Notes under the pieces: model-generated | Seen by the model: the letters and a program-made list of their open reading frames with translations, nothing else | Databases searched by the model: none | Told to the model about the DNA's origin: nothing | Part shown: positions 1 to 64,000 of the stretch, piece by piece | How the letters are laid out: each line of letters starts with the position of its first letter | Position numbering within the stretch: position 1 is the stretch's first letter | Assembly (NCBI GenBank): GCA_947165085.1 | Contig: CAMUZA010000005.1 | Location: forward strand, 1 to 64,000 | Direction of reading: 5' to 3' | DNA length: 64,000 nt | From: an uncultured Clostridia bacterium | Lineage (GTDB): Bacteria; Bacillota; Clostridia; Oscillospirales; Oscillospiraceae | Made by a program: the position numbers and the translations under genes

Positions 1-32
1 GCCTGCGACCTACATAGAACAATCTAGTGACC

Positions 33-701
33 CTAAATTAACATGTTCCTATACTCCGTAACGAGAGATCTTTCGTCATAGTTGCCAGCATCCACATGAT
101 GCTGGATCAAGCTGCTTAATTCATTAGCAAAAGCGTCATCCAATTTCAATTTCTTAATAGACGGCTTTATTGCTTTTAAGAATGCCTCATTGTTAAATGT
201 CTTACTCCATTCTGCTTTTGCCAAATACTCCAACATAAACATTTCAAGCGCGTCTCTATGCTTGTTTTCTTTACTCAGAATTTTTGCTTGGTAACCTCTA
301 ATTTTCTCGATTGGCAGTCGGTCTGTTCCAATTAAGCTATTTAAAAACCCCCATGCTTTGTCATTTTGCCCAGCTTTTATGTATAGATCGACAAGAAATG
401 AAGTATGTGAATTCGAGTTTATAGGTACAGCAGAGTGCAGCAGGACTTTTTCATAAGCAGCAATTGCCTTTTCACAGTCTCCATCGGAAGAATACTGCTC
501 TCGCGCCTCAATTAATATTTTGAGCAATCGGTCTTGTTCGGCAAGATCGTCCGTCGCCTTACGAAATGAAGGGCTTTTCTTGTATAGTTCTTCTTTGATC
601 GTTTTGCTGCGCTCTTCTTGAGAAGAGCAGTTTTTGCAAAGACCATCCTTATTCACTGATAAGAAAATGCCCGATTTTCCGCATTTTTTACACCGCGCCA
701 T
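33..701 (-). CDS. Zinc-ribbon plus TPR-like hypothetical protein
   Basis: 222 aa ORF; N-terminal CKKCGKSG...CKNC zinc-ribbon pattern followed by helical repeat-like sequence; RBS-like gggagg upstream on the minus strand; AT-rich relative to neighbours. Confidence 0.7.
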   Translation of the reverse strand: MARCKKCGKSGIFLSVNKDGLCKNCSSQEERSKTIKEELYKKSPSFRKATDDLAEQDRLLKILIEAREQYSSDGDCEKAIAAYEKVLLHSAVPINSNSHTSFLVDLYIKAGQNDKAWGFLNSLIGTDRLPIEKIRGYQAKILSKENKHRDALEMFMLEYLAKAEWSKTFNNEAFLKAIKPSIKKLKLDDAFANELSSLIQHHVDAGNYDERSLVTEYRNMLI

Positions 702-771
702 GATTTCTCCCTCCTATTCTTCTTTATAACTATAATAAACTGGAGTTATTGAAAAGGCAAGCTGAGATAAA

Positions 772-809
772 AAAAGGTGGATGTAATTGAAATCCGTTAC
801 ATCCACCCG
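772..809 (-). terminator. Intrinsic terminator hairpin
   Basis: Minus strand gggtggatgtaacggatttcaattacatccaccttttttt: stem ggtggatgtaa/ttacatccacc followed by a T-run. Confidence 0.6.
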
Positions 810-1007
810 ATATGGTCCGAGTGGAGATAACGGATTTGAGCAACCCCAAACAAAATCAAGTATTCACGGCGCCTGCGCGCATTCTTTCTCCGCTTCGCCC
901 TTTTCCGAAAGATGAATCGCAACAAAGAGCAGAATCCTATTGTCTTTTACGTGAAAAAAAGGTATATTTAGTTTATCAGCATTTCTATTGAGGCAGGTTT
1001 CGATCAT

Positions 1008-2738
1008 ATGAACGTTTTTTGCGAGCGGAAGTTCCGGTCAATGCTTTTGTCGGGGATTTTTACAAAAGCGGTTATGTACATAATGCTCCTATGCGACAGT
1101 ATTATCGCGGGTTTTTTTGTCGGCGAGGCGGGGGTCGCGGCGATCAACGCGATCACGCCCGTTACCGGCGTCGTGACTTTTTTCGGCGATCTCTGTTCGA
1201 CGGGCGTCGGCATCGTTTTCACCCGGGAGGTCGGAGCGATGAGAAAAAAGCGCGCCGACGAGATCTACGGTCAGGGGCTTATTATCAGCCTTTCCATCGG
1301 GCTTTTATCGGCGCTTGCGATCTTTCTGATGCGCGGCTTTTATTTCAACCTGAACGGCGTGGCGGGAGAGATCCGGGGGGAAGCGCTCAAATATTATATG
1401 CTTATGCCGACCAACGCCTTTCTGACGATCGTGATTTTTTATCTTGAACAGATGGTCTACAGCGACGGCGACGAGCTGTGCAACAACGTCTGCTACGTCT
1501 TCCAGATCGGCGGGAATATCGTGTGTTCCGTCGTACTTGCGAAGTTTATGGGGATGACCGGCATCATCCTCGGATCGATCATCGGAAACTCCCTCGGTAT
1601 CCTCGCCTGCGTCTGGCATTATTTTCGCAAGGGCAACACGCTTCATTTTACGTGGCATCTTTCATTCAGGGACTTTCTTCGGACGTCGCGATACAGCATC
1701 GTCGATTCCTCAGTTTATCTGTGCTGGGCGCTGATGGACTACGTTCTGATCGGATTTGTTTCGAGCCGCTACGGAGATCCCGGACTGATCACCCTTGCCG
1801 TTGTCGTAAGTCTGATCGAATTCGGCGTCGTGCTTGACGGCGTCGGTATGGCGATGCAGCCGCTGATCGGCACTTATTTCGGGGAAAGGAATCACCGCCT
1901 GATCAAACGGGTCATGAAATCGGGAATTAAGGCGGCATTGATCCAGGGCGTCGCGGCGACGGCGCTGATCTGTATTTTTGCCAAACAGTTCTGCGGCCTT
2001 TTCGGTATCACGGGAGGCGCTGCGCTGGAGCCGTCGGTTGCCGCGGTGCGGATCGTATCGTTCGGATTTACCTTTGTCAGCGCCGTGTCGCTGACGACCT
2101 CATACTATATGCTGATCGACCGGATCGGAATGGCGACGTGTATCGCCTGTTTGCAGAACGGCGCGCTGTATATGGCTCTTCCGATCTTCGGAGGTATGCT
2201 CTTCGGTATAACAGGTATGTGGGCGGGATTTGTCATATCACCGCTTTTGACGCTGATCGCTGCGCTGATCTTCGTATATCTGCGCTTCGGAAAAGACGAC
2301 TTTCCTTTCCTTTTGAAGAATATGGATTCCGAGATCGTCGTGATGGACGACAAGCTGACTCCCAAGACCTCGGTAAAGCTTTCCGAGCAGGTCGGCGATT
2401 CCATGCTTTCTCACGGATATTCGAAGGAGACCTCCAATCGCGCGGCGTTATTTGTCGAAGAGATCGGTCTGACGGTTCTCGAAAAGAACAAAAAGTCGAA
2501 AAAGCAGGTGCTGATCGAGCTGTCGCTTTTCTATGATGAGGATTCGGTCCTCATTATCGAACGCGATTCGGGAAATCTTTTCGACGTCACGGATCCGGAT
2601 CTTGAGATCGCCGGTCTCAGCAGTCTGACCCTGAACGGACTTATGAAGTCGCATACGGAAAAGGCTTATCTCGTGACCACCGGTTACAACAGGAATATGA
2701 TCCGTTTCCGCCTTGACGGCGCGGCGGAGGTACGCTGA
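1008..2738 (+). CDS. MATE-family efflux transporter with C-terminal HATPase-like (anti-sigma/RsbW-like) domain
   Basis: 576 aa; multiple TM helices and MATE-like N-terminus (FTKAVMYIMLLCDSIIAGFFVGEAGVAAINAITPV); soluble ~125 aa C-terminus (SNRAALFVEEIGLTVLEKN...) resembling GHKL ATPase regions. Confidence 0.8.
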   Translation: MNVFCERKFRSMLLSGIFTKAVMYIMLLCDSIIAGFFVGEAGVAAINAITPVTGVVTFFGDLCSTGVGIVFTREVGAMRKKRADEIYGQGLIISLSIGLLSALAIFLMRGFYFNLNGVAGEIRGEALKYYMLMPTNAFLTIVIFYLEQMVYSDGDELCNNVCYVFQIGGNIVCSVVLAKFMGMTGIILGSIIGNSLGILACVWHYFRKGNTLHFTWHLSFRDFLRTSRYSIVDSSVYLCWALMDYVLIGFVSSRYGDPGLITLAVVVSLIEFGVVLDGVGMAMQPLIGTYFGERNHRLIKRVMKSGIKAALIQGVAATALICIFAKQFCGLFGITGGAALEPSVAAVRIVSFGFTFVSAVSLTTSYYMLIDRIGMATCIACLQNGALYMALPIFGGMLFGITGMWAGFVISPLLTLIAALIFVYLRFGKDDFPFLLKNMDSEIVVMDDKLTPKTSVKLSEQVGDSMLSHGYSKETSNRAALFVEEIGLTVLEKNKKSKKQVLIELSLFYDEDSVLIIERDSGNLFDVTDPDLEIAGLSSLTLNGLMKSHTEKAYLVTTGYNRNMIRFRLDGAAEVR

Positions 2739-4333
2739 TGTATATTATCATCTACGATTTCGGAACGAGCAGCCTGAAGACCTGCCTGTTCAGCGTCGAC
2801 AACGGCGGGATCGCCGTCGAGGCGTCTTCAAACGCCTCATACGGTCTTTACGTTCTCGAAAACGGCGGCGCCGAGCAGGATCCCGGGGAATGGTGGCAGG
2901 CGATCTGTAAAACGACAAAAGAACTCTTTGACAAAACGGAGGTCAAGCCCGAAGAGATTTCCGGCATCGCCTTCTGCGCGCAGATGCAGGGGGTCGTCCT
3001 CGTCGACGAAAACGGAAGAGCGCTGCGCCCGGCGATGAGCTATATGGACTGCCGGGGAGCAAAGGAGTTCAACGACTGTATGGGAAAAGGGATCGTCAAG
3101 GTGTCCGGATGCAGTCTCTATAAGCTTCTTCGGAATCTGCGCGTGAATTACGCCGGATCGACAAGCGTCAAAGATCCCGTATGGAAGTATAAGTGGGTCG
3201 AAAACAACGAGCCGGAGCTGTTTGAAAAGGTCGACAAATGGCTTGACGTAAGCGACTATCTTGTTTCGCGCTGTACCGGGAAGATCGTAAGGACAGCGGA
3301 TTCCGCCTTTGCGACCTTCCTCTACGATACCCGCAAGGGCAGGGAGGGCTGGAACAAAGGGCTTTTGAAGATGTATAAGGTCAAGCCCGAACACCTTCCC
3401 CCCATAATAAACAGCACCGATCTCGCCGGCGCTCTGATCGAAGGGGCGGCAAAAGACCTCGGTCTGAAGCCGGGCACGCCTGTTTTCGGAGGCGGGGGCG
3501 ACACGACCTTCGTCAACATCGGCGCGGGATGTACGACGCCGGGCGACACGCATATCTACGTCGGAACGTCGGGCTGGGTATCCACTTTCCTCAACCGCCA
3601 GGCGGTCGATATCAACGCCATGATAACAGGCGTTCTGTCGGCGATTCCCGGTTATTTCAACTACTATGCCGAGCTTGAAACGGCGGGCAAGTGCTACGAA
3701 TGGGTCAAAAACCACCTCGCTTTGGATGAGATCAACGTTTACCTTGAGAAAACCAAGGTCACGGACGATTTCGAAAGCAAGTTCACCAGTCTGTACGACT
3801 ATATGTCAGCGGAAGCCGGCAAGGTGCCGCCCGGGGCGAACGGCGTGATATTCACCCCCTGGCTTCACGGCAACCGTTGTCCTTTCGAAGATGCAAACGC
3901 CGCCGGGATGTTTTTCAACATCAGGATCGACACCGGCAAGCGGGATATGATCCGCGCCGTTCTCGAGGGGATCTGTTATCACCTGCGCTGGCTGCTTGAA
4001 TGTGAAGCGAAAAAAGTCAAGACCTCCGACACAGTACGATTTGTGGGCGGCGGATCGCTGTCTCCGGTGATTTGTCAGATGCTCGCGGACATTACCGGCA
4101 GGACGGTCGAGACCGTGGATAACGCGCAGCAGGTCGGCGCCGTCGGAGCCGCAATAGTCGTTGCGGCGGGGCTTACGGGAGAAAGCGCCGCCGAGCTTTC
4201 CCGTCGGATCGTGAAGGCGAACCGCACCTACCTTCCCGATCAGGAAAACAAGGCGGTATATGAGCGCAATTACAAGGTATTCAAGAATTTATACAAGTCC
4301 AACGTCTCGAATTTCAGACAGCTGAACGCCTGA
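2738..4333 (+). CDS. FGGY-family carbohydrate kinase (xylulokinase-like)
   Basis: 531 aa; YDFGTSSLKTCLF N-terminal phosphate-binding motif, CAQMQGVVLVDENG, GGGDTTFVNIGAG, FVGGGSLSPVICQMLADITGR; start codon overlaps the stop of the preceding MATE gene. Confidence 0.9.
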   Translation: MYIIIYDFGTSSLKTCLFSVDNGGIAVEASSNASYGLYVLENGGAEQDPGEWWQAICKTTKELFDKTEVKPEEISGIAFCAQMQGVVLVDENGRALRPAMSYMDCRGAKEFNDCMGKGIVKVSGCSLYKLLRNLRVNYAGSTSVKDPVWKYKWVENNEPELFEKVDKWLDVSDYLVSRCTGKIVRTADSAFATFLYDTRKGREGWNKGLLKMYKVKPEHLPPIINSTDLAGALIEGAAKDLGLKPGTPVFGGGGDTTFVNIGAGCTTPGDTHIYVGTSGWVSTFLNRQAVDINAMITGVLSAIPGYFNYYAELETAGKCYEWVKNHLALDEINVYLEKTKVTDDFESKFTSLYDYMSAEAGKVPPGANGVIFTPWLHGNRCPFEDANAAGMFFNIRIDTGKRDMIRAVLEGICYHLRWLLECEAKKVKTSDTVRFVGGGSLSPVICQMLADITGRTVETVDNAQQVGAVGAAIVVAAGLTGESAAELSRRIVKANRTYLPDQENKAVYERNYKVFKNLYKSNVSNFRQLNA

Positions 4334-4397
4334 CGAAGCGTAATACGCGTCGGGTCTCAACACGCCCGGCGGTCAATACCGTCACCGTTTATACAAA

Positions 4398-5039
4398 ATG
4401 CGGAGGTCATCTATGAACGTATATGATTTCGACGGCACGATCTATTACCCGGATTGCGCCGTGAGCTTTGCCCTTTGGTGTATGAGGCGGCATCCGTCTT
4501 TGTGGTTTACTTTTTTCCCAAAGGCGATCAAAAGTATCATAGGTCATAAGCGCGGAAAGGTGCCGCGTTATGTTATGGAGCGCACATTTTTCAGCTTCCT
4601 TTGCAAGGTCGACGATTTCGACGTACAAATTGAAAAATTCTGGGACAAGCACGAAAAGCGCATCTCCGCCTGGTATCTCGCGCAGAAAAAGCCGGATGAT
4701 CTCATCATCAGCGCTTCCCCGAAATGCATCATCGAGCCCATAGCAAAAAGGCTTGGCGTAAACTGCGTCGCGACGGAATATGACCGGGAGTTCGGCGTAT
4801 TTGTGGACAATCTCATGTATGCCAAGGGAAAAGCCGCGTATCTGATCGAACACGGGTTCCCGGTGGTGGATCATTTCTATTCGGATTCACTCGCGGATAC
4901 GCCTCTGGCGCTTTGTGCGGAAAAGGCGCATCTCATCACCGACAAAGCGCGGAAGGTGAACGACTGGCCGGATCTTGATGAAGAGACCATGAAAAAAGTC
5001 CACCAAAAGATCGACACGGGGTGGTCGATACACCTGTGA
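4398..5039 (+). CDS. HAD-superfamily phosphatase (HAD-IB-like)
   Basis: 213 aa; N-terminal YDFDGTIY (DxDGT) motif; SASPKCIIEPIAKRLG; YSDSLADTPL. Confidence 0.85.
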   Translation: MRRSSMNVYDFDGTIYYPDCAVSFALWCMRRHPSLWFTFFPKAIKSIIGHKRGKVPRYVMERTFFSFLCKVDDFDVQIEKFWDKHEKRISAWYLAQKKPDDLIISASPKCIIEPIAKRLGVNCVATEYDREFGVFVDNLMYAKGKAAYLIEHGFPVVDHFYSDSLADTPLALCAEKAHLITDKARKVNDWPDLDEETMKKVHQKIDTGWSIHL

Positions 5040-5093
5040 TGAATCGATATCAATCAAAACCCATGAAATACGGGGGGTAAACATATAGTGAGG

Positions 5094-5128
5094 GCGCTGA
5101 TTTTATATCAAAATCAGCGCTTTTTTTT
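5094..5128 (+). terminator. Intrinsic terminator
   Basis: gcgctgattttatatcaaaatcagcgcttttttttgg: stem gcgctgatttt/aaaatcagcgc plus T8. Confidence 0.85.
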
Positions 5129-5129
5129 G

Positions 5130-5281
5130 GTACGGGCGACAGGACTTGTTCTCGCTCCCGCGGTTTCGTCTTTCGCTGAACGCGAAAGACTCAAGGTCGC
5201 TCGGTCAGGGTCGGTAGTGAATGACAGCCCACCGGGCTGTCATTCACTACCGACCCGTCAAGTCCTGTTATGCAATCGTAC
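5130..5281. repeat. Palindromic MITE-like element with three-way-junction symmetry
   Basis: Terminal inverted repeats gtacg...acaggacttg / caagtcctgt...cgtac; internal hairpins gtctttcgc/gcgaaagac and a perfect 23-bp stem with 3-nt loop (5208-5256). Confidence 0.7.
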
Positions 5282-5320
5282 TAAATAAGGACGGACGCCG
5301 CAAGGGCATCCGTCCTTATA

Positions 5321-5396
<76 letters not shown>

Positions 5397-5576
5397 ATAT
5401 GGTGTGAGGCTTTGCCTCAGTGCCAGTATAGAATAGCACAGAATCTATAGGATGTCAAGAAAAATCTTTTGACGCGCTACGACTTTTTTCACATCGCTTT
5501 TTATCGAAAAAAGTCGTAACCGCCGGGTGCAAAAGCCAGCATCCGGCGGTTGTGAATCAGCGTTCGACCGATCGGA

Positions 5577-5993
5577 TTACTGCAAATACTGCCTGATCGC
5601 GTCGGTGGCGTTGGCGGGATCGTCGGAGACGACGAGCGTAAAGTCCAGATCGTTCGCCTTGCCAAACTTATCGCACCAGAGGGCGAAGTCCTCGACCTCC
5701 GCCATGCCTGCGCCGTCGACCTGCTTATAGAAGCTGTCGATGAAGATATGGCTGATGTCGAAATTGCCCGCGTGCAGGCCGCTGACGAAGCCCTTGAGGA
5801 AGGCGAGGGTGCCCTCTGCCTTGTATTCCTGATAATCGATCAGGCGGACGTGCATATCAATATCGTAACGGAGCTTGGTGCCTTTTTCGATGCAGACCAT
5901 GCTGCCGGTTTCATTTTTTACAGCGGTGTTGATGTCATGGATGAGACGCTTTGTTTTGCCGGAGCCCTTCAGTCCCATGATGATCTTGACCAT
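5577..5993 (-). CDS. Small P-loop ATP-binding protein of unknown function
   Basis: 138 aa; N-terminal MVKIIMGLKGSGKTKRLI Walker A; downstream HIFIDSFYK Walker B-like segment. Confidence 0.75.
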   Translation of the reverse strand: MVKIIMGLKGSGKTKRLIHDINTAVKNETGSMVCIEKGTKLRYDIDMHVRLIDYQEYKAEGTLAFLKGFVSGLHAGNFDISHIFIDSFYKQVDGAGMAEVEDFALWCDKFGKANDLDFTLVVSDDPANATDAIRQYLQ

Positions 5994-6056
5994 AGGAAAT
6001 TCCCCCTTTGTTTTGATAATCCGATTATATCAGTTCTTCGCGGGAAAAGCAAGCGA

Positions 6057-7346
6057 TCAATAGCCGGGTTTTCCGAGCAGATGGAACATGTTCTTCTTAT
6101 AGAATTCGACGCCCGGCTGGTTGAACGGGTTGACGCCGAGCATATAGGCGGAGATGCCGCAGCTCAGCTCGAAGAAGTAGAACAGCTCGCCGATGGTGTC
6201 CGCGTCGACCTCGTCGGTCTGCAGGACGATAACGGGAACGCCGCCGTCAACGTGGGCGTTCAGCGTGCCGAGGAACGCCTGCTCCTCGACGAAGTCGAGC
6301 GTCTTGCCCTCCAGATAGTTCAGACCGTCCAGATTCTTCCAATCCAGCTCGATCGCGGTCTTTTTGCGCGGCGGGGTGAAGCGGACAACGGTCTCGAAGA
6401 GATTACGCTCGCCCTGCTGGATCATCTGACCGAGGGAGTGCAGATCGGCGGTGAATTCGGCGGTGGCGGGGAAAATGCCCTTGCCGTCCTTGCCCTCGCT
6501 CTCGCCGAAGAGCTGCTGCCACCAGCCGCCGAAGCATTTGAAGCTCGGCTCGTAGCAGCAAAGCATTTCAATCTTCTTGCCCTTGCGGTAAAGCAGGTTG
6601 CGGATCGCGGCATACTGCCACGCGGGGTTCTCAAAGGAGCGGACATCCAGCTCTTTTCTGGCTCTTGCGGCGCCGAGCATGACGTCGGTGGGGTTGATGC
6701 CCGCGACTGCCATCGGCAGCAGACCCACGGCGGTCAGAACGCTGTAGCGGCCGCCGACGTCGGGCGGGATCACGAAGGTCTCATAGCCTTCTTCGGTCGC
6801 CATCTGGCGCAGGGCACCCTTTTCGGGGTCGGTGGTGACATAAATGCGCTTCTTTGCCTTTTCCGCGCCGTACTTGCGCTCAAGCATCCATCGCAGCGCG
6901 CGCGTGGCGATAGCCGGCTCGGTGGTCGTGCCGGACTTGGAGATGATGTTGATGGAGAAATCCTTGCCCTCCAGCAGAGCACACAGCTCCTGCCATGCGC
7001 GCGTGGAGAGGTTGTTGCCTGCGAAGAATACCTGCGTGTCATTGGTCAGATTGTAGTTCTGCCCCTTGACCAGCTCGATCGCGGCGCGCGGTCCGAGATA
7101 GGAGCCGCCGATGCCGACGACGACGAAGACCTGCGAATCGGAGCGGATGCGCTCCGCGGCGCGGCGGATGCGGCGCATTTCTTCGGTCTCCTCGAAGGTG
7201 GGAAGATTCAGCCAGCCGAGGAAATCGCTGCCGGGGCCTTTGCCCTCGGTCAGGACCTTATGCGCGTTGAAAACCTCCTGCTCCGTTGCGAGCAGATCGG
7301 GCAGGGACAGGTCGCCCCATACGTTGGAAATGTCAACTTTTATCAT
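6057..7346 (-). CDS. pgi: Glucose-6-phosphate isomerase
   Basis: 429 aa; [50 protein letters not shown] motifs. Confidence 0.96.
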
Positions 7347-7536
7347 GAACGATGCTCCTTCGCAATAAATTTTGGCTCTATTTTAATGTTACACCAAACG
7401 ACGGTAAAAAACAAGCAAATTCCGAAAAAAGTTTGCGCCGGAAGAAGATTGCGGCAATAGTGGATTATAATATGGGATATGAAATGCCGCAGAGTCGGAG
7501 AACAGACTCTGCGGCATTGGTATGATTGCGATTGGA

Positions 7537-10029
7537 TTATTTTGCGAAATTCTCAATGAAGCGCATGAGAATGGTCGAAACCTGCGCTCTCGTGGCGTTG
7601 CCTTGCGGCAGGAGTTTGCCGTCGGAGCCGCCGATGATCTTCTCGGCGACTGCCCACTTGATCGCGTCCGTCGCCCAACTGCTGACCTTGCCGCGGTCGG
7701 GGAAGCCGCTCAGGTCGCCGCGCTTCGACGTGTCGAAGCCCTTTTTCTCGGCGTAGCGGAACAGGATCGCCGCCATCTGCTCGCGCGTGATGTTGCCGTT
7801 CGGATCGAATTTGCCGTTGCCGACACCGCCGACGATGCCGTTTGCCGCCGCCCACGCGACCGCCTGCGTGTACCACTGCCCGTCGGGCACGTCCGTAAAG
7901 GTGTTTTTGCCCTCCTTCGGCTCTCCTTCGTACCGCCACAGAACGGTCACGAGCATAGCACGGGTCATCGGGTCGTTCGGCGCGAATCTGTTATTCCCCA
8001 CGCCGTTCATCAGCTTATGTTCTACGGCGTAATTCACCGCGTCGTAGTACCACGCGCTCGAAGCAACGTCGTTGAAGCTTGTCGACGGCGGCGTCACCGG
8101 CGTGTTACCCAAATCGACGAATATGAATCCGTTCTCCTCGGCGTAGGCCTGCGCCGCGGAACCCTTGTAGCCGTAGATCGTAAAGTCGTCTACCTTTAAG
8201 TATTCGTAGGTTTCGTCGTAACCAAACGCCAAATCGCCGATGCTCGTCACGCTGTCCGGAATCGTCACGCTCGTCAGCCCGGTGCAGCCGTAGAACGCAG
8301 AATCGCCGATACTCGTCACGCTGTCCGGAATCGTCACGCTCGTCAGCCCGGTGCAGCCGAAGAACGCCCCAGCGCCGATGCTCGTCACGCTGTCCGGAAT
8401 CGTAATGCTCGTCAGCCCTTCGCACCAGTTGAACGCCTCATCGCCGATGCTCGTCACGCTGTCCGGGATCGTAATGCTCGTCAGCCCTTCGCACCCGTAG
8501 AACGCCCCATCGCCGATGCTCGTCACGCTGTCCGGGATCGTAATGCTCGTCAGCCCTTCGCACCCGAGGAACGCCTTATCGCCGATGCTCGTCACGCTGT
8601 CCGGGATCGTAATGCTCGTCAGAGAGTGGCAGTCCGTGAACGCATAACTGCCGATGCTCGTCACGCTGTCCGGGATCGTAATGCTCGTCAGAGAGCAGTC
8701 CGTGAACGCATTATCTGCAATCAGCTTTGTGCCGGCTTTGACCGTGTAAGCGCCCGCTAACGTCTTTTTTGCTTTTATCAGATAGTTTCCAATATATAAG
8801 ACGCCGTTTGTCCAGTTGGATTCGTTATTATAGTAACCGGTGTTATTGAACGCAGAACTGCCGATGCTCGTCACGCCGCTGCCGATCGTCACGCTCGTCA
8901 GTCCGCTGCAGCCGTAGAACGCATACTCGCCAATACTCGTCACGCTGTCCGGGATTGTCACGCTCGTCAGTCCGCTGCAGCCGTAGAACGCATACTCGCC
9001 AATACTCGTCACGCTGTCCGGGATTGTCACGCTCGTCAGCCCGCTGCAGTCGTAGAACGCATAATCTGCAATCAGCTTTGTGCCGGCTTTGACCGTGTAA
9101 GCGCCAGCTAACGTCTTTTTTGCTTTTATCAGATAGTTTCCAATATATAAGACGCTGTTTGTCCAGTTGGATTCGTTATTATAGTAACCGGTGTTATTGA
9201 ACGCAGAATTGCTGATGCACGTCACGCCGCTGCCGATCGTCACGCTCGTCAGCCCGGTGCAGTTGTAGAACGCAGAACCGCCGATGCTCGTCACGCTGTC
9301 CGGGATCGTCACGCTCGTCAGCCCGCTGCAGCCGAAGAACGCCCCAGCGCCGATGCTCGTCACGCTGTCCGGGATCGTCACGCTTGTCAGCCCGGCGCAG
9401 TTGTAGAACGCATACTCGCCGATGCTCGTCACGCCTTCGGGGATCACCAGATCCGTAACGAGCGTGCCGTTCAGATAGAGCTTTTTCGCAATAGTTAACG
9501 GGTTTGATGCAAGATATGCCTGATTTTCAAAGTAGATTTCGCACCACGCCGCAAGATCCGAAATATAGACTGCGCTCAGCCACTCACATCCTTCAAACGC
9601 ACCCATGCCGATGCTCGTCACGCCGCTGCCGATCGTCACGCTCGTCAGCTCGGTGCAGCCGGAGAACGCAGAACGGCCGATGCTCGTCACGCTGTTCGGG
9701 ATCGTCACGCTCGTCAGCCCGAGACACTCTTTGAACGCAGAACGGCCGATGCTCGTCACGCCGTTGCCGATTTGGACGTCCTTTATGGATTCTGCGTAGC
9801 TGTGCCATGGGATGTCTTCGCTGCTCCACCACCAATCGGACATTTCTCCCGTACCGCTGATCTCCAGCACGCCGGTGTCGGTGTCTAATGTCCAAGTCAG
9901 GTTACTGCCGTCGCCTTCGCCGCCGCAGTACCCGGAGTAGGTTTCCGCACTCGCTGTGAGCAGGGTCGCGGGGAGCAATGCGCAAAGAAGTGCGATTGCA
10001 AGGAATAGTGCTATCAGTCGTTTTTTCAT
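7537..10029 (-). CDS. Secreted BspA-type leucine-rich repeat protein with C-terminal SLH domains
   Basis: Listed ORF extends to 10146, but ATG at 10029 with gga-gaa RBS and a signal peptide ([28 protein letters not shown]) is the likelier start; ~23-aa LRR_5 repeats ([23 protein letters not shown]); three SLH-like repeats at the C-terminus. Confidence 0.92.
8220..9440 (-). repeat. In-frame tandem 69-nt LRR-coding repeats, including a larger internal duplication
   Basis: Recurring gatgctcgtcacgctgtccgggatcgt(c/a)a(c/t)gctcgtcag every ~69 nt; a ~190-nt block near 8704-8900 is nearly identical to 9058-9250. Confidence 0.9.
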
Positions 10030-10065
10030 CTTGTTTCTCCTTTTCTTTTGTTTGAATTTTCCGGG

Positions 10066-10236
10066 GAACAAAAAAGTGCGCAGCCGAAGCTGCGCACCGG
10101 AAAACGCACAGCTTCTTTGCTGCGACACAAATTCCAATTCATACAATCAGGTATGCGGAAATGAGCGTGCGTTTTTCCCTAAAGAAAAAAAGGCACACTG
10201 ACCGTATGAATCCTTATGAATTTGTGTCGCAAAGAT
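10066..10236 (-). promoter_or_regulatory. Candidate structured 5' leader RNA (riboswitch-like attenuator), copy 1
   Basis: 13-bp P1 (10122-10134 with 10218-10230), P2 (10137-10144 with 10204-10211), conserved core 10151-10176, antiterminator strand 10099-10112, terminator arms 10076-10084/10089-10097 then U-run; same architecture as 47424-47590. Confidence 0.7.
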
Positions 10237-10347
10237 AGTTTAGCATATCGTATTCCGTTTTGCAAGCAAAAACGGTCGCTTTCCGGCAGAAAGCACAACG
10301 TTTAACGCGCCGTAAAGCATTCCCCTCGGAGGGCAAGAATTCTCAAC

Positions 10348-10476
10348 CGTGTCATTGCGAGGCGCGAAGCGACGTGGCAATCTGTGCGTAACGACTTAGG
10401 ATACTTCTCCGTGGGACGGTCATGTCTGTAACGGAAGGATTGCCACGACCGATTCTGTCGGTCTCGCAATGACACG
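10348..10476. repeat. MITE-like palindromic repeat (CGTGTCATTGCGAG TIR)
   Basis: 14-bp perfect terminal inverted repeats cgtgtcattgcgag/ctcgcaatgacacg and internal 10-bp IR cgtggcaatc/gattgccacg. Confidence 0.85.
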
Positions 10477-10567
10477 AAGGGAGGGAAGGACACTCAAAAG
10501 ATAATAGTGGAAATCTCCCGCGCGATTGTGTATAATAGCGGCAGAAAGAAACGAAGGAAGTGCGGCT

Positions 10568-11515
10568 ATGAAATACGGCTTTGGCGTGGACGTCGGCGGG
10601 ACGACGGTGAAGATCGGGCTGTTTGGGCAGGATGGAACGCTGCTGGAGGGCTTTGAAATCCCAACCCATCCCGAAAACGGCGGCGCGCGGATCCTGCCGG
10701 AGATTGCAGAAGCGATATCCGGCGTGCTCGCAAGGCGGGAGATTGCGCGCGAGGACGTCGAGGGCATCGGCATCGGCGTGCCGGGACCGGTCGCGGCGGA
10801 CGGGACGGTCAACCGCTGCGTCAACCTGAACTGGGGCGTATTCAATCTGCACAAGGACTTGGGAGACCTCACCGGACTGCGCGTGAAGGCGGGCAACGAC
10901 GCCAACTGCGCCGCGCTCGGCGAGCACTGGAAGGGCGGCGGCATGGGCTGCCGCAGTACGGTCTTCGTCACGCTCGGCACCGGTATCGGCGGCGGCGTGA
11001 TTATTGACGGGAAAGTGCTGGAAGGCGCGCACGGCGTCGGCGGGGAGATCGGTCACATCACGGTCAACACCCCGAACCCCTATCCGTGTACCTGCGGTAA
11101 GCGCGGCTGCGTGGAGCAGTACGCCTCCGCGAACGGCATCGTCCGCATGACGAAGGAGCGGCTTGCAAGCTCACAGGAGGAAACCGCGCTGCGCGGGAAG
11201 AACAATCTGACCTGCAAGGACGTGTTCGCCGCTGCAAAGGGCGGCGACCGTCTGGCGGAGGAGGTGCTGGAGCAGTCCTTCGACTATCTCGGCGAGGCGC
11301 TGGCTTCCGCCTGCTGTGTTGCCGATCCCGAACGGATCATCCTCGGCGGCGGCATGTCCAAGGCGGGCGAATACCTGCTTGAGCGGGTCGAGCGCCATTT
11401 CAAGAAATACATGTTCCATGCCTGCAAGGGAACGGAGTTTTCCCTCGCCGCGCTGGGCAACGACGCCGGCATGTACGGCGCGTACCGGCTGCTGACAATG
11501 GAGGAAAGAGAATGA
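10568..11515 (+). CDS. ROK-family glucokinase
   Basis: MKYGFGVDVGGTTVKIGLF, GIGVPGPV, NDANCAALGE, TLGTGIGGGVI, CTCGKRGCVEQYAS motif; ATG at 10568 preferred over the upstream start. Confidence 0.93.
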   Translation: MKYGFGVDVGGTTVKIGLFGQDGTLLEGFEIPTHPENGGARILPEIAEAISGVLARREIAREDVEGIGIGVPGPVAADGTVNRCVNLNWGVFNLHKDLGDLTGLRVKAGNDANCAALGEHWKGGGMGCRSTVFVTLGTGIGGGVIIDGKVLEGAHGVGGEIGHITVNTPNPYPCTCGKRGCVEQYASANGIVRMTKERLASSQEETALRGKNNLTCKDVFAAAKGGDRLAEEVLEQSFDYLGEALASACCVADPERIILGGGMSKAGEYLLERVERHFKKYMFHACKGTEFSLAALGNDAGMYGAYRLLTMEERE

Positions 11516-11925
11516 ACGACCTGCTGCACCCGTCTATGACGGAAAAACAGCTCAACGCCATGTCCGCGCTGGCATTGGCGCACATCGGCGACGCGGTATT
11601 CGAGCTGCTCGTGCGCACGAAGCTCTGCTTATCCGGCGGAACGACGAACAGCCGCCTGCACCAACAGACGATCGCGCAGGTCTGCGCGCAAGCGCAGGCG
11701 AAACTGGCGGACAAGCTGCAGCCGCTTCTGACCGAGCAGGAGAATGCCTGGTATCATCGCGGGCGCAACGTGCATCCGCACGCGATCCCAAAGAGCGCGA
11801 CGCCTTCGCAGTACGCGAAGGCGACGGGGGTGGAGGCGCTGTTCGGCGCACTGTATCTGCGCGGCGAGCAGGAACGGATCATACAGCTTTTCTCGGCGGT
11901 AACGGAGGATAACGATGCCCTTTGA
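11512..11925 (+). CDS. mrnC: Mini-ribonuclease III
   Basis: 137 aa; SALALAHIGDAVFELLVRTKL, NARGRN-like HRGRNV, ATGVEALFGALYL; overlaps upstream and downstream ORFs. Confidence 0.9.
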   Translation: MNDLLHPSMTEKQLNAMSALALAHIGDAVFELLVRTKLCLSGGTTNSRLHQQTIAQVCAQAQAKLADKLQPLLTEQENAWYHRGRNVHPHAIPKSATPSQYAKATGVEALFGALYLRGEQERIIQLFSAVTEDNDAL

Positions 11926-13660
11926 CGCGATATTTTTGAGCGCGGTCATCCGCGAACTGGAGCCGGCGATCGTCGGGATGCGGGTGGATAAGATCCAGCA
12001 GCCGTCGCGCGACACCGTCCTTCTGCAGATGCGCGGAAAGGAGAAGCTGCTTCTGTCCGCGAACGTCAACCGCCCGCGTATCCATCTGACGCAGGCGGCG
12101 TTCGACAATCCGGCGCAGCCGCCGATGTTCTGCATGCTTTTGCGCAAGCACCTGTCCGGCGGCAGGATCGCGGCGCTGACGCAGCCGGTTGCGGAGCGGA
12201 GCGTCACGATCGCCTTTGACTGTACGGACGAGATGGGGAGCCCCTGCCGGAAGCATTTGATCCTGGAGCTTATGGGGCGCAATTCCAATCTGATCCTGAC
12301 CGGCGCGGACGGAAGGATCATCGACTGCCTGCGGCGCGTGGATTTTGAGATGTCGGAGGCGCGGCAGGTGCTGCCGGGGCTGTTCTATCACGAGCCGCCG
12401 CAGCAGGACAAGCGGATTCCGCAGGAAACGGATGAAGCGCAGCTTGCCGCACTGCTTGCCGCCGTGGACAGCCCGAAGCGCTTGGACAAGTGGCTGCTGG
12501 ACACCTTCGCGGGTCTGTCGCCCCTAATCACGAGAGAACTGTCCTACTGTTTCTGCGGCGAGATCGACGCGGATATTCTGACGCTGGACAGAGACAGTCT
12601 GGCTCGTTATTTAGCGCGCGAGTTGACCATGACCGGCGAGCAGGCGCCGATCCTTCTGCTGCAGGATGGGATGGGGAAGGATTTCTCCTACCGTGAGATC
12701 GCACAGTACGGCGATTTCCTGACGCAAAAACGCTGCGAGAGCTTCTCTGCGCTGCTGGACGAATACTATACCGAAACCGACCGCGCTGACCGCATGCGGC
12801 AGAAGTCGCAGACTCTTCGCAAGACGGTGACGACGCTTTATGAGCGCACGGTGCGCAAGCTCGAGATCCAGCGAAAAGAGCGCGAAGAGACCATGGATCG
12901 AGAGCGCCTGCGGCAGATGGGCGACATTGTGACGGCGAATCTGCACGCGATCGAACGCGGGCAGACCCTGCTCCGCGCCGAGAATTTCTACGATCCCGAA
13001 ATGCGCGAGATCGAGATTCCCCTCAAGCCGAATCTGTCGCCGCAGCAGAATGCGGCAAAGTATTATAAGGACTACGCGAAGGCGAAGCACGCGGAAAAGA
13101 TCCTGACCGAGCAGATCGCCACGGGAGAAACTGAAGCGGAGTATCTCGGCGGCGTGCTGGAAGAACTGTCAAGAGCAGATAATGAGCGGGATTTGAGCGA
13201 AATCCGAGCGGAATTGGAAGACGGCGGCTACATCCGTGCCGACCGCCGCAAGGGAAATAAGCAAATGAAACAGGCACCGTCCGTGCCGCTTTCGTTTTCT
13301 TCTTCAGACGGCGTAAGAATTCTGGTCGGAAAGAATAATCGTCAAAACGATCAGCTTTCGCTTAAAAACGCTCATAAAAACGACATTTGGCTGCATGTGC
13401 AGAAATTCCACGGCGCGCACGTCATCATCGAGTGCGCAGGCGCGGAGGTGCCGGACGAGACGATCACCGAAGCGGCGATGCTGGCGGCGTATTACTCCGA
13501 GGTGCGCGAGGGGCAGAACGTCCCGGTGGACGTGACGCAGGTGCGCAATCTGAAAAAACCGAACGGCGCAAAACCGGGCATGGTTGTGTATGAACGCTAC
13601 CGCACCGTCTTCGTCACCCCGGACAGCTCCCTGCCGGACCGTTTGAAAAAGATAGAATAA
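11915..13660 (+). CDS. rqcH: NFACT-family protein (RqcH / fibronectin-binding A-like)
   Basis: 581 aa; N-terminal MPFDAIFLSAVIRELEPAIVGMRVDKIQQPSRDTVLLQ and C-terminal GVRILVGKNNRQNDQLSLKNAHKNDIWLHVQKFHGAHVII. Confidence 0.93.
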   Translation: MPFDAIFLSAVIRELEPAIVGMRVDKIQQPSRDTVLLQMRGKEKLLLSANVNRPRIHLTQAAFDNPAQPPMFCMLLRKHLSGGRIAALTQPVAERSVTIAFDCTDEMGSPCRKHLILELMGRNSNLILTGADGRIIDCLRRVDFEMSEARQVLPGLFYHEPPQQDKRIPQETDEAQLAALLAAVDSPKRLDKWLLDTFAGLSPLITRELSYCFCGEIDADILTLDRDSLARYLARELTMTGEQAPILLLQDGMGKDFSYREIAQYGDFLTQKRCESFSALLDEYYTETDRADRMRQKSQTLRKTVTTLYERTVRKLEIQRKEREETMDRERLRQMGDIVTANLHAIERGQTLLRAENFYDPEMREIEIPLKPNLSPQQNAAKYYKDYAKAKHAEKILTEQIATGETEAEYLGGVLEELSRADNERDLSEIRAELEDGGYIRADRRKGNKQMKQAPSVPLSFSSSDGVRILVGKNNRQNDQLSLKNAHKNDIWLHVQKFHGAHVIIECAGAEVPDETITEAAMLAAYYSEVREGQNVPVDVTQVRNLKKPNGAKPGMVVYERYRTVFVTPDSSLPDRLKKIE

Positions 13661-13710
13661 TAGAATAAAACGTATCCCTCCGGCGCAGAGTAAAGCCGGA
13701 GGGATGTTTT

Positions 13711-13848
13711 ATGAAGATTTGGAAACCGAAAGAAAAGACCAAAGCCGGACCGGAGACGCCGCCCAGTGAGACTGACCCGCAGGGGAGTTGGACGGGCAGA
13801 CCTGCCGACGAGGATGAGATTCCCGTGCAGGACGCGGACGATCTTTAG
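13711..13848 (+). CDS. Small acidic protein (45 aa)
   Basis: Not in the ORF track: MKIWKPKEKTKAGPETPPSETDPQGSWTGRPADEDEIPVQDADDL*; preceded by ggaggg. Confidence 0.65.
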   Translation: MKIWKPKEKTKAGPETPPSETDPQGSWTGRPADEDEIPVQDADDL

Positions 13849-14633
13849 TTCTCGGGCGGCAGCTTATCGTGCTTCTGCTGCTTCATCCAGATGTTCATGA
13901 TCAGCGAGTGCGGCAGCAGCTTTACCATGCGCACCTGCATGCGGACGGGAAAACCGTGGATGGACACGTCCTTCTTGCTGCGGTACAGGTCGCGCAGGGC
14001 GGTGCGCATGACGTCCTCCGGCTCGTACCAGCGGTTATAGTAGGTGACGGCGTCGCCGCTTGTCACGGTGGCGCGGTCGAAGAACTCCGTCTTGACCCAG
14101 CCCGGATTGACCGACATCACGCGGATGCCGCGCGGCTTGAGTTCTCGGTTCAAGGAGCGCGAATAGCTGAGGATAAACGCTTTGGTCGAAGCGTAGATGT
14201 TGAAATAAGGCACGGGCTGGAAGGCGGAGAGCGAGTCGAGCATCAGAATGTGCGCGCCGCGCTTCATGTAAGGCAGCGTCAGCTCAGTCACGGCGACGAC
14301 CGCCTTGCAGTTGAGGTCGATCATGTTCAGGGAGTCTTCCAGCGGGATCTGATCGTATCTGCCGAATTTGCCGAAGCCGGAGATGTTCGCCAGCAGCGCG
14401 ACCTCCGGCTTTGCTCCTTCCAGCAGACTGCGGTAGTAATCCGGCGCGTCCGGTGCAGTCAGATCAAGACTGATCGGCCGAACCGGAAAGGGATAGCCCT
14501 CTTTCAGGGCTTCCAGACGTTCCGCGCGCCGCGCGATGACCCAGAGCTCGTCAAACTGCTCCCACTGCGGCAGCTGCAGAACGAATTCGCGTCCCATACC
14601 GGAGCTTGCGCCGGTAACGATTGCAATTTTCAT
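13845..14633 (-). CDS. SDR-family NAD(P)-dependent oxidoreductase
   Basis: 262 aa; VTGASSGMGREF cofactor motif, YASTKAF (YxxxK) active site, SVNPGWV. Confidence 0.9.
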   Translation of the reverse strand: MKIAIVTGASSGMGREFVLQLPQWEQFDELWVIARRAERLEALKEGYPFPVRPISLDLTAPDAPDYYRSLLEGAKPEVALLANISGFGKFGRYDQIPLEDSLNMIDLNCKAVVAVTELTLPYMKRGAHILMLDSLSAFQPVPYFNIYASTKAFILSYSRSLNRELKPRGIRVMSVNPGWVKTEFFDRATVTSGDAVTYYNRWYEPEDVMRTALRDLYRSKKDVSIHGFPVRMQVRMVKLLPHSLIMNIWMKQQKHDKLPPEN

Positions 14634-14639
14634 GTTGCT

Positions 14640-15779
14640 TCACCTCTCTTCCGCCAGCATGCGGACAGCGTTCCATGCCGCGCCGATCTCCGCTTCGGTC
14701 GTGAATCTGCCGATCGAAAAGCGGACGACGCCCTGCGGGAAGGTGCCGAGCGCCTTGTGCGCCCCCGGCGCGCAGTGCATGCCGCAGCGCGTCAGAATGC
14801 CGAATTCCCGCTCCAAACGGTCAGAGGCTTCGGCGTTGTCGATGTTCTCAAAATCCACACCGATCACGCCGACGCGGCGGGAAGGATCCTTCGTTCCGGT
14901 CACGCGGATATTGCCGATCCTCGCCAGACCGTCCAGGAACAGCCCGGTCAGCACGGACTCGTGACGGCGAAGCTCGTTCAGACCGACTTGGTTTACATAA
15001 TCCATCGCTGCCGACCAGCCGAAGACGCCCGGAAGATTCGGCGTGCCCGGCTCGAAGCGGTCGGGCATATAGGGCGGGATCTCCTCGGAGTCGGAGACGC
15101 TGCCCGTGCCGCCTGCAAGGAGCGGGTTCAGCCGAGCGGCGAATTCCGGCGTGACAAGCAGCGCGCCGATGCCCTGCGGTCCCAGCAGACCCTTATGCGC
15201 GGGAACGGCGAGCGCACTCAGCCCGAAGGCTTCGAAATCCACCGCAACGTGCCCCGCGCTCTGCGCGCCGTCAAGCAGGAGTGGAATGTCATGAAGTTTA
15301 CATAATCTTCCGACCACTTCCACATTCTGCACCGTGCCGCAGACGTTGGAGGCGTGGTTCAGGATGAACAGCTTCGTGTTCTGCCGGAGCAGCGGCTCGA
15401 TCAGATCGCACCGCAGAAAGCCCTCTGCGTCGCACGGCACGCGGTCGAAGGCGACGCCGAGCTGCACGAGCGGGCGCATGACGGCGTTGTGTTCCAGCGA
15501 GCTGACGAGCACGTGATCGCCCTCATGCAGCAGTCCCTTGATCGCCAGATTCAGGGCGGCGGTGCAGCCGGAGGTCAAAATAACGTGATTCGGATCGGGG
15601 TGATGAAAGAAGGCCGCGAGCTGTTCGCGGAGCGTCAGCGTTTTCAGCCCGACCTCCTGCGCAGGCGCATAGACGCCGCGGTTGATCGACGCGCCGACGC
15701 AGTCCAGATAGTATTTCATCTGATCGCTGACGCCCGGCGCCTTCGGCCAAGAGGTCGCGGCATTATCCAGATAGATCAT
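14640..15779 (-). CDS. Class V aminotransferase / cysteine desulfurase-like enzyme
   Basis: 379 aa; MIYLDNAATSWPKAPGV, TSGCTAALNLAIKG, SSLEHNAVMRP, LLLDGAQSAGH, VPAHKGLLGPQGIGALL. Confidence 0.9.
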   Translation of the reverse strand: MIYLDNAATSWPKAPGVSDQMKYYLDCVGASINRGVYAPAQEVGLKTLTLREQLAAFFHHPDPNHVILTSGCTAALNLAIKGLLHEGDHVLVSSLEHNAVMRPLVQLGVAFDRVPCDAEGFLRCDLIEPLLRQNTKLFILNHASNVCGTVQNVEVVGRLCKLHDIPLLLDGAQSAGHVAVDFEAFGLSALAVPAHKGLLGPQGIGALLVTPEFAARLNPLLAGGTGSVSDSEEIPPYMPDRFEPGTPNLPGVFGWSAAMDYVNQVGLNELRRHESVLTGLFLDGLARIGNIRVTGTKDPSRRVGVIGVDFENIDNAEASDRLEREFGILTRCGMHCAPGAHKALGTFPQGVVRFSIGRFTTEAEIGAAWNAVRMLAEER

Positions 15780-15868
15780 AGCTTCCTCCTGTTACGGTTT
15801 TCTACATTATAACAATATCTTTCGGATTTGGCAAGAAAAACGGCAGGCAAGAAAAGGTTTCGTGATAC

Positions 15869-15897
15869 TTGACAAAGAATAGCGAAGGGGTTATACT
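15869..15897 (+). promoter_or_regulatory. Sigma-70-type promoter for the yedE operon
   Basis: TTGACA - 17 nt - TATACT. Confidence 0.8.
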
Positions 15898-15935
15898 TAT
15901 TTTATCCTCTTAATTTTTTAGAAAGAAGGGTTTTT

Positions 15936-17102
15936 ATGAAAAAAGAGGGATTCTTCAAAAAGTACTGGCTCGTCCTTTTGACCGGCTTCGTAGTCGGCGT
16001 AGCGGCGCTGCTGCTCCAGAAGCTGGGCAACCCCGGCAACATGGGCTTCTGCATCGCCTGCTTCGAGCGTGACATCGCCGGTGCGCTCGGTCTGCATACC
16101 GCAGGCGCAAAGGTCGCGGAGGACGCGATCTCGGTCGGCAATCTGGCGTATTTCCGCCCGGAGATCATCGGCATCCTGCTCGGCTCCATGCTTATGGCAA
16201 TCTGCACCAAGGAGTTCAAGGGCAAGGGCGGCAGCTCTCCCGTGCTCCGCTTCTTCCTCGGCGCAGGCGTCATGATCGGCGCGCTGGTCTTCCTCGGCTG
16301 CCCGCTGCGTATGGTCATCCGTATCGGCGGCGGCGACCCCAACGCTCTGATCGGTCTCGGCGGCTTCATTGTCGGCATTCTGATCGGCGTGTTCTTCCTC
16401 AAGAAGGGCTTTACGCTGAACAGAGCCTATAAGCAGAGCAGTCTGGAAGGCGCGGCATTCCCGATCACGACCGCGATCATGGGCCTGCTGTGCCTGCTCG
16501 GCATCATCGGCCTGATGACTGCGGAAGGCGTGAAACCCGGCGGCTCCCGCGCGCCGTGGTACATCGCGATCATTGCAGGTCTTATCGTCGGTGCGCTCGG
16601 CCAGAAGAGCCGCTTCTGCATGGTCGGCGGCGTGCGTGATGCAGTCATGTTCAAGGAATTCGGCCTGATCGCAGGCTTCGGCATGGTCATTCTCACCGTG
16701 CTGGCAGGCAACGCGATCCTCGGCAACTTCGGCGAAACCTACAAGGGCTTCAAGCTGGTTGGCCAGCCGATCGCAAGCGCAGACTGGCTGTGGAACTTCC
16801 TCGGCATGGCGATCGTCGGCTGGGGCTCGGCTCTGCTCGGCGGCTGCCCGCTGCGTCAGCTCGTGCTTGCCGGTGAAGGCAACTCCGACAGCGCCATTAC
16901 CGTGATCGGCATGATCGCAGGCGCTGCGCTTGCGCATAACTTCAAGCTCGCGTCCGGCGCTTCCACGCTCGCGGACGACGGCACCGTCACCGGCGGTTCT
17001 ACGCCGAACGGCCACATCGCCGTGATTGCGATCCTCGTTCTGCTCGCGATCGTTTCCGTCGTCTGCACCTTCTGCAAGAAGAAAGAGAAGGCGGAACAAT
17101 GA
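15936..17102 (+). CDS. yedE: YedE-family putative selenium transporter
   Basis: 388 aa multi-TM; paired GCPLRMVIRIGGGD / GCPLRQLVLAGEGN motifs and KSRFCMVGGVRD. Confidence 0.88.
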   Translation: MKKEGFFKKYWLVLLTGFVVGVAALLLQKLGNPGNMGFCIACFERDIAGALGLHTAGAKVAEDAISVGNLAYFRPEIIGILLGSMLMAICTKEFKGKGGSSPVLRFFLGAGVMIGALVFLGCPLRMVIRIGGGDPNALIGLGGFIVGILIGVFFLKKGFTLNRAYKQSSLEGAAFPITTAIMGLLCLLGIIGLMTAEGVKPGGSRAPWYIAIIAGLIVGALGQKSRFCMVGGVRDAVMFKEFGLIAGFGMVILTVLAGNAILGNFGETYKGFKLVGQPIASADWLWNFLGMAIVGWGSALLGGCPLRQLVLAGEGNSDSAITVIGMIAGAALAHNFKLASGASTLADDGTVTGGSTPNGHIAVIAILVLLAIVSVVCTFCKKKEKAEQ

Positions 17103-17305
17103 TCGACGCGAGAGGTCTTTCCTGCCCGCTGCCCGTTATTATGGTGCAGAAGGCGGTCAAGGATAAGCCCGACAAGCTGGAGGTCTATGTTGACAATCAG
17201 ACGGCGGTCGGCAACGTGACGCGCTTTGCCAACAACAACGGCTACGACGTGGCGGTAAAAGAACTGGAGGATGACGAGTATTCTCTGGTGCTGACCAAGC
17301 GATGA
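17099..17305 (+). CDS. TusA/YedF-like sulfur/selenium carrier (short form)
   Basis: 68 aa; MIDARGLSCPLPVIMVQKAV (CPxP motif); ATGA overlap with yedE. Confidence 0.85.
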   Translation: MIDARGLSCPLPVIMVQKAVKDKPDKLEVYVDNQTAVGNVTRFANNNGYDVAVKELEDDEYSLVLTKR

Positions 17306-17544
17306 CAAACTATCTTGCGACCTTCCATACGCACCTTGCCTCGTTAAAGACGCACCGGTCTTTGACGGCGGCGGGGATCGCGGCGCGGATGGCGCCCGTC
17401 CCGCGGAAGATCTCGTCCTCCTGCGGCACCTGCGTGTTTTACAGCGCGGACGACCCGTGCTACGGCATGCTGGACGCCGACGTCGAAGCGGTTTATCTGC
17501 TGAAAGAGGAGCATGACGCGGAGCTCCTGCGAGAATTTGAATAG
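17302..17544 (+). CDS. DUF3343-like small protein
   Basis: 80 aa; FHTHLASLKTHRSLTAAGIAARMAPVPRKISSSCGTCVFY; overlaps upstream stop (gcgatgaca). Confidence 0.75.
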   Translation: MTNYLATFHTHLASLKTHRSLTAAGIAARMAPVPRKISSSCGTCVFYSADDPCYGMLDADVEAVYLLKEEHDAELLREFE

Positions 17545-17644
17545 GGTGAATATTTTTCGGCAATCGGAACTGCCCGCCTTGACCGGCGGGCAGTTTTTGT
17601 GTTATACTGTTAAAACATACGATATGGCAAAGTGAGAACATACC

Positions 17645-18112
17645 ATGCTGACAAAGGCGCTGATCACTTTTTTAATATCCATGGTACCGGTCGTGGAGCT
17701 GCGCGGCGCGATCCCCTACGGAATCGCGCAGGGACTGAATCCGTGGCTGACCTACGCCCTCGCGGTCGTGGGCAATATGCTCCCGGTCCCGTTCATTCTG
17801 CTGTTTATCCGCCGGATTTTCGCGTGGATGAAACGCTATCCGAAGATGGCGAAGGTTGCAGAGAAGTTTGAAGCAAGAGCGGCGAAGAAGAGCGGCAAGG
17901 TCAAGAAATCCGAGACGATCGGACTGTGCCTCCTCGTCGCGATCCCGCTGCCCGGCACGGGCGCGTGGACGGGCGCACTGGTTGCCGCGCTGATGAATAT
18001 GCGCATCAAGCGCGCGCTGCCGACGATCCTTGTCGGCGTGCTGATCGCCGGCGTTGCCGTGACGCTGATCATGACGCTGGGCATCCATGCGCTGGACTTT
18101 CTGGTCGGATAG
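17645..18112 (+). CDS. Small multidrug export protein (COG2426-like membrane protein)
   Basis: 155 aa; MVPVVELRGAIPYGIAQGLNPWLTYALAVVGNMLPVPFILLFIRRI. Confidence 0.85.
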   Translation: MLTKALITFLISMVPVVELRGAIPYGIAQGLNPWLTYALAVVGNMLPVPFILLFIRRIFAWMKRYPKMAKVAEKFEARAAKKSGKVKKSETIGLCLLVAIPLPGTGAWTGALVAALMNMRIKRALPTILVGVLIAGVAVTLIMTLGIHALDFLVG

Positions 18113-18123
18113 GGAGGAAAAAC

Positions 18124-18609
18124 ATGAAACGACAAGGCTATATTTCGTGGGATGAATACTTCATGGGCATCGCCCTGCTTGCCGCCAACCGCAGCAAGGA
18201 CCCGAATACGCAGGTCGGCGCGTGCATCGTCTCGCCGGAGAATATCATCGTTTCCACAGGCTATAACGGCTTTCCGAACGGCTGCAGCGACGACGAATTC
18301 CCGTGGGAGCGCGAGGGAGAGGAGACGAAGTATCCTTACGTCGTCCATGCGGAGCTGAACGCGATTCTGAACGCGGGCGGCAGAAGACTCAGCGGCGCGC
18401 GGATCTACGTCGGACTCTTCCCGTGCAACGAATGCGCCAAGGCGATCATTCAGAGCGGCATCCGCGAGATCATCTATCTTTCCGACAAATACTGCGGGAC
18501 GGAGGGCAATGTCGCCTCCAAGCGCATGCTTGACGCCGCCGGCGTGCGCTATCACCGTCTGGAAACAAGCGTGCAGGACATCACCCTGCACTACCGCACG
18601 CCGTTATGA
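18124..18609 (+). CDS. dCMP deaminase family protein (ComEB-like)
   Basis: Start at internal ATG 18124 with gggaggaa RBS; HAELNAILNAG and PCNECAKAI zinc motifs. Confidence 0.92.
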   Translation: MKRQGYISWDEYFMGIALLAANRSKDPNTQVGACIVSPENIIVSTGYNGFPNGCSDDEFPWEREGEETKYPYVVHAELNAILNAGGRRLSGARIYVGLFPCNECAKAIIQSGIREIIYLSDKYCGTEGNVASKRMLDAAGVRYHRLETSVQDITLHYRTPL

Positions 18610-19118
18610 GCGTGCGGTTTTTGCACAGTCCGGTCGGCGCCCTGCGCCTGAGCGCGCAGGAGGGGAAGCTCCGCGAGATCGCGCTGACGGATAAAGCGGG
18701 GAAGGACGAGCCGGATTCCGCGACCGACCTTGCGGCGTCGCAGCTGTTGGAATATTTTAGCGGAAAACGGAAAGAATTTACGTTAGAGACGTCGCCGCAG
18801 GGCACGCCGTTTCAGCGCGCCGTATGGCAAGCCCTCTCAGAGATTCCCTTCGGAAAGGTCGTGACCTATGGCGATATTGCGCGGGCGATCGGCAGACCGA
18901 CCGCCTGCCGCGCGGTTGCGAACGCGGTCGGGGAAAACCCGCTTCTGATCGTTTTTCCGTGCCACCGCGTCGTCGCGGCGAACGGCTTGGGCGGTTTTAC
19001 GGGCGGAATTGCCGTAAAATGCGCCTTACTGCGGCACGAACAGGTTGAAATTTCGGAAAAATCCACATTTTCTGAAAAATTTTTCTTTACTTTTCCAACA
19101 AACCGTGATACGATATGA
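18606..19118 (+). CDS. ogt: Methylated-DNA--protein-cysteine methyltransferase
   Basis: 170 aa; VFPCHRVVAANGLGGFTGG active-site motif, GKVVTYGDIARAIGRPTACRAVANA. Confidence 0.93.
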   Translation: MSVRFLHSPVGALRLSAQEGKLREIALTDKAGKDEPDSATDLAASQLLEYFSGKRKEFTLETSPQGTPFQRAVWQALSEIPFGKVVTYGDIARAIGRPTACRAVANAVGENPLLIVFPCHRVVAANGLGGFTGGIAVKCALLRHEQVEISEKSTFSEKFFFTFPTNRDTI

Positions 19119-19235
19119 CGGCTGGCGTTCAGCCGGCCGCGATCCGCGCGCTCAGTCCAGGGAGACCGCTGAAGAACAGCATTCCGCCATCCCCGACTTA
19201 GCCGCAGGACAATATTTTTGAAAGGTGGAAAACCA

Positions 19236-19502
19236 ATGATCCTCAAGGACAAGAAAACCGCAATCATCAACGAGTACGCAACCCACGAAGGCGACACCGG
19301 CTCTCCCGAGGTCCAGATCGCCATTCTCACCGCCCGCATCAACGAGCTGACCGAGCATCTGCGTGAGCACAAGCACGACAACCATTCCCGCCGCGGCTTG
19401 CTCATGATGGTCGGCAAGCGCCGCAGCCTGCTCGACTACCTTGCAAAGAAGGACATCAACCGCTATCGCGCCATCATTGCAAAGCTGGGCATCCGTAAGT
19501 AA
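19236..19502 (+). CDS. rpsO: 30S ribosomal protein S15
   Basis: [72 protein letters not shown] at 19236 with aaaggtgg RBS. Confidence 0.97.
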
Positions 19503-19511
19503 TAACCGAAC

Positions 19512-19541
19512 GATGGGCGGCCCGAGCGGTCGCCCATTTTT
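19512..19541 (+). terminator. Intrinsic terminator after rpsO
   Basis: gatgggcggcccgagcggtcgcccattttt: stem atgggcg/cgcccat plus T-run. Confidence 0.7.
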
Positions 19542-19553
19542 CACGACCCCGCG

Positions 19554-19627
19554 CACGGGAGCGCCGTTTAGCAGTTGAAGGGGAAGCCGAATTCTCGGCT
19601 TTGGCTTCAAGTGCTAAACCTCCCGTG
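19554..19627 (+). promoter_or_regulatory. Long hairpin in the pnp 5' leader
   Basis: cacgggag...gtttagcagttgaag...aagccga/tcggctt...cttcaagtgctaaac...ctcccgtg: nested long stem immediately upstream of pnp. Confidence 0.7.
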
Positions 19628-19653
19628 GAACAATACTATCAGGAGGTTATCCC

Positions 19654-21780
19654 ATGAATACCAGAAACCAGTACCCCAATCATCACGTATTTGAGACCAT
19701 GATCGGCGGCCGCGCCTTCACCGTAGAGACCGGTAAGGTCGCAGAGCTGGCGGACGCGGAGTGCATCTGCCGCTACGGCGATACCACCGTGCTGACCACC
19801 GTGACCTGCTCGCCCGATCCCAAGCCCGGCATCGACTACTTCCCCCTGACCATCGAGTTTGAGGAGAGAATGTACTCTGTCGGACGTATCCCCGGCAGCT
19901 TCAACCGCCGCGAGGGCAAGCCCTCCGAGCGCGGTATCCTGAACAGCCGCATCATCGACCGCCCGATGCGCCCGCTCTTCGACGACGAGCTGCGCAACGA
20001 CGTCGTCGTGACCTGCACCGTTCTTGCCAACGACTATGACAATCCCGTCGAGATCGTCGGCGCGATCGGCGCGTCCATCTGCGTCGCCTGCTCGGACGTT
20101 CCCTGGAACGGACCGATCTCCACCACGAACTGCGCCTACGTGGACGGCAAGTACGTCATCAATCCTTCCTCCGAGCAGCGCGAGGCCGCCGAGTGCTTCG
20201 TCTGCATCTCCTCCACCTTTGAGAAGGTCGTGCAGATCGAGACCGAGGCGAAGGAAGCGCCCGAGGCGATCGTCCTCGAGTGCATCCGTCAGGCGCATGA
20301 GACCAACATGGAGGTCGTCAAATTCATCAACGAGATCGTCGCCGTCATCGGCAAGCCGAAGTTCACCTTCGAGAAGGCCGCCGTCAACCACGATCTGCTG
20401 GACGATCTGTGCGCCTATGGCATGGATCAGATCGAATACGCCCTGGATACCGACGACAAGAACATCCGCGAGGAGCGCCTGACCGCTGCCCGCCGCGACT
20501 TCGCTGAGAAGTTCGCGGACAAGTACGAGGACTTCGACGTGCATATCGAGGTCTGCCTGTACAAGATGCAGAAGAAGGTCGTCAAGAAGTGGCTGCTCGC
20601 CGGCAAGCGCGTCGACGGCCGCCAGATGGACGAGATCCGTCCGCTCGACGCCGAGGTCGGCGTCCTGCCCAGAGTCCATGGCTCCGGTCTGTTCTCCAGA
20701 GGTCAGACGCAGGTCCTGTCCATCTGCACGCTGAACACCCTGTCCGCCGCGCAGAAGCTGGACACCATCTACTCCGAGGAGACCAAGCGCTATATCCACC
20801 ACTACAACTTCCCCGCGTTCTCCACCGGCGAAGCCCGCGCCGCCCGCTCGACCTCCCGTCGTGAGATCGGCCACGGCTCATTGGCGGAAAAGGCGCTCCT
20901 GCCCGTCATTCCGAGTGTTGAGGAGTTCCCGTACGCGATCCGCGTCGTTTCCGAGGTCCTGTCCTCCAACGGCTCTACCTCCCAGGGCTCCATCTGCGGC
21001 TCCACGCTGGCGCTGATGGACGCGGGCGTTCCCATCAAGCGTCCGGTCGCGGGCATCTCCTGCGGTCTGATCTCCGATCAGGAGACCGGCGAGTGGAGAA
21101 CCTTCACCGACATTCAGGGCGTTGAGGACTTCCACGGCGAGATGGACTTCAAGGTCGCCGGTACCACCGAAGGCGTTACCGCAATCCAGATGGACCTGAA
21201 GAACAAGGGTCTGACGATGGAAATCATTGCCGACGCGCTCGAGCGCTGCCGCAAGGCGCGTCTTGAGATCCTCGAGCAGGTCATGCTGCCCTGCATCCCG
21301 GCGCCGCGTCCCGAGGTTTCCGAGTACGCGCCCAAGATGATCTCCATGGTCATCCCCGTCGACAAGATCCGCGAGGTCATCGGCTCCGGCGGCAAGACCA
21401 TTCAGAAGATCTGCGCGGATACCGGCGCGAAGATCGACATCGACGACGACGGCAACGTCTTCATCGCCGCAGTCGACAGCGCAGCGGGCTACGCCGCAAA
21501 GAAGATGATCGACGATATCTGCTTCGTTCCCGAGGTCGGCGCGCTGTACTACGGCAAGGTCGTCCGCATCCTCCCGATCGGCGCGTTCGTCGAGATCGCT
21601 CCCGGTCACGACGGCATGGTGCATATCTCCAAGCTGGAAAACCGCCGCGTGGAAAAGGTCGAGGACGTTCTGAACGTCGGCGACATGACCTGGGTCAAGT
21701 TCATGGGCTTCGACGAGAAGGGCCGCGCCAACTTCAGCCGCAAGGACGCGCTGAACGAAATGGCGGAAGCCGAACAGTAA
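19654..21780 (+). CDS. pnp: Polyribonucleotide nucleotidyltransferase
   Basis: 708 aa; RNase PH domains, VPVDKIREVIGSGGKTIQKICADTGAKIDIDDDG KH domain, S1 domain. Confidence 0.97.
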   Translation: MNTRNQYPNHHVFETMIGGRAFTVETGKVAELADAECICRYGDTTVLTTVTCSPDPKPGIDYFPLTIEFEERMYSVGRIPGSFNRREGKPSERGILNSRIIDRPMRPLFDDELRNDVVVTCTVLANDYDNPVEIVGAIGASICVACSDVPWNGPISTTNCAYVDGKYVINPSSEQREAAECFVCISSTFEKVVQIETEAKEAPEAIVLECIRQAHETNMEVVKFINEIVAVIGKPKFTFEKAAVNHDLLDDLCAYGMDQIEYALDTDDKNIREERLTAARRDFAEKFADKYEDFDVHIEVCLYKMQKKVVKKWLLAGKRVDGRQMDEIRPLDAEVGVLPRVHGSGLFSRGQTQVLSICTLNTLSAAQKLDTIYSEETKRYIHHYNFPAFSTGEARAARSTSRREIGHGSLAEKALLPVIPSVEEFPYAIRVVSEVLSSNGSTSQGSICGSTLALMDAGVPIKRPVAGISCGLISDQETGEWRTFTDIQGVEDFHGEMDFKVAGTTEGVTAIQMDLKNKGLTMEIIADALERCRKARLEILEQVMLPCIPAPRPEVSEYAPKMISMVIPVDKIREVIGSGGKTIQKICADTGAKIDIDDDGNVFIAAVDSAAGYAAKKMIDDICFVPEVGALYYGKVVRILPIGAFVEIAPGHDGMVHISKLENRRVEKVEDVLNVGDMTWVKFMGFDEKGRANFSRKDALNEMAEAEQ

Positions 21781-21786
21781 TTGATG

Positions 21787-21822
21787 ATGAAAAGGCGCTG
21801 TGCGTTTGCACAGCGCCTTTTG
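21787..21822 (+). terminator. Intrinsic terminator
   Basis: aaaaggcgctgtgcgtttgcacagcgccttttgat. Confidence 0.85.
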
Positions 21823-21834
21823 ATATTTCGGCGG

Positions 21835-22839
21835 TTACGCCTCTTCTTTCAGATACAGCAGGTCGTGGGAGATCGGGGTGCAGAAGAGCCGGCGCACCTC
21901 GGCGGGGTCGCTCGTCTGCCCGAGGATCCACATGAGCTTTGCCAGCGCTGCCTCCGTGGTCATGTCGTAGGCTTCCAGCAGGTGAAGGTCGTTTTTCAGA
22001 TGGAAGCCGACGTCGTAGACCGCCAGATTGCTGCCCTCGTTCTGCACCTGCGTGGTCATCACGATGGTTTTGCCCCGCTCGATGGCGGAGCGGATGGCGT
22101 CGAAGAAGCCGCTGCCCTGATAGGAGGGCAGCCCGCCGACGCCGTAACTCTCGACGATCACCGCGTCGTTGCGCTCAAGCAGATACGACAGTTGGTCGCA
22201 GTCCGCGCCGGGGATCATCTTCATCAGTCCGACGCGCGGATCGAGCTTGCTGTAGAAGATCGGCGCGGGCAGGCTGGTCGGGCGGATGTATTCCATCAAA
22301 AAACCGTTCTGCAGGACGGCGAGCGACGGATAATTGATGCTCGAGAACGCCTGCAGACTGGTCGTGTGGGTCTTCCTCGCGCGGGTACCGAGAATGACGC
22401 GCCCGTTGAAGACGATCATCACGCCGCACAGATCGGAAACCGCGACGCGGAAAGCGTCGACGAGATTCGTTTTCGAATCCGTGTTTTCAAATAAGATCGG
22501 CTTCTGCGCGCCGGTCAGGACGATCGGCTTCGGGGAATACTGGATCAGATAGGACAGGGCGGCGGCAGTATACGCCATCGTGTCCGTGCCGTGGACGACG
22601 ACGAAGCCGTCGTATTTGGAATAATTCTCGCGGATTGTATTTGCGATCGTCAGCCAGTGCTCGGGCGTAATATTCGTCGAATCCAGACAAAACAGCTGCT
22701 TACAGGTCACATCGCACAGATCCGTGACTTCAGGAACGTTGTCGAGCAATTGCTCCGTCGTCATGATCGGGGTCAGACCGCTTTCCGTCATGCCGGAGGC
22801 GATCGTGCCGCCGGTACCGAGCATCAGAACCTTTTTCAT
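21835..22839 (-). CDS. Asparaginase
   Basis: MKKVLMLGTGGTIASGMTESGLTP, VVHGTDTMAYTAAALSYLI; start at 22839 rather than the listed 22971. Confidence 0.93.
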   Translation of the reverse strand: MKKVLMLGTGGTIASGMTESGLTPIMTTEQLLDNVPEVTDLCDVTCKQLFCLDSTNITPEHWLTIANTIRENYSKYDGFVVVHGTDTMAYTAAALSYLIQYSPKPIVLTGAQKPILFENTDSKTNLVDAFRVAVSDLCGVMIVFNGRVILGTRARKTHTTSLQAFSSINYPSLAVLQNGFLMEYIRPTSLPAPIFYSKLDPRVGLMKMIPGADCDQLSYLLERNDAVIVESYGVGGLPSYQGSGFFDAIRSAIERGKTIVMTTQVQNEGSNLAVYDVGFHLKNDLHLLEAYDMTTEAALAKLMWILGQTSDPAEVRRLFCTPISHDLLYLKEEA

Positions 22840-22969
22840 CGTTAAGCGACTCCTTTCGGGGAATCTTACAAAGATAGTATAGCACGATTTCGCCGCGGGG
22901 GCAACGCAAAAGGTTGACAAAAACGGACGCAGGCAATAAAATGAAGAAAATGGGAAAGGGGGCGGTTCC

Positions 22970-23890
22970 ATGCTGTCTGTCGTGCTTCCTGCCTACAACG
23001 AGCAGGAAATGGTGCCGGTTGCGGCGCGCGAGATCAGCAGAGTGTTGACGTCAGCGGAGATCCCGCACGAACTGATTTTTGTGGACGACGGCTCAAAGGA
23101 TACGACATGGGCGAAGATACGGGCGGCTTCATCGGAGTTTTTGACGGTGCGCGGCGTGCATTTTTCCCGCAATTTCGGCAAGGAGGCGGCGATCTTCGCG
23201 GGTCTGAAGCAATCAAAGGGTGACTGCGTCGCGGTCATCGACTGCGATCTGCAGCATCCGCCGGAAAAGCTGGTAGAGATGTTCAGGCTCTGGGAGCAGG
23301 GCTATGAGGTCATCGAGGGCGTCAAGTCCGACCGCGGCAAGGAGAGCGTCCTGCACCGCGCGTTCGCAAAGCTCTTTTATTCGCTCATCAGCCGCGCAAC
23401 GAAGGTCGATATGTCCCGCGCCTCCGATTTCAAGCTCCTCGACCGCAAGGCGGTCAACGTCATTCTGACGATGCGGGAAAAGCGGGCGTTTTTCCGCGCG
23501 CTGTCGTCCTGGGTCGGTTTCAAAACGACCGAGGTTTCCTATGAGGTGCGCGAACGCACGGCAGGCCAGTCCAAGTGGTCGACCTGGTCGCTCGTCAAGT
23601 ACGCCCTGTCCAACATCACGGCGTTTACCGCCGTGCCGCTGCATATCGTGACGGTGCTCGGCGTTGTAACGCTGATCGTTTCCGTGGTCATGGGCGTGAT
23701 CGCGCTGGTGCAGAAGATCGCAGGAACAGCGGTCGCCGGCTTCACGACCGTCATCATCCTGCTGCTGTTCATCGGCAGCCTGATCATGATCAGTCTCGGC
23801 ATCATCGGCTACTACGTCGGCAATATCTACGAGGAGATCAAGGACCGTCCGCGCTTTATCATCGCGGACACCTGCGGAAAAGACGACTGA
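22970..23890 (+). CDS. Glycosyltransferase family 2 (GtrB/DPM1-like)
   Basis: 306 aa; LSVVLPAYNEQEMVP, FVDDGSKDTTW, DCDLQHPPE, two C-terminal TM helices. Confidence 0.93.
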   Translation: MLSVVLPAYNEQEMVPVAAREISRVLTSAEIPHELIFVDDGSKDTTWAKIRAASSEFLTVRGVHFSRNFGKEAAIFAGLKQSKGDCVAVIDCDLQHPPEKLVEMFRLWEQGYEVIEGVKSDRGKESVLHRAFAKLFYSLISRATKVDMSRASDFKLLDRKAVNVILTMREKRAFFRALSSWVGFKTTEVSYEVRERTAGQSKWSTWSLVKYALSNITAFTAVPLHIVTVLGVVTLIVSVVMGVIALVQKIAGTAVAGFTTVIILLLFIGSLIMISLGIIGYYVGNIYEEIKDRPRFIIADTCGKDD

Positions 23891-23921
23891 CTATGCTTTA
23901 CCGAATATTAGGAGGTTTACT

Positions 23922-24554
23922 ATGGCTGATTTCAATCTGAATTCGATCATGTCCATGCTTTCGGGCAGCGGAACGGCTGCGATCAGCAAGCGCACCAAGG
24001 TGAGCCAGAACGACGTTGCCAACGTGCTTTCCGCCGGCGTGCCGATCCTGCTGACCGGCATGCAGCGCAACGCTGGCACAAAGTCCGGCGCGGACGCTCT
24101 GCGCGGCGCACTGACCGAGCATGCGGCTGACGTGTCTGATCCCGCCGCGTTTCTGAAAAGCGCCGATCTGAAGGACGGCAAGAAGATCCTCGGTCACGTC
24201 CTCGGCAGCGACCAGAAGTCCATTATCGAGCGCGTATCCGCCGCCAGCGGCGTCACCAAGGGCAAGACGACGTCGATCCTCGCGCTGATCGCGCCGCTTC
24301 TTCTGTCGCTTCTGGGCGGTCAGCAAAGCCAGCAGGGGAGCGGCTTCAGCCTGCTCGGCATGCTGGGCGGTCTGCTCGGCGGCGGCAGTCAGCAGTCTGC
24401 AAGCCAGCAACAGTCCGGCGGCGGCCTGCTGGATTCGCTCGGCGGGCTCGGCGGTCTTTCCGGTCTGTTCGGCGGCGGCAGCGAAGAGACTGAGGAGGAA
24501 AAGCCGGAAAGCGGCGGCCTGCTGAACAGCATACTTAACATCTTCCGCGGCTAA
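23922..24554 (+). CDS. DUF937-like protein
   Basis: 210 aa; Gly/Ser/Gln-rich low-complexity C-terminus LLGGQQSQQGSGFSLLGMLGGLLGGGSQQ. Confidence 0.75.
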   Translation: MADFNLNSIMSMLSGSGTAAISKRTKVSQNDVANVLSAGVPILLTGMQRNAGTKSGADALRGALTEHAADVSDPAAFLKSADLKDGKKILGHVLGSDQKSIIERVSAASGVTKGKTTSILALIAPLLLSLLGGQQSQQGSGFSLLGMLGGLLGGGSQQSASQQQSGGGLLDSLGGLGGLSGLFGGGSEETEEEKPESGGLLNSILNIFRG

Positions 24555-24608
24555 GGAAGATCGAAAATACGGGAGGATCCGACGGATCCTCCCGTTTTTC
24601 GTACGGAG

Positions 24609-26270
24609 CTATCGCAGCACGACGCTGGTCATCGAGCCGAGGGTGAGCATCGTTCCGTCGAGCGAGGCGTCCTCCTGACCGATGACGGCGGCGATGACGC
24701 TGAACTGCTCGCTTGTCAGCTGGGAAAGGTCTACCGTCTTGGCGGTGAGCGTGGTGTTGTGCAGCACGCAGACCGAGCTGCCGTTCCAGGTGGCGACGAA
24801 GCCGCCCATCTTGGAGTCGGTCACGTTCAGGGCAGTGTAGTCGCCGCGGGCGATCTCCGGATTGGAAAGACGGATCAGAATGAGCTTTTTATAGTAATTC
24901 AGAAGACTGTTCTCGTCGCCCTTCATGCTTTCCACCGTGGCGGTCGTCTGGTTGGAAGCGGCATAGTCGGCGCCGACCGGGTCACGCACCGTATCGCCGT
25001 CGCCCCAGAGCATGGCGAGCCGGCGGTTGGCGTCCGTGTTCGCGCCGCCCCGGGAGCCGCGCATGCCGATCTCCTCGCCGTAGTAGAGGAAGGGCGAGCC
25101 GCTTGAAAGAATGTAGAGATTGGCTGCCATCTGCATCTGCCAGCTGGCAAGGGTCAGATAGCCTGCCGCCCGGTCGGTGTCATGGTTGGCGATGAAGGGC
25201 ACGATCATGGCGTCCGGGTTGCGCGCGTGGATCTCGTCCAGATATTGATCGACATAGGACGTATAGACGTTCACGTTCCCTTTCTTAGCAGTCTCGGCGA
25301 TGAGACCGTTCGTCTGAGAGATGGTGAAGTTAAAGCAGTTCAGGGCGGGGTAGTAAGCGTCGGTCACGCCGTCCGAGTCCCAGACCTCTGCGACGGTGTA
25401 GATCTCCGGGTCGAGCTTCTTCAGCTCGTCGACGTACCATTGCCAAAAGTCGGCGGAACGGGAATTGTCGCCGAAATAGATATATTTGGCGGCGTCGAAA
25501 CGGAAGCCGTCCACGCCCAGATCCAGATAGTATTTCGCCACGTCCAGCACCGCTTGACGCACTTGCTGAGAGTCAAAGTTCAGCTCGGGCATGTAGTCGG
25601 AGAAGTTGCACTCGTACCAGTCGCTCGTGCCGGCAAGAGGGGCAAATCTTCGCCCGGCAGGAGGCGTCTCCCCCTCGTGATAGTAGCAGTAGAAATCATA
25701 CCAGGGATCTTCTGTATTTCCCTCGCGATGGGCGCGGGTGAAATTGCCGAACCACTGATTCAGAGGACCTGTGTGGTTGATGGGAAGATCCAGAATCAGC
25801 TTCACGTTCCGACTGTGGCATGCGTCCGCCAGCGCTTGCAGGTCTTCCGTCGTGCCGAACGCCGGGTCGATCGCATAGTAATCGTTCACGTCATATTTGT
25901 GGTAGGACTGGCTTTTGAAAACGGGCGATAGCCACAGACCCTCTACGCCCAGACTCAGACCCGAGGCGGGATCACCGTCGTTGAGGTAGTCCATCCGGTT
26001 CAGAATGCCTTTCAGATCTCCCACGCCGTCCCCGTCCGAATCGGAGAAGGAGCCGACAAAGATCTCATAGAAGACGCGGTAATTATCCTCCGAGGCGCGG
26101 GCGTTTTTGCATTCGTCTCCGCTGAGGATCACTTCTCCGTCCGCGCTGATTGTGTCCGGCACGGAGGCGTCCGGCGCGGTCGGGGCAGCCGACTCGTCAG
26201 GCTTTGCGCAGGCGCCGAAAGCGAGGAGAATTGCCAGTACAAGGAACAGCGAAAGCAGTCGTTTCATCAC
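24609..26270 (-). CDS. GH13 alpha-amylase-family lipoprotein
   Basis: 553 aa; lipobox LLAFGACAKPD; LDLPINHTG, GFRFDAAKYIY, VAEVW, FIANHDTDRA GH13 motifs. Confidence 0.93.
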   Translation of the reverse strand: MMKRLLSLFLVLAILLAFGACAKPDESAAPTAPDASVPDTISADGEVILSGDECKNARASEDNYRVFYEIFVGSFSDSDGDGVGDLKGILNRMDYLNDGDPASGLSLGVEGLWLSPVFKSQSYHKYDVNDYYAIDPAFGTTEDLQALADACHSRNVKLILDLPINHTGPLNQWFGNFTRAHREGNTEDPWYDFYCYYHEGETPPAGRRFAPLAGTSDWYECNFSDYMPELNFDSQQVRQAVLDVAKYYLDLGVDGFRFDAAKYIYFGDNSRSADFWQWYVDELKKLDPEIYTVAEVWDSDGVTDAYYPALNCFNFTISQTNGLIAETAKKGNVNVYTSYVDQYLDEIHARNPDAMIVPFIANHDTDRAAGYLTLASWQMQMAANLYILSSGSPFLYYGEEIGMRGSRGGANTDANRRLAMLWGDGDTVRDPVGADYAASNQTTATVESMKGDENSLLNYYKKLILIRLSNPEIARGDYTALNVTDSKMGGFVATWNGSSVCVLHNTTLTAKTVDLSQLTSEQFSVIAAVIGQEDASLDGTMLTLGSMTSVVLR

Positions 26271-26378
26271 AGCACCTCCCGTGAATATCTGGTTCTATCC
26301 TACCCCCGCCGCGCCGTCCTGTCAACAAAAAAGCCCGCCTGCCTTGCATTTTTCTCCCGTTGTGTTATAATTTTTTGT

Positions 26379-26867
26379 ATGGATAAGATTGAATTGTACC
26401 GGTCGGAGGACCTCCTCCGGCTGACGAAAAAACGGAAAACCTGGCGCGTCGCACTGCTCACCCTCACGGCTCTTGCCCTGGGGGTATGCGTGCTGCTGTG
26501 CTGTCTGGTCAATACGCGAAACGCCGCTCGGATGGAGCTGGCGGTCATTGTCATCAGCATTCTGTCCGGCTGGGTGTTGATCACGCTGCGCTATGAGATG
26601 CTGGTTCTTGTCCGCAGGGAGGCGGAACATACCGCGCATATCCTCGCGGGTCCCCGCGAGACCCGCACCGGTGTTCTCAGCCTTACCCCGGACACCGTGC
26701 GCATCCCCGGCAGCGTGCGGGTGCGGCGGCTGACCCTGCAGGAGGGAACGGACACGCGCCTTTTGAGCGTGGACGTGAACAGGCTGGGCGCGCTGGGAGA
26801 GCTGCCGCGGCGCGTTAGCGTCAGCACCGTCCACAATTTCGTGGTCACCTTGGAGGAAACGCCATGA
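26379..26867 (+). CDS. Hypothetical membrane protein
   Basis: 162 aa; two TM segments; start codon of next gene overlaps its stop (atgatc). Confidence 0.7.
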   Translation: MDKIELYRSEDLLRLTKKRKTWRVALLTLTALALGVCVLLCCLVNTRNAARMELAVIVISILSGWVLITLRYEMLVLVRREAEHTAHILAGPRETRTGVLSLTPDTVRIPGSVRVRRLTLQEGTDTRLLSVDVNRLGALGELPRRVSVSTVHNFVVTLEETP

Positions 26868-27409
26868 TCAAACGAATCCTCTCCCGTTTTCCGGTCTATC
26901 TGCTTTGGGCGCTTGCCTCGGTCATCCTCTGGAGCTACGTTTTTTCCTTCATCACCGACGCGAAACCCGCCAGAAAGCTCTCCCTCTACATCAGCATAGA
27001 TCAAATCGAGGAGGTGGAGCTTGCCGCGCGGCTGGAGGAGAAGGGTCTGCCGGACGGGATCCGCATGATCAAGGTGCGCCCCTTTTCCTACGCCATGTTC
27101 AGCGATCAGGACCTTCTCTCGGCGGATCTGTATATCGTCAGAGCCTCGGAGGCGGAGAGCTGGCGAGATTCTTTCCGACCTTTGCCGGACGGCATGGACG
27201 GAGATCTGGAACTGGGGAACGGCGCGCAGGGCATCCGGGTCTATGACGCGGAAACCGGCGTCGGCGTATTTGACGACCTGATCGATTACAGCGCGTCCGG
27301 CGCGGCAGAGGACTGCTACCTCTTTTTCGGGGCGCAGTCGCAGCATACCGAAAGCTGCGACGGCGCGGCGCTGTGGCTTGCCGGGCGTTTTCTGGAGGGA
27401 TCGCATTGA
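26864..27409 (+). CDS. Hypothetical membrane-anchored protein
   Basis: 181 aa; N-terminal TM (VYLLWALASVILWSYVFSFI); ATGA overlap with upstream ORF. Confidence 0.7.
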   Translation: MIKRILSRFPVYLLWALASVILWSYVFSFITDAKPARKLSLYISIDQIEEVELAARLEEKGLPDGIRMIKVRPFSYAMFSDQDLLSADLYIVRASEAESWRDSFRPLPDGMDGDLELGNGAQGIRVYDAETGVGVFDDLIDYSASGAAEDCYLFFGAQSQHTESCDGAALWLAGRFLEGSH

Positions 27410-28689
27410 AAAAGAACCTTTTGACGCTGCCGCTTCTTTTCACGTTTCTGCTGAGCCTGTGCGCCTGCGCGGCGCCGCCGCAGCTCACGCAGGACGTCGT
27501 CACGTTCCCGTCCGATACGCTCGCCGTGAAGGCGATCTCCGATCTGCCCGAGGATTTTATTCTGGGCATGGATATCTCCTCCGTCCTTTCCGAGGAGGAG
27601 AGCGGCGTCAAATACTATGATTTTGAAGGCAGGGAAACGGATCTCTTCCGGCTGCTGCGTAACTGCGGCATCACGCACGTCCGCGTGCGGGTCTGGAACG
27701 ACCCTTACGACAGCGAGGGTCACGGCTACGGCGGCGGCAACTGCAGTCCGGAACGGGCGGTTGAGATCGGCAGACGTGCCGCCCTGTGCGGACTGAAGCT
27801 CATCGTGGACTTCCACTATTCCGATTTCTGGGCGGATCCCGGAAAACAAACGGTCCCAAAGGCGTGGCGGGGCATGGACGCGATGGAAAAAGCAGAGGCG
27901 ATGTTCAAGTTCACCTGCGAAACGCTGCAGCAGCTCCGATCTGCCGGCGCGGAGGTCGCTATGGTGCAGGTGGGCAACGAGATCAACGGCTTTCTCTGCG
28001 GCGAAACCGACTGGGATCCGATCTGCTATCTGCTGCAGGCGGGCTCCAAAGCCGTGCGGGAGGTGTTCCCGGACGCGCTGGTCGCGGTTCATTTTTCCAA
28101 TCCCGAGCGGAGCGGAGCTTATCGGGAATACGCAAAACACCTTGACGAATACGGCGTGGATTACGACGTATTCGCCTCCTCCTACTATCCGTTCTGGCAT
28201 GGGACGCTCGACAATCTCTCCGCGGTTCTCTCTGACATCGCGGAAACCTATGATAAAAAGGTCATCGTGATGGAAACGTCCTACGCCTACACTGCCGACG
28301 ATACGGACTTCTTTGGCAATACGATCGGTGAAGGCAGCGCGGTTGACCGCCCCTATCCTTACACCGTCCAGGGGCAGGCGGACGCCGTCCGTGACGTGAT
28401 CGACACGACGGTCCATACGAGCGGCGGGATCGGCGTCGTCTACTGGGAGGGCGCGTGGATCAGCGTGGGCGGAGCCTCATGGGAGGAAAACCATGCACTC
28501 TGGGAGCGGTACGGCTCCGGTTGGGCGACCGCCTGTGCCGGCTCCTACGATCCGGAGGACGCGGGCAGATACTACGGCGGCTGCGCGGTGGACAATCAGG
28601 CGTTCTTTGATCCTTCAGGTCATCCGCTGGAGTCGCTCAAACTGTTTTGCCTGCTTCGGAGCGGGAATACGGTCGCTTCCGACCCGTGA
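27406..28689 (+). CDS. GH53 arabinogalactan endo-beta-1,4-galactanase lipoprotein
   Basis: Likely TTG start at 27406 after ggaggga; lipoprotein signal LLSLCACA; FILGMDISSVLSEEESGVKYYDFEG, VRVWNDPY, QVGNEINGF, YPFWHGTL. Confidence 0.9.
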   Translation: MKKNLLTLPLLFTFLLSLCACAAPPQLTQDVVTFPSDTLAVKAISDLPEDFILGMDISSVLSEEESGVKYYDFEGRETDLFRLLRNCGITHVRVRVWNDPYDSEGHGYGGGNCSPERAVEIGRRAALCGLKLIVDFHYSDFWADPGKQTVPKAWRGMDAMEKAEAMFKFTCETLQQLRSAGAEVAMVQVGNEINGFLCGETDWDPICYLLQAGSKAVREVFPDALVAVHFSNPERSGAYREYAKHLDEYGVDYDVFASSYYPFWHGTLDNLSAVLSDIAETYDKKVIVMETSYAYTADDTDFFGNTIGEGSAVDRPYPYTVQGQADAVRDVIDTTVHTSGGIGVVYWEGAWISVGGASWEENHALWERYGSGWATACAGSYDPEDAGRYYGGCAVDNQAFFDPSGHPLESLKLFCLLRSGNTVASDP

Positions 28690-28734
28690 CTTTTATTCAA
28701 ACTTAATAAAATCTTAAAATATTGTGATTTCTGA

Positions 28735-28772
28735 GATAAAGCCGGTGTTTTGACTAAAACACCGGCATATTT
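28735..28772 (+). terminator. Intrinsic terminator
   Basis: gccggtgttttgactaaaacaccggc followed by a T-rich stretch. Confidence 0.65.
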
Positions 28773-28839
28773 CTTCTGTTTCTTTGGTAAAAACGGATAA
28801 AAAACGGGAAAAGGGAGCACGGAATTCCGCGCCTTCCGC

Positions 28840-28868
28840 TTGACATTCCCAAATACAAAAACTATAAT
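28840..28868 (+). promoter_or_regulatory. Consensus promoter for the sugar ABC operon
   Basis: TTGACA - 17 nt - TATAAT. Confidence 0.88.
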
Positions 28869-28954
28869 CAATGTTAGGGAGCAGGTTCAGACTTCTGCCT
28901 GACTGCCCGATCAGCCCGGATATTCCGGGATTATAGAATGGAGGTAATAATCCT

Positions 28955-30559
28955 ATGAAGAAAGTCCTTTCTGTCCTTTTGGTCCTTGCCATGCTGTTCA
29001 GCCTGGCTGCCTGCGCAGGCGGCAACGGCGGCGAGAACGCGACGACCCCGAACGGTGAGCCTGCCGGCACGACCCCGAGCGGCGAACCTGCCGCCGGCGA
29101 CCAGCCGCTTGCAGGCACCTATGACATCAAGGTTTGGGTCGCTGAAGCGATCACCGACCTGACCCAGAAGCAGATCGAAGACTTCAATAACACCAACACC
29201 GACGGCATTACGTTTAACGCTACGGTTCAGGCTGTCGGCGAAGACATTGTCGCAACCCAGCTGATCACCGACGTTGAGGCGGCAGGCGACATCTTCATCT
29301 TCGCGCAGGACCAGTTCGCCCGTCTGATCCAGGCCGGCGCGCTTGCCCAGCTCGGCGAAGGCGCTTCCCAGATCGTGAAGGACAACAACACGCCCGAGGC
29401 TGTTGCAGCCGTCACCCTGAACGATGGCCTCTACGGCTATCCTGTCACCGCTGATAACGGCTACTTCATGTACTACGACAAGTCCGTTATCCCCGAAGAA
29501 GACGTTGATTCTCTGGAAAAACTGATTGAAGACTGCGAGAACGCAGGCAAGTTCTTCAGCATGGAGCTCCAGACCTCCGCATGGTATCTGGCGAGCTTTT
29601 TCTTCGCAACCGGCTGCGTCTCCGACTGGACCATCGATGACGACGGTATGGCTACCGCCCTCAACGATACCTTTGATTCCCCCGAGGGTCTCATTGCTGC
29701 CAAAGGCATGAAGAAACTCCTGGATTCCCCGGCGCACTTCAGCTCCTCTCAGGCAAGCGACTTCTCCGCCGGCTCCGCAGTTCTGATCTGCGGCACCTGG
29801 GCGTATGACGACGTCAAGGCGATCCTGGGCGACAACCTGGGCGCTACCGATCTGCCCTCCTTCGAAGTGGACGGCACGGAATACCACATGGGTTCCTTCA
29901 GCGGCTTCAAGCTCATGGGCGTTAAGCCCCAGACCGACGCCGTCAGACAGGCTGCTCTGCACAAGCTGGCGCAGTACCTGACCGGCGAGCAGTGCCAGCT
30001 CGAGCGCTTCAACGAGCGTTCCTGGGGTCCGAGCAACATCGTTGCTCAGCAGGATCCTGCCGTTGCTGCCAACGCAGGCCAGATCGCAATCAATCTGCAG
30101 GCGCCGTATGCCACCCCGCAGGGTCAGATCAGCGGCGCTTGGTGGAACATTGCCAAGGTCATCGCCGATGAAGTCAAGGAAGCGACCGACGAGGCCGGCA
30201 TCCAGGCAGCTCTGACCAACTACAGCCAGAAGTGCAACGCGCTCATCGGCGTGGGCGGCTTCGTGTTCGTCGGCGCGTGGAACGGCTGGGACAATGCGGA
30301 CATGACCCACAAGCTCGCGGAAAGCAACGGCGTGTATACCATCACCATCGACGTTGAAGAAAGCGATTACATGGGCGGCCGTATCGTCACTGCCACCAAC
30401 TGGGATACTGACCACGGCGCTGCGCAGGTCACCACCGGCGCAGATCTGATCGACATGGAAGCCGCGGGCGGCGATAACAACATCGTCTTCCTTGAAGCCG
30501 GCAACTACACCGTCACCTGGACTGAGGCGACCAACGAGATCACGATCGTAAAGAACTAA
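28955..30559 (+). CDS. Maltodextrin-type solute-binding lipoprotein with C-terminal CBM-like domain
   Basis: 534 aa; lipobox LFSLAACAGG; SBP family 1 features; C-terminal ~100 aa FVFVGAWNGWDNADMTHKLAESNGVYTITIDV... resembling starch-binding/SusE-type domains. Confidence 0.88.
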   Translation: MKKVLSVLLVLAMLFSLAACAGGNGGENATTPNGEPAGTTPSGEPAAGDQPLAGTYDIKVWVAEAITDLTQKQIEDFNNTNTDGITFNATVQAVGEDIVATQLITDVEAAGDIFIFAQDQFARLIQAGALAQLGEGASQIVKDNNTPEAVAAVTLNDGLYGYPVTADNGYFMYYDKSVIPEEDVDSLEKLIEDCENAGKFFSMELQTSAWYLASFFFATGCVSDWTIDDDGMATALNDTFDSPEGLIAAKGMKKLLDSPAHFSSSQASDFSAGSAVLICGTWAYDDVKAILGDNLGATDLPSFEVDGTEYHMGSFSGFKLMGVKPQTDAVRQAALHKLAQYLTGEQCQLERFNERSWGPSNIVAQQDPAVAANAGQIAINLQAPYATPQGQISGAWWNIAKVIADEVKEATDEAGIQAALTNYSQKCNALIGVGGFVFVGAWNGWDNADMTHKLAESNGVYTITIDVEESDYMGGRIVTATNWDTDHGAAQVTTGADLIDMEAAGGDNNIVFLEAGNYTVTWTEATNEITIVKN

Positions 30560-30596
30560 CGCATTAGCCATAGCTTTGGCCAAAATATAACTTTGG

Positions 30597-30637
30597 GCCG
30601 GAGCCAGTATTCCCTGGCTCCGGCTCTGACTTTTTTT
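30597..30637 (+). terminator. Intergenic terminator between SBP and permease genes
   Basis: gccggagccagtattccctggctccggctctgacttttttt. Confidence 0.8.
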
Positions 30638-30648
30638 CGGAGAGGAGC

Positions 30649-32199
30649 GTGCTTATGAAGCGTTACAGCGACCTCGAATACCTGCAGCTTTCCAAGTGGA
30701 AGAAGCTCTGTTACCGGCTGGCCTGCTTTTTCCGGTCGATCCCAACGGCGCTGAAAAACCTTGTTCTCGCGGTCGGGCTTTTCTTCAAAAACGCGGCTCT
30801 CGCGGTCGTGCGGGAGTTCAAAGACATCTTCCTCACCTTCAAAGACGGTGACATCCATACGAAGATATCCTATGTATTCATGGGCTGGGGCAGCCTGCGC
30901 AGAGGCCAGATCCTGCGCGGATTGCTGTTTTTCCTCTTTGAGGCGGTCTTTATTTTCTACATGGTGGTATCGGGCGGCTACTGGCTCAGCATGCTGCCTT
31001 CTCTCGGCAAGGTCGGTCCCGGCAAGACCTATGACCCGATTCTTGACACCTACTACTATACGTACAATGACAACTCCTTCAAAATTTTGCTCTACGGCGT
31101 GCTGACGATCTTCTTCATCATCGCCTTTGTCTATACCTGGCGCGTCAATGTGAAGCAGAATAAGATCGCCGAGGACATCCTCAAGAGCGGCAAGCCTCTG
31201 AAGAGCGGCAGGGACGATCTGCGCAGCCTTGTGGACGACAAGTTCCACAAGACCCTGCTTGCGCTTCCTGTTACCGGCATTCTCATCTTCACCGTTCTGC
31301 CGATCGTGTTCATGATCCTCGTGGCGTTTACCAATTACGACGGCTCCCACGACGGCTACATCAACGGATTGTTTGGCTGGCAGGGCTTTGAAAACTTCCG
31401 CACGCTGTTTTCCTGGAAGGGCGCCAACGGTCACTCTTACGCCGCGACCTTCGGGGAGATTCTGACGTGGACGCTGATCTGGGCGGTGTTTGCCACCTTT
31501 ACCAACTACTTCCTCGGCATGTTCGTTGCAATGATGATCAACAAGAGGGGCGTCCGCGTCAAGAAGCTGTGGCGGACGATCCTGGTCATGACGATCGCGA
31601 TTCCGCAGTTCATCTCCCTGCTGTATGTGTCCAAAATGTTCGCCAAAAACGGCATTGTAAACGGCGTGCTGTTAGATTTGGGCTGGATCGATCAGGCGAT
31701 CGATTTCTGGGGCAGCACTGCCCACAACGGACTGCTTGCAAGGGCGCTGGTCATTGTCATCAATATCTGGATCGGCATCCCGTATCTGATGCTGATCGCA
31801 ACCGGCATTCTGATGAACATTCCCTCAGACCTGTACGAATCGGCAAAGATTGACGGCGCTTCCGGCTGGAAGCAGTATACCAAGATCACGCTTCCCTATA
31901 TGCTGTTCATCACGGGGCCATACCTGCTGACCCAGTTTACCAGCAACATGAACAACTTCAACGTGATCTTCCTGCTGACCGGAGGTAAGCCGACCAACAC
32001 TGCTGCGTCCTGGGCATCCGGCAACGTGGGCTACACCGATCTGCTCATCACCTGGCTCTTTAAGATCACCACCGGCGAAGAGGCAAAGTATTATCTGGCG
32101 TCCGTGGTCGGCATCATGGTCTTCGTGGTGGTGGCGCTGATCACGCTCATCGTATACAACCGGCTGCCCTCGGTCAAGAACGAGGAGGACTTCCAATGA
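30649..32199 (+). CDS. Sugar ABC transporter permease, MalF-like
   Basis: 516 aa multi-TM; EAA-like loop SDLYESAKIDGASGWKQYTKITLPYM. Confidence 0.93.
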   Translation: MLMKRYSDLEYLQLSKWKKLCYRLACFFRSIPTALKNLVLAVGLFFKNAALAVVREFKDIFLTFKDGDIHTKISYVFMGWGSLRRGQILRGLLFFLFEAVFIFYMVVSGGYWLSMLPSLGKVGPGKTYDPILDTYYYTYNDNSFKILLYGVLTIFFIIAFVYTWRVNVKQNKIAEDILKSGKPLKSGRDDLRSLVDDKFHKTLLALPVTGILIFTVLPIVFMILVAFTNYDGSHDGYINGLFGWQGFENFRTLFSWKGANGHSYAATFGEILTWTLIWAVFATFTNYFLGMFVAMMINKRGVRVKKLWRTILVMTIAIPQFISLLYVSKMFAKNGIVNGVLLDLGWIDQAIDFWGSTAHNGLLARALVIVINIWIGIPYLMLIATGILMNIPSDLYESAKIDGASGWKQYTKITLPYMLFITGPYLLTQFTSNMNNFNVIFLLTGGKPTNTAASWASGNVGYTDLLITWLFKITTGEEAKYYLASVVGIMVFVVVALITLIVYNRLPSVKNEEDFQ

Positions 32200-33071
32200 A
32201 CGAAAAGAAAAAGATCAGGCGGCACATGGGGCTTCGCGCGAGCAGCGCCATCTCCAACAGCGTGATCCACGTGCTGCTCGTGATCATCAGCATCATCTGG
32301 CTGATCCCCTTTGTCTGCATTGTCCTCCAGTCCTTCCGCTTGGAACTGTCCGGCCCGGTCGGCTATGTGATCCCGAAGAAGTGGGGCTTTGACAACTACG
32401 TTGCTCTGCTGGGCAGAAGCGACTTCAGACAGTGGTATATCAACACCTTTATCATCGCGCTGGTCAACGCCGCCCTGCAAACCGTGATCGTGCTCTGCAT
32501 GAGCTACGCGCTCTCCCGCTTCCGCTTCAAAATGCGCGGCGCGCTGATGCGGCTGATGATGGTCCTCGGTCTGTTCCCCGGCATGCTCACCATGATCATC
32601 CTCTACCGCGTGCTGAAGGATCTGGGTCTGACGGAAGCCAACGCAGTGCCGGGTCTGATCCTTGTATACGTCGCGTCCTCCGGCATGGGCTACTATGTGT
32701 CCAAGGGCTTTTTCGACACGATCCCAAAGTCACTCGACGAAGCGGCAAGAGTCGACGGCGCGACCCGCATGCAGGTGCTTTTCAAGATCATCCTGCCGCT
32801 GGCAAAGCCGATCGTGATCTACACGATCCTGACCGCTTTTATGGCGCCCTGGGGCGACTACGTCTTTGCCCGCTACATATCCTTTGAAAATCCCGTCGGC
32901 ATGAACGTTGCCGTAGGTATGTATAAGTGGCTTACGCTCGATCAGATCAGCAGCAACTACACCATGTTCTGCGCGGGCGGCGTGATCGTCGCCATACCGG
33001 TCACGATCCTGTTCCTGTGCCTCCAGCGCTACTACGTGGAGGGCGTCACCGGCGGCGCCGTCAAGGGCTGA
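32196..33071 (+). CDS. Sugar ABC transporter permease, MalG-like
   Basis: 291 aa; EAA motif KSLDEAARVDGATRMQVLFKIILPLAKP; ATGA overlap. Confidence 0.94.
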   Translation: MNEKKKIRRHMGLRASSAISNSVIHVLLVIISIIWLIPFVCIVLQSFRLELSGPVGYVIPKKWGFDNYVALLGRSDFRQWYINTFIIALVNAALQTVIVLCMSYALSRFRFKMRGALMRLMMVLGLFPGMLTMIILYRVLKDLGLTEANAVPGLILVYVASSGMGYYVSKGFFDTIPKSLDEAARVDGATRMQVLFKIILPLAKPIVIYTILTAFMAPWGDYVFARYISFENPVGMNVAVGMYKWLTLDQISSNYTMFCAGGVIVAIPVTILFLCLQRYYVEGVTGGAVKG

Positions 33072-33091
33072 GAAAGGAAGCGAGAAGAAAG

Positions 33092-34213
33092 ATGGCAAGT
33101 GTAAAACTGACAAACGTAAAGAAAATTTACGATAAAAACGTCGTAGCGGTCCACGACTTCAATCTGGAGATCCATGACAAGGAATTCGTGGTCTTTGTCG
33201 GACCCTCCGGCTGCGGCAAATCCACCACCCTGCGTATGATCGCCGGTCTGGAGGAGATCTCCGACGGTACGATCGAGATCGACGGCGAGGTCGTCAACGA
33301 TCTGCAGCCAAAGGACCGGAACATCGCCATGGTTTTCCAGAACTACGCGCTCTATCCCCACATGACGGTTTACGAAAACATCGCCTTCTCTCTGCGCCTG
33401 CAGAAGGTTCCGGAGGATGAGATCTACGACCGCGTGACCCGCGCCGCCGAGATCCTTGGCATCACCGATTACCTGATGCGCAAGCCCCGCGCGCTATCCG
33501 GCGGTCAGCGGCAGCGCGTCGCCATCGGGCGCGCCATGGTGCGAGACTCCAAGGTGTTCCTGATGGACGAGCCGCTGTCGAATCTGGACGCCAAGCTGCG
33601 CAACCAGATGCGCGCCGAGATCATTCTCCTGCGGCAGAAGCTGGATACCACCTTCGTCTACGTCACCCACGACCAGACCGAGGCGATGACGCTCGGCGAC
33701 CGGATCGTCATCATGAAGGACGGCTACATCCAGCAGGTGGGTACGCCCACCGAGGTCTTTGAGATGCCGAAGAATCTGTTTGTGGCGGGCTTCATCGGCG
33801 CGCCGCAGATGAACTTCATCGAGACCGAGCTGACCGTGGAAAACGGCAGTTACTATGTCAAGCCGTTTGGCGTGAAGCTCCCGGTGGACGGCGAGAAGGG
33901 CACCGCGCTGAAAGCAAAGCAGGCGAAGACCGGACGCATCACACTCGGCGTCCGCCCGGAACACATTACGCTGACGCAAGCCGGCGCGAACGCGATCCCC
34001 TGCACGCTGGAGGTCAACGAGATGATGGGCTCGGAGCTTCATCTGCATGTGTATACCGAGGACGGGACCCGTCTGGTGGTGCGCGTGCCGACCGTCAGTC
34101 TGGACGCGGAGACCCGCAAGGGGCTGGTGGCAGGCGCGAAGGTCCATATTACGTTCGAGGGGAAGGTCATGCACTTCTTTGACCCCGAGAGCACCGAAAA
34201 CCTGCTGAACTGA
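33092..34213 (+). CDS. Sugar ABC transporter ATP-binding protein (MsmX/UgpC type)
   Basis: Start at 33092 (MASVKLTNVKKIYDK); Walker A GPSGCGKST, ALSGGQRQRVAIGRA, Walker B VFLMDEPLSNLD, C-terminal TOBE. Confidence 0.96.
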   Translation: MASVKLTNVKKIYDKNVVAVHDFNLEIHDKEFVVFVGPSGCGKSTTLRMIAGLEEISDGTIEIDGEVVNDLQPKDRNIAMVFQNYALYPHMTVYENIAFSLRLQKVPEDEIYDRVTRAAEILGITDYLMRKPRALSGGQRQRVAIGRAMVRDSKVFLMDEPLSNLDAKLRNQMRAEIILLRQKLDTTFVYVTHDQTEAMTLGDRIVIMKDGYIQQVGTPTEVFEMPKNLFVAGFIGAPQMNFIETELTVENGSYYVKPFGVKLPVDGEKGTALKAKQAKTGRITLGVRPEHITLTQAGANAIPCTLEVNEMMGSELHLHVYTEDGTRLVVRVPTVSLDAETRKGLVAGAKVHITFEGKVMHFFDPESTENLLN

Positions 34214-34222
34214 GCATAAAAA

Positions 34223-34254
34223 TGAGGAAGGGCGTTGCCCTTCCTCTTTTTTAT
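34223..34254 (+). terminator. Intrinsic terminator
   Basis: gaggaagggcgttgcccttcctctttttt. Confidence 0.85.
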
Positions 34255-35030
34255 GTTTTCTGCAGCGTCCTGCGCAGGCGTTCGACCATGATCGCCGTCT
34301 CCTCCCGCGTGGCGTAGCCGCGCGGGCGCGTGCCGTCCGTGATGCCGTGCGCTACCGCGCTGCGCAGCTCCGCCTCCGCCCACGGACTGACAGCCGTGTC
34401 CGCGCCGGTTAGCGCTGCTTTGATCCGTTCGTCGATCAGCCGCTCCAAGGCTTCCGCAGTCATATCGCCCACTCCCATCAACAGGTTTACATAATATCGA
34501 AAATCCTCCATCGTTTTTCCGAATTTCGGGAACCAATGCCCCACGTTGCCGTGATTGCTGGCGATGCCGCGCCGATATCCCTCCGCGTGGTCGATCACGA
34601 CCCCGTCGCGCAGTGGATCGAGCCGGTACTGCCTGCACAGGTATGCAGTCAGCTCCGCCGCCTCGCGGTAGACCGCCTCATAATACTGCCGATCGTTCAG
34701 ACCGTCTTCACAGATTTCAAAGGAGATGTGCGTATTGTTCGCCGCACCGCCAGCGTGCCAGCCGCGGTGCGCCCACGGCAGTACCTGATAGGTCGCGATC
34801 GAGCCGTCCTGCTTTTTGCCGATGAAAGCGTGCACGCACACGTCAAGTCCGGGGCGATTCCAGTCGTTGCCGTTGGGATTCTTCCCCAGCAGCCCGTCAT
34901 CCGGCTGGACGTAACGTTTCAGCCACGGGTCGTTCGCGCCGGTCGAATGGACCATCACGCCCTTCGGCGAGATCTTTTCTCCCCGCAGATAGCAGTCGCT
35001 TTTCGTAAAGAAACAAGTATGCAGCTCCAT
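34251..35030 (-). CDS. N-acetylmuramoyl-L-alanine amidase (Amidase_2)
   Basis: MVHSTGANDPWLKRYV, WHAGGAANNTHISFEICED; start at 35030 (MELHTCFF) likely. Confidence 0.9.
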   Translation of the reverse strand: MELHTCFFTKSDCYLRGEKISPKGVMVHSTGANDPWLKRYVQPDDGLLGKNPNGNDWNRPGLDVCVHAFIGKKQDGSIATYQVLPWAHRGWHAGGAANNTHISFEICEDGLNDRQYYEAVYREAAELTAYLCRQYRLDPLRDGVVIDHAEGYRRGIASNHGNVGHWFPKFGKTMEDFRYYVNLLMGVGDMTAEALERLIDERIKAALTGADTAVSPWAEAELRSAVAHGITDGTRPRGYATREETAIMVERLRRTLQKT

Positions 35031-35077
35031 AGCCGACTCCTTTCGGAACAGACTATGCAGCTGCATCTGTTTTTATG

Positions 35078-35701
35078 CTATGTACCGGAAAACTCCTTGC
35101 AGTACGGGCGCAGCGGGCAGTCGCCGCATTTGGGACTGCGCGCCGTGCAGGTATCGCGTCCGAACAGGACGATCCGGTGGCAGAAGGCGGAGCTTTCCTC
35201 CGGCGGCAGGATGGCGCGAAGCTGCGTCTCGACCTTTTCCGGCTCTTTTCCGCGCGCCAGACCGAGCCGGTTTGCGATTCGGATACAGTGTGTGTCGCAG
35301 ACGACAGCGGGCTGCCCGTAGATATCGCCGAGCAGGAGATTTGCGGTCTTCCTGCCTACGCCGGGGAGCTTCAGCAATTCCTCCATGGAGTCCGGGACCT
35401 TGCGGTCGTATTTGTCGCGGAGCATCTGGCACGCCAGCACGATATCGCGCGCCTTGTGCTTAAAAAAGCCACAGGAGTGGACGAGCGTCTCCACCTCCGC
35501 CACATCCGCGTCCGCGAAGCTGTCGAGGGTGGGGAAGCGTTCGAACAGCGCGGGCGTGACGAGGTTGACCCGTGCGTCGGTGCACTGCGCCGAAAGCCGC
35601 ACCGCGATCATCAGCTCGTAGTCCTTGTCGTACTGCAGGGCGCACAGCGCGTCCGGATATTGCTCTTTCAGGATGGAAATAATCGCGTCGATCTGCTGCA
35701 T
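35078..35701 (-). CDS. nth: Endonuclease III
   Basis: 207 aa; LLKLPGVGRKTANLLLGDIYG HhH, VCDTHCIRIANRLGL, C-terminal CTARSPKCGDCPLRPYC 4Fe-4S. Confidence 0.95.
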   Translation of the reverse strand: MQQIDAIISILKEQYPDALCALQYDKDYELMIAVRLSAQCTDARVNLVTPALFERFPTLDSFADADVAEVETLVHSCGFFKHKARDIVLACQMLRDKYDRKVPDSMEELLKLPGVGRKTANLLLGDIYGQPAVVCDTHCIRIANRLGLARGKEPEKVETQLRAILPPEESSAFCHRIVLFGRDTCTARSPKCGDCPLRPYCKEFSGT

Positions 35702-35793
35702 GATAACACCGCCTTTTCGACCATTATATCATAAATTCGCGCAAAGCGTTGCCTTTTTTCTCTCGCTGCGCTATAATTTTTGCGGGTGATCGT

Positions 35794-36465
35794 ATGAATC
35801 GGAACGATTTGGGCGCATGGAGCGAGCTCCTTGCAGAGCAGGATACTTTACTGTCAAAACTGGAAGAACGGCTGCTTCTTGCGCGAAAAGCGGCGGAGAT
35901 TTATCCGCCCGAGGGGTCGGAGCTGACCGCACTGCGGCTGACGCAGCCGAACGCCGTCCGCGCGGTGATCCTGGGGCAGGACCCCTACCACGAGCCGGGG
36001 CAGGCGTTCGGTCTGGCGTTCGCGGTCAAAGCGGGCGTTCCGCTGCCTCCGTCGCTGCGGAATATCTATACAGAATTGCAGTCCGATCTCGGCATCGCGC
36101 CGCCGAACCACGGCGATCTGACGGCGTGGGCGGAGCGCGGCGTGCTGCTGCTCAACACTGTTTTGACCGTGGAAAAGGGCAAGGCGAACAGCCACGCCGC
36201 ATGGGGCTGGCAAAGGCTGACCGACGCGGTGATCGCTGCGACGAACCGCCTGCCGCAGCCGGTCGCCTTCGTCCTCTGGGGGGCGCAGGCGCAGAAAAAG
36301 GCGGCGCTGATTGACAGCGCCGCGCCGCGTCTGATCGTATCCTCACCGCATCCGAGTCCCTTGTCGTCCTACCGCGGCTTTTTCGGAAGCAAGCCGTTCT
36401 CGCAGATCAACCGCTTTCTCACGGAAAACGGCGAAGCGCCGATCGACTGGAGCATAAGGATCTGA
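35794..36465 (+). CDS. ung: Uracil-DNA glycosylase
   Basis: VILGQDPYHEPGQAFGLAFAV, LLLNTVLTVE, HPSPLSSYRGFFGSKPFS; start at 35794. Confidence 0.95.
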   Translation: MNRNDLGAWSELLAEQDTLLSKLEERLLLARKAAEIYPPEGSELTALRLTQPNAVRAVILGQDPYHEPGQAFGLAFAVKAGVPLPPSLRNIYTELQSDLGIAPPNHGDLTAWAERGVLLLNTVLTVEKGKANSHAAWGWQRLTDAVIAATNRLPQPVAFVLWGAQAQKKAALIDSAAPRLIVSSPHPSPLSSYRGFFGSKPFSQINRFLTENGEAPIDWSIRI

Positions 36466-36510
36466 ATCAGGCAAAGCGGGCGCCCAATGGGCGCCCGAAA
36501 AACAGGTATG

Positions 36511-37152
36511 CTATTCCACGTCGTCCGCGTGGGGCAGATTCCAATGATAATGCGCCGCAAGGAGCCGGATGATCAGCACGAGCAGCATGCCGAACAGCAT
36601 AGCCGCATAAAGCGGCAGAAGCTTCCGCAGCAGCGCGCAGGCAAATGCGCCGATCAGAGAGGCGCAGGCATAGACGTATTTGACCAGAATGAACGGCATA
36701 TTGCCCGCCAGCACGTCACGGATCACGCCGCCGCCCACGCCCGTGAGCACGCCGACAAAGATCAGCAGGAAGGCGCTGTGATGAACCGTGAACGTCAGCG
36801 CGTTCCATATTCCCATGACTGTGAAAACGCCGAGACCGATCGAGTCCATGATCAGCAGGACGACGTCGAACAGCCGCTGATTGTGCATCAGGCGGTGGCG
36901 CAGCCACGGGATAAAGAGCAAAACGGACGTCGCGATCGCGACGACGGCACAAAGCGGGTCGCGGAAAGCGAGCGGCGGAGTGATGCCGAGAATCAGATCG
37001 CGCAGGATGCCGCCGCCGACGGCAGTGATGACGCCGAGGATGATCACGCCGAGAAGATCCATGCGCTTCTTCATGGCGATCAGCGCGCCGGACGCGGCGA
37101 ATGCAATCGTGCCGATCAGTTCCAAAAGTGTTGCAAATGTTTCCATATCCAT
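36511..37152 (-). CDS. TRIC/UPF0126-family membrane protein
   Basis: IGTIAFAASGALIAMKKRMDLLGVIILGVITAVGGGILRDLILG; start placed inside the listed ORF because the listed N-terminus overlaps the murA terminator. Confidence 0.88.
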   Translation of the reverse strand: MDMETFATLLELIGTIAFAASGALIAMKKRMDLLGVIILGVITAVGGGILRDLILGITPPLAFRDPLCAVVAIATSVLLFIPWLRHRLMHNQRLFDVVLLIMDSIGLGVFTVMGIWNALTFTVHHSAFLLIFVGVLTGVGGGVIRDVLAGNMPFILVKYVYACASLIGAFACALLRKLLPLYAAMLFGMLLVLIIRLLAAHYHWNLPHADDVE

Positions 37153-37159
37153 ATCCCTC

Positions 37160-37192
37160 AAAAAATGCACATCCGATCGGATGTGCATTTGC
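37160..37192 (-). terminator. Intrinsic terminator after murA
   Basis: aaatgcacatccgatcggatgtgcattt palindrome with A/T tracts on both sides. Confidence 0.7.
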
Positions 37193-37201
37193 TATTTTTC
37201 G

Positions 37202-38497
37202 TTATCCGGCAGTGCGCGTCTTTGCGCTGCGGGGCGTTTCGATGCGCTTGATCGTCGCGCCGAGACCCTGCAGCTTGGAGATCAGCGCTTCGTAGCCGCG
37301 CTCGATATACTCCGCTTCTTCGATCACGGTCGTGCCGTCAGCGGCAAGACCGGCGATAACCATCGCCGCGCCGGCGCGCAGGTCGCAGGCATGAACGGTG
37401 CAGCCGTGAAGCTGATCGACGCCCGTGATGATCGCGATCTTCGTATCGACCTTGATCGCCGCGCCCATGCGGTTGAGCTCAGCGCAGTAGCCGAAGCGCG
37501 TGTCGTAAATGCTCTCGCGGATCGTGCTCACGCCGGAAGCCAGAGACATACAGACCGCGATCTGCGGCTGCATATCGGTCGGGAAGCCGGGGTAGGGCAG
37601 GGTCTTCACGTTCGCGCGGCGCAGGGGAGTGCCTTCGCGCTGGACGCGGATGGCGTCGTCATACTCCGTGACTTTCGCGCCCATTTCGCGCAGCTTCGCG
37701 CTGATGGTGTCCATGTGCTTCGGAATGACGTTCTGCACGAGGACGTTGCCGCCCGCTGCCGCGGCAGCCGCCATATAGGTGCCGGCCTCGATCTGGTCGG
37801 GAATGATCGAATACGAGCCGCCGCGCAGTCCCTTGACGCCGCGGATCTTGATGACGTCGGTGCCGGCGCCGGAGATCTTCGCGCCCATCGCGTTGAGGAA
37901 GTTCGCCATATCGACGATGTGCGGCTCCTTCGCCGCGTTTTCGATGATGGTCGTGCCGCCCGCAAGGGTCGCGCCGATCATGATGTTCATCGTCGCGCCG
38001 ACCGAGACGACGTCCAGGTTGACGCGCCCGCCGGTCAGACCCGCTTCGCCCGCGCGCGCGCAGACGTAACCGTTCTGCAGTTCGATCTCCGCGCCGATCG
38101 TCTCAAAGCCCTTGATATGCTGATCAATCGGACGGGGTCCGAAATTGCAGCCGCCGGGCAGGGCGACCTTCGCGTGGCCGAAGCGTCCGAGCTGCGCGCC
38201 GATCAGGTAGTAAGAGGCGCGGATGCGGCGTACCAGCGCGTCCGACGCTTCGCTTTCGCGGACGTTGCGGCAGCAGATCTCGATCGTGTTCGGGCTCAGG
38301 CGGCGAATCTCCGCCCCCATGCTGTCGAGGATCTCGAGCAGCAGGCGAACGTCTGAAATATCTGGTACGTTTTCAATGCGGCAGGTGCCGTTGACCAGCA
38401 GAGTCGCCGGCAGGATAGCAACAGCAGCGTTTTTCGCGCCGCTGATCGTTACGGTTCCGTTCAGCGGTTTCCCGCCTTCAATCACATATTGCGTCAT
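37202..38497 (-). CDS. murA: UDP-N-acetylglucosamine 1-carboxyvinyltransferase
   Basis: 431 aa; ISGAKNAAVAILPATLLVNG, GGCNFGPRPIDQHIKGFE, GFPTDMQPQ. Confidence 0.96.
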   Translation of the reverse strand: MTQYVIEGGKPLNGTVTISGAKNAAVAILPATLLVNGTCRIENVPDISDVRLLLEILDSMGAEIRRLSPNTIEICCRNVRESEASDALVRRIRASYYLIGAQLGRFGHAKVALPGGCNFGPRPIDQHIKGFETIGAEIELQNGYVCARAGEAGLTGGRVNLDVVSVGATMNIMIGATLAGGTTIIENAAKEPHIVDMANFLNAMGAKISGAGTDVIKIRGVKGLRGGSYSIIPDQIEAGTYMAAAAAAGGNVLVQNVIPKHMDTISAKLREMGAKVTEYDDAIRVQREGTPLRRANVKTLPYPGFPTDMQPQIAVCMSLASGVSTIRESIYDTRFGYCAELNRMGAAIKVDTKIAIITGVDQLHGCTVHACDLRAGAAMVIAGLAADGTTVIEEAEYIERGYEALISKLQGLGATIKRIETPRSAKTRTAG

Positions 38498-38644
38498 ATC
38501 ATAATCCTCTCATAATAGGAGTATCTCCTATATGCGAAAGTTTAGTAATCCAAAAAAAGGCAGGCTAAGTATAGCACACAGAGCCGCGATTGTAAAGAGA
38601 AAAATAACAAAATGATTACGACTTCATACAGATTTAATACTTTC

Positions 38645-39967
38645 TTATAATCTGCGCAAACCCTTTGGATAATGGTTCTTCAGAACGCCGTCCGCGCCCT
38701 TCGCCCAGCCGAGCGGATGACCGTCTGCGCAGACGAGCGCCCAGCCGTTCAGCGGGGCGAAAAGGGTCTGCCCGTGCAAATATGCGTCGATTTCCGCGCC
38801 GTCAGCGGGAAAATCCACTTTTGCGGGGAAGTCCTTGAGCGCAAGTGCGAGAGCGTGAGCGGGTACGAATCGTCCCTTGCGCACCTCGCCGAGCTCCAAT
38901 CCTGCGCGCAGGACGCGAAGTCCACGAAGATCGGATAAGCCATCCGGCGCGAGATAGACGGTTTCACCGAACGAAACGGCGGCTCCTGTGATCGGGAGCC
39001 TGTTTTCTGCGATAAAGTCCCGGACGCAGTCCGGCAGCGTCCCGGTTTTCTGCAGTGCGCCGGCCGTCCGCGCTTCCTCGCCGCGGCGGCGCAGCACGGC
39101 GGCGAAATGCCCCTCTCCGCGCAGCTTGTGCGGCCATAGGCGGAACGTGCGTTCCACGCCCTCCGCCGGCGCGTTGATCCACTCCGGATGACCGTGCTCG
39201 AACCACGGCGCGTCGAGCTCTTCCGTGAAAAAGTCCGAATGAGCGCGCAGGAAGCGGCTGATCACCCCCTCGTTTTCCTCCGGGGCGAAGGTGCAGGTCG
39301 AATAGACCAGCCGCCCGCCGGGGCGAAGCATGCTTGCTGCGGAATTGAGAATCTCGCTCTGCCGGTCTGCGCACATCGCCACGGTATCCTCGCTCCAGTC
39401 CGCCACTGCCGCATCCTCCTTGCGGAACATGCCTTCTCCGGAGCAGGGCGCGTCTACGAGAATGCGGTCGAAGAAGCACGGGAAGCGTTCGGCGAGCTTC
39501 GCCGGATGCTCGTTCAGGACAAGCGCGTTCGTCACGCCGAGCCGCTCGATATTGGAGGATAAGTTCTTCGCCCGCTTCGGATGGATCTCGTTGCAGACCA
39601 AAAGCCCCCGTCCCTCCATCGCGGCGGCAAGCTGCGTCGTTTTGCCGCCCGGCGCTGCGCAAAGATCAAGCACGATCTCGCCCGGCTGCGCGTCCAAGAG
39701 ACGCGCCGGCGCCATCGCGCTCGGCTCCTGCAGGTAGTACAGTCCCGCGTCGTGATACGGGTGCAGACCGGGACGCACGTCCGGCAGCAGATAATAGCCG
39801 TTCGGCTCCCACGGGACGCTGTCTTCGCAGAACGGCAGCTTGACCCCGCCCTTGCGCGGATTGAGCCGCAGTCCCGTGTTGCGCGGTCTGTCGTAGGACG
39901 CCAGAAAAGCGTCGTAATCCTCGCCCAGCAGTCGCTTCATTCGCTCTAAAAAAGCAGCAGGCAGCAT
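38645..39967 (-). CDS. 16S rRNA m5C methyltransferase (RsmF/NOP2-like)
   Basis: VLDLCAAPGGKTTQLAAAM, ILVDAPCSGEGMFRK, GRLVYSTCTFAPEENE; start at 39967. Confidence 0.93.
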   Translation of the reverse strand: MLPAAFLERMKRLLGEDYDAFLASYDRPRNTGLRLNPRKGGVKLPFCEDSVPWEPNGYYLLPDVRPGLHPYHDAGLYYLQEPSAMAPARLLDAQPGEIVLDLCAAPGGKTTQLAAAMEGRGLLVCNEIHPKRAKNLSSNIERLGVTNALVLNEHPAKLAERFPCFFDRILVDAPCSGEGMFRKEDAAVADWSEDTVAMCADRQSEILNSAASMLRPGGRLVYSTCTFAPEENEGVISRFLRAHSDFFTEELDAPWFEHGHPEWINAPAEGVERTFRLWPHKLRGEGHFAAVLRRRGEEARTAGALQKTGTLPDCVRDFIAENRLPITGAAVSFGETVYLAPDGLSDLRGLRVLRAGLELGEVRKGRFVPAHALALALKDFPAKVDFPADGAEIDAYLHGQTLFAPLNGWALVCADGHPLGWAKGADGVLKNHYPKGLRRL

Positions 39968-40090
39968 AGCGTTCCCTCCGGTTACAGTCATATCGGCAAT
40001 TATTATACCGCACGATCGGCAAAAAAGAAAGTGCCGTTCCCGCCTCTTGCGGCACGAACGGCGGTTTTTTACAAAAAGCAAAAAAAGATG

Positions 40091-40119
40091 TTGACAAACA
40101 CGGATACGATTGATATAAT
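40091..40119 (+). promoter_or_regulatory. Perfect consensus promoter for the tRNA-Thr/tRNA-Tyr transcript
   Basis: TTGACA - 17 nt - TATAAT upstream of the tRNA pair. Confidence 0.92.
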
Positions 40120-40160
40120 ACGCTTGCTGTCGAGCCGAGGGGTTCTGAATCAGCGACCGT

Positions 40161-40236
40161 GCCGGTATAGCTCAGTTGGTAGAGCAGCTGATTTGTAATC
40201 AGCAGGTCGGGGGTTCGAGTCCGTCTACCGGCTCCA
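40161..40236 (+). tRNA. tRNA-Thr (TGT)
   Basis: gccggtatagctcagttggtagagcagctgatttgtaatcagcaggtcgggggttcgagtccgtctaccggctcca. Confidence 0.96.
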
Positions 40237-40265
40237 CGCAATTTCATATAGTTTATGTGGTATAT

Positions 40266-40350
40266 GGGGGAATTCCCGAGTGGCCAAAGGGGGCAGACTG
40301 TAAATCTGTTAGCAGTGCTTTCGGTGGTTCGAATCCACCTTCCCCCACCA
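40266..40350 (+). tRNA. tRNA-Tyr (GTA); 3' end serves as element attL
   Basis: gggggaattcccgagtggccaaagggggcagactgtaaatctgttagcagtgctttcggtggttcgaatccaccttcccccacca; class II with variable arm. Confidence 0.96.
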
Positions 40351-40380
40351 ATCCCGAAGCTGAAATGCTTCGGGATTTTT
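40351..40380 (+). terminator. Terminator after tRNA-Tyr, inside the element
   Basis: atcccgaagctgaaatgcttcgggattttt. Confidence 0.8.
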
Positions 40381-40515
40381 CTTGTTTTGCGGGCAAAACG
40401 GGTATTTTTTAGCCAATTATGTTAGGCGTTTTCTTGACCCTTAACGCAGTACCCGTTAAAGTACCCGTTAATGGCTGTCACGGAGTAGAGCAGATGACTT
40501 TGATTGGAACAATTG

Positions 40516-41697
40516 TCACGCGCTCGCGGTCATTGCACCTTCCCTTACGGAGCGAATGAAAGCATCCATCCGGTTGGCGCTTTCCCGCTTCATTCCCATC
40601 GTCGCGTGGGCGTAGGTGGAAAGGGTAAAGGCAGCTGTCGCGTGACCGAGATTCTCCTGCACCGTCTTGATGTCGTCGCCTGCCTGCAGGCTGTTGATCG
40701 AAAACGTGTGCCGCAGATCGTGGAATCGGAGTTCCGGCATCCCGAGACTGCTCACGATGCGCTTGAAGTTCATCCAAAGAGTCTTGTTGTTGATATACCG
40801 TCCGAGCTGCGTCGTGAATACAAGATTCTCGTAGTTGTCCCAAGCGCATCCTGCTGCGTCCGCCCACGCCTGCTGCCGCCGCTGTTGCTCTCGCAGTGCG
40901 TCCATCACGGCGGTTGCTGCGGTCAAGGAGCGCGGCCTGCTGTTTTTGAGCGGGGAGAAGTGGTAATCTTTTTCGCCCTTCGCGCGGTGGTGCTGCTTGT
41001 TGATCAGAAGCGTTCCTTTCTCAAAGTCAACGCAATCCCAGGTCAGACCGAGCAACTCTCCCTGACGCAGGCCCGTGAACAGCGCAACGAACAACGGCAA
41101 TTCATACTCGTCTCCTTCAATGGCGCGGAGGAATACGCTCACATCGTTTGCGTCCATAATCCGAAGTTCTTCTTTCTCCACCTTCGGAAGCGTTGTTCCC
41201 TCTGACGGATTGATGCGGAGATAGCCGTTGATCTTTGCTTGCTCCAACGCGCCGTGCAGCGCGCCATGGACGTTTTTCACCGTCTTTGGAGAAAGCCCGC
41301 GTTCGGTGATCAGGCTGTTATAGAGATGCTGGATCTGATGCGTCGTTAGCTTGTTCAGCCGAAGCTTGCCAAGCGCCGGTTTCAGATGGATGCTGATGTG
41401 CATTTCGTAGCTGGCCCTCGTCTCCTGCCGAAGATTGATCTTGTATTCCTTCAGCCAGGTGTCCAGCCACTCTCCGACGGTAATCGACGTCGGCTCGATA
41501 TACGTACCCTCCTGAATGTCCGTCAAGGTTTTGTTCAGCTTCTCACGGACTTCGCGCTTTGTTTTTGCGTATACAGACCGCATGATTTGCCTACCCGTTT
41601 CCGGGTGATAGCCGACAGTATAGCGGCCTTCCCATTTGCCGTCAGCTCTCTGTCTGATTGTGCCGCTTCCAGCGTCGCGGCGTTTTTTTGCTGGCAT
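40516..41697 (-). CDS. int: Tyrosine recombinase / phage-type integrase
   Basis: 393 aa; LFVALFTGLRQGELLGLTWDCVD, RFHDLRHTFSINSLQAGDD, VQENLGHATAAFTLSTYAHAT. Confidence 0.95.
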   Translation of the reverse strand: MPAKKRRDAGSGTIRQRADGKWEGRYTVGYHPETGRQIMRSVYAKTKREVREKLNKTLTDIQEGTYIEPTSITVGEWLDTWLKEYKINLRQETRASYEMHISIHLKPALGKLRLNKLTTHQIQHLYNSLITERGLSPKTVKNVHGALHGALEQAKINGYLRINPSEGTTLPKVEKEELRIMDANDVSVFLRAIEGDEYELPLFVALFTGLRQGELLGLTWDCVDFEKGTLLINKQHHRAKGEKDYHFSPLKNSRPRSLTAATAVMDALREQQRRQQAWADAAGCAWDNYENLVFTTQLGRYINNKTLWMNFKRIVSSLGMPELRFHDLRHTFSINSLQAGDDIKTVQENLGHATAAFTLSTYAHATMGMKRESANRMDAFIRSVREGAMTASA

Positions 41698-41835
41698 AGT
41701 ACCTCTCTTTCTGTAGAACTGAAATGTTCTTGCCAGTCCATTTCAGTTTACATAATATTCCTTGTTTTGCTGGATTGCAAGAGAAATCTCTCCGGTGTTT
41801 TTCACAAAGTTTTCTCGTGCTTTTGTGCTGTTTGA

Positions 41836-43206
41836 CTATCTGCCGCCGGGTTCCGCACGGTAATGGCGGTTGCGGTGGTCCTGACGGCTGACGGCGGCTT
41901 CGGCGGCCTCTCGCTCTTTGACGGTCTGCAGCACGTCCTCCATCACGACCGGACCGAGTTCGCATTTCACCAGCGCATATTCCCGCAGTTCGGATTTCAT
42001 TTCTTCATTTTCTGCGTACGCGGTCTCCCATCGCCGTTTCAGAATATCACGGTCACGGGCGGCGGTCTCAAACTTCTTCTGCCAGTCTTTGACCTTGGCG
42101 CGCAGTTCCTGCACCGTGTGCCAGAGCGACAGCGCGACTTTCCACAGCTTTTGGATGATCGGCTTGGCTTTCTTCTCGCGGTAGTGGCTTGCGTATTCCA
42201 TCGGCGTCGTTTTGGGAATCAGGTCTTCCGGCCTACCTAGATGATCCGCGACGAATTTCTCCGCGTCCTCGACCTGCGGCGTCAGCTGCTCCAGACGTTT
42301 CTGCTTCTGCTCGATCTCTTTCTCGACGGCGTACTTTTCTTTCCGTACTTGAGAAAACTCCGATGATTCTTCTCTGACTTTTTCGTGGATCATTTCAAGA
42401 CGGCGTTCTTCTCGATCGACTTTGAATTGCGTCACGGTCAGGTGTTCCTCGCTGCTGCCGCGCTCGCCGCGTTCCACGTCGGGGTAGCCGGCAGCGACCA
42501 TGTGATTGTAGAAGTCGTCTTGCAGAACGGAATACGAATGATGCAGGATGAGCTTGCCGTTTTTATCGAGCAGCGGCTTGCCGTACTTGTCCTGCGCCGG
42601 TTTCGATTCCCACTTCTTCGAGCGACTGACCTGCGGGATGATCTCCTTTACGGTGCCGACCAAAGACGGGTCCTTGCAGCGCTTCGACCAAAGCTTTTTC
42701 TTCTCCACTACCGGCACATAGACGACGTGCATGTGATAGTGAAAGACGTCCTGCCCCAACGCGTCGGACATCGCACGGTTTCGCTCGTCAGCGTGCATCA
42801 CTGCGGAGAGGATATACTTTTCACCGCCGACAATTTCGATCGCGGCCTGGTAGGCGTCGGCATAAAACTGTTTCGCGAATTCATACCCGCCGTGATTGAA
42901 AAAGTATGCGGAGTTGACGTCGAAGATCAATTCGCACATCTTCGTTGAGCCGGGTTTCAGCCCCCAGGTCGAGATCACTTTCTGATCTTCCAGCGCGGAG
43001 AAAGTTTCCTCATACGTGCCGACCGGCGATTTGAAATGCACGTTCATCGGCGTCCGTTCGGGAACGATATCCGGATTGGAATACGACTCTTTCTTCCTCT
43101 CATTGTGAGCGTATGCGCTCTGGGGCGTGGCTTTTTTATCTGCCTTGAGATCGCGGTTGCGGACGAACGTGTGATTGGCTCCGTCGTTGCGGGCCATAGG
43201 CATCAC
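41836..43206 (-). CDS. mobV: MobV/Pre-family relaxase
   Basis: 456 aa; motif I-like HNERKKESYSNPDI, metal-binding FHYHMHVVYVP, long coiled coil; internal ATG at 43197 also possible. Confidence 0.9.
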   Translation of the reverse strand: MMPMARNDGANHTFVRNRDLKADKKATPQSAYAHNERKKESYSNPDIVPERTPMNVHFKSPVGTYEETFSALEDQKVISTWGLKPGSTKMCELIFDVNSAYFFNHGGYEFAKQFYADAYQAAIEIVGGEKYILSAVMHADERNRAMSDALGQDVFHYHMHVVYVPVVEKKKLWSKRCKDPSLVGTVKEIIPQVSRSKKWESKPAQDKYGKPLLDKNGKLILHHSYSVLQDDFYNHMVAAGYPDVERGERGSSEEHLTVTQFKVDREERRLEMIHEKVREESSEFSQVRKEKYAVEKEIEQKQKRLEQLTPQVEDAEKFVADHLGRPEDLIPKTTPMEYASHYREKKAKPIIQKLWKVALSLWHTVQELRAKVKDWQKKFETAARDRDILKRRWETAYAENEEMKSELREYALVKCELGPVVMEDVLQTVKEREAAEAAVSRQDHRNRHYRAEPGGR

Positions 43207-43254
43207 CTCCTTTGATTTGGAATGGAAAGGCCCCGGAGAAGCACTTTTGCGAAA

Positions 43255-43301
43255 GTGTATTAACCCACTATGGTACTTTCATCCTTCGGCTGCAAAGTAC
43301 C
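43255..43301 (-). other. oriT: Predicted oriT of the IME (pMV158/MobV-like)
   Basis: Minus strand GGTACTTTgcagccgaaggatgAAAGTACCaTAGTGGG/TTAATACAC: inverted repeat immediately 5' of a MobV-like nick sequence, about 50 bp upstream of the relaxase gene. Confidence 0.75.
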
Positions 43302-43619
43302 GTGGGCTCTGCGAGGCGGATGCGGCTGCTGCGGCAGCCTGCGCCGAGGATATGAAGTCGTTTTCGCTCCATATCCCCGGCGCGGGCAGCTTCAATTGTT
43401 CGCTGCCCTGTGCCGAAAAACCGCACCGTGGTCTTTCGGCAATCCTCCCTCGGAAGCCGTCGCTTCCCTCGTCCGGGCGAGAGACGTCAGGACGAAAAAG
43501 TTTCGGGAGGCTGGGGGGGGTGTGCGCGTTGAAAGAGTTATCATAATCTTTCGCGGCGGCAAAAAGAAAAGCGACTGTTCCGCACCTGCGTCGGCAGGCG
43601 ATTCCGGAACGGTCGTTTC

Positions 43620-43826
43620 TTATTTCACGCTATTGAGAGCGTCCGTGTTTTGCTCCATCCACGCAAGCAATTTGTCTTTCGCGACCAGCAGACGGGACGC
43701 GACGTGCAGCGTCGGAAAGTCTGCCCGATGCAAAAGCTGATACGCACCTGCGCGAGAGATGCCCAGAAATTCTTTCAGCTCCTTCACGCTGAGAACAACG
43801 GGAAGTTCATCGAAGTTTTTGTACAT
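43620..43826 (-). CDS. Excisionase-like MerR/HTH_17 DNA-binding protein
   Basis: MYKNFDELPVVLSVKELKEFLGISRAGAYQLLHRADFPTLHVASRLLVAKDKLLAWMEQNTD; start at 43826. Confidence 0.88.
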   Translation of the reverse strand: MYKNFDELPVVLSVKELKEFLGISRAGAYQLLHRADFPTLHVASRLLVAKDKLLAWMEQNTDALNSVK

Positions 43827-44110
43827 GGGGTTCTCCTTTCGTAAGATTTGGTCTGCCTCATTCGCGGCACAGCAGACCATTCGCTGTGGCGCATTGGCTG
43901 TTTCACCTCCTGTTTGTTATGTAAAACTTCTCGCGCAAGCGCTTTGCAGTCCGATTTTTCGGACTCGCAATGTAGTATGATTATGGCATCAAGGTAAGGA
44001 GGAACCTCGACTGCCTCTGCCAATGGGAAAACTGGAACCGATTTTCGGAACTGTTTTCAGAAAAAACTTCATTTTTTTGATAAAATTCTTCTACTGCGGG
44101 AAAGGAGTGG

Positions 44111-45028
44111 GTGGCTTTGGAGGAATATGAAGAATGGGAAACCGAAACGGAGGACGATGCGTCCGATCTCGATCTCTTTTCCACTGATACGCTCGACGAT
44201 GCGTCGGAAAACGATCTTTGGGATGACGCAGAGCCGGATGACACGCCGGAGCCGGATGCCGGAGAAAAAGACGTATTTGAAATCGAACCGGACGAGGTCG
44301 AAGCGTCTCTCGATCTGTATGGAGAAACGGATGACGGCGATGACGATGTACTGCTGATTGGCTCTCTGAAAAAGCATCCGATCTATCAAACGCTCCTGGA
44401 ACAGAACAAGACGTCTGCCAAGCGTCAGCTGATCCGCGAGCTGAAAGAGGACGCCTTGGCGCGGATTGAATTCGCGGCGCGATCTCTGCGGGATTATGAG
44501 CAGATTCTTCTTTTCTGGGACAAAAGAGACGACGCCGCTGCCCGACGGCAGCGACTGCATGAGAACAACCGGGGCGACGTGCTGTTGGAATGGAACAGCC
44601 GTGTTTACGCCGCCAGCGGGATCGACTTGACCTTCCCGGCGTGGATGAACGAGCCAATGATCTCGCAGCTCCGCCGAGGGCAATTTCTGGATTGCCTGTT
44701 CGACTGCCCGTATGAAATGCACGACCTGACCGCGAAGGAATATCTCCGCAGACCGATTATGGAGCTGAAAGAGGAACACAAGGAGATCCTGCATTTTCTC
44801 TATCTTCGGCTGTACGATCCGCAGCGGCTCGCGGTCCTGCGCGGACAGTCTGCACGTAATGTCCGAAAGGTGCGGGACGTTGTACTGCGGAAGGTTCGCA
44901 GAAATGTTTACGCCGCTCTGCTGAAACAGCAAGCAGCAGGAAGAATTCTGACGCCGAGGGAGCGAGCGTTTCTCGAAGAATTCACGCCGGATGGCGTGAG
45001 AAGAAAGGATGGTGACGACTGTGCGTGA
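44111..45028 (+). CDS. Protein with acidic N-terminus and sigma-70 region 4-like C-terminal HTH
   Basis: 305 aa, GTG start after aaaggag; ~80 aa Asp/Glu-rich head; KEEHKEILHFLYLRLYDPQRLAVLRGQSARNVRKVRDVVLRKVRRNVYAAL resembles a sigma r4 helix-turn-helix. Confidence 0.6.
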   Translation: MALEEYEEWETETEDDASDLDLFSTDTLDDASENDLWDDAEPDDTPEPDAGEKDVFEIEPDEVEASLDLYGETDDGDDDVLLIGSLKKHPIYQTLLEQNKTSAKRQLIRELKEDALARIEFAARSLRDYEQILLFWDKRDDAAARRQRLHENNRGDVLLEWNSRVYAASGIDLTFPAWMNEPMISQLRRGQFLDCLFDCPYEMHDLTAKEYLRRPIMELKEEHKEILHFLYLRLYDPQRLAVLRGQSARNVRKVRDVVLRKVRRNVYAALLKQQAAGRILTPRERAFLEEFTPDGVRRKDGDDCA

Positions 45029-45890
45029 TCTGTTTGCCAATACGAGCGCGCATTGGGGCAAGTATTCCGAATACGAATGGAAGACCGCGCCAGACGGGAA
45101 CTGCTATCTATTACCCGCAGATAAAGCAGAACCCAGCGTATATGATCCGATGCAGGACCCACATACGCTGGTGATCGACGCGTTGGAGGTCGGTATGATG
45201 CTGTTCCAGCGCGAGCCGGAGTCAAAGATCAAAGAGGCGATCCGATCGTTTGCAGAGAAGTACGGCATGCTCGGCATTATGACCGCGCTGCCGACAACGG
45301 CGGATATCATCGAATACGAAAAGGTCTATCTGCCGAAGAATCCGTTTCTGCGGAATGAAACGATGGAAACGAAGGACTATATCGGTCTGTTTTTCCCGTT
45401 CATTCAGCCAGATTTCAGCAAGAAAGGCGTGGAGTCCGTCTGGCGGACGGAGGACAAGCACGAGATCGCATTCGCGATGACCTTCCGGCAGGAGCCGCAG
45501 GCGATGGCGATGAGCTTGATGCGAAACTACGGCGAGCGATACGACTGGCTATGCAAGCTGTTTAAGGATTGGGTCGCACTTGCGATTACAACGCAGTTTT
45601 ACGTGGACGATAAAGAACGGAAAGACCCTGATACCGTCGCGCTCTACCGAAAGAGCATTGCCGCCTTCGACGGCAACGCGCCGACATATCGCATCGAACT
45701 GCGGGACAAACCCACGCTCGTCTGGGACTTCCATTCTCTGCTGCTGGACATCCGTTTCCTGCTCTGCCTGCTTCTGACAGACGATCAGACCCCGCTGCGC
45801 CTGTGCAAGAACTGCCTCAAGCCGTTTATCGCCGCTGAAACGGAAAGAGAATACTGCTCTGATGCGTGCAGGAATAATAATTCGGAATAA
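45009..45890 (+). CDS. DUF6076-like protein with C-terminal zinc knuckle
   Basis: 293 aa; C-terminal CKNCLKPFIAAETEREYCSDACRNNN; overlaps the upstream CDS by 20 nt. Confidence 0.65.
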   Translation: MVTTVRDLFANTSAHWGKYSEYEWKTAPDGNCYLLPADKAEPSVYDPMQDPHTLVIDALEVGMMLFQREPESKIKEAIRSFAEKYGMLGIMTALPTTADIIEYEKVYLPKNPFLRNETMETKDYIGLFFPFIQPDFSKKGVESVWRTEDKHEIAFAMTFRQEPQAMAMSLMRNYGERYDWLCKLFKDWVALAITTQFYVDDKERKDPDTVALYRKSIAAFDGNAPTYRIELRDKPTLVWDFHSLLLDIRFLLCLLLTDDQTPLRLCKNCLKPFIAAETEREYCSDACRNNNSE

Positions 45891-45968
45891 AAAAGTAGAA
45901 TCAGTCGGCATAATGTATTGCAATTTGCAAAACAATGTAGTACAATATGGGTGAAAGGTGGTGCGATT

Positions 45969-46265
45969 ATGAAAGACGCAACTGTCAGCGCACGTGTGGA
46001 ATACGGAGTGAAAACCGAGGCGGAGGATATCCTGCAAAAGCTCGGCATCCCGGTTTCTGTTGTGATCAATTCTCTGTATCGGCAGATCATCTTCCGCAAC
46101 GGGGTTCCGTTTTCCCTGACCGTCCCTACTCAGCCGAAGACGATGGACACGCTGACCGACGCAGAGCTGAATGCCAAGCTGCAGCACAGTTATGAGCAGG
46201 CGGCAGCAGGGCAAGGTCGTCCCTTCACCGAGGTCTTCGACGAGCTAGAGAAAGGGCTGAATTGA
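45969..46265 (+). CDS. RelB/DinJ-family antitoxin
   Basis: MKDATVSARVEYGVKTEAEDILQKLGIPVSVVINSLYRQIIFRNGVPF; start at 45969. Confidence 0.9.
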   Translation: MKDATVSARVEYGVKTEAEDILQKLGIPVSVVINSLYRQIIFRNGVPFSLTVPTQPKTMDTLTDAELNAKLQHSYEQAAAGQGRPFTEVFDELEKGLN

Positions 46266-46591
46266 TGGACGAATACGAGATCATCATAACGCCCGACGCC
46301 TCGGAAGATCTGTGGGAGCTGCGAAACTATATTGCAGACGTCCTGCTCTCGCCGGAGACAGCTTTGAAATACGTCCGCACTGTTCGGCAGGAGATCGCCG
46401 GCCTCGCTCAGTTCCCTGCCCGCTTCAAGCCAATGGACGAGGAGTCTTGGCATTCCCGCGGTGTCAGAAAACTGCTTGCAAAGAATTTCTATGTATACTA
46501 CTGGATCGATGAGCCGAGAAAGCGCGTCTATGTGATGAACGTGATCTATGCCCGCCGCGATCAGTTCCAGGCGTTGGCACAAAAGAACTGA
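46265..46591 (+). CDS. RelE/ParE-family toxin
   Basis: MDEYEIIITPDASEDLWELRNYIADVLLSPETALKYVRTVRQEI...; ATG overlaps antitoxin TGA by 1 nt. Confidence 0.9.
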   Translation: MDEYEIIITPDASEDLWELRNYIADVLLSPETALKYVRTVRQEIAGLAQFPARFKPMDEESWHSRGVRKLLAKNFYVYYWIDEPRKRVYVMNVIYARRDQFQALAQKN

Positions 46592-46680
46592 AGGGATTAC
46601 AACACTAAAGCATGATTATTGCTTTATGCCAATCAAATTATCGCGAAAAACGAAATGACGGAAGCACAGTTCCTGTGTTG

Positions 46681-46814
46681 CCGGCATCCGCTACACCCTG
46701 CCGGAGGACAACAGTCAGATCTTCGCCTCCAAGTATTTCACCTACCTGCCCACCGAAGAAGAGCTCAAACGCGAGCTGCGGCTGGATGAATTCAACCCGT
46801 TGGAAACAGACTAG
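46681..46814 (+). pseudogene. C-terminal remnant of a DUF1016/YhcG-type nuclease
   Basis: Frame read directly: AGIRYTLPEDNSQIFASKYFTYLPTEEELKRELRLDEFNPLETD*, matching my recollection of the YhcG C-terminal signature; no upstream body present. Confidence 0.7.
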
Positions 46815-46885
46815 AAAGACAACACTAGGATATTGCGGATAAAACCCCAAATAGCAAATGACGGAAGCACGTTTTTGTGCCTCCG

Positions 46886-47083
46886 TCATTCTTTTTCTAT
46901 TTCCACAATCTCATTCGGCGTGCAATCCAGAATCCGGCATAGCCGACTGAGCGTAATCATGGTGATGTTCCGTCCTTTTTTCAGAGAGTCCAGCGTCCGG
47001 TTGTCAATGCCGCCCTTGAGCAGCTGATACTGCGTCACGCCCTTCTCTGTCATTGTTCTCCATAAGGGCTCATAGTTGAACAT
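46886..47083 (-). CDS. Cro/C1-type (XRE) HTH regulator
   Basis: MFNYEPLWRTMTEKGVTQYQLLKGGIDNRTLDSLKKGRNITMITLSRLCRILDCTPNEIVEIEKE. Confidence 0.88.
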   Translation of the reverse strand: MFNYEPLWRTMTEKGVTQYQLLKGGIDNRTLDSLKKGRNITMITLSRLCRILDCTPNEIVEIEKE

Positions 47084-47201
47084 TGAACTCACCACCATTG
47101 CTAAACTACTGCAATTATATGGTGATTTCCGAAAAATACATATTGTGATTATCGTCACAATATGGTATGATGGTGATACAACAAAAGAGGAGGCCACGCC
47201 T

Positions 47202-47354
47202 ATGGAAAAAGATTATTTCATCGACACCCTATTCGACCTAATCAACGAGAGTGACGCACTGGAAGCAGATTTACAGGATGTTCATGCTGACCGTGATGGT
47301 CTCACAGTTGCCATGAAAGATGGCTCTGTGTTTATTCTAACCTTGACGGGGTAA
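47202..47354 (+). CDS. Small hypothetical protein
   Basis: MEKDYFIDTLFDLINESDALEADLQDVHADRDGLTVAMKDGSVFILTLTG; RBS agaggagg; start at 47202 instead of 47076. Confidence 0.6.
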   Translation: MEKDYFIDTLFDLINESDALEADLQDVHADRDGLTVAMKDGSVFILTLTG

Positions 47355-47388
47355 TTCGACTTTGACAGGATAATTCAACGAAAAAGTA

Positions 47389-47417
47389 TTGCATTTCCTA
47401 TATTTGTTTGATAAAAT
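47389..47417 (+). promoter_or_regulatory. Promoter of LRR-lipase leader
   Basis: TTGCAT - 17 nt - TAAAAT, 6 nt upstream of P1; copy 1 has TTGCAA - 17 nt - TAAACT and the same 6-nt gap. Confidence 0.7.
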
Positions 47418-47423
47418 GATTTT

Positions 47424-47590
47424 GCGACGTAACTTCATATTTCCTTCCCTTGGAGGATGTGTTTTTGCTTTGGTAAAAACGCATGCTCATTTTCGGCATC
47501 CTCTAAAGGGATCGTTTGAAGTTGCGTCGCAGCAATGGAGCTGTGCGTTTTTCGTGCGCAGCCTCCAAAAAAGCTGCGCACTTTTTATGT
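47424..47590 (+). promoter_or_regulatory. Candidate structured 5' leader RNA (riboswitch-like attenuator), copy 2
   Basis: P1 47424-47437/47517-47530; P2 47447-47458/47498-47510; P3 47461-47466/47475-47480; core 47475-47499; antiterminator strand 47540-47552; terminator 47554-47562/47573-47581 plus U5. Confidence 0.72.
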
Positions 47591-47637
47591 TTCGGCAATT
47601 GTGTATTTAGAAAAAGAAATGAAAAGGGGCTATGCAT

Positions 47638-50600
47638 ATGAAAAAGCGAATGTTATCTGTACTATTAGCCTTTGCACTGCTGTGTACCATGCTGCCGCAA
47701 CTTGCCTTCTTTGCCAACGCAACGTTCTATTCTGGCTCTTGCGGTGCACAAGGCGACAATTTGACGTGGACGCTGGACACCGAAACCGGGTTGCTAACCA
47801 TTGAAGGAAGCGGTGGGATGGCGGATTGGAATCCTATCAATCCTCTCCCTCCATGGTACTATTCTAGAAGCTTGATTAAAAGTATTTCTATTAGTAATGA
47901 TACGTTTAACATTGGTTCCTATGCGTTTTATGAATGTGTTAATTTGTCAAGTGCTGTCCTTCCAGATAGTATTACTAGCATAGGTAGCAGCGCATTTGGC
48001 AGCTGCAGCAATTTGACAAATATTACCGTTCCCGCGGGGGTTAAGGTTATCGGGAGGAATGCATTTTCTTCCTGTTCAAGCTTAACATCTGTTTTCATCC
48101 CCAATAGCGTAACTACTATTGGTAGTAGTGCTTTTTCATATTGCACCGAACTAAAAAAAGTTACAATTCCAGCAAGTGTCAACAATGTTGCAGAGTGGTC
48201 AGGTGTTTTCGGCATGTTTTATGGATGTGTCAACTTAGGTGCTATTATTGTTGATGCGGATAATCCATGTTATAGTAGCGACTCTTGTGGTGTAGTGTTT
48301 AATAAAAATAGGACTGAGCTATTATGTTGCCCTCCTGGATATAAAGGTGCATACTCCGTACCAAACAGTGTGTTAAACATTGAAGAGTGTGCATTTTACG
48401 ATTGTAATGATCTGACTGAAATTGTAATTGGTTCTGGTGTATCAGAGATTGGTAATAATGCGTTTAACGGCTGCGTTGCCCTGGTTCAAGTAATTGTTCC
48501 TGATAATGTAAAAACAATTGGATACGGTGCTTTTCAAAATTGCACTGGTTTGCAAACTGTATCTCTTTCAGACGGCATAACATACATTGATGCCTCAACT
48601 TTCAGAAACTGTTCCAGTTTAACAAAGGTTTCGATAGAAAATTCGGTTTTGCAAATTGGTGAAGAGGCCTTTGAAGGCTGTACAAATTTAGTGGATATTA
48701 TAATTCCCGATGGCCTTAGAATTCTCGGTTCATTATCGTTTAGAAGTTGCAGCGCTTTGACTGATGTAACTATTCCCGATAGCGTTACCCAAATAAATAG
48801 TAATGCTTTTGCCTACTGTAATAATCTAACTAACATTGTAATACTAAACCCTAGTTGCCTAATAAAGGGCGGAAATAGCACTCTTGGTGTGCCTGGAACC
48901 ACAACAATCTTCGGCTATTCGGATTCTACTGCACAGACATACGCAGAAGAATACGGGTATACCTTTGCCGCGTTAGATGGTGAGCCATCCGGCGATCCGA
49001 TTTTGTCCGACGAAATCACGCATTTGATTTTTTCCGACCTTGCTTACCGTCACATTAACAGCAAATATGTGGGAAGGACTGTGTCGGAGTGGCAGGCAGA
49101 TATTACACAGGAAATCGACGAGGAGGCTGAAAAGCTGAGCACAGACCCCAATTATGAGCCGAAGCTGGATCACAACAGTTTCAACGAACTCAACGGTCAA
49201 TTATACGATTCTGATTCTTTGCGGGTCATTGACGTCTTAGGCATGGTGGGAGATTGGGTAATCAAGGAAGTGATTCACGGCGACAACGGCTACGCAGCTG
49301 CAGTTTTTCAAAAGGGCAACGATATTATCATTGCATACCGAGGCTCTGAGGGAGATATCATTAAATCTGTACAAGATGGTGAGGATTGGTCCGTTGACCT
49401 GGGATTTGCGCTGTTTGATTATCTGGATGAAGGGCAGTTTCGGGATGCGCTTGAAACGTATTACAAGTATGCTGACCAAGGAAACGTAACACTGACCGGA
49501 CATTCGCTGGGCGGCGCATTGGTTACTTATGTTTCGATTGTGACTGGCGCAGAGGGCTATTCCTTTGATGGTGCGGCTGGACATGTTGTGGATCTGACCT
49601 ATTTGTTCGAGCCTCTGAGAATTGATTTCTCATCTAAAAATAATATGACGTTCGCAAATTACACAGACCCGCCTGGCGCAAGCACCCTCGGAGCGGATTT
49701 GATTCAGCATACGAACGCAGATCTGTTTCCCGGCGTGTGCTATAAAACAAATCCGAATGCGGCAAAAAACGGCTATCCAGAATTTTTCTGGACGCATCAA
49801 CGGTTTTCTAATACAAAGCTGAGCGAAGATGGGAAAGCGATCGAGTTTATGCCGGTTGCTGAAACGCATTCACCGAAGGCGAAATGGTATGCATCTGTGG
49901 ATTATGAATATCTTGGCATTCTTGAGGGTGCCGCTGTCGGAGCCCTTGGCGGACTTCCATCTGGTCTGGCAGGAGGTGTTATCGGTGCAGGTGTAGGTAG
50001 GTTGGTCAAAAAAGGCAACGTGATCCTTGGCGACACTGGAGATGACAACCTCTCTGTACTCAGTTTTATCAGCAATCCCCTCGACTATACCGCAGTGGTA
50101 ACAAGAAATGTTATATATGGCGGAGATGGAAAAGATGTCCTTTACGGCGCGGCAGGCTCAGATGTCCTCGCCCCCGGCGAATTAAAGGGAGACTTGCTTT
50201 GCGGCGGCTTGGGCAACGACGATTATATACTTGATTGCAAAAACGGAGGAGAAGTATACATTTCAGATTCCAGCGGCAGCGATAGAATTATTCTAAACGG
50301 CGTTGATACGGTATATTCTTTTGAAAACGAGGGCTCAACTGCGGATGGAAAGTGGGAGATTTATTGTGCGAATAGCGTCCTAAGAATCTATGTCCAGAAA
50401 ACGATATTTAGCCATAAATTCTCTATCATAGATGTTTCAGGAGCATCGTATGGGACTGTTGACTCTAAGCGCATCACTACTCGCAGAGGAGAGCCCGAGG
50501 CAGAGGCAGATAAGGAAAGCAAAGAAATACTTGTACTGGGCGACGCGCAGATTGTGATTTATGATGAAAGCCGCACTGTGGTTTCAGAGATATCAACCAG

Positions 50601-51717
50601 TGACTATGGTTTGCGTAGCGAGGAATATGGGACTGTCTATGCAGCGAATGATGGTGAACAAAACTACCTTTCCGCAACCATCTATGAAAACTATTCAATT
50701 GAAGTCATTGGAGACAGCGTAGTAGACGTACTAATTGTCGGGACTGACAGCAACGGCAATGCGAAAAAAGCAACACAAGCAAAGGGTATTGATCTGCAGT
50801 GGGCTGATGCAGAAATTGACTCGGCAAAACAAACTGTTACGCAAAACGGAGTGTCAGCGGTCACATGTGTGACTGACAAGACCGTTGGTGTTTCCATTCG
50901 CCAAACCTTGCAGGAATTGAGTGTTGATGAAACAGCCACGCTGTCTGCAACAGCTTTCTTTGAAGATGGCTCGCAGAGTACGGATGTTTATTGGGTCAGC
51001 TCTGATGCAAGCGTAGTTCGTTGTGATTACGATGAGGGCGGAGAATGTATAATCTCTGCTGTTGAAGTCGGCAATGCAACGATATATGCGATTGCAAGTG
51101 ATAGTGGTTGCTTTGCAAGCTGTGAGTTGCAGGTAAAATCAAACACATTGGTTCCCTGTGACGGCGGCGAAAATTGTCCGGGCAATGTGTTTACGGATAT
51201 GCCCCCGAAAGGCAACTGGGCGCATGACGCAATCGACTGGGCGATTGTAAACAAGATTACCGCTGGTACGAGCACAACGACGTTCAGCCCCAATGCAGGC
51301 TGTACCCGCGCGCAGGTCGTGACCTTCCTCTGGAGAGCAGCAGGCAGCCCGGAGCCGGAGACTGAAAATAATCCGTTCTCAGATGTGAAAGCTGGAACAT
51401 ACTACTACAAGGCTGTTTTGTGGGCTGTTGAAAATAAAGTCACAGCAGGCACTTCCGCAACAACCTTCAGCCCGGATGCAACCTGTACCAGAGGACAGAT
51501 CGTGACCTTCCTCTGGCGCTTCGAGGGCAGCCCCGCACCGAAGACAACGAACAATCCCTTTACGGACGTTAAGCCCGGCTCCTACTACGAAAAAGCAGTC
51601 CTCTGGGCCTCCGAAACCGGCGTCACTGCCGGCACCTCCGCTACCACCTTTAGCCCGGAGGACACTTGTACCAGAGCACAGGTTGTGACGTTCCTGTACC
51701 GGGATATGGAAAGCTAA
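47638..51717 (+). CDS. Secreted LRR - class 3 lipase - RTX-like - Big2 - SLH multidomain surface protein
   Basis: ~1359 aa; signal peptide; BspA-type LRRs; lipase GHSLGGALVTY; RTX-like GGDGKDVLYGAAGSDVL...GGLGNDDYI; Ig-like segment; three SLH repeats (FTDMPPKGNWAHDAIDWAIVNKITAGTSTTTFSP...). Confidence 0.9.
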   Translation: MKKRMLSVLLAFALLCTMLPQLAFFANATFYSGSCGAQGDNLTWTLDTETGLLTIEGSGGMADWNPINPLPPWYYSRSLIKSISISNDTFNIGSYAFYECVNLSSAVLPDSITSIGSSAFGSCSNLTNITVPAGVKVIGRNAFSSCSSLTSVFIPNSVTTIGSSAFSYCTELKKVTIPASVNNVAEWSGVFGMFYGCVNLGAIIVDADNPCYSSDSCGVVFNKNRTELLCCPPGYKGAYSVPNSVLNIEECAFYDCNDLTEIVIGSGVSEIGNNAFNGCVALVQVIVPDNVKTIGYGAFQNCTGLQTVSLSDGITYIDASTFRNCSSLTKVSIENSVLQIGEEAFEGCTNLVDIIIPDGLRILGSLSFRSCSALTDVTIPDSVTQINSNAFAYCNNLTNIVILNPSCLIKGGNSTLGVPGTTTIFGYSDSTAQTYAEEYGYTFAALDGEPSGDPILSDEITHLIFSDLAYRHINSKYVGRTVSEWQADITQEIDEEAEKLSTDPNYEPKLDHNSFNELNGQLYDSDSLRVIDVLGMVGDWVIKEVIHGDNGYAAAVFQKGNDIIIAYRGSEGDIIKSVQDGEDWSVDLGFALFDYLDEGQFRDALETYYKYADQGNVTLTGHSLGGALVTYVSIVTGAEGYSFDGAAGHVVDLTYLFEPLRIDFSSKNNMTFANYTDPPGASTLGADLIQHTNADLFPGVCYKTNPNAAKNGYPEFFWTHQRFSNTKLSEDGKAIEFMPVAETHSPKAKWYASVDYEYLGILEGAAVGALGGLPSGLAGGVIGAGVGRLVKKGNVILGDTGDDNLSVLSFISNPLDYTAVVTRNVIYGGDGKDVLYGAAGSDVLAPGELKGDLLCGGLGNDDYILDCKNGGEVYISDSSGSDRIILNGVDTVYSFENEGSTADGKWEIYCANSVLRIYVQKTIFSHKFSIIDVSGASYGTVDSKRITTRRGEPEAEADKESKEILVLGDAQIVIYDESRTVVSEISTSDYGLRSEEYGTVYAANDGEQNYLSATIYENYSIEVIGDSVVDVLIVGTDSNGNAKKATQAKGIDLQWADAEIDSAKQTVTQNGVSAVTCVTDKTVGVSIRQTLQELSVDETATLSATAFFEDGSQSTDVYWVSSDASVVRCDYDEGGECIISAVEVGNATIYAIASDSGCFASCELQVKSNTLVPCDGGENCPGNVFTDMPPKGNWAHDAIDWAIVNKITAGTSTTTFSPNAGCTRAQVVTFLWRAAGSPEPETENNPFSDVKAGTYYYKAVLWAVENKVTAGTSATTFSPDATCTRGQIVTFLWRFEGSPAPKTTNNPFTDVKPGSYYEKAVLWASETGVTAGTSATTFSPEDTCTRAQVVTFLYRDMES

Positions 51718-52289
51718 CCGACAGAATGGCATTCCCCCATATTCTTAACAACACTTAATATCATGCCGCAGCGGGCTATTCAACTCGCTGCGGCAGTTCT
51801 TATAAAAAATTGAAAAGCTGTTGCAAATTCGCGCAAATGATTGTCTATTATAGGTAGAAGATTATATTTGAACACATGTGGTCACGCGGTTGTGGCTCAA
51901 ATCCAGCATCGCTTTGTATTCTTTAAAACATCCTAAGCTCAGATAATTGCTAAACGTGATCATACAATAGAAAGATGCTATAATAACCAAATACATACTT
52001 GCTTTTTCAACATATAATGGTAAAATATAAAGGGCACATTCGACATATTCTCTACAAATCGCAACAAATGCTTTCCAACAAACCAGTTGTCGTTTTTCAA
52101 TAATACGCTAAGCATGAAGAGGGCCTCCTCGTTAGAGGAGACCCAAGTCATCAAGGAATTCAAGTACTGACAATTTTATGCCTGTAAGACAATGCCGTAA
52201 TTCCATGCGTTTTTGCGTAACCCATGCCACAATCCTTATCCAGTTGATAAGTACCACGATTGCAAGAATGAGAAGCAGTATCAGACCTA

Positions 52290-52649
52290 TCATCCGAGAA
52301 TCCCAAAGTCTGTTAAGCGGTCAAAGCTCTTATTATATGAACTGTATGCTTGCAATTCCTCGCGGAACAATTCAAACGCAGCCAGTCCGAAAGGACTATT
52401 TGGATCACGCTCAACGATTCGTGAGTATGACTCCCAAAGCTTGTCCTGCGCAGATAGGGAAAGAGCGTGTCGAGCATCTTGCTTAGCTTGACCAATTGCT
52501 TCAGCAATCTTGACTTCAAGACAATGCATTTCACCTTTTGTGATGAGTTTGTTGCGCTTGCGTTTGCTAATCAGTTGGTTAGTAATGTCGTATACATTTT
52601 TTACGCCAGTTGTTGCGGCAGAAACAACTGTTACCAGTTCGGTTCCCAT
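52290..52649 (-). CDS. Hypothetical protein
   Basis: 119 aa from ATG 52649 (MGTELVTVVSAATTGVKNVYDITNQLISKRKRNKLITKGEMHCLEVKI...) with ggaaggaga RBS; upstream part of listed ORF is unlikely to be translated. Confidence 0.6.
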   Translation of the reverse strand: MGTELVTVVSAATTGVKNVYDITNQLISKRKRNKLITKGEMHCLEVKIAEAIGQAKQDARHALSLSAQDKLWESYSRIVERDPNSPFGLAAFELFREELQAYSSYNKSFDRLTDFGILG

Positions 52650-52983
52650 AGGATATATCTCCTTCCTCGCTAGTTGTAATATGCACGAGCTTGGAGACAC
52701 CTGATCAAACTTCCTACGGTCGCCAGCACAACCGTGAAGACGGATCATTAGAAGCAGCCGTGCATGACCAAGTGCCATTGAAATGAGTATCCACCGGTGT
52801 GCTCACCTCCTTCTGGTGGGACGAGAAGTGTCGCTCTTTTGTGAGGTTTCCCCTTCGACTTTATTATACATAATTGCCTGTCAATTATCAAGGAAACAGG
52901 AAACTATTTGAAACCAGATAAGACTAATTAAAAATAATAAAAGACTACGGTAAATAATAAGTTGCAGAAGAGTGGGATGATGA

Positions 52984-53736
52984 ATGGAATACGATAAAAA
53001 GGTGTTTCAAAATAATGTTTATTTTTTGAGGCATAAAAGCGGGCTGTCACAAGCAAGGTTTGGGGAGAAAATTGGAATATCTCAGCATTTAGTGTCTGTG
53101 TATGAGACCGGTGATAATCCTAATCCTACCATGGAAACGCTCGTTTCACTTTCAAGGTATGCAAACACTTCAATTGAAGCAATCCTAACGCTAAATCTAG
53201 AAGACAACGTTTTTAATTTTGGTACACGGCGAACCAGTGCGGGGGACTTCGAATATAGTCATTTTGAAGGTATGACCTATTATGTATATTACCTGCAAGA
53301 AAGACTACCTGTGCAGTTCTATCGTGGTTTCCTGTCTCTTGATGAAAAGTATGATAGAGAGCATTTGTTTTTACACGGAACAGTAACGACAGGGCATACA
53401 TACGACTGCAAAATGGTTATCGAGGGGAATAATACTGTTTACTTATATGGTACAGAGATCAATTTGTCCCGTCGGTTTCATATTGGTTTGTACTATCCAG
53501 ACTTTCGGGAAGAAATAAAATACAGAGCTGGTCTTGGAATCTTAACTAGGATTGATCGGCGAAAACACTTTGTCGGGATGAGGGTTGCGCTCTCGGTGGA
53601 TGCCCTTGATATAGATGATGTTGAGATTAGCAATAGACTGAAGCAGTTCCTTACTGAAGGAGCGGGCAACGGTCAACTCAGTATCAATAGAGACAAGGAC
53701 GATGAATTCCGAGAGTGGGTTCAACGACTGTACTGA
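52984..53736 (+). CDS. XRE-family HTH regulator with C-terminal domain of unknown function
   Basis: 250 aa; NNVYFLRHKSGLSQARFGEKIGISQHLVSVYETGDNPNPTMETLVSLSRYANTSIEAIL. Confidence 0.88.
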   Translation: MEYDKKVFQNNVYFLRHKSGLSQARFGEKIGISQHLVSVYETGDNPNPTMETLVSLSRYANTSIEAILTLNLEDNVFNFGTRRTSAGDFEYSHFEGMTYYVYYLQERLPVQFYRGFLSLDEKYDREHLFLHGTVTTGHTYDCKMVIEGNNTVYLYGTEINLSRRFHIGLYYPDFREEIKYRAGLGILTRIDRRKHFVGMRVALSVDALDIDDVEISNRLKQFLTEGAGNGQLSINRDKDDEFREWVQRLY

Positions 53737-54271
53737 CTTTGTTAGCTAAAACTCCATCTGAATTTATTGTATTATGTGCTTAAACTGTAATCAACGAGGA
53801 TAGTCTAAAGAATCAAAAAGATGGTAACACCCGTGGGAATGTGTTACCACCATTGGGTATTTATTTACTCACATATGATGCAGGGCACAACACCACAGCT
53901 TTTCCGTAGTTTTTTCATGGCACGGCACCATTAGGTATTTTGCCCACAAATCCTGTATTTCTACAGTCCCACATTGTTTCTTATCATACACCTCACTCTA
54001 TGCAGTACCCTTCTGCATATCCAGCATTGGTTGTTAGGTAGGCACGGCTGCATGTCCGGCTTCATACGTCCTTTCCTAACAGCGAGAACTGTGCATTAAA
54101 AGTTTTGTCATTCGTAGACACCCCTTTCAGTAGCATCGCTATGATACTATACCGGTCAGATTATGTCAAGATAGATTACCAGCTAAGTTGTACTTCGCAG
54201 TGCAAAATGTTGTTTTTGTATTGGTGTTGGTTGGTTTTATTCTGCACAAAAACAAAAAGGAGGACGAAATA

Positions 54272-55789
54272 ATGTCGTACGCCAGAGACAAGGAACACAG
54301 CGCAGAGTATCAAAAACTAAAATCGTTCGTCATCAAATGGGGCATCATTTTTTTAATCGTTTTAGTCGTTTTGGTAGCAATTAGTGTGTGGTATATTGCA
54401 AATCTTGCAAGTGAAATGTCAAAAATAGCCGATGTGGTTAATCAACAAGGACAAATTGAATTATCAATAAAGCGAAATAATTTGCTGAGTGCAGACTACT
54501 TAGCGATTGTCATTCCTATTATTGTCGCACTTGCAGGTTCCTTAATTGCTTTTCTTGGAATGAATCGTCTTAAAATGTTTGACGAACGTATTGACAAGAT
54601 TCGAACTGATATGTTATCAGAAATCGATAGTCGTGTTAAAAATGAGGTCATTGCCAGCCGCGCTGAGTATTCTGATAAACTAATAGAAAAGGTATCTGAA
54701 TATGAAAGGGCAATAAGTTGCAAATCCAAAGGATCTATAGCAGAGATAGAAAAAGTGTGTAATGATGGCCTAGCGAAATTAGAAAATACTATGGCTTCGT
54801 TTAGTGCGCGATATGATTGGCTCGAGTCAATCGTGGAAGAAGAAGCAGGAGAGATTGAGATTTCTACGGTTGCTGACGCTCATGAAATGGTTGAAGATCT
54901 GAGATCCAAAAAGCCGGCGAATTATCTTTCTATGATCAAAAAATTAGTTAAGAAGGTTTGTTCGGATGAGTCTGTTATTTCCGGAGATGTAGCTGATTAT
55001 CACAATTTGTCAGCAGAATTAGCACTAGCCAATATGTATAATGAAGCCATTCAAGTGCTTGAAAAAGGATTGGGTTCTGAATATAAGAATGTCGAATTGC
55101 TGGCAGATCTGATAGAATATGCCACTAAGAATAATCAGCTTGATAAAGCGGAAAAATCGGTTACGTTATTAAACAAAATTGACCGATGGAGATGGAATTG
55201 GCAGTGTTACGAGTTTACCATCGATTACTACAGAGCAAGGGGAATGATCAAAGAGGCAAAAACGCTCTGCTCTGAGTTTTTAGAGATGATGCCATATGAT
55301 GAGCATGGCTATAGAAGTATGGCTGAGATTTCAATGATTTGCAAACCTGGTGATGCAGGAATAGAAGAAGCGTTAAAGTACTTGAATGCCGCATTGACGA
55401 AGCATATCAATGCGGCACAGTGTGCTCAAAAACTTGCGGATATCTATCTGGACAAAGGCCAATATGAAGAATCGATAAAGGCTGCTTCTCGTGCTATTCA
55501 GGAATCGGCTCAAGATCAACCAAGTGTTGAAATTGCACATACTATATCAACCAGAGGGTTTGCATTTGATAGGCTGTTTATGCAAAAACTTCAAGCTGGG
55601 ACAATACAAGAGGATTTGGCTGAAAAAGCAGTTGAGGATTATAAAATGGCAATTTCATTCACGCAACAGGGTCTTGGACGTTTGGCACCAATAGTTCTTA
55701 AACAAGTGATCTGCCGATTAGGGATTTTAAGCAAATATATTCCAGCGATTGTAGAAGAGGATACTCCTTTGAACAATACCACGGAATGA
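54272..55789 (+). CDS. Two-TM membrane protein with C-terminal TPR-like repeats
   Basis: Start 54272 after aaaaaggagga; TM segments IKWGIIFLIVLVVLVAISVWYIA and YLAIVIPIIVALAGSLIAFLGM; helical repeats with AQKLADIYLDKGQYEESIKAASRAI. Confidence 0.82.
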   Translation: MSYARDKEHSAEYQKLKSFVIKWGIIFLIVLVVLVAISVWYIANLASEMSKIADVVNQQGQIELSIKRNNLLSADYLAIVIPIIVALAGSLIAFLGMNRLKMFDERIDKIRTDMLSEIDSRVKNEVIASRAEYSDKLIEKVSEYERAISCKSKGSIAEIEKVCNDGLAKLENTMASFSARYDWLESIVEEEAGEIEISTVADAHEMVEDLRSKKPANYLSMIKKLVKKVCSDESVISGDVADYHNLSAELALANMYNEAIQVLEKGLGSEYKNVELLADLIEYATKNNQLDKAEKSVTLLNKIDRWRWNWQCYEFTIDYYRARGMIKEAKTLCSEFLEMMPYDEHGYRSMAEISMICKPGDAGIEEALKYLNAALTKHINAAQCAQKLADIYLDKGQYEESIKAASRAIQESAQDQPSVEIAHTISTRGFAFDRLFMQKLQAGTIQEDLAEKAVEDYKMAISFTQQGLGRLAPIVLKQVICRLGILSKYIPAIVEEDTPLNNTTE

Positions 55790-55859
55790 ATTTGTGCTTA
55801 TGATTTTCTTCACGGGCAGAACTGATTGCTCAATCCTGCCCGTGCTTGGCGTTTATGAG

Positions 55860-56333
55860 CTAAAAGTAGATCAAATTGCTGTTTATGATCTCTTCTGCGC
55901 GGTTGCGAATGCTATTCATGCGGCGAACCCATTCCATTTGATCGGTAGTCTTGAGCTGCTCGGTGACGCCTTCACGGTCGGCCATCTGGCGGATCATAAG
56001 GTCCAGCATGGAATTGGCCTGCTCGTCGAGCTGGGCCAGGTAGCTGCTGAGACGGCCTTCGGCTGCCAGCTGAGAAAAAACATTGATCTGGGTGCATTTC
56101 AGGTAGGCCGCATGGGCTCTGCCGAAGCGTCCGATCCGGTAAGGTGTTTCCTCTTCGGCTGGTAACTGAACGTCGGCTTCCAAGATCGCCTTCATCGCAC
56201 CCGCGGCCTGGCAGGCCCGGCGCTCCGGCATCCGTTCCAGGGCCTTGTCCATCGGCATCTCAACGGGCAGATAGTAGTCTCCCACCAGCTCATATTTCCA
56301 GCCGGTGCGTTCATCCGTGATATATTTGTCCAT
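55860..56333 (-). CDS. TnpV-family transposon-encoded protein
   Basis: MDKYITDERTGWKYELVGDYYLPVEMP...RPYRIGRFGRAHAAYLK...; recognised TnpV-type composition; start at 56333. Confidence 0.8.
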   Translation of the reverse strand: MDKYITDERTGWKYELVGDYYLPVEMPMDKALERMPERRACQAAGAMKAILEADVQLPAEEETPYRIGRFGRAHAAYLKCTQINVFSQLAAEGRLSSYLAQLDEQANSMLDLMIRQMADREGVTEQLKTTDQMEWVRRMNSIRNRAEEIINSNLIYF

Positions 56334-56348
56334 CAGTATTCCCTCCAA

Positions 56349-56555
56349 TTACCAAGCGTTTTCAACACGATCCGTATTCTGCTCCATCCAAACGAGCAGC
56401 TTGTCCTTTGCCACCAGAAGGCGGGAAGCGACGTGCAGCGTCGGGAAGTCCTCCCGGTGCAGGAGTTGATAGGCGCCCGCGCGGGAGATTCCCAGATAGT
56501 CCTTCAGTTCTTTCACGCTGAGTACTTCGGGCAGATCGTCATAGTTCTTATACAT
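56349..56555 (-). CDS. Second excisionase-like DNA-binding protein
   Basis: MYKNYDDLPEVLSVKELKDYLGISRAGAYQLLHREDFPTLHVASRLLVAKDKLLVWMEQNTD; close paralog of 43620..43826. Confidence 0.88.
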   Translation of the reverse strand: MYKNYDDLPEVLSVKELKDYLGISRAGAYQLLHREDFPTLHVASRLLVAKDKLLVWMEQNTDRVENAW

Positions 56556-56807
56556 TATGCTTTTCTCCTTTCGGTTTTTGTTCTTTATAATGAGGCTCCA
56601 TTGAGTTGCATGGACTGGCAAGAACTATGCTTCTACCGGCAATTGTTTGTTAATCATTTTGCTTCGATGCAGACCCTTTCATCTACCCGTTATAAAAGAT
56701 GACTCTATAAATATTGTAGATTTTGCGGACTACATCTTGTGCTTTTTCTGAAAAAAGTGGACTCATTTCCACAAAATAGACGGTTTAATGAGTGCCGGAT
56801 CGTCTTC

Positions 56808-57126
56808 GAATCCACCTTCCCCCACCAGCAAAAAGCACCATCCGAATGGATGGTGTTTTTTGCTGGTATGGGCATTTGTGAAGGTGGATTCGAAAGGCGG
56901 CTCTTAGCGAGTGTCCGGTGGACACTCGCAACCGCCGTGGCTTTGCCGCAGCAAAGCGAATCCACCTTCCCCCACCAGCAAAACGCACCATCCGAATGGA
57001 TGGTGTTTTTGCTTGTATGGGCATTTGTGAAGGTGGATTCGAAAGGCGGCTCTTAGCGAGCGTCCGGTGGACACTCGCAACCGCCGTGGCTTTGCCGCAG
57101 CAAAGCGAATCCACCTTCCCCCACCA
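56808..57126 (+). repeat. Tandem ~150-bp repeats containing the att core, ending at attR
   Basis: gaatccaccttcccccacca at 56808, 56958 and 57107 (periods 150 and 149); units differ by a few substitutions and one indel. Confidence 0.93.
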
Positions 57127-57475
57127 ATCCCGGACGTGAAAACGTCCGGGATTTTTCGTGTTTTGCGGGAAAACGATCACTTTTCACATCAAAAAGTTGA
57201 ACGTTTCGCTTGCGAAAACGCTTTGAACCCTGGCGTGCCCCCTGATGTCTGCCATACCACATTTATTAAATGTGCATAACTACAACGGATTGGAAACGAA
57301 AGCACAGCATTCGTTCCCCAATAATACGGTGAAGTATACGTCGAACAAATACTTGATAATTTGCGAGATTCATTTTATAATGACATTGATGCATTCGGCA
57401 GATTGCCTTACCGTATTTTGTTCTGCGGCATTGGCGTTGCGCCGCGGGAGCACCATAATGGAAGGAGATATAGAC

Positions 57476-58399
57476 ATGAAACAGGAATTCTACTATCCGT
57501 CGAAAGACGGGCTGACGCAGATCCACGCCATCGAATGGATCCCGGAGAACGAGGTGCGCGGCGTCCTGCAAATCGCGCACGGCATGGTCGAATTCATCGA
57601 CCGCTATGATCGATTTGCGTTCTTTATGGCGTCACAGGGATTCTATGTGGTCGGCAACGATCATCTCGGACACGGCAAGTCCGTGACGGACGAATCCCAG
57701 CTCGGCTATTTCGCAAAGCGGGACGGAAACGCTTGCGTGATCGGCGATATGCAGCAGTTGAGGGAGGACGCGCAGAAGAAATATCCGAACGTTCCGTATT
57801 TCCTTCTCGGGCACAGCATGGGCTCCTTTCTGACGCGGCAGTATATCGAAATGCACGGGGAAGGGCTCGCCGGCGCGATCGTGATGGGAACCGGGTATCA
57901 AAGCGCCGCGACGCTGAATGCGGCGATCGCTATGAGCACGGTGCTCAAATGCCTGAGAGGCGGACATCACCGCAGCAGCATGATGAACAACATGGCGCTC
58001 GGCTCCTATAACAAGGCGTTTGAGCCTGCCCGCACGAAGAACGACTGGCTGTGCAAGGACGAAGCGATCGTCGATGCATACGAGGCAAACCCGCTTAATC
58101 AGTTTATCTTTACGGTCAACGGCTACAACAATCTCTTCCGCGGTCTGCGCTTTGCGGAAAAGCAGAAAAACCTCAACAAGATCCCGAAGGATCTGCCGAT
58201 CCTGGTCGTATCCGGCGGGGACGATCCCGTCGGTGAATGCGGAAAAGGTCCGAAGATGGTTGCAGAGGCGTACAAAAAGACCGGCATTCAGAGCGTGACG
58301 CTGAAGCTCTATCCGGGGGATCGCCACGAAATACTGAACGAGCTCGATAAAGACACAGTATACCGGGACATCCTGCACTGGCTTGAGAGCAACATGTGA
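57476..58399 (+). CDS. Alpha/beta hydrolase (monoacylglycerol lipase-like)
   Basis: MKQEFYYPSKDGLTQIHAIEWIPENEVRGVLQIAHGMVEFIDRY, GNDHLGHGKS, LLGHSMGSFLTRQY; ATG at 57476 after gaaggaga. Confidence 0.9.
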   Translation: MKQEFYYPSKDGLTQIHAIEWIPENEVRGVLQIAHGMVEFIDRYDRFAFFMASQGFYVVGNDHLGHGKSVTDESQLGYFAKRDGNACVIGDMQQLREDAQKKYPNVPYFLLGHSMGSFLTRQYIEMHGEGLAGAIVMGTGYQSAATLNAAIAMSTVLKCLRGGHHRSSMMNNMALGSYNKAFEPARTKNDWLCKDEAIVDAYEANPLNQFIFTVNGYNNLFRGLRFAEKQKNLNKIPKDLPILVVSGGDDPVGECGKGPKMVAEAYKKTGIQSVTLKLYPGDRHEILNELDKDTVYRDILHWLESNM

Positions 58400-58437
58400 A
58401 GACGGGCGACTCTTTTGAAGCCGTTTCGACGCATTGA

Positions 58438-58474
58438 AAAAGGGACGCCATCTTTCAAATGACGTCCCTTTTTC
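58438..58474 (+). terminator. Intrinsic terminator
   Basis: aaagggacgccatctttcaaatgacgtccctttttcc. Confidence 0.75.
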
Positions 58475-58582
58475 CGCGCACGCGCGTAGACTTAGAAGAA
58501 TACAAGCGCAGAATGAACGAGATCCGCGCCGGTCTGAATCGCTTCAAAAACGGATAACCACCCCGTAAGGAGAGCCTGAATT

Positions 58583-58870
58583 ATGCGTTATATTCTTACC
58601 GGCTATCTCATACTGATCAATTTGATTGCGTTTTTCGCGATGTTATCCGACAAAAGGCGCGCAATCGACGGACGCTGGCGCATCTCGGAGGCAATGCTGT
58701 TTTTCCTCGCTGTTGTAGGCGGCAGCGTCGGCGCGATCCTCGGGATGTATTGTTTCCGCCATAAAACAAAGCGCTGGTATTTCGTTTGCGGCATGCCGGT
58801 GATCCTGCTTCTCCAGATCGCGCTTGCGGTATTCCTTCTGAAAGGACCGCTCAATAACAGCATCCCATAA
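58583..58870 (+). CDS. DUF1294-like membrane protein
   Basis: 95 aa; MLSDKRRAIDGRWRISEAMLFFLAVVGGSVGAILGMYCFRHKTKRWYF. Confidence 0.85.
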   Translation: MRYILTGYLILINLIAFFAMLSDKRRAIDGRWRISEAMLFFLAVVGGSVGAILGMYCFRHKTKRWYFVCGMPVILLLQIALAVFLLKGPLNNSIP

Positions 58871-58938
58871 TATCGGGCACGAGGCATAATGGAAATAAGC
58901 AGGGAACGTGGTGCTCACGTTCCCTGCTTTTTATGCGG

Positions 58939-59727
58939 TTAAGCGTAGAGCTTCCCAACCAGCCACACGAGGAGCCGATTGGGAAGAAGACGGGTGAGAA
59001 AAACAAAAACCTTGTATTTTCCGCCGAGGGTGCAGACGATCGGCACGCGCTTTTGCAGCGCTTTCTTCGCAACGAACGCGCCGGCTTTTTCCGCCGGAAT
59101 GCCCGCCTGCTCGTCATGCTCCATGACGGCGACGCTTCTGGAGATTCGTCCGCCGTAGGCGTCGTCGCCGGCGGGGTTCTTTTTTCGCGCGGCGGTAAAG
59201 CCCGTCGCGATATCGCCCGGCATAATGCAGCAGACCTCGATGCCGTAGGGTCTGACCTCGCTCTGCAGCGCCATGGAATAGGCGCGGATCGCCGCCTTGG
59301 AGGCGGAATAGTAGGTCTGGAAGGGAATGGCGATCGGTGCGGCGACGGAGCTCATGTTGATAATCCGGCCGCAGCCCTGCTTGTGCAGGATCGGCAGGAC
59401 GGCGCGATTCACGCGCACCATGCCGAAAAAGTTCACGTCGAACTGCCGCTCGGCTTCCTCGGTGTCCGTGTATTCGACCGCGCCGGAGATGCCGTAACCC
59501 GCGTTGTTAATCACCACGTCGATACGTCCCTCACGGTTCATGATCTCCTGCACGGCGCGCTCGACCTGCCTGTCGTCGGTCACGTCGGTCCGTATATGGA
59601 CCGCGCCGTCCGCGCAGGCGTCTGAGCGGCTGAGCTCATATACCCTGCAGCCTTTTGCTGCGAGAGCGTTCGCCGTGTGCAGTCCGATCCCGCTCGTGCC
59701 GCCGGTGAGCAGTATGACTTTTTCCAT
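58939..59727 (-). CDS. SDR-family oxidoreductase (possibly lipid ketoreductase)
   Basis: 262 aa; LLTGGTSGIGLHTANAL, NNAGYG, YYSASKAAIRAYS; hydrophobic C-terminus VFLTRLLPNRLLVWLVGKLYA. Confidence 0.88.
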   Translation of the reverse strand: MEKVILLTGGTSGIGLHTANALAAKGCRVYELSRSDACADGAVHIRTDVTDDRQVERAVQEIMNREGRIDVVINNAGYGISGAVEYTDTEEAERQFDVNFFGMVRVNRAVLPILHKQGCGRIINMSSVAAPIAIPFQTYYSASKAAIRAYSMALQSEVRPYGIEVCCIMPGDIATGFTAARKKNPAGDDAYGGRISRSVAVMEHDEQAGIPAEKAGAFVAKKALQKRVPIVCTLGGKYKVFVFLTRLLPNRLLVWLVGKLYA

Positions 59728-59731
59728 GCCG

Positions 59732-60925
59732 TTACTCCCCGATGCGGTGCTTGCGGATCACATCCGCAATAATGCCGACGGCCTCTTCGATCAGCGCCTC
59801 CGTATGCGTCGCCATCAGGCTCGTGCGCAGGAGACACTCGCCCGGCGCGGTCGCGGGCGGCAGGGTGGAATTGACATAGACGCCGCAGTCGTAAAGCTCC
59901 TTGGCGACAACGAGCGTCGGGATCGGCTCATAAGTATAGATGGGAATGATGGGAATGCGCGCCCCGTTGGATTCGCGCATGCGGATGTCGGCGTCACGCA
60001 GCTTTCCGCGCATGAACACGGCTCGGTCCTGCAGCGTTTCCGGAAGCTCCGGATGACGTTCCAGGATCTTCAGCGCCGCCAGCGCGGCAGCGCAGCTTGC
60101 CGGCGTGATCGAAGCGGAGAAGATAAAGGGCCTCGAACAGTGCTTGACATAGTCGACGACCTCGCGGGACGCCGCCATGTACCCGCCGAGGGAGGCGAGA
60201 GACTTGGAGAACGTGCCCATATAGATATCCACCTGATCTTCCAGACCGTAGTAGCTTGCCGTACCGCGGCCGCCCTTGCCGATCACGCCGAGACCGTGCG
60301 CGTCGTCGACCATGACGCGCGCGCCGTACTGCTTCGCAAGTTTGCAGATTTCCGGAAGATTCGCGATGTCGCCGCCCATGGAGAAGACGCCGTCCGTGAC
60401 AATCAGCCGTCCCGCATTTTCCGGTACGGACGCGAGCTTTTTCTCCAGATCCTCCATGTCGTTATGGCGGAAGCGGAGCATCTTGCCGAACGAGAGACGG
60501 CAAGCGTCATACAGGCTCGCATGGTTTTCCCGATCCATAATGACGTAATCGCCGAGACCGGCGATCGCGCTGATGATGCCGAGATTGGACTGGTAGCCCG
60601 TGGAGAACGTCACTACGGCTTCTTTATGCAGGAATTCTGCAAGCTCTTCCTCAAGCTGCAGATGCAGCTCGAGCGTTCCGTTCAGAAAACGAGAGCCGGA
60701 ACAGCCGGAGCCGTATTTTTCAAAAGCGTGAATGCCTGCCTCGATTACCTCGGGGTGCGTCGTCAGCCCGAGGTAGTTGTTGGAGCCGAGCATGATGCGG
60801 CGCCTGCCCTCCATGATGACCTCGGTATCCTGCCGCGATTCGAGCGCGTGAAAGTAGGGATAGATCTGCTTCTCCCGCGCCTCGTCTGCCAGCGACGGCT
60901 TATAGCATTTGGCAAAAATATCCAT
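59732..60925 (-). CDS. Alpha-oxoamine synthase family PLP enzyme (KBL/AONS/serine palmitoyltransferase-like)
   Basis: MDIFAKCYKPSLADEAREKQIYPYFHALESRQDTEVIMEGRRRIMLGSNNYLGLTTHPEVIEA, GSGCSGSRFLNGTLELH, DDAHGLGVIGKGGRG, TFSKSLASLGG. Confidence 0.92.
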   Translation of the reverse strand: MDIFAKCYKPSLADEAREKQIYPYFHALESRQDTEVIMEGRRRIMLGSNNYLGLTTHPEVIEAGIHAFEKYGSGCSGSRFLNGTLELHLQLEEELAEFLHKEAVVTFSTGYQSNLGIISAIAGLGDYVIMDRENHASLYDACRLSFGKMLRFRHNDMEDLEKKLASVPENAGRLIVTDGVFSMGGDIANLPEICKLAKQYGARVMVDDAHGLGVIGKGGRGTASYYGLEDQVDIYMGTFSKSLASLGGYMAASREVVDYVKHCSRPFIFSASITPASCAAALAALKILERHPELPETLQDRAVFMRGKLRDADIRMRESNGARIPIIPIYTYEPIPTLVVAKELYDCGVYVNSTLPPATAPGECLLRTSLMATHTEALIEEAVGIIADVIRKHRIGE

Positions 60926-61087
60926 TATAATCTCCCTGCAGTTTTTTATTTGAATACAGTATGACTGCATAATAGCATATCAGACACCAAATAACAAGTT
61001 TTTCTTTTCTGCGAATGCGACGGAAAAGGGTTTGCCGCCGACGGGTTTTGTGATATAATCATTTTGTAATTCGAAGGGGGGAGCGTT

Positions 61088-61669
61088 ATGATCAAGCTGG
61101 GCTTTCTTCCGACGGAAGCGGTATTCGCCGCGATATGGCTGCTGATCCGGCTTGCGGTGTGGCTGAAGCAGAAACGGATCGACTGGAAGCGCGAGGCAGT
61201 CTTGCTCCTGATGTACGTCAACCTTGCCGTCATTCTCCGCTTCACGTTTTTCCCCATGGCGCGTGTGGACGGAAAGGTGCAGCCGCTGCTTTTTGACGCA
61301 AGCAGAGTCTATCCGTTCCGGATCAATCCGATCCCGTACGTGCGCCTGTCTGATTACGGCTTTCGGCGCGATCTGCTGCGTAACGTCGTCGGGAACGTCT
61401 GTATGTTCATTCCGAGCGGCGTCATTCTGCCGATCGTCTATCGGAGACTCAACAGCTTCTGGAAAGCCGTCGGCGCGGGCGCGCTGATCTCGCTGTGCAT
61501 TGAGATCCTTCAGCTCCCGTTTTTTGAGCGCGCCTCCGATATCGACGATCTGATCCTGAACACGGCGGGCGTCGCCGTCGGTTACGGCGTCTACGCGCTG
61601 ATCCGAACGCTGCGGACACGGAAAAAAAGACGGAATGATTGCAAAACCGGGAAAGATGTGGCATATTAG
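61088..61669 (+). CDS. VanZ-family membrane protein
   Basis: 193 aa; NPIPYVRLSDYGFRRDLLRNVVGNVCMFIPSGVILPIVYRRL, SLCIEILQLPFFERASDIDDLILNTAGVAVGYG. Confidence 0.92.
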   Translation: MIKLGFLPTEAVFAAIWLLIRLAVWLKQKRIDWKREAVLLLMYVNLAVILRFTFFPMARVDGKVQPLLFDASRVYPFRINPIPYVRLSDYGFRRDLLRNVVGNVCMFIPSGVILPIVYRRLNSFWKAVGAGALISLCIEILQLPFFERASDIDDLILNTAGVAVGYGVYALIRTLRTRKKRRNDCKTGKDVAY

Positions 61670-61702
61670 AAAGTGATAAAAACAGAATTGAGGTAAGAGC
61701 TT

Positions 61703-62812
61703 ATGGAAAAATCGAAAGTATATTTTACCAATATGCGGATCGTGGACGGAGAATGCCTGACCGATAAGCTGGTGCGGCTGTGCAGGACCGCGGGCATCGA
61801 GAAGATCGATTTCAAGGACAAATTCACCGCGATCAAGATGCACTTCGGCGAGGACGGCAATCTGGCGTTCCTGCGCGCCGATTACGCCCGCGCGGTCGCG
61901 GAGCTCGTGAAAACTCTGGGCGGCAGACCCTTCGTGACCGACGCGAACACCCTCTACGTCGGAAGCCGCAAGAACGCGCTGGATCATCTGGACGTGGCGT
62001 TCCGGCACGGCTTCAATCCGCTCTCTGTCGGCTGCCACACCATCATTGCCGACGGTCTCAAGGGCACGGACGATGTGGAAGTCCCCATTGACGGCGAGTA
62101 CGTCAAGTCTGCAAAGATCGGCAGAGCGATCATGGACGCGGATATCGTGATCTCCCTGACCCACTTCAAGGGGCATGAGGGAACGGGCTTCGGCGGCGCG
62201 CTGAAGAATATCGGCATGGGCAGCGGCAGCTTTGAAGGCAAAAAAGAAATGCACTCCGGCGAGAAGCCGAAGGTGCAGGAGGAGATCTGCGTCGGCTGCG
62301 GCGTTTGCGCGGATAACTGCGCGCACGGCGGCGTCGCCGTCGAGGACGGTCGCGCGGTCATCGACCACGCGCGCTGCGTCGGCTGCGGCCGCTGCGTGGG
62401 TGTTTGTCCGACCGGCGCGATGATCCCCGCGGAGATCGACGCGCTTTCTCTGCTTTCCCGCAAGGTCGCAGAGTACGCCTATGCCGTCTGCAAGGACCGC
62501 CCGTGCTTCCATATCACGCTTCTGATCGACGTGTCGCCGTTCTGCGACTGCTATGGCAGCAACGACGCGCCCGTCATCCCCGACGTGGGCATGTTCGCGT
62601 CTTTCGATCCCGTCGCGCTCGACAAGGCGTGCGCGGACGCCGCAAACAAACAGCACGTGATCGCGGATTCCCTGCTGGGAGATCTGCACCCCGCCGACGG
62701 CGCAGATCATTTCCACACGATGCACCCGGACACCGACTGGGAGGCGGGTATCGAGCAGGCGGAGAAGCTGGGGCTCGGCACCGCGGACTATGAGCTCATC
62801 ACGATGATCTGA
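61703..62812 (+). CDS. DUF362 domain protein with two 4Fe-4S clusters
   Basis: 369 aa; CVGCGVCADNCAHGGV and CVGCGRCVGVCPTGAM; DUF362-like N-terminus (AIKMHFGEDGN). Confidence 0.93.
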   Translation: MEKSKVYFTNMRIVDGECLTDKLVRLCRTAGIEKIDFKDKFTAIKMHFGEDGNLAFLRADYARAVAELVKTLGGRPFVTDANTLYVGSRKNALDHLDVAFRHGFNPLSVGCHTIIADGLKGTDDVEVPIDGEYVKSAKIGRAIMDADIVISLTHFKGHEGTGFGGALKNIGMGSGSFEGKKEMHSGEKPKVQEEICVGCGVCADNCAHGGVAVEDGRAVIDHARCVGCGRCVGVCPTGAMIPAEIDALSLLSRKVAEYAYAVCKDRPCFHITLLIDVSPFCDCYGSNDAPVIPDVGMFASFDPVALDKACADAANKQHVIADSLLGDLHPADGADHFHTMHPDTDWEAGIEQAEKLGLGTADYELITMI

Positions 62813-62887
62813 CGGCGCGGCCGAAAACAGAACGGATAGTATAAAAAGCCGCACTGCGGAATGCTCCGCGGTGCGGCTTTGTGTTCG

Positions 62888-64000
62888 CTATTTTGCGTAA
62901 TAATTGATCAGACAGCCGGAGAGGATGATGTCGCGCTCCTCGCGGGTCAGGCGTTCGAGCTTGAGGGGCAGCGGCGTTTTTTTGTCACCCTGCAGAAGAA
63001 TGCCCTCAATGCTGTCCGCGTCGCCCTCCAGCGCCTTGCGGATGCCCGCGAGATAGACGCGGTCGCCCGGCTGTATGTGATATGAGGCGATGCTCTCCAC
63101 GGTGAACGGGAGCATGCCCCAGTTGATGACGTTGCTGCGGTAGCGCTTGGTCGCAAAGTCCTCGCAGAAATTCGCCACGCCGCCGAGCACGCGCTGGCAG
63201 GACGCCGCCTGCTCGCGGGCGGAGCCGTCGCCGGGGCGGATCGCCATGACCGCGCTGCCCAGCCCCGTCGTTTCGGGGTCATAGCCGTCAAGCCCGGCGG
63301 GGTTTCCCGCGCGGCGGAGCTTTTCCTGCGCCAGAACCGCTTTGGCTCTGCCGACGTAGGCGGGATCCTTGCGGCTGAGGGCGAATTCGCTCAGCCTGAG
63401 CGGATTGCTGCGGTAGGACGAAGTCTCGCCGGAGGGGATCAGCTCGTCCGTGGTCGTGACGGGGTCGTAGATCGCGGAGGCGACGGTAATGAGCAGATTC
63501 TCGGGCAGAGCGATCTGCTCCGGCCAGTCGGCGATATTCGGACCGAAGATCAATGGCTCCTTCGGATCCGGCTTGCCGACGCCGTGATAGACGCGCGAAT
63601 ACGGTGCGGGATCGAAATGATAATCCACGAAGGACGGATCCTCCGTCAGTTCCGCAAGCTCGGTCGCCGGCGTGATCGCGCCGCCAAAGAGCGCGGAGGC
63701 GGCGATGGAACGAGAGTCCATCAGCGCGACGTAGGCGGTCTGCCCGTCGGCAGGCTTGGAGCCCTCGCGGTTGGGGAAGTTGCGGGTGGAGTGGCGGATG
63801 GAGAAGGCGCCGTTGGCAGGCACGTCGCCCGCGCCGAAGCACGGGCCGCAGAACGCACTGCGGATGGACGCGCCGGCGGCGATCAGCTTTTCCAATGCGC
63901 CGGTGCGCAGAAGCTCCATCAGAACCGGCTGGCTTGCGGGATAGCAGGAGAGCCAGAAGCGGTCGCTGCCGAGCGATTTTCCGCTCAGGATCTCCGCGGT
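62888..64000 (-). CDS. Aconitase family protein, truncated by the window edge
   Basis: FCGPCFGAGDVPANGAFSIRHSTRNFPNREGSKPADGQTAYVALMDSRSIAASALFGGAITPATEL; the reading frame stays open to 64000 (TAEILSGKSLGSDRFWLSCYPASQPVLM). Confidence 0.9.
   Translation of the reverse strand, partial: TAEILSGKSLGSDRFWLSCYPASQPVLMELLRTGALEKLIAAGASIRSAFCGPCFGAGDVPANGAFSIRHSTRNFPNREGSKPADGQTAYVALMDSRSIAASALFGGAITPATELAELTEDPSFVDYHFDPAPYSRVYHGVGKPDPKEPLIFGPNIADWPEQIALPENLLITVASAIYDPVTTTDELIPSGETSSYRSNPLRLSEFALSRKDPAYVGRAKAVLAQEKLRRAGNPAGLDGYDPETTGLGSAVMAIRPGDGSAREQAASCQRVLGGVANFCEDFATKRYRSNVINWGMLPFTVESIASYHIQPGDRVYLAGIRKALEGDADSIEGILLQGDKKTPLPLKLERLTREERDIILSGCLINYYAK

Follow-up and report, generated by a model that had tools for sequence, protein, structure and literature searches.

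An apparently undescribed structured leader RNA with attenuator-like alternative pairings in one order of mostly uncultured gut Clostridia

The leader in its genomic setting

The window analysed here, a stretch of 64,000 nucleotides from an uncultured Clostridia bacterium, encodes two large proteins with LRR and SLH domains: an 830-residue exported BspA-type protein on the minus strand (7537-10029; Pfam LRR_5 1e-146, SLH 2e-39) and a 1359-residue protein on the plus strand (47638-51717; LRR_5 6e-77, SLH 3e-30). The same structured leader lies upstream of both genes, and the two occurrences are referred to below as copy A and copy B. Copy A occupies 10070-10230 on the minus strand, is sited among core genes and is complete from its promoter to the ATG at 10029; the elements that an initial annotation had read in this interval were all found in the sequence, almost to the letter. 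A long imperfect MITE-like palindrome (about 10353-10477, TCATTGCGAGAC ... CGCAATGACAC) lies between copy A and a divergent ROK gene.

The promoter of copy A consists of a -35 box, TTGCAA (10260-10265), and, after a 17-nt spacer, a -10 box, TAAACT (10237-10242), from which 6 nt lead to the 5' strand of helix P1 (10218-10230; this and all further copy A coordinates are on the minus strand). P1 keeps the 13 pairs ascribed to it, 10230-10218 pairing with 10134-10122. At the P1/P2 junction there is a one-sided ATA internal loop (10213-10217), followed by the 5' strand of P2 (10198-10212, pairing with 10136-10150) and by segment a, the 5' strand of P3 (10184-10198), whose first base is common to P2. 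Segment b, with the core AAAAACGCACGCTC (10163-10176), has either a or c as partner. On its 3' side come the junction ATTTCCGCATAC (10151-10162), in which a pyrimidine run is conserved in the alignment, and the return strands of P2 (10136-10150) and P1 (10122-10134). Segment c, GAAGCTGTGCGTTTT (10101-10115), contains GTGCGTTTT and pairs with b or, as an antiterminator, with d. The terminator (10070-10097) is made up of its 5' arm, segment d (10089-10097), which pairs with e or c, and of segment e, the 3' arm plus T run (10070-10084). The RNA is about 160 letters long, and a terminated transcript would thus be about 160 nt.

Copy B, on the plus strand, has a promoter at 47389-47417 (TTGCAT ... 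TGATAAAAT), a P1-P2-P3 hairpin at 47424-47530, in which P1 is 47424-47436/47518-47530, P2 47447-47458/47498-47510, segment a 47457-47468 and segment b 47475-47488, and segments c, d and e at 47537-47586; within its terminator loop, CCTCC is complementary to the GGAG of c. Both copies are unusually stable, with fold z-scores of -6.8 (A) and -8.1 (B) and no equally stable sequence among 200 shuffles of either. The loop core is kept, as the initial annotation had it, a 20-base core being present at exactly two places in the window where 0.02 would be expected. That annotation also held that several P1 positions had changed on both sides. Three pairs differ between A and B; two are two-sided changes (A-U to G-C and A-U to C-G), and the third, C-G to U-G, is one-sided. 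A simple recent duplication was rejected on the P2 sequences, which are wholly different yet complementary. Upstream of copy B, 40161-47355 holds two tRNA genes and, after them, an integrase of phage type, a relaxase (Mob_Pre) and an ORF of 50 aa; by this gene content copy B seems to be carried on a mobilisable element that has integrated.

Is this leader confined to the two loci? The annotation had called copy A the second copy; it is indeed the same leader at both sites, but a search with BLAST and with R1, a covariance model derived from ten leaders, found at least five good sense copies in the source genome: the two of the window and single ones on contigs C8, C1 and C30. Four of them precede LRR/SLH-type surface proteins (LRR-SLH for both window copies, LRR for C8 and C1) and the C30 copy precedes a lipoprotein gene. 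In the C1 copy the core AAAACACAC is matched by the tail GTGTGTTTT, and the upstream arm no longer matches fully. A one-mismatch core match on contig C11 lies within a gene and has no leader around it, and where the model also matches the antisense strand of a real copy, the palindromic structure is the cause. The source genome (G000) has an unusually large set of S-layer-anchored proteins, with 111 SLH domain matches in 1.9 Mb.

Distribution and consensus

R1 matched 10 of the 17 genomes sampled from the genus, 80 of 400 from the family and, in the order as a whole, 113 of 394 (about a quarter) in 65 of 168 genera; the order consists mostly of uncultured gut bacteria. Genomes carry up to about nine copies (G010). 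Among 398 genomes from across the phylum the model matched only the source genome itself and one further locus, L178, which is spurious and lacks P1; R1 is therefore highly specific. Named records containing the core are assemblies of Oscillospiraceae, Clostridiales and other Clostridia; rumen and gut are their main sources. When the window and 15 relatives were scanned against Rfam 15 (4227 families) at the gathering threshold, only tRNAs were matched, and permissive scans added only low-scoring, inconsistent matches below that threshold. A phage origin was rejected because a scan of viral contigs was empty, and no plasmid match was obtained. Two records labelled 'Bacteriophage sp.' do carry the leader: MT835845.1 (L179) is a fragment of a bacterial chromosome (ClpB, YicC), and in MT837627.1 (L180) an integrase adjoins it.

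With near-duplicates removed, 147 leaders were available for comparison. A suitably spaced TTG at -35 is present in 100 of them, and in 110 an extended TGn -10 element lies exactly 4 nt upstream of an NTGC start. The consensus comprises a P1 of about 13-15 pairs; the ATA loop (134/147); a P2 whose sequence drifts freely at fairly constant length; P3, formed by segment a (UGCGUUUUUACC) and segment b (GGUAAAAACGCAYGCUC); next, a junction rich in pyrimidines and the returning strands of P2 and P1; a GCRRCA linker (present in similar form in 138/147); segment c (GGAGCURUGCGUUUUU); and the terminator d:e. Terminators were detected automatically in at least 149 of 154 leaders. About 50 nt beyond the tail (segment c) there is typically a start codon preceded by a ribosome-binding site. 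At some loci two leaders stand in tandem, each with its own promoter.

Downstream genes

Exported and membrane proteins are strongly over-represented behind the leader. By a simple hydrophobicity rule, 73 of the 131 distinct first downstream genes encode a signal or membrane segment at the N terminus; among other ORFs at the same loci the count is 51 of 351 (p=1e-18). The proposed regulon of surface proteins holds to this extent; it is not a regulon of LRR/SLH paralogues. In the source genome the leader is present at only four of ten LRR_5 proteins and so marks a subset, and across the order the first genes are spread over numerous families with no relation to one another (19 of 131 are LRR_5, 6 AMP-binding ligases and 6 SLH; SHOCT, zinc-ribbon, HTH and others also occur). 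The idea that LRR/SLH paralogues generally carry the leader was thus not borne out, and the N-terminal module common to the two window proteins is therefore not the reason why they share it. Among complete first downstream proteins, SLH domains occur in 6 of 76 (8%). At the two loci checked the units look monocistronic.

Two recurrent neighbours may be recorded here. A protein of 50-65 aa with no clear family (M.DY..MY....A.EDAI..L......A..ILI.A...AE..YIE) is encoded directly downstream in several genera, sometimes behind tandem leaders (L128:4254-4439, L130:594-740, L131:4268-4447, L032:1053-1220, L145:2003-2146 and others). An AMP-binding ligase starting (T)GYPS.DKPWLKYY follows six leaders (L042, L043, L047, L050, L070 and L077), and in L077 the ligase gene appears to stand alone in its unit.

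Coevolution of mutually exclusive helices

In a swap test on the 147 leaders, the duplex energy of native partners was compared with that of partners taken from other leaders. Native pairing was better for all six helices, P1, P2, a:b, b:c, c:d and d:e, with p values from 1e-8 to 4e-26 (P2, 4e-26; d:e, 1e-25; a:b, 3e-24; b:c, a pseudoknot over P1, 4e-19); for c:d the effect was stronger when d was extended by the terminator loop (p=3e-14). Of the non-partner controls, a:c (p=0.17) and b:d (p=0.6) gave no effect and a:e a marginal one (p=0.03). Relatedness among leaders can inflate covariation counts, but as the cause of the covariation it is argued against by these controls, which show little or nothing.

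Counts of base pairs point the same way. In P1, two-sided changes occur at 10 of 13 alignment positions and 95.7% of cells are paired; in b:c the figures are 7 of 13 and 92.6%, and the paired fraction of b:c drops to 29-69% in slid registers. For P1 plus b:c, and for b:c alone, none of 500 shuffles matched the observed percentage paired or covariation score, while for b:c alone two measures that count only pairs or pair types were within chance. The P1 changes noted in the initial annotation are thus compensatory rather than neutral drift, by swap test and pair counts alike; its pairing of AAAACGCAC with GTGCGTTTT is real in that it covaries; and the antiterminator and terminator strands overlap, as it claimed, with both helices coevolving. 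These comparisons show that all six helices exist and coevolve, and the evidence that they provide for alternative pairing of the attenuator type is strong.

The same results bear on two simpler readings. The first is that the terminated transcript of about 160 nt is a trans-acting small RNA and the downstream genes are incidental. Its own promoter and terminator and its multiple copies would suit this, but the tail typically has a start codon and ribosome-binding site about 50 nt behind it, exported proteins are enriched downstream, and the alternative c:d pairing coevolves although the terminator of a small RNA would not need it; we regard the proposal as very improbable. The second, a stable, non-switching 5' hairpin with a partial terminator that spreads as a promoter cassette on mobile elements, could draw on the integrase/mobilisation element around copy B and on the tandem copies, each with its promoter. 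It offers no account of why b:c and c:d, which are mutually exclusive, both coevolve, and it is the least credible of the alternatives.

A possible mechanism

Coevolution indicates that the mutually exclusive antiterminator (c:d) and terminator (d:e) are both under selection. Each of the four helices a:b, b:c, c:d and d:e shares a strand with the next, so that two states exclude each other: a:b together with c:d would give read-through, b:c together with d:e termination. The energies of a:b (-14.5 kcal/mol), the antiterminator (-13.9) and the terminator (-17.2) are similar, as would be expected of a switch. Judged from sequence comparison, the leader is probably a promoter-proximal, riboswitch-like transcription attenuator working through the chain of strands a-b-c-d-e.

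Judging from the promoter, the first transcribed nucleotide would belong to the outermost P1 pair, and P1, P2 and the P3 hairpin (a:b) would be the first to fold. As long as b is held by a, c would be free when d emerges, the c:d antiterminator would form and the gene would be transcribed. If instead c captures b, the two forming up to 13 pairs as a pseudoknot across P1, d would be left free for e, and transcription would stop after about 160 nt. P2 may bend back at the ATA loop, letting b reach c with P1 intact; the conserved ATA loop and the constraint on P2 length fit such a fold-back. A small molecule bound at the ATA loop, the GCRRCA linker and the core junction might favour b:c and so turn the gene off, the sign of this response being a guess. 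The model makes clear, opposite predictions for read-through according to which strands of a-e are paired.

Which state is the default? When growing copy A transcripts were folded with nested pairs, an 11-bp c:d antiterminator formed before e was made, which suggests that read-through is the default and b:c the off signal. That said, the default state is not certain, the average terminator being more stable than the average antiterminator; in the minimum-energy fold of copy B it is the terminator that forms.

A protein could just as well be what the conserved unpaired nucleotides bind. The same two-state attenuator might then be controlled by an RNA-binding protein at the P1/P2 junction or at segment c, a reading that accommodates the order-restricted distribution (which fits a lineage-specific protein), the conserved single-stranded GGAG-like and ATA elements and the broad regulon of single genes. 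We nevertheless hold it to be unlikely, though the most serious of the rivals: no candidate regulator was seen beside the leaders, and a protein site would hardly call for so long and elaborate an aptamer-like part. LoaP-dependent antitermination in particular was rejected, since none of 30 genomes had a LoaP above the NF033641 cut-off. So was leader-peptide attenuation of the trp type: an upstream ORF with a Shine-Dalgarno sequence, a start codon and at least six codons was found in only 30 of 147 leaders, and no conserved translated one.

To return to a riboswitch-like attenuator, the surface-protein regulon suggested c-di-GMP as a candidate ligand. This is unlikely, since GGDEF proteins are absent from 20 of the 40 carrier genomes tested, including the source genome and G010. 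The downstream genes are too varied to point to one ligand. The chances are about even, on the comparative evidence, that the leader represents a new orphan riboswitch class for a probably envelope- or community-related signal, distinguished by five-segment strand exchange and a long fold-back pseudoknot and spread as a promoter-leader-terminator cassette, on mobile elements too. Because c-di-GMP, the usual explanation for surface-protein riboswitches, fails for half of the carriers, the ligand could reveal an envelope-remodelling signal of this group.

Relation to known RNAs

In off-switch riboswitches of the preQ1 and SAM-II type a loop strand pairs with a downstream tail and thereby controls expression. 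The leader resembles them in this, but its pseudoknot has up to 13 pairs and spans a P1 of 13-15 bp, and both strands have alternative covarying partners. With trp-type and T-box attenuators it shares a chain of mutually exclusive antiterminator and terminator helices; it differs from the former in having no conserved leader peptide and from the latter in giving no T-box match in the Rfam scans. The c-di-GMP-I and -II riboswitches are similar in their many copies, unrelated but surface-biased targets, occasional tandems and terminators (as covered in part by PMC4759541 and PMC11477304), whereas the leader has no Rfam match and half of the carriers tested lack GGDEF proteins.

The nearest published candidate is the SLH motif (Stav et al. 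2019, PMC6429828), likewise a structured RNA before S-layer-homology protein genes that occurs in Clostridia. However, that motif was discovered in Thermovirga (Synergistota), is reported from Synergistaceae and Negativicutes as well as Clostridia, and has about 60% of its examples before SLH genes, whereas here only 6 of 76 first proteins (8%) have SLH domains and the 398 phylum genomes yielded no convincing member outside the order. On this comparison of distribution and gene association we consider identity or close kinship improbable. Neither PMC8632094 nor PMC11109978 nor the main text of PMC8040213 was found to describe the leader, which may figure as an unnamed entry among the 3161 human-microbiome candidates of the last. 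It is apparently a new, widespread, order-restricted structured RNA. As a regulatory RNA family it would span no fewer than 65 genera from gut and rumen, preceding genes for surface proteins and other accessory functions.

Divergent copies

Three leaders (L078:4501-4615, L134:60-190 and L143:1501-1626) have no recognisable terminator, and a fourth (L113:4501-4632) has an unrelated one; these copies may have decayed or be wired differently. In G009 a divergent, compact relative (L028:1501-1607) keeps P1, the ATA loop and the core intact, with P2 and P3 much shorter.

Follow-up and report, generated by a model that had tools for sequence, protein, structure and literature searches.

The repeats that follow tRNA genes in Escherichia coli were reportedly set out in the original papers of Egan and Landy in 1978 and of Rudd in 1999. 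These tRNA-linked repeats (TLRs), described in 1978, form a class without known function: 22 copies lie at ten loci, the last 18-19 bp of each repeat the tRNA or rRNA upstream, and the three rrn copies have been reported as processed small RNAs (PMC8144298). We searched the literature for repeats of this kind beyond the enterobacteria and came upon no relevant report. Here we describe a family of repeats, undescribed so far, that is found in gut Clostridia downstream of many different tRNA genes, starting from two copies in the window (the whole 64,000-nucleotide stretch of DNA that was analysed, from an uncultured Clostridia bacterium).

The window carries a tRNA-Tyr(GTA) gene at 40266..40350 on the forward strand (ARAGORN, Rfam). 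The 3' end of this gene, GAATCCACCTTCCCCCACCA, occurs exactly at 40331 inside the tRNA and again at 56808, 56958 and 57107, as the original prediction had listed, where shuffles give an expectation of 0.01 exact copies. Between the gene and the three further copies lies an IME (40351..56804), recognised by its Pfam domains and because it is missing between tRNA-Tyr and the common downstream sequence in two relatives, G005 and G006. Its presence at this place had likewise been predicted, and we found both its integrase (40516-41697) and its Mob_Pre relaxase (41836-43206), each on the reverse strand and identified by Pfam. Pfam also identified genes for a ParE-like toxin, a BspA-LRR/SLH surface protein and an HTH_17 protein that adjoins the right end. 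The surface protein gene (47632-51717) encodes a 1361-aa BspA-type LRR protein with three SLH domains, and a 1952-aa protein of the BspA-type LRR/SLH kind lies behind tRNA-Tyr in G006 (locus L117). The attL site of the IME is formed by the last 23 nt of tRNA-Tyr (40328-40350, forward strand), and its attR is a 23-nt copy of T54-A76 (56805..56827, forward strand) that, by comparison with G005 and G006, was the tRNA's own tail before the IME entered. The IME thus entered the tail of tRNA-Tyr, left attR at 56805-56827 and displaced the array, which lies outside it, by 16.5 kb. It is no part of the repeat system, and it separates tRNA-Tyr from the array.

The three copies had been read as a tandem att array, and this holds in part. 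All three are tRNA-Tyr 3' ends, and copy 1 is the right att site, with 23 nt in common with the tRNA from T54 onwards (TTCGAATCC...), but copies 2 and 3 lack T54-T55: they have 21 nt in common with tRNA-Tyr, start exactly at C56 and are preceded by AAAG. The predicted repeat units of 150 and 149 bp are borne out, with 98% identity over 121 nt, as are their terminator hairpins and inverted tRNA fragments. In each unit, a terminator is followed by an antisense arm, a conserved 64-nt core of three hairpins and a 21-nt tail copy (C56-A76) of the upstream tRNA, all on the forward strand. Unit 1 comprises a terminator-like hairpin (56828..56863), which once lay immediately 3' of tRNA-Tyr, an antisense arm that is the reverse complement of tRNA-Tyr C56-C68 (56880..56892), a type-A core (56893..56956) and the tail copy (56957..56977). 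Unit 2 repeats this order, with a terminator-like hairpin at 56978..57011, an antisense arm at 57029..57041, a type-A core at 57042..57105 and a tail copy at 57106..57126. The GCGAGTGTCC/GGACACTCGC hairpin that had been noted within the units is present as well, and in unit 2 this inner stem has one C.A mismatch (GCGAGCGTCC). The array therefore consists of one true IME edge and two tandem units of a tRNA-linked repeat family that belong to tRNA-Tyr.

Behind the array, a terminator hairpin and the sequence after it (57126..57241, forward strand) are common to the tRNA-Tyr loci of G005 and G006, and this is the sequence found immediately 3' of the tRNA where units are absent. In G006, tRNA-Tyr runs directly into it, with zero units. 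In G005, a region matching the RsmF-like region of the window is followed by tRNA-Thr, tRNA-Tyr, one type-B unit, its tail copy and a match to window 57105-57241, and the window's hydrolase gene follows about 6.6 kb further on, at 86% amino-acid identity. Together with the two type-A units of the window, these loci hold zero, one and two units at the same place. The array is thus chromosomal and stood behind tRNA-Tyr before the IME arrived, and relatives with no IME between tRNA and unit also carry units. Two side observations concern the surroundings of this locus. Positions 57127-57241 (a terminator, then TTGAACCC-type repeats) resemble the left end of the IME (40351-40400) and may be a remnant of the left end of an older element. 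In G005 (C20:25600-28000, locus L116), an RtcB-like gene and a tRNA cluster (Glu, Glu, Tyr, Ser) lie behind the tRNA-Tyr unit, perhaps as a separate mobile island.

The original prediction had named dispersal of the 150-bp unit away from tRNA-Tyr sites as the outcome that would refute its reading, and a search did find the unit core dispersed: it occurs at tRNA-Pro and tRNA-Phe of the same genome (contigs C6 and C16), with other outer arms, and at many tRNAs in relatives. Weaker matches lie at Leu and Glu tails of the same genome. Within the genus, 10 of 17 genomes gave unit matches, and the named public relatives are uncultured Oscillospiraceae and Ruminococcaceae genomes, with sheep, goat or deer as the source of several. 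Among sampled draft metagenome assemblies, a model of the type-A unit matched 52 of 301 family genomes, which belong to 30 of 106 genera, was patchy in the order (44/297) and rare in the class (13/388), and in the phylum set of 398 genomes, which served as a specificity control, our own genome was the only match. Contigs C6, C30 and C51 of this genome start inside or beside unit arrays. Several arrays run into contig ends in this way; they have probably been collapsed in short-read assembly, so that the copy numbers are probably too low. In all, 100 of 126 distinct core hits lay no more than 700 nt downstream of a same-strand tRNA, and together they covered 22 isoacceptors.

This dispersal bears directly on the idea, put forward in the original prediction, that the units are scars of sequential integration by the IME or related elements, or alternative end-points for excision. 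Copy 1 is indeed a true attR with which copies 2 and 3 have 21 nt in common, tRNA-Tyr is a repeated IME target, and the likeness of 57127-57241 to the IME left end points the same way. Units are nevertheless found at 22 isoacceptors in many genomes and at loci that hold no IME, they start at C56 like all other units instead of including T54-T55, and neither an antisense arm at a fixed place nor a conserved, covarying core (see below) is expected of scars. We therefore regard integration scars as refuted as the nature of the unit, and the reading as a whole as highly improbable.

In most units, the tail copy begins exactly at C56 of the nearest upstream tRNA and extends over an exact 21 nt, although it is decayed in some, and the sequence of the antisense arm is reverse-complementary to the T-loop and T-stem of that tRNA. 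Searching for an arm and copy that both match the local tRNA, we found them at 4 of 30, 11 of 33 and 7 of 38 tRNAs in three genomes, compared with 0.03-0.10 when the tails were shuffled among loci. For 64 of the 100 tRNA-linked core hits, the tail of the local tRNA fits better than any other in the pool. The arms change while the core stays constant: in G028, a single core sequence serves both the Tyr and the Gln unit, each with its own arms, and in G391, the cores at Ser, Arg and Lys are 0-1 bases apart and again have different arms, with the left arms of the Arg and Lys units fitting over part of their length only.

Such a pattern could also be produced by a selfish cassette. This non-autonomous mobile element would insert into tRNA genes at T55|C56, restore the tRNA with its own tail and displace the old tail as the right copy. 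Its arms would be re-templated from each target, for instance by snap-back synthesis at the terminator hairpin, and its folding would serve DNA mobility rather than an RNA function. The identical or near-identical cores with different arms within G028 and within G391 fit this idea, as do presence and absence with a clean 21-nt duplication at one site (tRNA-Tyr), two core types at one site in sister species, right copies that are often decayed while the arm still matches the tRNA, and the patchy distribution. Cores within a genome are also more alike than in shuffles (41 of 2000 shuffles were as low), but they are no closer to one another than to cores with the same T-stem in other genomes (11.17 versus 11.22 differences), which counts against a selfish cassette. 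There is no known mechanism for re-templating both arms, and no mobilising enzyme was found. An origin by reverse transcription, prompted by a likeness to the retroviral primer-binding site, was rejected on the absence of RVT_1 from the 17 genus genomes, and RAYT/IS200-type mobilisation was rejected on the absence of the Y1 transposase (PF01797) from two unit-bearing draft genomes, G000 and G006. We consider a selfish cassette unlikely on balance, though it is the alternative to which we give the most weight.

Type-A units always measure 105 nt from arm to tail, and to examine the core, we aligned 21 distinct ones, which needed no gaps. Antisense arm and tail copy form the outer stem of the structure, which further comprises a GGCGG/CCGCC stem, an inner stem of 10 bp and a hairpin whose CCGCAG loop is invariant. 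Pairing is kept in 97% of the cells of this alignment, two-sided changes occur in 17 of the 34 pairs, no shuffle scored as high, and versions slid out of register collapsed. Wider sampling revealed many inner-stem sequences flanked by nearly invariant single-stranded motifs. Other core types, some with 87-94 nt between the arms and one a GAACAGGGCGGC type, have the same layout. Plasmid and phage DNA collections gave no match. Rfam returned only tRNAs at the gathering threshold; at the unit it gave weak chance matches, mostly to miRNA families, and no family fits. Two further kinds of repeat were seen in passing. A second dispersed repeat (TGTTGCAACA...GCTCTGTCTGCGTGCCGTCGAGCG...GGTCGCAAACGTCC) is inserted within type-A cores of our genome (C30:1-400, L006/L007) and of G011 (C13, L013/L119), and behind tRNA-Thr-CGT and tRNA-Ala-CGC of our genome (L050, L067) there is another unit type with the core GGTTCGAACACAAGGATTTCCTGCTGC, a partial tail copy and a weak inverted arm.

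The units are tRNA-linked repeats, and the reading that we favour, with somewhat better than even confidence and from sequence comparison, is that they act as a transcribed RNA element tied to their own tRNA. We propose that transcription of the tRNA would continue into the unit, either because the terminator is read through or, in the case of tRNA-Phe, because the unit is part of a Val-Asp-Phe-unit-Gly-Cys cluster. In this RNA, the antisense arm may pair either with the tRNA tail around the terminator or with the tail copy, and cutting at the tRNA-like ends would yield a small structured RNA tied to the expression or maturation of the tRNA, as with RttR in E. coli, which is likewise reported to be a processed transcript. 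Since this fold requires the arm to match the tRNA, the arms would vary between tRNAs while the core stays constant. Folding is consistent with both pairings: in the RNA of tRNA plus unit, the tRNA tail pairs with the antisense arm around the terminator, and in the unit alone, the arm pairs with the tail copy. At positions that distinguish the tail copy from the tRNA, the arm follows the tRNA in 49 cases and the copy in 9, a ratio favoured at T-stem positions by the choice of the arm by its fit to the tRNA, and 33:9 at unbiased positions. Imperfect pairs are more often GU than AC (core 26:10, arms 63:30; separate counts gave 12:4 and 16:4), although these pair statistics count related sequences more than once. 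This GU excess favours an RNA on the tRNA strand and speaks against a selfish cassette, but transcription-linked C-to-T change could raise GU as well. The tRNA-Phe unit sits between tRNA genes with no terminator before it and should therefore be transcribed. Against a transcribed element stand the strong terminators that precede most units, and the near-identical cores at different tRNAs of one genome, which fit a mobile element equally well.

The tail copies could also be decoy attachment sites that divert integrative elements from the tRNA gene, and the loci that carry both IMEs and arrays are relevant here. An IME that enters a tRNA tail pushes the unit array to its own far end, as at tRNA-Tyr, and the same arrangement of tRNA, IME and array probably recurs at tRNA-Leu-UAA of our genome. 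There, an integrase, recognised by eye from its translation, lies directly 3' of the tRNA, and on a different contig an att-like copy is followed by a tandem array of at least three units that have Leu tails; the two contigs (C13, L210, and C3, L075) are unjoined in the assembly. That tRNA-Tyr and probably tRNA-Leu-UAA carry both, and that the unit ends hold near-complete att cores, would suit a decoy. In the clear case of tRNA-Tyr in the window, however, the IME used the tRNA itself, the copies lack T54-T55 and the 5' T-stem, and the conserved core and antisense arm are left unexplained, so that we give decoy sites very little credence. Separately, a candidate second IME that would have used a unit copy as its attB (locus L202) was set aside: the locus has an att copy and a unit with an IME-like end behind it, and the stretch that was examined holds no complete integrase.

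Our findings mean that the layout of the TLRs is found again in a distant phylum, at 20-odd isoacceptors, with covarying cores and with arms that follow the tRNA. They open up an enterobacterial peculiarity to comparison, with testable rules on which of the pairings is conserved, whether units are transcribed, and in what way the arms alter once a core turns up at a new tRNA. They are also a warning that att-like repeats adjoining tRNA-inserted elements need not be integration scars. If the units should prove to be selfish, both ends would be rebuilt for each target tRNA, the core would spread among tRNAs harmlessly, and the E. coli TLRs would be a parallel case.

Several known systems resemble the units in part. 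The attL and attR sites of an IME are direct copies of a tRNA 3' end, and copy 1 is one of them; unlike att sites, copies 2 and 3 each go with a conserved folded core and are found where no IME adjoins them. Integron attC arrays are tandem imperfect palindromes with complementary ends and variable inner structure, and the window array is alike in this, but its unit ends are tRNA-derived and locus-specific and it holds no cassette gene. REP/BIME elements are likewise short, dispersed palindromic units with compensatory changes; unlike them, the units are bound to tRNA genes in one orientation, and the two genomes searched for a Y1 transposase have none. RtT RNA (RF00391) is a tRNA-linked structured repeat with hairpins that is also found behind tRNA-Tyr, but its Rfam model, which found the tyrT, proK and serX units as positive controls, gave no match to the units of the window with E values of up to 5 admitted.

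The closest likeness is to the E. coli TLRs (the tyrT repeats, proK, serX, argQZYV and the rrn units), which also lie directly 3' of tRNA genes, in places in tandem, and which also have a copy of the upstream tRNA 3' end at their end, an inverted T-arm sequence as an arm and hairpins between. In E. coli K-12, we found a tail copy and a 6-10 nt inverted arm, partly by eye, in the tyrV, proK, serX and argV units, of which tyrV alone passes the strict cut on arm plus copy. The window units lie directly behind their tRNA once the IME is discounted, and their 3' end is the 3' end of the upstream tRNA (21 nt). Given this layout and these two positional features, we take the window units to work like TLRs. 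The two appear to differ in core sequence, with only hairpins with a CCGCAG-like loop in common, as judged by eye. The tail copy starts at A58 (19 nt) in the E. coli TLRs and at C56 (21 nt) in the Clostridia units, and the antisense arm measures 6-10 nt in the former and 10-15 nt in the latter. Unlike the E. coli TLRs, the Clostridia units have one core type that serves many tRNAs across an order.
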